Made by a program: the position numbers and the translations under genes. Shown here piece by piece: positions 1 through 14,407 of a stretch of DNA of 14,407 nucleotides. Under the pieces are notes generated by a model. That model did no database searches. It saw only the letters and a list, made by a program, of their open reading frames with translations, and was not told where the DNA came from. Every line of letters begins with the position of its first letter. Within the stretch, counting starts at the first letter, position 1. Source of the stretch: Hyphomonas sp. (GTDB lineage: Bacteria; Pseudomonadota; Alphaproteobacteria; Caulobacterales; Hyphomonadaceae); NCBI GenBank assembly GCA_029287305.1, contig JARFRJ010000219.1, forward strand, positions 1 through 14,407, in the 5' to 3' direction.

Positions 1-767
1 GAATAGGGCACCAGCGCGATATGGCCGTTCAGCGTCGGATAGGGCTTGCGATTGGCATTGACAGAGCGCGTATAGGCCATGCGTCCATTGCCCGGCAAGA
101 AGGTTTCTCCATAAAGGTTTTCCACCATATTGAAGAAGGTAAAGCTTTCCAGCATTGGAATTTGGACAAATTGCCCCTCGCCTGTTTTGGCTTGATGATA
201 AAGCGCGGCCAATGTGGCATAGACGGCAAATAGGCCAACGGTTTTATCCGCGATAACACTGGGCGAATAGGCTGGCGGTGACCCATCGCGCAGGGTGGTC
301 AAATCTGCAAAACCAGAGGCTGCTTGGATCAGATCATCATAGGCCTGATGGTTGGCATAGGGGCCATCGGCACCAAAGCCGGCGCAATGGACATAGACAA
401 TGGCTGGGTTAATCGCTTTGACCGCCTCATAATCAAAGCCCAGACGGGCCATTCCGGCCATGCGGATATTGTGGAAGAATATATCGGACTGCTTAATAAG
501 CGCGGTCAGCGCGGTCTTTCCCTTTGGTGTTTTCGCATCCAGCGTAATACAGCTCTTATTGCGGTTCAGACTGGTGAAAATCGGGCCGAGGTCCCCGGTC
601 GGCGAGGCCCCGGCATAGCGCATCATATCGCCTTTACCGGTTTCGACCTTGATGATTTCAGCTCCGAGATCGGCAAAAATTAAACTGGCAAAAGGCCCGA
701 GTACAACGCTCGACATGTCGAGAATTTTGACCCCTTTAAGCGGACCTGTTGCACTTTTATCTGTCAT
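1..767 (-). CDS. CaiB/BaiF-family (class III) CoA transferase, C-terminus cut by window edge
   Basis: The reading frame starts at the ATG at 767-765, with a GGGAG Shine-Dalgarno just upstream on the minus strand, and runs off position 1 after 255 codons. Family members are about 380-420 residues, so the last third lies outside. The N-terminus (GVKILDMSSVVLGPFAS, then FADLGAEIIKVE at about 31-42) is the classic class III start. The loop GFGADGPYA lies at about 130-138. Asp174 in the IADKTVG stretch aligns with catalytic Asp169 of E. coli formyl-CoA transferase, so the enzyme looks active. It is followed by the usual linker TGEGQ at 195-199. These enzymes move CoA between organic acids through an Asp-CoA thioester, or act as racemases in the related alpha-methylacyl-CoA branch. 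The acid substrate cannot be told from this sequence. It is divergent from trkH with a 143-bp gap, and no partner gene is visible here. Confidence 0.93.
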   Translation of the reverse strand, partial: MTDKSATGPLKGVKILDMSSVVLGPFASLIFADLGAEIIKVETGKGDMMRYAGASPTGDLGPIFTSLNRNKSCITLDAKTPKGKTALTALIKQSDIFFHNIRMAGMARLGFDYEAVKAINPAIVYVHCAGFGADGPYANHQAYDDLIQAASGFADLTTLRDGSPPAYSPSVIADKTVGLFAVYATLAALYHQAKTGEGQFVQIPMLESFTFFNMVENLYGETFLPGNGRMAYTRSVNANRKPYPTLNGHIALVPY

Positions 768-910
768 TCTTGTCTCCCTGTCTTATGCGCTAAGACCTAA
801 ACGGTTTTGCCCTGTTTACCTAGAGCGTATCCCGCCCAGCCTGCTCTGATGCGCGCCTCTAGCATAGAAGGGCGATAGACGCCTGCAACAGTCTTGATAT
901 AAAGTCCCTT

Positions 911-2359
911 ATGCATATTCGCCCCATTCTTTTGGCCCTTGGTATGATGACCCTGTTTTTAGGGGTGGCGATGATTCCATCCGCCTTGATTGATATCGTG
1001 GATGATCAGGAAAGCTGGGCGATTTTCATGCTCTCTGCTTTTAGCAGTATTTTTCTGGGCGTGGTCATGGTGCTCTTATCGGGGCGCGAACCGGGGCGCA
1101 ATCATCCCAAGGAAGCCTTTTTACTGACCGTCCTCTTATGGGTTTTATTACCGGCCATTGGCGGTCTTCCCTTTATGCTCGCCGGGTATTCCTTTACCGA
1201 CAGCCTGTTTGAAAGCATATCAGGCCTGACCACGACCGGCGCAACTGTGTTTAGCGGATTGGATAGTCTGCCGCGTGGTATTTTGCTGTGGCGGGCGATT
1301 TTGCAATGGATTGGCGGGATTGGGATTATTGTCACGGCAATTGCCATTTTCCCCATGTTGCGCGTCGGTGGGATGCAGCTTTTCCAGCTTGAAAGCTCGG
1401 ATGTCTCTGGCAAATTTCTGCCGCGTGTGAGCGAGATTGCCGCCCAGACCGGACTTGTCTATCTCGTCCTCAGCATTGCTTGCGGCTTGCTCTACAGCGC
1501 CCAAGGCATGGACACGTTTGACAGTATCGCCCATGCTATGACGACAATGTCGGCGGGCGGGTTTTCCACCCATGATGACGGGTTTGCCTATTTTGGCTAT
1601 GGTGTGAATGCCGTCGCGATTGTGTTTATGATTTTGGCGAGCCTGCCTTTTGCCGCTTTTGTCATGCTCGCACGGGGTAATCCAAAGCCATTTTTACGGG
1701 ATTCGCAGCCGCGCGTATTTCTCGGAATTATTCTTATCTCTATAGTGATTTTGCTTTTATATAATGAATATGGCGGCGGTACGGCCATTTTTTATGACCG
1801 GGCCGATGCCCTTTGGGCAACAAGTTTCAGTGTTGTCGCCACAATTACCGGAACCGGCTTTACCAATGAGAATTATATTTTCTGGGGGCCGGGCGCGACG
1901 GCGATGATGCTGATTTTGATGTTTTTGGGCGGATGTGCGGGCTCTGCGGCCTGCGGGTTGAAGATATTTCGCCTTGAAATCACCTTCCGCACCCTGCTCG
2001 CACATGTCAAACGTATGACCAGCCCGAACCGGATTGTGCCCGTGCGCTATAATGGCCGGATTGTACCAGATGACACGATCCAGTCTGTGCTGGTCTTCGT
2101 TTTCCTATATCTGGTAAGCTTTGTCATCACGGCGATATTACTCAGCCTAACCGGGCTGAATGCGCTGACCGCCATATCCGGGGCCGCCAGCAGTATTTCC
2201 AATGTCGGGCCTGCCCTTGGCCAGATATTGGGTCCGTTTGGCGGCTATCAGAATTTACCGGAAACCGCCAAATGGATATGTGCCGTGGCGATGCTGCTTG
2301 GGCGACTTGAGTTTATTGCCGTCTTCGTGGTGCTGACCCCCCGTTTCTGGCGGGGCTGA
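911..2359 (+). CDS. trkH: TrkH-family potassium uptake channel subunit
   Basis: This 482-residue integral membrane protein is full length for TrkH/KtrB. The start MHIRPILLALG matches the usual TrkH N-terminus, so I keep the ATG at 911 although its Shine-Dalgarno is weak. The four pore-loop selectivity elements are all visible: TTTGAT at about 107-112, TMSAGGFST at 212-220, TITGTGFT at 311-318, and SISNVGP at 428-434. Also present are the GGCAGS turn at about 340-345 and the typical C-terminal LLGRLEF...LTPRFWR ending. In the family this subunit forms the K+ pathway in the inner membrane and works with a cytosolic NAD/ATP-binding TrkA subunit. No trkA is in the window, so it is a stand-alone gene here. 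It converges on the SleB-type hydrolase with 47 bp between stops. Confidence 0.96.
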   Translation: MHIRPILLALGMMTLFLGVAMIPSALIDIVDDQESWAIFMLSAFSSIFLGVVMVLLSGREPGRNHPKEAFLLTVLLWVLLPAIGGLPFMLAGYSFTDSLFESISGLTTTGATVFSGLDSLPRGILLWRAILQWIGGIGIIVTAIAIFPMLRVGGMQLFQLESSDVSGKFLPRVSEIAAQTGLVYLVLSIACGLLYSAQGMDTFDSIAHAMTTMSAGGFSTHDDGFAYFGYGVNAVAIVFMILASLPFAAFVMLARGNPKPFLRDSQPRVFLGIILISIVILLLYNEYGGGTAIFYDRADALWATSFSVVATITGTGFTNENYIFWGPGATAMMLILMFLGGCAGSAACGLKIFRLEITFRTLLAHVKRMTSPNRIVPVRYNGRIVPDDTIQSVLVFVFLYLVSFVITAILLSLTGLNALTAISGAASSISNVGPALGQILGPFGGYQNLPETAKWICAVAMLLGRLEFIAVFVVLTPRFWRG

Positions 2360-2383
2360 GACAGGTCCATTTTAACGTGCAAA

Positions 2384-2408
2384 AGCTTTAAAGCGTATTC
2401 CGCAAGCT
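2384..2408. terminator. Weak hairpin between convergent trkH and sleB-type gene
   Basis: Arms AGCTT (2384-2388) and AAGCT (2404-2408) enclose GCG (2393-2395) and CGC (2401-2403), with a TAAA bulge and a TATTC loop. It overlaps the last codon of the leftward gene. The convergent layout suggests a terminator, but the stem is short and there is no clear T-run, so this is tentative. Confidence 0.25.
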
Positions 2409-3288
2409 AAAGTGCCGTAGAGGCTTGCTCGGGCTCATCAGAGCTGGCCTCTGACCGGTCGGCGCTGGCATCTGTATATTTAAGCGCGCGTCTGGCCCGT
2501 TCAGCGGCGAGAGCTTCGCGCGCGCGCCGACGCTCAGCTCCGTGCGGGAAGCGGTAAAAAATATGCTGTCCAATCTGTGTCGTCCGGATCAGGCCGGCAT
2601 TCCAGACCGGGTCAACATAGGTCGCATGATAGTGTGTCGCCTGATCGGTGCGCGGGGCATAGAGCCCCATAATGATATGCGCCGCCACATCGCGCGAAAG
2701 CTCCCACAAACGCGCATTTGGACGACGCTTCAAGGCCCCGTCACAGGTAAATGTAAACTGGCATCCAGTCTGACGGGTTGAGCCTTGATAGACAACCTCA
2801 CAAATCGTGCCGGGATAGGCCGGATGAGCAACCCGGTTTAAAATAACCTCTGCCACAGCCAGTTTGCCTTGGGTCGGCTCTATGCCTGCCTCATAATAGA
2901 CCGCCTGTGTCAGGCAATCAAATTCCTCGCGCACAAGATCAGATATATGGACAGGATAGGGGGCAAGTGGTGTCGCTGTCTTAATCTGCGCATAAAATGG
3001 ACGCACCGAAGGGCTGTCATTTTCAAGCTCGCCCTCTTGAAAGGATGCATAGGGATACGCCGCTAATGTGTAGACAATATCTGGGTCCGGCGCGGCATAG
3101 GTCTCCCCATAAGCCTGCATAGCAAGGCGGGCATCCTGATGCACAGCCAGCAGAGCCGCACTATCTGTGAAGCGGGCCGCTTGCAATTGCGAACTATAAA
3201 AATGGCCAAACGATATAAGCCCGCCAAATAAGAGCGCTGTGCAGCTAAGGGCTGCGCACAAACGTGCGATAAAACTATCATATATCAT
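2407..3288 (-). CDS. SleB-type cell wall hydrolase, signal-anchored
   Basis: The frame can open at TTG 3303 (298 residues) or ATG 3288 (293 residues). I chose the ATG because neither has a good Shine-Dalgarno. Numbering below is from the TTG. Residues about 12-32 form a hydrophobic signal or membrane anchor. The domain at about 128-252 matches Hydrolase_2/SleB: CLTQAVYYEAG with Glu138 as the likely catalytic acid, then AVAEVILNRV (149-158), FTCDG (185-189) and ATHYHATYV (222-230). SleB-family enzymes are lytic transglycosylases or amidases of peptidoglycan. In proteobacteria they act in the envelope and have no sporulation role. The C-terminal tail at about 256-298 is unusual: an Arg/Ala-rich, probably helical stretch, then an acidic Ser/Glu-rich end. 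The gene lies downstream of a D,D-carboxypeptidase on the same strand, but the 361-base gap argues for its own promoter. Confidence 0.88.
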   Translation of the reverse strand: MIYDSFIARLCAALSCTALLFGGLISFGHFYSSQLQAARFTDSAALLAVHQDARLAMQAYGETYAAPDPDIVYTLAAYPYASFQEGELENDSPSVRPFYAQIKTATPLAPYPVHISDLVREEFDCLTQAVYYEAGIEPTQGKLAVAEVILNRVAHPAYPGTICEVVYQGSTRQTGCQFTFTCDGALKRRPNARLWELSRDVAAHIIMGLYAPRTDQATHYHATYVDPVWNAGLIRTTQIGQHIFYRFPHGAERRRAREALAAERARRALKYTDASADRSEASSDEPEQASTAL

Positions 3289-3335
3289 GTAAGAATTTGC
3301 CAACTTTATTGCGTGTATGAATTGGGAGGGATCAG

Positions 3336-3407
3336 ATGTGCAGATATGTTTGGAGTTATATGCTCAAATATATATTTAAATCCTGTGCTTTAGAATATAT
3401 GGAATAA
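3336..3407 (+). CDS. Possible 23-residue small protein (speculative)
   Basis: An ATG at 3336 opens 23 codons ending in TAA at 3405-3407. It is preceded by GGGAGGG at 3324-3330, with the GGAGG core six bases from the ATG, the best Shine-Dalgarno I see in the window. The peptide is rich in Tyr, Trp, Met and Ile with two Cys (start MCRYVWSYML), compatible with a small membrane-associated peptide. I recognise no family. It is divergent from the hydrolase gene and lies in AT-rich DNA where chance ORFs are short, so it could be an accident. Expression is not shown. Confidence 0.2.
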   Translation: MCRYVWSYMLKYIFKSCALEYME

Positions 3408-3465
3408 TCTGCTGATTATTTATGTCCTTAATATGACATAATAAGGTTTTTTTAGGCGCGCTTCA

Positions 3466-3477
3466 AGACAATTGTCT
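3466..3477. promoter_or_regulatory. Perfect 12-bp palindrome, candidate operator upstream of SleB-type gene
   Basis: AGACAATTGTCT is a perfect palindrome. It is flanked by GCGCGC on the left (3456-3461) and on the right (3478-3483), making a wider imperfect dyad. It lies about 170-190 bp upstream of the hydrolase start, in an AT-rich region. The form suits a dimeric regulator, but no regulator is identified. Confidence 0.35.
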
Positions 3478-3519
3478 GCGCGCGTCTATACTATAGGTCT
3501 TAAATAAAACAGACACCTA

Positions 3520-3540
3520 TGATTTAATCCTTGATTTAAT
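3520..3540. repeat. Tandem TGATTTAAT direct repeat
   Basis: TGATTTAAT occurs at 3520-3528 and 3532-3540, a 12-bp period, just right of an ATAGGT (3493-3498)/ACCTAT (3515-3520) inverted pair. It could be part of the same control region or chance in AT-rich DNA. Confidence 0.35.
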
Positions 3541-3664
3541 TTGGTTTTTATATCTTTTTCTCAAACAATACCGGTCTGGGTCAGCCCCTCTCACGGAGAT
3601 GAAAACAGCCCATTTGACATGCTCTATCTACTACGCTTCCTAATACGCTTTGCCGAATCCTAGC

Positions 3665-4552
3665 TTAAGGACGGGCGCGTATCTGGCTGAAGCGCGAGGC
3701 TTTCGACACTGTTTTCTGGCTCTCCAAATGCGTATAGGCCGCCTCGACCAGATCCCGCACATGCTGATTGCGCGAGCCGGATGTCGGCCCGCCAAGGACG
3801 ATGACAATAATGCGTTCGCCCTCGCGGATTGCGGAGGTCATAAGATTATAGCCAGAGGCATTGGTAAAACCGGTTTTCATCCCATCCACCCCGGCGACCT
3901 GATTGAGCAGGCTGTTATGATTATAATGGGCCCGGCCATTCCACTCAAAAGAGGGGGTTGAAAAATAATGATAATAATCGCTATACGCGTCCAGCACATG
4001 TTTAGCCAGCTTGGCCATATCCCGCGCGGTGGTGTATTGCTGCGCATCGGGCAAGCCTGTCGCATTGCGAAAACGCGTATTTTGCAGCCCAAGCTTGCGC
4101 GCCTTCAGCGTCATGAGCAGGGCAAATCTTTCCTCTGTCAGGGCGATATGTTCGGCAACCACAACCGCGACATCATTGGCCGAACGGGTCACCAGCGCAT
4201 ATATGCCCTCTTCTACGGTCAGGCTCTGGCCTGCGCGAACGCCCAAATCCGTCGCCGGTTGGCGATCGGCTTCTTGTGAGACCTGCATGCGCTCATCCAG
4301 CCTCACCTCGCCCCGCTCAATCGCATCAAAAAGAACAAGCAGGGTCATAACTTTTGTCAGAGAGGCCGGATAGCGCAGCTCATCGGCATAACGGGCATGA
4401 TAGACATCCCCCGTCTGTGCATGCGCGACATAAGAGGCATATTTTTCCTCCGCATAGGCCGGGCGCGCCAGAGTGCACATCACACAAAGCGCGATCAGGC
4501 CGATCAAAAATCGACCGAGAAGAGTATCTCTATGTGTCATGCGAGGCGTCAT
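3665..4552 (-). CDS. D-alanyl-D-alanine carboxypeptidase, DacF/PBP5-type (peptidase S11)
   Basis: This 295-residue exported serine peptidase trims the terminal D-Ala from peptidoglycan pentapeptides in the periplasm. All three penicillin-binding motifs are present: SLTK at 64-67 (nucleophile Ser64), SAN at 124-126 and KTG at 226-228. Residues about 12-34 form a signal peptide with a likely cleavage after AYA. The protein ends soon after the catalytic domain. It therefore lacks the PBP5 C-terminal beta domain and the amphipathic membrane-anchoring helix, and is probably a soluble periplasmic enzyme. The first ATG (4552) or Met5 could be the start; neither has a strong Shine-Dalgarno. It is divergent from the phasin gene, and the cell wall hydrolase follows it on the same strand. 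Confidence 0.94.
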   Translation of the reverse strand: MTPRMTHRDTLLGRFLIGLIALCVMCTLARPAYAEEKYASYVAHAQTGDVYHARYADELRYPASLTKVMTLLVLFDAIERGEVRLDERMQVSQEADRQPATDLGVRAGQSLTVEEGIYALVTRSANDVAVVVAEHIALTEERFALLMTLKARKLGLQNTRFRNATGLPDAQQYTTARDMAKLAKHVLDAYSDYYHYFSTPSFEWNGRAHYNHNSLLNQVAGVDGMKTGFTNASGYNLMTSAIREGERIIVIVLGGPTSGSRNQHVRDLVEAAYTHLESQKTVSKASRFSQIRARP

Positions 4553-4681
4553 ATCAGATGTATTATATCCGCTTCTTGCTAAAATTTAATGCTTCCACGC
4601 AATTGTATCAAACAGGCCTTGAGAAGGGGTTAATAAAAGCTGATCTGGACACGATGAATCCATCTGAACTGGCCTCACGTC

Positions 4682-4723
4682 TTGCCTTGGAGGCAAAATT
4701 GTGCAATGCAGCATTATGCTGCA
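4682..4723. promoter_or_regulatory. Two adjacent palindromes upstream of the phasin gene, candidate operator
   Basis: Two perfect inverted repeats lie back to back. The first is TTGCCT-TGG-AGGCAA (4682-4696). The second is TGCAGCA-TTA-TGCTGCA (4707-4723), followed by an overlapping CTGCAG (4719-4724). They lie about 100-140 bp ahead of the phasin start and 130-170 bp ahead of the carboxypeptidase start. Phasin genes in alphaproteobacteria are usually repressed by PhaR, whose known sites are TGC-rich (CTGC-N3/4-GCAG in Rhodobacter). The second repeat is TGC-rich, but its half-sites are in the opposite order, so PhaR binding is only a guess. Confidence 0.4.
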
Positions 4724-4757
4724 GGCGCGAAATCTGCCGATTAGTGCCTCGCAGACA

Positions 4758-4787
4758 CTGACCCTGACTTTGACCCTCACCCTGATC
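4758..4787. repeat. Five imperfect 6-bp tandem repeats ahead of the phasin gene
   Basis: The units CTGACC, CTGACT, TTGACC, CTCACC and CTGATC follow each other without a gap. They run directly into a TGATC-N7-GATCA inverted repeat (4783-4799). All of this is upstream of the chosen phasin start and is probably untranslated leader or promoter. Confidence 0.6.
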
Positions 4788-4807
4788 GTAAAAAGATCAT
4801 ACTCTAT

Positions 4808-4811
4808 GGAG
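4808..4811 (+). promoter_or_regulatory. Ribosome binding site that sets the phasin start
   Basis: GGAG lies nine bases before the ATG at 4821. The in-frame ATG at 4806 overlaps this site and has no comparable signal of its own, so 4821 is preferred. Confidence 0.55.
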
Positions 4812-4820
4812 ACCTTCACC

Positions 4821-5210
4821 ATGACCCAGACCACAAGCACATCCAAAGCAAAAGCTTCAAGCACAAAGAAAGACGCCCCAAAAGGCTTTGAATCCCTCTT
4901 CATGCTTGGTGAAAATATGAACCCATTTGGCGAGGCGGGCTCCAAAGCCTTTGCCCAAAGCGCACAAGCCTCATCAGAAGTGCTCAACAGCCTGACCAAA
5001 ACATCTATGGACTATATGCAAGGTGCCTATGAGCAGAATATGCAATTTTCCAAAGACCTCAGCGGCGCTCAAGGCTTACAAGATTATGCCAGTTTGCAGG
5101 CCAGCTATGTCAAAAAAGCCAGCCAGGATTATTTTGGCTATGTCAAAGCCATGGGCGAAACCATGGTCACAAGCTTTAAGAAAACAACCGAAAGCTTCAA
5201 AGCCGCTTAG
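4821..5210 (+). CDS. Phasin (polyhydroxyalkanoate granule-associated protein)
   Basis: This 129-residue protein (134 if the ATG at 4806 is used) is rich in Ala, Ser, Lys and Gln and has no hydrophobic segment. The N-terminal 20 residues are a Thr/Ser/Lys-rich disordered tail. The rest is predicted helical with spaced aromatic residues. The pattern LQDYASLQASYVKKASQDYF at about 86-105 is characteristic of the Phasin_2 family. Phasins coat PHA storage granules in the cytoplasm and limit their size. No PHA synthase or depolymerase gene is in the window, so the role rests on the protein itself. It is a single-gene unit: divergent from the carboxypeptidase and convergent with the Lrp-type regulator. 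Regulation probably acts through the palindromes and repeats at 4682-4799. Confidence 0.85.
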   Translation: MTQTTSTSKAKASSTKKDAPKGFESLFMLGENMNPFGEAGSKAFAQSAQASSEVLNSLTKTSMDYMQGAYEQNMQFSKDLSGAQGLQDYASLQASYVKKASQDYFGYVKAMGETMVTSFKKTTESFKAA

Positions 5211-5242
5211 CTCGAACACGCTCTAAAATTAACATGCACATA

Positions 5243-5286
5243 GCTGGAGCGTTTTAACGGGTTTAGGCCCGGAAAAACGCTCCAGC
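5243..5286. terminator. Bidirectional hairpin terminator between phasin and Lrp-type gene
   Basis: Perfect 13-bp arms GCTGGAGCGTTTT (5243-5255) and AAAACGCTCCAGC (5274-5286) flank an 18-nt loop with an inner CGGG/CCCG stem (5258-5261, 5268-5271). The A/T end of each arm faces the loop, so this is not a textbook T-tail terminator. Even so, it sits exactly between two convergent genes, ending three bases from the regulator's stop codon. Confidence 0.7.
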
Positions 5287-5288
5287 GA

Positions 5289-5786
5289 TCACACGATGCT
5301 CGGCGGTGCGGGTTTCAAAATATCCAGCGGAAGGTCTGTTGACCGCTTGGCCACCCGTATCACAATGCGTGATTGCACATCCGAGACCAGATCAGAGCCC
5401 AGAAGCTTGTCGCGCAGGAAATCATCATAGGCGTGCATGTCCGAGGTCACGACATGGATGACATAGTCCACCGCGCCGGTAACGGTCATGCATTCGGTCA
5501 CCTCTGACCAATTTTGAACCATCTCCTCAAAAGCCTTTAGATTGTTGCGGTTTGGCAGGGCCAGCTTCACACTGGCGAAGACTTCAAAGTCGAGGCCCAA
5601 TTGCTCGCGATTGAGCAGGCTGACGCGTTTTTCAACAATACCGCATTCTTCGAGGCGTTTAATACGACGCCAACACGGCGAGGAGGATAGTCCAACACGG
5701 GCAGCAATATCGGCCACAGATAGGCTGGCATTGGATTGTATCAATTTGAGGATTTCCATATCCACAAGATCAAACTGGTTGGGCAC
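5289..5786 (-). CDS. Lrp/AsnC-family transcriptional regulator
   Basis: This 165-residue protein is the usual length for the family. The start is GTG at 5786, with AGGTG a few bases upstream on the minus strand. Residues 6-53 form the winged helix-turn-helix: DLVDMEILKLIQSNA, then SVADIAARVGLSSSPCWRRI as the HTH at about 23-42. Residues about 66-145 form the RAM effector-binding domain, with the typical VTGAVDYVIHVV at 102-113 and a SRIVIR strand at 139-144. Such proteins bind amino acids and form octamers that activate or repress amino acid genes. The effector and targets cannot be told from the sequence. Its neighbours, a phasin (convergent) and lysS (same strand, 259-base gap), give no clear target. 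Confidence 0.93.
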   Translation of the reverse strand: MPNQFDLVDMEILKLIQSNASLSVADIAARVGLSSSPCWRRIKRLEECGIVEKRVSLLNREQLGLDFEVFASVKLALPNRNNLKAFEEMVQNWSEVTECMTVTGAVDYVIHVVTSDMHAYDDFLRDKLLGSDLVSDVQSRIVIRVAKRSTDLPLDILKPAPPSIV

Positions 5787-5913
5787 GACAACACCTATTT
5801 AAAGTATATTCTTAACTAACGCGGTGAAGTCTTTAACGGCAAGTCTTTTCTTGTCTCAGCACGCCAAGATAAGATCGACAAAGTCTCTCTCAGGATAAAT
5901 TTATATAATTAGA

Positions 5914-5942
5914 GCAGCCCCATAAGCGCCCGAAGGGGCTGC
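5914..5942 (-). terminator. Hairpin downstream of lysS
   Basis: GCAGCCCC (5914-5921) and GGGGCTGC (5935-5942) form an 8-bp GC-rich stem with a 13-nt loop. On the minus strand it lies about 100 bases past the lysS stop and is followed by an A/T-rich run (TCTAATTATATAAATTTATC), consistent with a leftward terminator. A competing smaller hairpin, GCCC-CTTC-GGGC on the minus strand, is also possible. Confidence 0.55.
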
Positions 5943-6045
5943 AATTTCTGCGTGTCTTACTCGGGCAGTCGGTCGCCTCTTCAATCGGGTGTCCGTACAA
6001 AATCTCCGAGCTGCATTTTTACCATTTATGCATAGGACGCACCAT

Positions 6046-7635
6046 TTAGGCCCTATTGAGCGCAGAACGGATTAAATCTGCCGTTTCCTTGACCCCGTAA
6101 AGCGCGATGAAGCCGCCAAAGCGTGGGCCTTGGGATTGTCCGAACAAAACCTCATATAAAGCGCGAAACCAGTCGCGCAAATTTTCAAACTCATGCGCTT
6201 TACCAAGGGTGAAGGTTAGGGTTTGCAACGCTTCCGGGCTGATCTCTCCTTGATAGGCCAGAAGATGGTCCGCCAGATCAGCCAAGGCGGCGCGCTCTTT
6301 TACTGTCGGTGCGCGATAGACTTTCCTCGGTTTGATGAAATCCTCATAATAAGCAATCGCATAGCCGGCAAGCCTGTCCAGAAGCGGATGCGTCTCAGGG
6401 CTCGCTTCAGGCGCATAGCGGCTGATAAAGCCCCAAAGTTGGGGCCGGGTTTCGGCATTTGCGGCGCTGACAAGATTAAGCAAAAGCGCAAAGCTGACCG
6501 GCACATCGGCTTGCGGCGGGGCGCCATTATGGATATGCCAGACCGGATTTTCCAACCGCTTGTCCGCACTTTGATCTGGAAATTGAGCCAAAAAGGCAAG
6601 ATATTCCTCCACCGCTTTCGGGATGACATCAAAATAAAGCTTTTTGGCGGTGCGCGGTTTTTGAAACTGAAACAGCGACAGGCTTTCCGGCGGCGCATAT
6701 TTGAGCCAGTCTTCAACCGCTATGCCATTACCCTTGGATTTTGATATCTTCTCGCCATTCTCATCCAGAAACAGTTCATAGACATATTGCTGGGGCGGTC
6801 TTTGACCCAATATGGAGCAGATTTTGGAATAGATCGGCGCATTGTCCTGATGATCCTTGCCGAACATTTCAAAATCAACACCCAGCGCCGCCCAGCGCAT
6901 GCCAAAATCTGGTTTCCATTGCAGTTTCATATTTCGGCCACTGACCGCTAGGCTCACCTGCGTGCCATCTTCATCCTCAAAGCTGATCGTGCCCGCCTCA
7001 CGATCTATCTCACGCATCGGCACATAGAGAACCCGCCCTGTTGCCGGTGAGATCGGCAGGAAGGGCGAATAGGTCGCGCGGCGCTCCGGCCCGAGGGTCG
7101 GCAGCATCACATCCATAATTTTCTGATAGTTCTCCAGCACTTTGTTCAGCATCGGATCATATGTGCCATTTTGATAGAGCTCTGTGGCAGAGAAAAACTC
7201 ATACTCAAAGCCAAATTGATCCAAAAAGGCCATAAGCCGGGCATTCATATGGTGACCATAGCTGGCATGTGTGCCGAACGGATCAGGCACTTGGGTCAGC
7301 GGCTTTTGTAAATAGGGTTCCAAGCTTTCCGGGTTCGGCACGGTCGGCGGCACTTTACGCATGCCATCCATATCATCCGAGACGCAGATGAGGCGGGTGG
7401 CAATCTCGCCATTGGTCAGCGCGATAAAGGCCTGACGCACCATGGTCGTGCGGACCACCTCGCCAAATGTGCCAATATGCGGCAGGCCAGAGGGGCCATA
7501 GCCGGTTTCAAAGACGACCGGGCCAGTGCCGCCGCGCCCGGCCTTGGCCATTTGGGTGCGACGTTTCAAAATGGCGCGCGCCTGTTCAAATGGCCAGGCT
7601 TTGGCAGATTGGGCCAACTCGCTTAAGCTAGACAT
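6046..7635 (-). CDS. lysS: Lysine--tRNA ligase, class I
   Basis: This 529-residue enzyme attaches lysine to tRNA-Lys in the cytoplasm. It belongs to class I (Rossmann fold; also called lysK), unrelated to the class II LysRS of E. coli. The HIGH-type signature appears as [13 protein letters not shown] (47-59) and the KMSKS-type signature as ISKSKGNG (297-304). The GKDH element is at 259-262 and an alpha-helical anticodon-binding region fills the C-terminal 200 residues. The ATG at 7635 has a GGAG Shine-Dalgarno about seven bases upstream. Class I LysRS is common in alphaproteobacteria, so this supports the taxonomic placement and is not in itself unusual. The gene is divergent from the OYE-type reductase, with 125 bp between the starts. 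Confidence 0.97.
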
Positions 7636-7691
7636 GACAGGGCTCCGTTCATTTTCCGTCAGGATATGGATTTCAGCTTTCAGGCTTTAGA

Positions 7692-7758
7692 CTTTCTCTT
7701 TAGAAAGATAAATGCCAAGATATGGGTTTAGAGAAATTCCAAGCAAAATAGAAAGATA
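7692..7758. promoter_or_regulatory. Dyad and 10-bp direct repeat in the lysS/OYE divergent region
   Basis: CTTTCT-CTTT-AGAAAG (7692-7707) is a perfect inverted repeat. TAGAAAGATA occurs at 7701-7710 and again at 7749-7758, just before the OYE start. The second copy may also serve as the ribosome binding site. The arrangement could be an operator, with one site at the promoter and one at the start codon. Confidence 0.35.
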
Positions 7759-7760
7759 TC

Positions 7761-8861
7761 ATGTCGCATAAATCAGCCCTTTTTGAACCTTTTTCCTGTC
7801 GCGGACTTGATCTGGCAAACCGGATTGTCATGGCTCCGATGACGCGCAGCTTCTCACCAGACGGTATACCCGGGGCAGATGTCGGCGACTATTATGCCCG
7901 GCGCGCCAGCGCAGATGTCGGCCTGATTATCTCTGAGGGCACAACCATTGCCCGGGGCAGCGCGGCCAATGATCCAAATGTACCGAAATTTCATGGGGAG
8001 GCCGCGCTTTCAGCCTGGCGCGATATTATCGGAAAAGTACATCAGGCGGGCGGCAAAATGGGGCCACAAATCTGGCATGTCGGCATGATGCGCAAGCCCG
8101 GCACAGGTCATGAGCCGGAAGCGATCTCTGACAGTCCATCCGGCAAGACCCATCATGGCAAGCAGATTTTACCTGAACCGAGCGAGAGCGAGATCGCCGA
8201 TATGGTCACCGCCTATGCTGAGGCGGCAGGCGATGCGGCTGCGCTTGGCTTTGACTGCGTTGAGATTCATGGCGCCCATGGTTATCTGATTGATCAGTTT
8301 TTCTGGCATGTGATGAATACGCGCGCAGACCGCTATGGCGGCACTCTGGCCGAACGGGCCCGCTTTGCTGGCGAGATTATCGCAGAATGCCGCAAGAAAA
8401 CTGGCCCGGACCTGCCCCTTATCTTTCGCTTTTCGCAATGGAAACAGCAGGATTTCAGTGTTCGTCTGGCGCAAACCCCGCAAGAGCTAGAGGCTTTCCT
8501 CGCCGTCCTAGTCGAGGCTGGGATTGATATTCTGCATTGCTCACAAAGGCGCTGGTGGGAAGCTGAGTTTGATGGCTCTGAGCTTAATCTTGCTGGCTGG
8601 GCCAAGAAGCTTACCGGATTGCCCACGATTACGGTTGGTTCTGTCGGCCTGTCTTCAGACTTTATCGGCGCGTTTCAGGGCGAGGGTTCAAAGACCCGGC
8701 CTATTGCTGATGTGATTGAGCGTCTGGATAAGGGCGAGTTTGACCTTATCGCGGTTGGCCGAGCGCTCTTGCAAGACCCTTTCTGGGCACAGAAAATCAA
8801 GGATGAGCGCTATGATGAGCTGGCCGCCTATGATGGGAATACATTAAAAACGTTGTATTAG
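7761..8861 (+). CDS. NADH:flavin oxidoreductase, Old Yellow Enzyme family
   Basis: This 366-residue FMN-dependent TIM-barrel enzyme reduces activated C=C bonds (enals, enones, nitro-olefins) with NAD(P)H in the cytoplasm. The flavin-site motif is RIVMAPMTRS (21-30), with Thr28 of the classical OYE type. Gln103 lies in GPQIW. The substrate-binding pair His170/His173 and the proton donor Tyr175 lie in EIHGAHGYLIDQF (168-180). Phosphate-binding elements are TVGSVGL (291-297) and VGRALLQDPFWA (332-343). NemA/PETN reductase has the same Thr plus His-His pattern. The physiological substrate is unknown. No TetR or MarR regulator of the kind often beside such genes is visible. uvrD starts 90 bases downstream on the same strand. 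Confidence 0.93.
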   Translation: MSHKSALFEPFSCRGLDLANRIVMAPMTRSFSPDGIPGADVGDYYARRASADVGLIISEGTTIARGSAANDPNVPKFHGEAALSAWRDIIGKVHQAGGKMGPQIWHVGMMRKPGTGHEPEAISDSPSGKTHHGKQILPEPSESEIADMVTAYAEAAGDAAALGFDCVEIHGAHGYLIDQFFWHVMNTRADRYGGTLAERARFAGEIIAECRKKTGPDLPLIFRFSQWKQQDFSVRLAQTPQELEAFLAVLVEAGIDILHCSQRRWWEAEFDGSELNLAGWAKKLTGLPTITVGSVGLSSDFIGAFQGEGSKTRPIADVIERLDKGEFDLIAVGRALLQDPFWAQKIKDERYDELAAYDGNTLKTLY

Positions 8862-8951
8862 GCATGAGGCGGTAAGGTCAATTTAGGCCTTTATGCTGGT
8901 TCAGCCCTGCCAAGGCTGACAAAGCGCCCGGCTTGGCCTTATAGTGCAGGA

Positions 8952-11282
8952 ATGACGAATCAGACCCTTTCGATAAGCCAGATGGCCGCCGCGCAGCGCG
9001 CGGCCCACAGCCCTGAGGCCGATTATTTTACCGGACTTAACCCCGAACAACGCCGTGCCGTCGAAACCTTGGACGGTCCTTTGCTTGTTCTGGCCGGGGC
9101 AGGAACAGGCAAAACCCGTGTCCTGACGACGCGGCTGGCGCATATTATCGCGACCGGCAAAGCTTGGCCCTCACAAACCCTGACGGTCACCTTTACCAAT
9201 AAAGCGGCCCGTGAAATGCGCGCCCGTGCCTTGGATTTAATGGGTGCGCCAGGTGAGCAATTGCGCTGGCTGGGCACATTTCACTCCATATCCAATCAGA
9301 TATTGCGCCAGCATGCAGAATTAATCGGCCTGAAGCCGAGCTTCACCATTCTGGACACAGAGGATCAAATCCGGCTGTGCAAACAGATTATTGAAAGCGA
9401 GGGGATAGACGCCAAACGCTGGCCGCCGCGTCTTCTGGCAAGCCTGATTGATGGCTGGAAAAATCGCGCCCTTGGGCCAGGTAAAGTCCCCTCCGAAGAC
9501 GCGCACCAATTTGCCGATGGCAAAGGCATTCGCTGTTATGAGATTTATCAAAACCGCCTGAAAATCCTCAATGCGTGTGATTTTGGCGACTTGCTGATGC
9601 ATAATATCACCCTGTTTCAGGAACATAGCACATTGCTGGCGCACTATCAGGCCAAGTTTAAATATATTCTGGTCGATGAGTATCAAGATACCAATGTCGC
9701 CCAATATCTCTGGTTGCGCCTGCTCGCGCAGGCCTCCGGCAATATTTGCTGTGTCGGGGATGATGATCAGTCCATCTATGGCTGGCGCGGCGCGGAAGTG
9801 GACAATATTCTGCGCTTTGATAAGGATTTTCCGGGCGCAGAAATTGTCCGCCTAGAGCGCAATTATCGCTCTACAGAGCCGATATTGGCCGCCGCCAGCG
9901 CTGTCATTGCGCATAATCAGGATCGATTGGGCAAGACCTTGCATGTCGGTGAGGCAAGCAAGCTGGACCCGGATGCAGAAAAGGTCAAAGTGCGCGGGCT
10001 TTGGGATGGGGAAGGCGAAGCGCGCCTGATCGGGGATGATATTGAAAGCTGGCGCGCCAAGGGCCGGCCCTATTCAGAATGCGCCATATTGGTGCGCGCC
10101 TCCTGGCAGATGCGCCTGTTTGAAGAACGCCTCATCCTGCTCGGCATTCCCTATCGCGTGATCGGGGGCCCGCGCTTTTTCGAACGTGCTGAGATACGTG
10201 ATGCGCTGGCTTATTTACGCCTCGTCCACCAAAGTGATGATGATCTGGCCTTTGAGCGGATTGTCAATCAGCCCAAGCGCGGTATTGGCCAGACCTCTGT
10301 GCAGAAACTCTATCGCTTTGCCCGCGATCAGGGCCGATCGCTCATGGCGAGCCTGCCGGATATGCTGCAGACCGATGAGATTAAAGGCGGCGCAAAACGG
10401 GCTCTGCGCCTCTTTGCTGGCCAAATTACAGGCTGGCAGGACCGCCTCAAGCAAGACGTCTCCCATATCGATCTGGCAGAGATGATCCTCGATGAGAGCG
10501 GCTATACCGATATGCTGCAGCGCGATCGCAGCCCACAAGCCCATACGCGGCTAGATAATCTCAAAGAACTGATCCGGGCAATGGGGGAATTTGGCTCCCT
10601 GCCAGCCTTTCTGGAACATGTGCAATTGGTCATGGATGCAACAAGTGGCGAGCAAGGTGAGGATCAGGTGCAAATCCTGACCCTGCATGGTGCCAAAGGG
10701 CTGGAATGGCCGCTTGTCTTCCTGCCCGGCTGGGAGGAGGAGGTCTTTCCCTCGCGCCGCAGCCTTGATGAGAGTGGCCTGAAGGGGCTGGAAGAAGAAA
10801 GACGGCTGGCCTATGTCGGCATTACGCGCGCGCGCGAGGCCTGCTATATCTCTTTTGTCGCCAATCGGCAGATTTATGGACGCTGGCAATCGGTCATGCC
10901 GAGCCGCTTTGTCGATGAATTGCCGCCCGAACATGTCGAGGCGATCTCAGAAACCGGCTATGCCAGCCAACCGGGCGGGTCAGGCGGATTTACAGGTAAT
11001 CTGGAAGCCCTCGGCGCCCGCTCTACCTATGACAGCCCGGGATGGAAACGTTTGCAGACCCATGCACGCTCTGAAAATATCAAATCCACATTCGGGGTCA
11101 AAGAGACCGCCGAGCTCTTTACCAGCAGCGCAAGTGCGAGCGGATTTACCCTTGGTGAACGCGTCTTTCATGACAAATTTGGCTATGGACGGGTGATAGG
11201 CGCAGAAGGGGTCAAACTGACGGTCGACTTTGAAAAAAGCTCTACCAAAAAAGTCATTGCAACCTTTTTAAAACAGGCCTGA
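8952..11282 (+). CDS. uvrD: UvrD/PcrA-type superfamily 1 DNA helicase
   Basis: This 776-residue 3'-5' DNA helicase translocates on single-stranded DNA for excision and mismatch repair. The SF1A motifs in order are: Walker A GAGTGKT (49-55), motif Ia TFTNKAAREM (80-89), Walker B VDEYQDTN (241-248), motif III GDDDQSIYGWRGA (269-281), motif IV NYRST (304-308), motif V TLHGAKGLEW (577-586) and motif VI RRLAYVGITRA (617-627). The last 45 residues (LGERVFHDKFGYGRVIGAEG and on) form the Tudor-like domain that contacts RNA polymerase in PcrA/UvrD, so the protein is complete. The ATG at 8952 has AGGA only one base upstream. Met11 is an alternative start but has no better site. Confidence 0.95.
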   Translation: MTNQTLSISQMAAAQRAAHSPEADYFTGLNPEQRRAVETLDGPLLVLAGAGTGKTRVLTTRLAHIIATGKAWPSQTLTVTFTNKAAREMRARALDLMGAPGEQLRWLGTFHSISNQILRQHAELIGLKPSFTILDTEDQIRLCKQIIESEGIDAKRWPPRLLASLIDGWKNRALGPGKVPSEDAHQFADGKGIRCYEIYQNRLKILNACDFGDLLMHNITLFQEHSTLLAHYQAKFKYILVDEYQDTNVAQYLWLRLLAQASGNICCVGDDDQSIYGWRGAEVDNILRFDKDFPGAEIVRLERNYRSTEPILAAASAVIAHNQDRLGKTLHVGEASKLDPDAEKVKVRGLWDGEGEARLIGDDIESWRAKGRPYSECAILVRASWQMRLFEERLILLGIPYRVIGGPRFFERAEIRDALAYLRLVHQSDDDLAFERIVNQPKRGIGQTSVQKLYRFARDQGRSLMASLPDMLQTDEIKGGAKRALRLFAGQITGWQDRLKQDVSHIDLAEMILDESGYTDMLQRDRSPQAHTRLDNLKELIRAMGEFGSLPAFLEHVQLVMDATSGEQGEDQVQILTLHGAKGLEWPLVFLPGWEEEVFPSRRSLDESGLKGLEEERRLAYVGITRAREACYISFVANRQIYGRWQSVMPSRFVDELPPEHVEAISETGYASQPGGSGGFTGNLEALGARSTYDSPGWKRLQTHARSENIKSTFGVKETAELFTSSASASGFTLGERVFHDKFGYGRVIGAEGVKLTVDFEKSSTKKVIATFLKQA

Positions 11283-11341
11283 TCGGTAAGAATGGGGACG
11301 GCTATGGATTATAAGTGTCTTGCCCCTGATAAAAATAAAAC

Positions 11342-11347
11342 GGGGAG
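11342..11347 (+). promoter_or_regulatory. Strong Shine-Dalgarno of the transporter-pxp operon
   Basis: GGGGAG lies six bases before the ATG at 11354. It is the only strong independent ribosome binding site ahead of the four overlapping genes, apart from GGGGG before pxpB. Confidence 0.6.
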
Positions 11348-11353
11348 ATAGAG

Positions 11354-12568
11354 ATGCGACCTCCCATGGGCCCGGGTATTCTGATTGCCGCAGCTTTTGT
11401 CGGCCCTGGAACGGTAACCACCTGTATTCTGGCGGGCGCAAATTATGGCTTCGCCCTGATCTGGGTTCTGATATTTGCCATTTTTGCGACGATTATCCTG
11501 CAAGGCATGGCGGTGCGTCTTGGCCTTGCCGGACATATGGGGCTTGGCACTGCCCTCCTCAAAAGCACACAAAACCCTTCCCTGAAATGGATCAGCGCCG
11601 GACTTATTCTGGGCAGTCTAGTGATTGGCAATGCAGCTTATGAGGCTGGAAATATCACGGGCGGCGCTATGGGGCTTGATGCGCTTTTCACACATCCGAA
11701 TACATATGTGATCCGCTATCTCTATCCCAGCCTGATCGGCCTGATCGCCGGACTGGTCCTGTTTCATGGTCGCTATAAAATCCTGCAATCGATTTTGGTC
11801 TCCCTAGCCCTGATTATGAGCGCCTGCTTTCTGATCAGCCTTGTTTTGGCCCGTCCGGATTTCAGCCAAATGATCACAGGGCTGAAACCAAGCCTTCCAG
11901 AGGGCGCTTTGCTGCCTATTATTGCTCTGATTGGCACCACAATCGTGCCGTATAATCTTTTCCTGCACAGCCGGGCTGTCCAAGAGCATTGGAAGCGGGG
12001 CCGCGCGGATATCCCACACGCCTTGCGTGACAGCGCCGTTTCGATAAGCCTTGGCGGTCTTGTCTCTATTCTCATCCTCGCCACTGCCGCAACGACGCTA
12101 TTTGGCAGTGCGATCGAGGTCAGTAATGGCCGGGATATGGCTTTAGCGATTGAACCGGCCGCCGGCCCATTGGCGCGCTATTTCATCGGCCTTGGACTAT
12201 TTGCCGCCGGGCTCACCTCAGCGATCACAGCACCGATGGCAACGGCCTATGTTGTGACAGAAATTTTTCCCCAATGGGGCCAAAAGCGACATGCCTTTCG
12301 CAGCATCGCTTTAAGTATTCTGGCGGTCGGCTTGGCAATCTCTCTTATCGGCATTGCCCCAATCCAAATCATCTTATTTGCACAAATGGTCAATGGTCTG
12401 CTCTTGCCGATTATCGCCCTATTTTTGCTGATCATGATGAACCGGACGGCGCTTCTTGGCCGCGCCGTCAATACGCTCAGCGCGAATATTCTTGGGAGCC
12501 TCGCTGTCGGGGTGACATTCTTGCTGGGCCTGCGTCTGATTTTGCGGACTTTCGGTCTCTGGCCATGA
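11354..12568 (+). CDS. NRAMP-fold transporter lacking the metal-binding motifs, 5-oxoprolinase-linked
   Basis: This 404-residue inner-membrane protein has about 11 hydrophobic segments and starts almost directly at TM1. The NRAMP/SLC11 pattern is clear: GPGILIAAAFVGPGTVTT in TM1 (6-23), an aromatic/amide TM3 region (NAAYEAGNITGGAMG, 93-107) and VPYNLFLHSRAV in TM6 (198-209), close to the NRAMP consensus MPHNLYLHS. The ligands differ. The usual TM1 DPGN reads G17-P18-G19-T20 and the TM6 MPH reads V198-P199-Y200. True Mn/Fe transporters use that Asp, Asn and Met to hold the ion, so ordinary metal transport is unlikely. The gene heads an operon and its stop overlaps pxpA by four bases (ATGA). 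Bacillus subtilis has an NRAMP-like ycsG next to ycsF (pxpA), which suggests a conserved partnership. Uptake of 5-oxoproline or a related compound is my inference. Confidence 0.88.
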   Translation: MRPPMGPGILIAAAFVGPGTVTTCILAGANYGFALIWVLIFAIFATIILQGMAVRLGLAGHMGLGTALLKSTQNPSLKWISAGLILGSLVIGNAAYEAGNITGGAMGLDALFTHPNTYVIRYLYPSLIGLIAGLVLFHGRYKILQSILVSLALIMSACFLISLVLARPDFSQMITGLKPSLPEGALLPIIALIGTTIVPYNLFLHSRAVQEHWKRGRADIPHALRDSAVSISLGGLVSILILATAATTLFGSAIEVSNGRDMALAIEPAAGPLARYFIGLGLFAAGLTSAITAPMATAYVVTEIFPQWGQKRHAFRSIALSILAVGLAISLIGIAPIQIILFAQMVNGLLLPIIALFLLIMMNRTALLGRAVNTLSANILGSLAVGVTFLLGLRLILRTFGLWP

Positions 12569-13338
12569 GACAAGAAGTGGATTTAAATGCTGATTTGGGC
12601 GAGCTAGCAGGGCCCGCCGGGCGCGCGTCAGACCGGGCAATCCTTAAATATGTCACAAGCTGCGCGATTGCCTGCGGCGGCCATGCCGGGGATGCTGACA
12701 GCATGTACGCCACACTCAAAGCCGCGCGGGATGAAGGCGTTCGCATCGGCGCCCATCCTTCTTATCCGGATAAGGCTGGCTTTGGGCGCCGTCCCCTCAC
12801 CCTCTCGCCCGATACACTTCTGGAAAGCCTTAAAGATCAATTGATGACTTTCAAACACATCGCTGAGACGCTTGGGGCAAAAGTCTTCCATGTCAAACCG
12901 CATGGAGCCCTCTATCATCAGGCAGCCCGATCAGAACAGATCGCGGAGTGCCTGTTAGAGGCGGCGCGTCATGTCTATGGCAAGAGGATAGCGCTGATTG
13001 GCCTCGCGGATACGTGCCTAGAAAATTTGACCTTAAAGGCCGGGCTTTCCTTCTATTGCGAGGGCTTTATTGACCGCGCCTATCAAAGCGATGGCCGCCT
13101 CGTCGCGCGCGATCAACCCGGTGCCGAGCTTAGTTTGAGAGCCGCGCAAATAGCCCAAGCCTTGCAGATTGTACAGGACCATCAGGTGACCACGCTTGAC
13201 GGCAAGATCATCCCTATAAGGATTGATACGCTCTGTCTGCATGGCGATCATGCCGGCGCAGCCGAGCTGGTAAGAGAGATAGGCAATGCCTTCCGCGCAC
13301 AGGAGATCACGCTTCGCCCGCTTGGGGGCAATAGGTGA
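12565..13338 (+). CDS. pxpA: 5-oxoprolinase subunit A (LamB/YcsF family)
   Basis: This 257-residue cytoplasmic subunit of PxpABC hydrolyses 5-oxo-L-proline to glutamate at the cost of ATP. The start is the ATG at 12565, overlapping the transporter's stop as ATGA. It gives the canonical N-terminus VDLNADLGE (5-13). The frame is open back to 12274, but that part lies inside the transporter gene and has no family similarity. Conserved blocks are ACGGHAGD (36-43, usually ACGFHAGD), GAHPSYPD (62-69), HVKPHGALYHQ (109-119), the EGFIDRAYQSDG region (166-177) and CLHGD (224-228). The His and Asp residues of these blocks line the active site in the family. Length matches the usual 245-255 residues. 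The absence of a separate Shine-Dalgarno suggests translation coupled to the transporter. Confidence 0.95.
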   Translation: MRQEVDLNADLGELAGPAGRASDRAILKYVTSCAIACGGHAGDADSMYATLKAARDEGVRIGAHPSYPDKAGFGRRPLTLSPDTLLESLKDQLMTFKHIAETLGAKVFHVKPHGALYHQAARSEQIAECLLEAARHVYGKRIALIGLADTCLENLTLKAGLSFYCEGFIDRAYQSDGRLVARDQPGAELSLRAAQIAQALQIVQDHQVTTLDGKIIPIRIDTLCLHGDHAGAAELVREIGNAFRAQEITLRPLGGNR

Positions 13339-14018
13339 AGATAACCGGCCTTCAATTTACAGGCGATGATGTGCTGACCCTCGCCATGCCAGACAGACAG
13401 GCCCGCTATAGAGCCCTGAACACGCTTTTAAGAAGCGGCACCTGGCGCGAGGTGGTTGCCGGAAAGACCGTCTTGAGCGTTCAATTTGATCCCCTGCGCT
13501 TTGCCTCTCTTGAAGCTGTCAAAACATGTCTCTGGCAAGAGTTGAATACCCCCTATGAGCTTGATCAGAGCTCGGCAAATGAGATTGAAATTCCAATCTG
13601 TTGTGACCTAGACCTTGCCCCCGACCTTGCGTTCATCTCGGACAAGCTGGGCCTAAGCCCGCACGCGGTGATTGAAAAACATATCGCCACATCCTATCAG
13701 GTGGACCTGATCGGTTTTACGCCCGGCTTTGCCTATTTGGAAGGTGCTGGCTGGGCCTCGGACGTGCCGCGTCTGACACGGCCAAGGCAAAGCGTTCCAG
13801 CCGGTTCGGTCGGGCTCGCTGCGGGGCAATGCGGGCTCTATGCCTTAGAAGGTCCGGGCGGGTGGCCTTTAATTGGCCGCACACCGCGTCGCCTATTTAA
13901 TCCGCAAGATCAAAACCCTTTTCAGCTTCACCTCGGCCAAAGCGTGCGCTTTCGCCTCATAACACGCGATGACTATCGTATCGCTAAGGCCAATACCAAG
14001 GCTAAGGCCAAACCGTGA
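13335..14018 (+). CDS. pxpB: 5-oxoprolinase subunit B (KipI/allophanate hydrolase subunit 1 family)
   Basis: This 227-residue protein forms the carboxyltransferase-like part of 5-oxoprolinase together with PxpC. The start is GTG at 13335, overlapping the pxpA stop as GTGA, with GGGGG (13324-13328) six bases upstream. Family motifs: GFTPGFAYLEGAGW (127-140), PRLTRPRQSVPAGSVGLA (145-162), GPGGWPLIGRTP (173-184). The family name KipI comes from the B. subtilis kinase inhibitor annotation, but next to pxpA and pxpC the 5-oxoprolinase role is much more likely. The extreme C-terminus (ANTKAKAKP) is encoded by a short direct repeat and looks like a lineage-specific tail. Confidence 0.94.
   Translation: MKITGLQFTGDDVLTLAMPDRQARYRALNTLLRSGTWREVVAGKTVLSVQFDPLRFASLEAVKTCLWQELNTPYELDQSSANEIEIPICCDLDLAPDLAFISDKLGLSPHAVIEKHIATSYQVDLIGFTPGFAYLEGAGWASDVPRLTRPRQSVPAGSVGLAAGQCGLYALEGPGGWPLIGRTPRRLFNPQDQNPFQLHLGQSVRFRLITRDDYRIAKANTKAKAKP
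13983..14011 (+). repeat. 11-bp direct repeat encoding the PxpB tail
   Basis: GCTAAGGCCAA occurs at 13983-13993 and 14001-14011, inside the last codons of pxpB. It gives the Ala/Lys-rich end and may reflect a small local duplication. Confidence 0.6.
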
Positions 14019-14407
14019 GACTCAAACTTATCAAAGCCGGCTTACAGACAAGCCTGCAAGGCGGGCCGCGATCTGGCTATCGTCATATCGGTGTGCCCGC
14101 AAGCGGGGCGGCGGATATGGTGTCTCTGGCTTTGGCCAATCGGCTGGTCGGCAATCGGCTATATGCCCCCGCGCTTGAGATCACATTAAGCGGGCTTGTG
14201 GCAGAATTTGAAACGCCCGGTCTGATTGCACTTACAGGCGGGCAGGCCGCGCTCACGCTCAATGCAAAGAGTATCCCGGCCCATCAAAGCCTTGCTGTGA
14301 AGGCTGGAGACCGTCTGGAGGTCGGACCGATCCGATCCGGGTGCCGCCTTTATCTGGCGCTGCAAGGAGAAATTGAAGCGACGCCCTGGCTTGGTTCCCC
14401 CTCGACC
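14015..14407 (+). CDS. pxpC: 5-oxoprolinase subunit C (KipA/biotin-dependent carboxyltransferase family), cut by window end
   Basis: The frame opens at GTG 14015, overlapping the pxpB stop as GTGA, and stays open for 131 codons to the window edge. Family members are about 300-330 residues, so more than half is missing. The N-terminal domain is recognisable: LKLIKAGLQTSLQG, SGYRHIGVPASGAADMVSLALANRLVG (about 21-47), ALEITLSG (54-61), ALTGGQAALTLN (about 74-85) and YLALQGEIEATPWLGSPST (113-131), which ends in the family's GS-ST turn. The subunit pairs with PxpB to handle ATP-driven ring opening of 5-oxoproline. The first conserved block normally reads QDLGRPGYR and here reads QGGPRSGYR, a small departure whose effect is unknown. 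Confidence 0.93.
   Translation, partial: MRLKLIKAGLQTSLQGGPRSGYRHIGVPASGAADMVSLALANRLVGNRLYAPALEITLSGLVAEFETPGLIALTGGQAALTLNAKSIPAHQSLAVKAGDRLEVGPIRSGCRLYLALQGEIEATPWLGSPST

Follow-up and report, generated by a model that had tools for sequence, protein, structure and literature searches.

Nramp-fold transporters without metal ligands often adjoin 5-oxoprolinase genes or an unrelated enzyme gene and are putative 5-oxoproline importers

Genes for a branch of Nramp-fold proteins that lacks the metal-ligand residues (branch I) often adjoin pxpABC, encoding 5-oxoprolinase, or, in some genomes without pxpA, the gene for an unrelated enzyme of the OPLAH/HyuAB type. Here, starting from a branch I gene in a 14,407-nucleotide stretch of Hyphomonas sp. 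DNA (contig JARFRJ010000219.1; hereafter, the window), we describe this association and propose that the window protein, acting as a secondary transporter, probably imports 5-oxo-L-proline (pyroglutamate) or a very similar cyclic amide acid.

The transporter gene (11354..12568, plus strand) encodes 404 amino acids that match PF01566 at 267 bits and, in an AlphaFold2 model with a pLDDT of 93.5, adopt the LeuT-type fold, as is characteristic of the SLC11/Nramp family. The model breaks TM1 at residues 16–17 and TM6 at residues 197–198. Here the DPGN and MPH motifs that define metal-transporting SLC11/Nramp proteins are replaced by GPGT in TM1 (residues 17–20; 11402..11413, plus strand) and VPY in TM6 (residues 198–200; 11945..11953, plus strand), replacements that a sequence-only reading of the window had noted and that the translated frame and an alignment with 8e5s, an Nramp chain from D. 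radiodurans, confirm: Gly17 falls over the Asp, Thr20 over the Asn, Val198 over the Met and Tyr200 over the His. Both motifs are kept in the best 120 of 7963 matches (the query counted among the 120), so the pair is not a product of chance. The window protein scores 155 bits with the NCBIfam MntH model, for which the cut-off is 430, and passes the Nramp_1 model (78 versus 50 bits), which may explain the name ‘Nramp family divalent metal transporter’ that branch I genes carry. It is the sole Nramp match in the Hyphomonas assembly.

On the same strand follow pxpA (12565..13338; PF03746, 266.5 bits; above the cut-off of NCBIfam NF003814), pxpB (13335..14018; PF02682, 164 bits; below its NCBIfam cut-off, at 123 versus 145 bits) and the first 131 codons of pxpC (14015..14407; PF02626, 122 bits), which is truncated by the end of the contig at base 14407. 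The four-base overlaps reported previously are present at all three junctions, as ATGA between the transporter gene and pxpA (12565–12568) and as GTGA between pxpA and pxpB (13335–13338) and between pxpB and pxpC (14015–14018). Elsewhere in the window, the translation of an open reading frame at 4701–5210 opens with an alternating Thr/Leu run, a simple repeat.

Ligand states were read across relatives in several samples. In a draw of 299 Pseudomonadota genomes, 111 Nramp loci were read, the window among them, comprising every listed row that scores under 310 bits plus 44 that score higher; the listing reached down to about 212 bits, and ten weaker matches were inspected separately. Eleven of the 111 belong to the GPGT/VPY group, that is, branch I, and the remainder have DPGN/MPH, DPSG/SPY, DAGG/APW, DAGS/MPW and rarer states. 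A second, named sample of 120 loci was drawn by TM6 pattern among the matches listed, with TM1 and TM3 left unselected, and was joined by three haloarchaeal loci for the count of ligand states. TM1 is fully readable in 114 of these 123 loci (the named ones among the matches listed) and reads GPGT in 112 and GPGS in two. The absence of the metal ligands described in the sequence-only reading extends beyond the window: Asp, Asn and Met are absent from the 114 readable TM1 segments, the 123 TM6 segments (for which TM6 was selected) and 69 aligned branch I rows. Across those 69 rows, Gly92, Gly99, Gly103, Thr195, Val198, Tyr200 and Asn201 are invariant, and Tyr96 is kept in 66, Asn100 in 65 and Gly107 in 67; some of the rows had been chosen for Val198 and Tyr200, but none for TM3 or Thr195. 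The TM3 residues G92-Y96-G99-N100-G103-G107 (11627..11674, plus strand) are those named for an orphan outgroup of Slc11, to which we return below. Branch I has Tyr200 and Asn100 where DPGN-type proteins have, respectively, a TM6 His and a TM3 Glu with a role in proton coupling.

Several other states were observed along the way. The haloarchaeal branch I proteins (L112–L114) have VGY in place of VPY in TM6, DIGD/TPYE occurs in Actinomycetes (part of L309–L323) and GPGS/SIVG-like states occur chiefly in Bacilli (part of L271–L279, and L301). Three Bacteroidia Nramp frames are each broken by one TGA (G832:C2, G741:C5 and G776:C3), through either decay or recoding.

Among the 11 Pseudomonadota branch I genes, three touch pxpA and three touch an OPLAH-type gene, a fusion of Hydantoinase A and B. 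At the other 100 Nramp loci, PxpA was found in none of the stretches and a Hydantoinase gene touched none, with flanks of only about 1.4 kb in 30 of them; the difference in adjacency, 6/11 versus 0/100, is significant (P = 2e-7). The other five branch I genes stand alone, with pxpA elsewhere in each genome, so that pxpA is present in eight of the 11 genomes and the fusion in the remaining three; across the draw, pxpA occurs in 130 of 299. In the named sample (counts among the matches listed), 53 of 120 transporter genes are adjacent to pxpA and eight to OPLAH/HyuAB genes (L168 being divergent and L222 lying 517 bases off), 12 have no partner despite both flanks being in view and 47 are too close to an edge. 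The gap between transporter and pxpA has a median of 4 bases and is at most 50 in 47 of the 53. Contig coordinates place pxpA beside nine of the edge loci (L129, L135, L157, L158, L181, L193, L199, L210 and L224), one of which, L210, was also seen directly, as L333; a tenth, L154, is consistent with a HyuA–HyuB neighbour. Fifty of the 59 named-sample genomes with no partner in view were searched throughout. PxpA is found in 41 of the 50 (among the matches listed), and a Hydantoinase_B match occurs in all nine pxpA-less genomes versus 13 of the 41 with pxpA (P = 2e-4; the matches in G309 and G314 are partial). The nine include five Planctomycetota, a Rhodothermales, Marinicaulis and Amphiplicatus. 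This co-occurrence is weaker evidence than adjacency, given the breadth of the Hydantoinase_B family and the draft metagenome origin of several of the assemblies.

The association recurs in Bacteroidia, sampled as 129 genomes with no TM6 selection and with branch I level set at at least 430 bits to profile A1 (two unread rows, at 323 and 292 bits, were counted as other). Matches at this level occur in five of the 129 genomes, all five with pxpA, which is present in only 11 of the 129; three of the five adjoin pxpA at 15–22 bases, and none of the remaining listed Nramp rows lies beside a listed pxpA. With the centre genome excluded, pxpA accompanies branch I in 4/4 genomes versus 6/124 (P = 2e-5). 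The enrichment beside pxp genes, which the sequence-only reading had put forward as a test of its proposal, is supported. Among 118 Actinomycetes genomes, only the centre genome has a branch I match that exceeds 400 bits, and the gene adjoins pxpA. In 121 Bacilli genomes there are five branch I genes (above 500 bits), of which only that in G366 is part of a pxp cluster; for those in G331, G466, G437 and G357, about 5 kb on each side contains neither a pxp nor an OPLAH gene, and in G331, the one of these four genomes searched for it, pxpA is elsewhere. The stand-alone genes (5/11 in Pseudomonadota and 4/5 in Bacilli) rule out a strict operon lock, and the earlier description of the transporter as locked into a 5-oxoprolinase operon was too strong.

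In the three Pseudomonadota genomes with the alternative partner (G254, G240 and G087), the transporter gene overlaps that of the fusion, of about 1,200 amino acids, by four bases, and the PxpA search of the draw reported no match in any of them. The two fusions scanned with Pfam contain Hydant_A_N, Hydantoinase_A and Hydantoinase_B; the third (L080) was identified through the L073 fusion (2537 of 2684 bits). On haloarchaeal plasmids, two branch I copies precede HyuA, HyuB and a gene resembling Asp/Glu/hydantoin racemases (Pfam on L112), and a third, L113, precedes HyuA in a record that ends within or after that gene. In a rapidly built tree with 64 rows, the partner label changes five times, at least two of the changes being forced by starred branches. 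A carrier that accompanies either of two unrelated enzymes is best explained by the substrate that these enzymes share. Gene context thus supports 5-oxoproline, the cargo suggested earlier, and the exchange of PxpABC for an enzyme unrelated to it strengthens the case.

The same partners raise the question of a broader or different cyclic amide cargo—hydantoins, other lactams or imides, with 5-oxoproline as one case—which we regard as unlikely, although it is the strongest of the alternatives. The best solved relative of the OPLAH-type fusion is named as an N-methylhydantoinase (465 bits), matches of these partners to caprolactamase models are below the cut-off, and such partners might act as hydantoinases rather than 5-oxoprolinases; together with the racemase-like gene of the two haloarchaeal operons, this means that the cargo could span wider cyclic imides or lactams. 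Mhp1, a hydantoin carrier, is also among the fold matches of the window model, but the match is weak, as is usual among LeuT folds. Against a broader cargo, the published substrate with a PxpABC partner is 5-oxoproline, according to the accessible portion of that report (PMC13274462). A literature search that reached few subscription papers returned none dealing with Nramp and hydantoinase genes together. Separately, one Pseudomonadota contig (G117:C11) has an Nramp gene (L094; 5932–7149) with EVGS in TM1, Glu replacing Asp, about 3 kb from HyuA/HyuB genes (10273–13059); two copies of pxpA lie on the same contig, no more than about 25 kb away, and the region is possibly another cyclic-amide cluster.

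Returning to import of 5-oxoproline, the sequence, the predicted fold, the clade, the gene neighbourhood and the swap of partner are what we observe, and from these we infer the cargo and the roles of pocket residues. The cargo would bind where TM1 and TM6 are unwound at mid-helix, as in other LeuT-fold carriers. GxG segments of amino acid carriers hold a carboxylate by backbone amides, and the glycine segment of GPGT may hold that of the cargo in the same way, with the lactam faced by Tyr96 and Asn100 of TM3, Tyr200 and Asn201 of TM6 and Gln344 and Asn347 of TM10. Alternating access would then hand the cargo to PxpABC, encoded by the overlapping genes, where it would be opened to glutamate. 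The requirement for pxpT in growth of C. glutamicum on 5-oxoproline, as described in the text available for PMC13274462, is a precedent, in a protein of branch II type. Counting against this reading, many branch I genes stand alone, and in two Gram-positive genomes that contain both branches (G331 and G304) it is the branch II gene, not that of branch I, that lies beside pxpA.

Branch II has GPGF or GPAF in TM1 and GGY in TM6, lacks the Asp and Met ligands in all 25 rows examined and is 18–23% identical to the window protein. It occurs in 21 of 246 Actinomycetes genomes (E 1e-20), beside pxpA in 18 of the 21. In a Bacillus-type locus (L373), Pfam identifies the order IclR regulator, pxpB, pxpC, pxpA, branch II and D-glutamate cyclase, and the order is similar in L372 and L374; the cyclase-type gene follows branch II in these three loci and precedes it in L238, PF07286 having been tested in L373 only, and such a neighbour fits a 5-oxoproline pathway. 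The integrative model 9a52 is titled YCSG-FABL, and its chain A, which has the Nramp fold, is on these grounds YcsG; it is 68% identical to the branch II protein P0124 and 21% to the window model, which places YcsG in branch II and the window protein outside it. The idea that branch I merely varies on B. subtilis YcsG is thereby excluded, and the ycsF–ycsG pair is not the parallel for the window operon that the sequence-only reading took it to be. From published identities, PxpT (50% to YcsG) and C. difficile PxpG (46% to PxpT) would also belong to branch II (PMC13274462, as far as its accessible text goes). Both branches occur together in three Gram-positive genomes: Shouchella (G331; L326 and L325), Bhargavaea (G304; L130 and L344) and Arthrobacter (G337; L333 and L345). 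The gene adjoining pxpA is that of branch II in the first two and of branch I in Arthrobacter. At L328, a branch II gene adjoining pxpABC (5493–6676) is split into two frames.

It is improbable that the window protein imports a divalent metal, namely Mn, to feed the oxoprolinase through a non-canonical site. The Pfam Nramp and NCBIfam Nramp_1 models do match it, and YcsG and MumT, also encoded in such operons, are reported to raise cell Mn: overexpression of YcsG raised it (PMC10448178) and loss of A. baumannii MumT, not assigned to a branch here, lowered it (PMC5050338), in the accessible parts of both reports. Yet the Asp, Asn and Met ligands are absent from every branch I segment read, pxpA lies beside none of the 100 other Nramp genes, YcsG belongs to another branch, and C. 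glutamicum cannot grow on 5-oxoproline without pxpT, a defect complemented in trans (PMC13274462, accessible text). No instance of Mn transport by the same GPGT/VPY site was found in the accessible literature, the Mn reports being those on YcsG and MumT. Within branch II these reports conflict, YcsG being described as a Mn importer and pxpT as serving 5-oxoproline growth; the accessible text of the YcsG and pxpT reports (PMC10448178, PMC13274462) does not discuss ligand residues, and our data bear on the conflict in that this branch, too, is without the canonical ligands. An exporter or regulator of 5-oxoproline pools is very improbable: 5-oxoproline does arise spontaneously in cells, but pxpT acts as an uptake gene in C. 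glutamicum (both from the accessible text of PMC13274462) and export would squander the substrate of the neighbouring enzyme.

Trees were built with FastTree (206 rows) and IQ-TREE (102 rows, two long rows excluded). Both recover three clades (supports from IQ-TREE): branch I, with the window protein inside (99/99), branch II (100/100) and the Asp type, one Glu row counted in (97/92). Scored as acid versus Gly, the TM1 position changes once on the tree, with three distant rows (L242–L244) scored as non-acid and their TM1 letters read by eye; these three aside, rows that belong neither to branch I nor to the Asp type have Gly at this place. A single gain of Asp is therefore simplest if the root lies among them, the root not having been inferred by the method and the ligand columns having been included in the alignment. 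The metal site was thus probably never lost in branch I, as judged from this single change, and the ‘changed substrate’ of the sequence-only reading probably has the direction wrong. We do not claim separate recruitment of branches I and II, since a topology test does not reject a larger clade uniting them (p-AU 0.248). We suggest, tentatively and with more doubt than confidence, that the metal site of all Nramp proteins, human DMT1 and NRAMP1 included, arose a single time, when Asp replaced Gly in the unwound part of TM1 in an ancestor whose cargo was a small cyclic amino acid such as 5-oxoproline; branches I and II would be living relics of that ancestor.

Canonical Nramp/MntH (SLC11) proteins differ from branch I in DPGN, MPH and the TM3 Glu (Asn in branch I) and form a separate clade. 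NRMT Mg transporters keep the TM1 Asp, in DxxG (PMC8806188, accessible text), where the window protein has Gly17. YcsG, PxpT and C. difficile PxpG resemble branch I in the Nramp fold, the adjoining pxp genes and the lack of Asp and Met ligands, but differ in TM1 (GPGF or GPAF) and TM6 (GGY). The closest likeness is to the Slc11 outgroup called orphan, which, in the accessible text of PMC10606218, has G-Y-G-N-G-G in TM3, V-Y in TM6 and Thr for the Ala ligand and, with PMC9606685, no metal site; neither text, in the parts accessible, gives a cargo or gene context. Branch I has the residues named for this outgroup (TM3 G-Y-G-N-G-G and TM6 T..V.Y) and forms one clade apart from Slc11, and we take the two as the same group, matched by published description rather than by sequences. 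The outgroup, which may link carriers of metals to those of other cargo according to the accessible text of PMC4072509, here receives a cargo prediction, and because this prediction rests on two unrelated enzymes, the origin of Nramp metal transport becomes directly testable.
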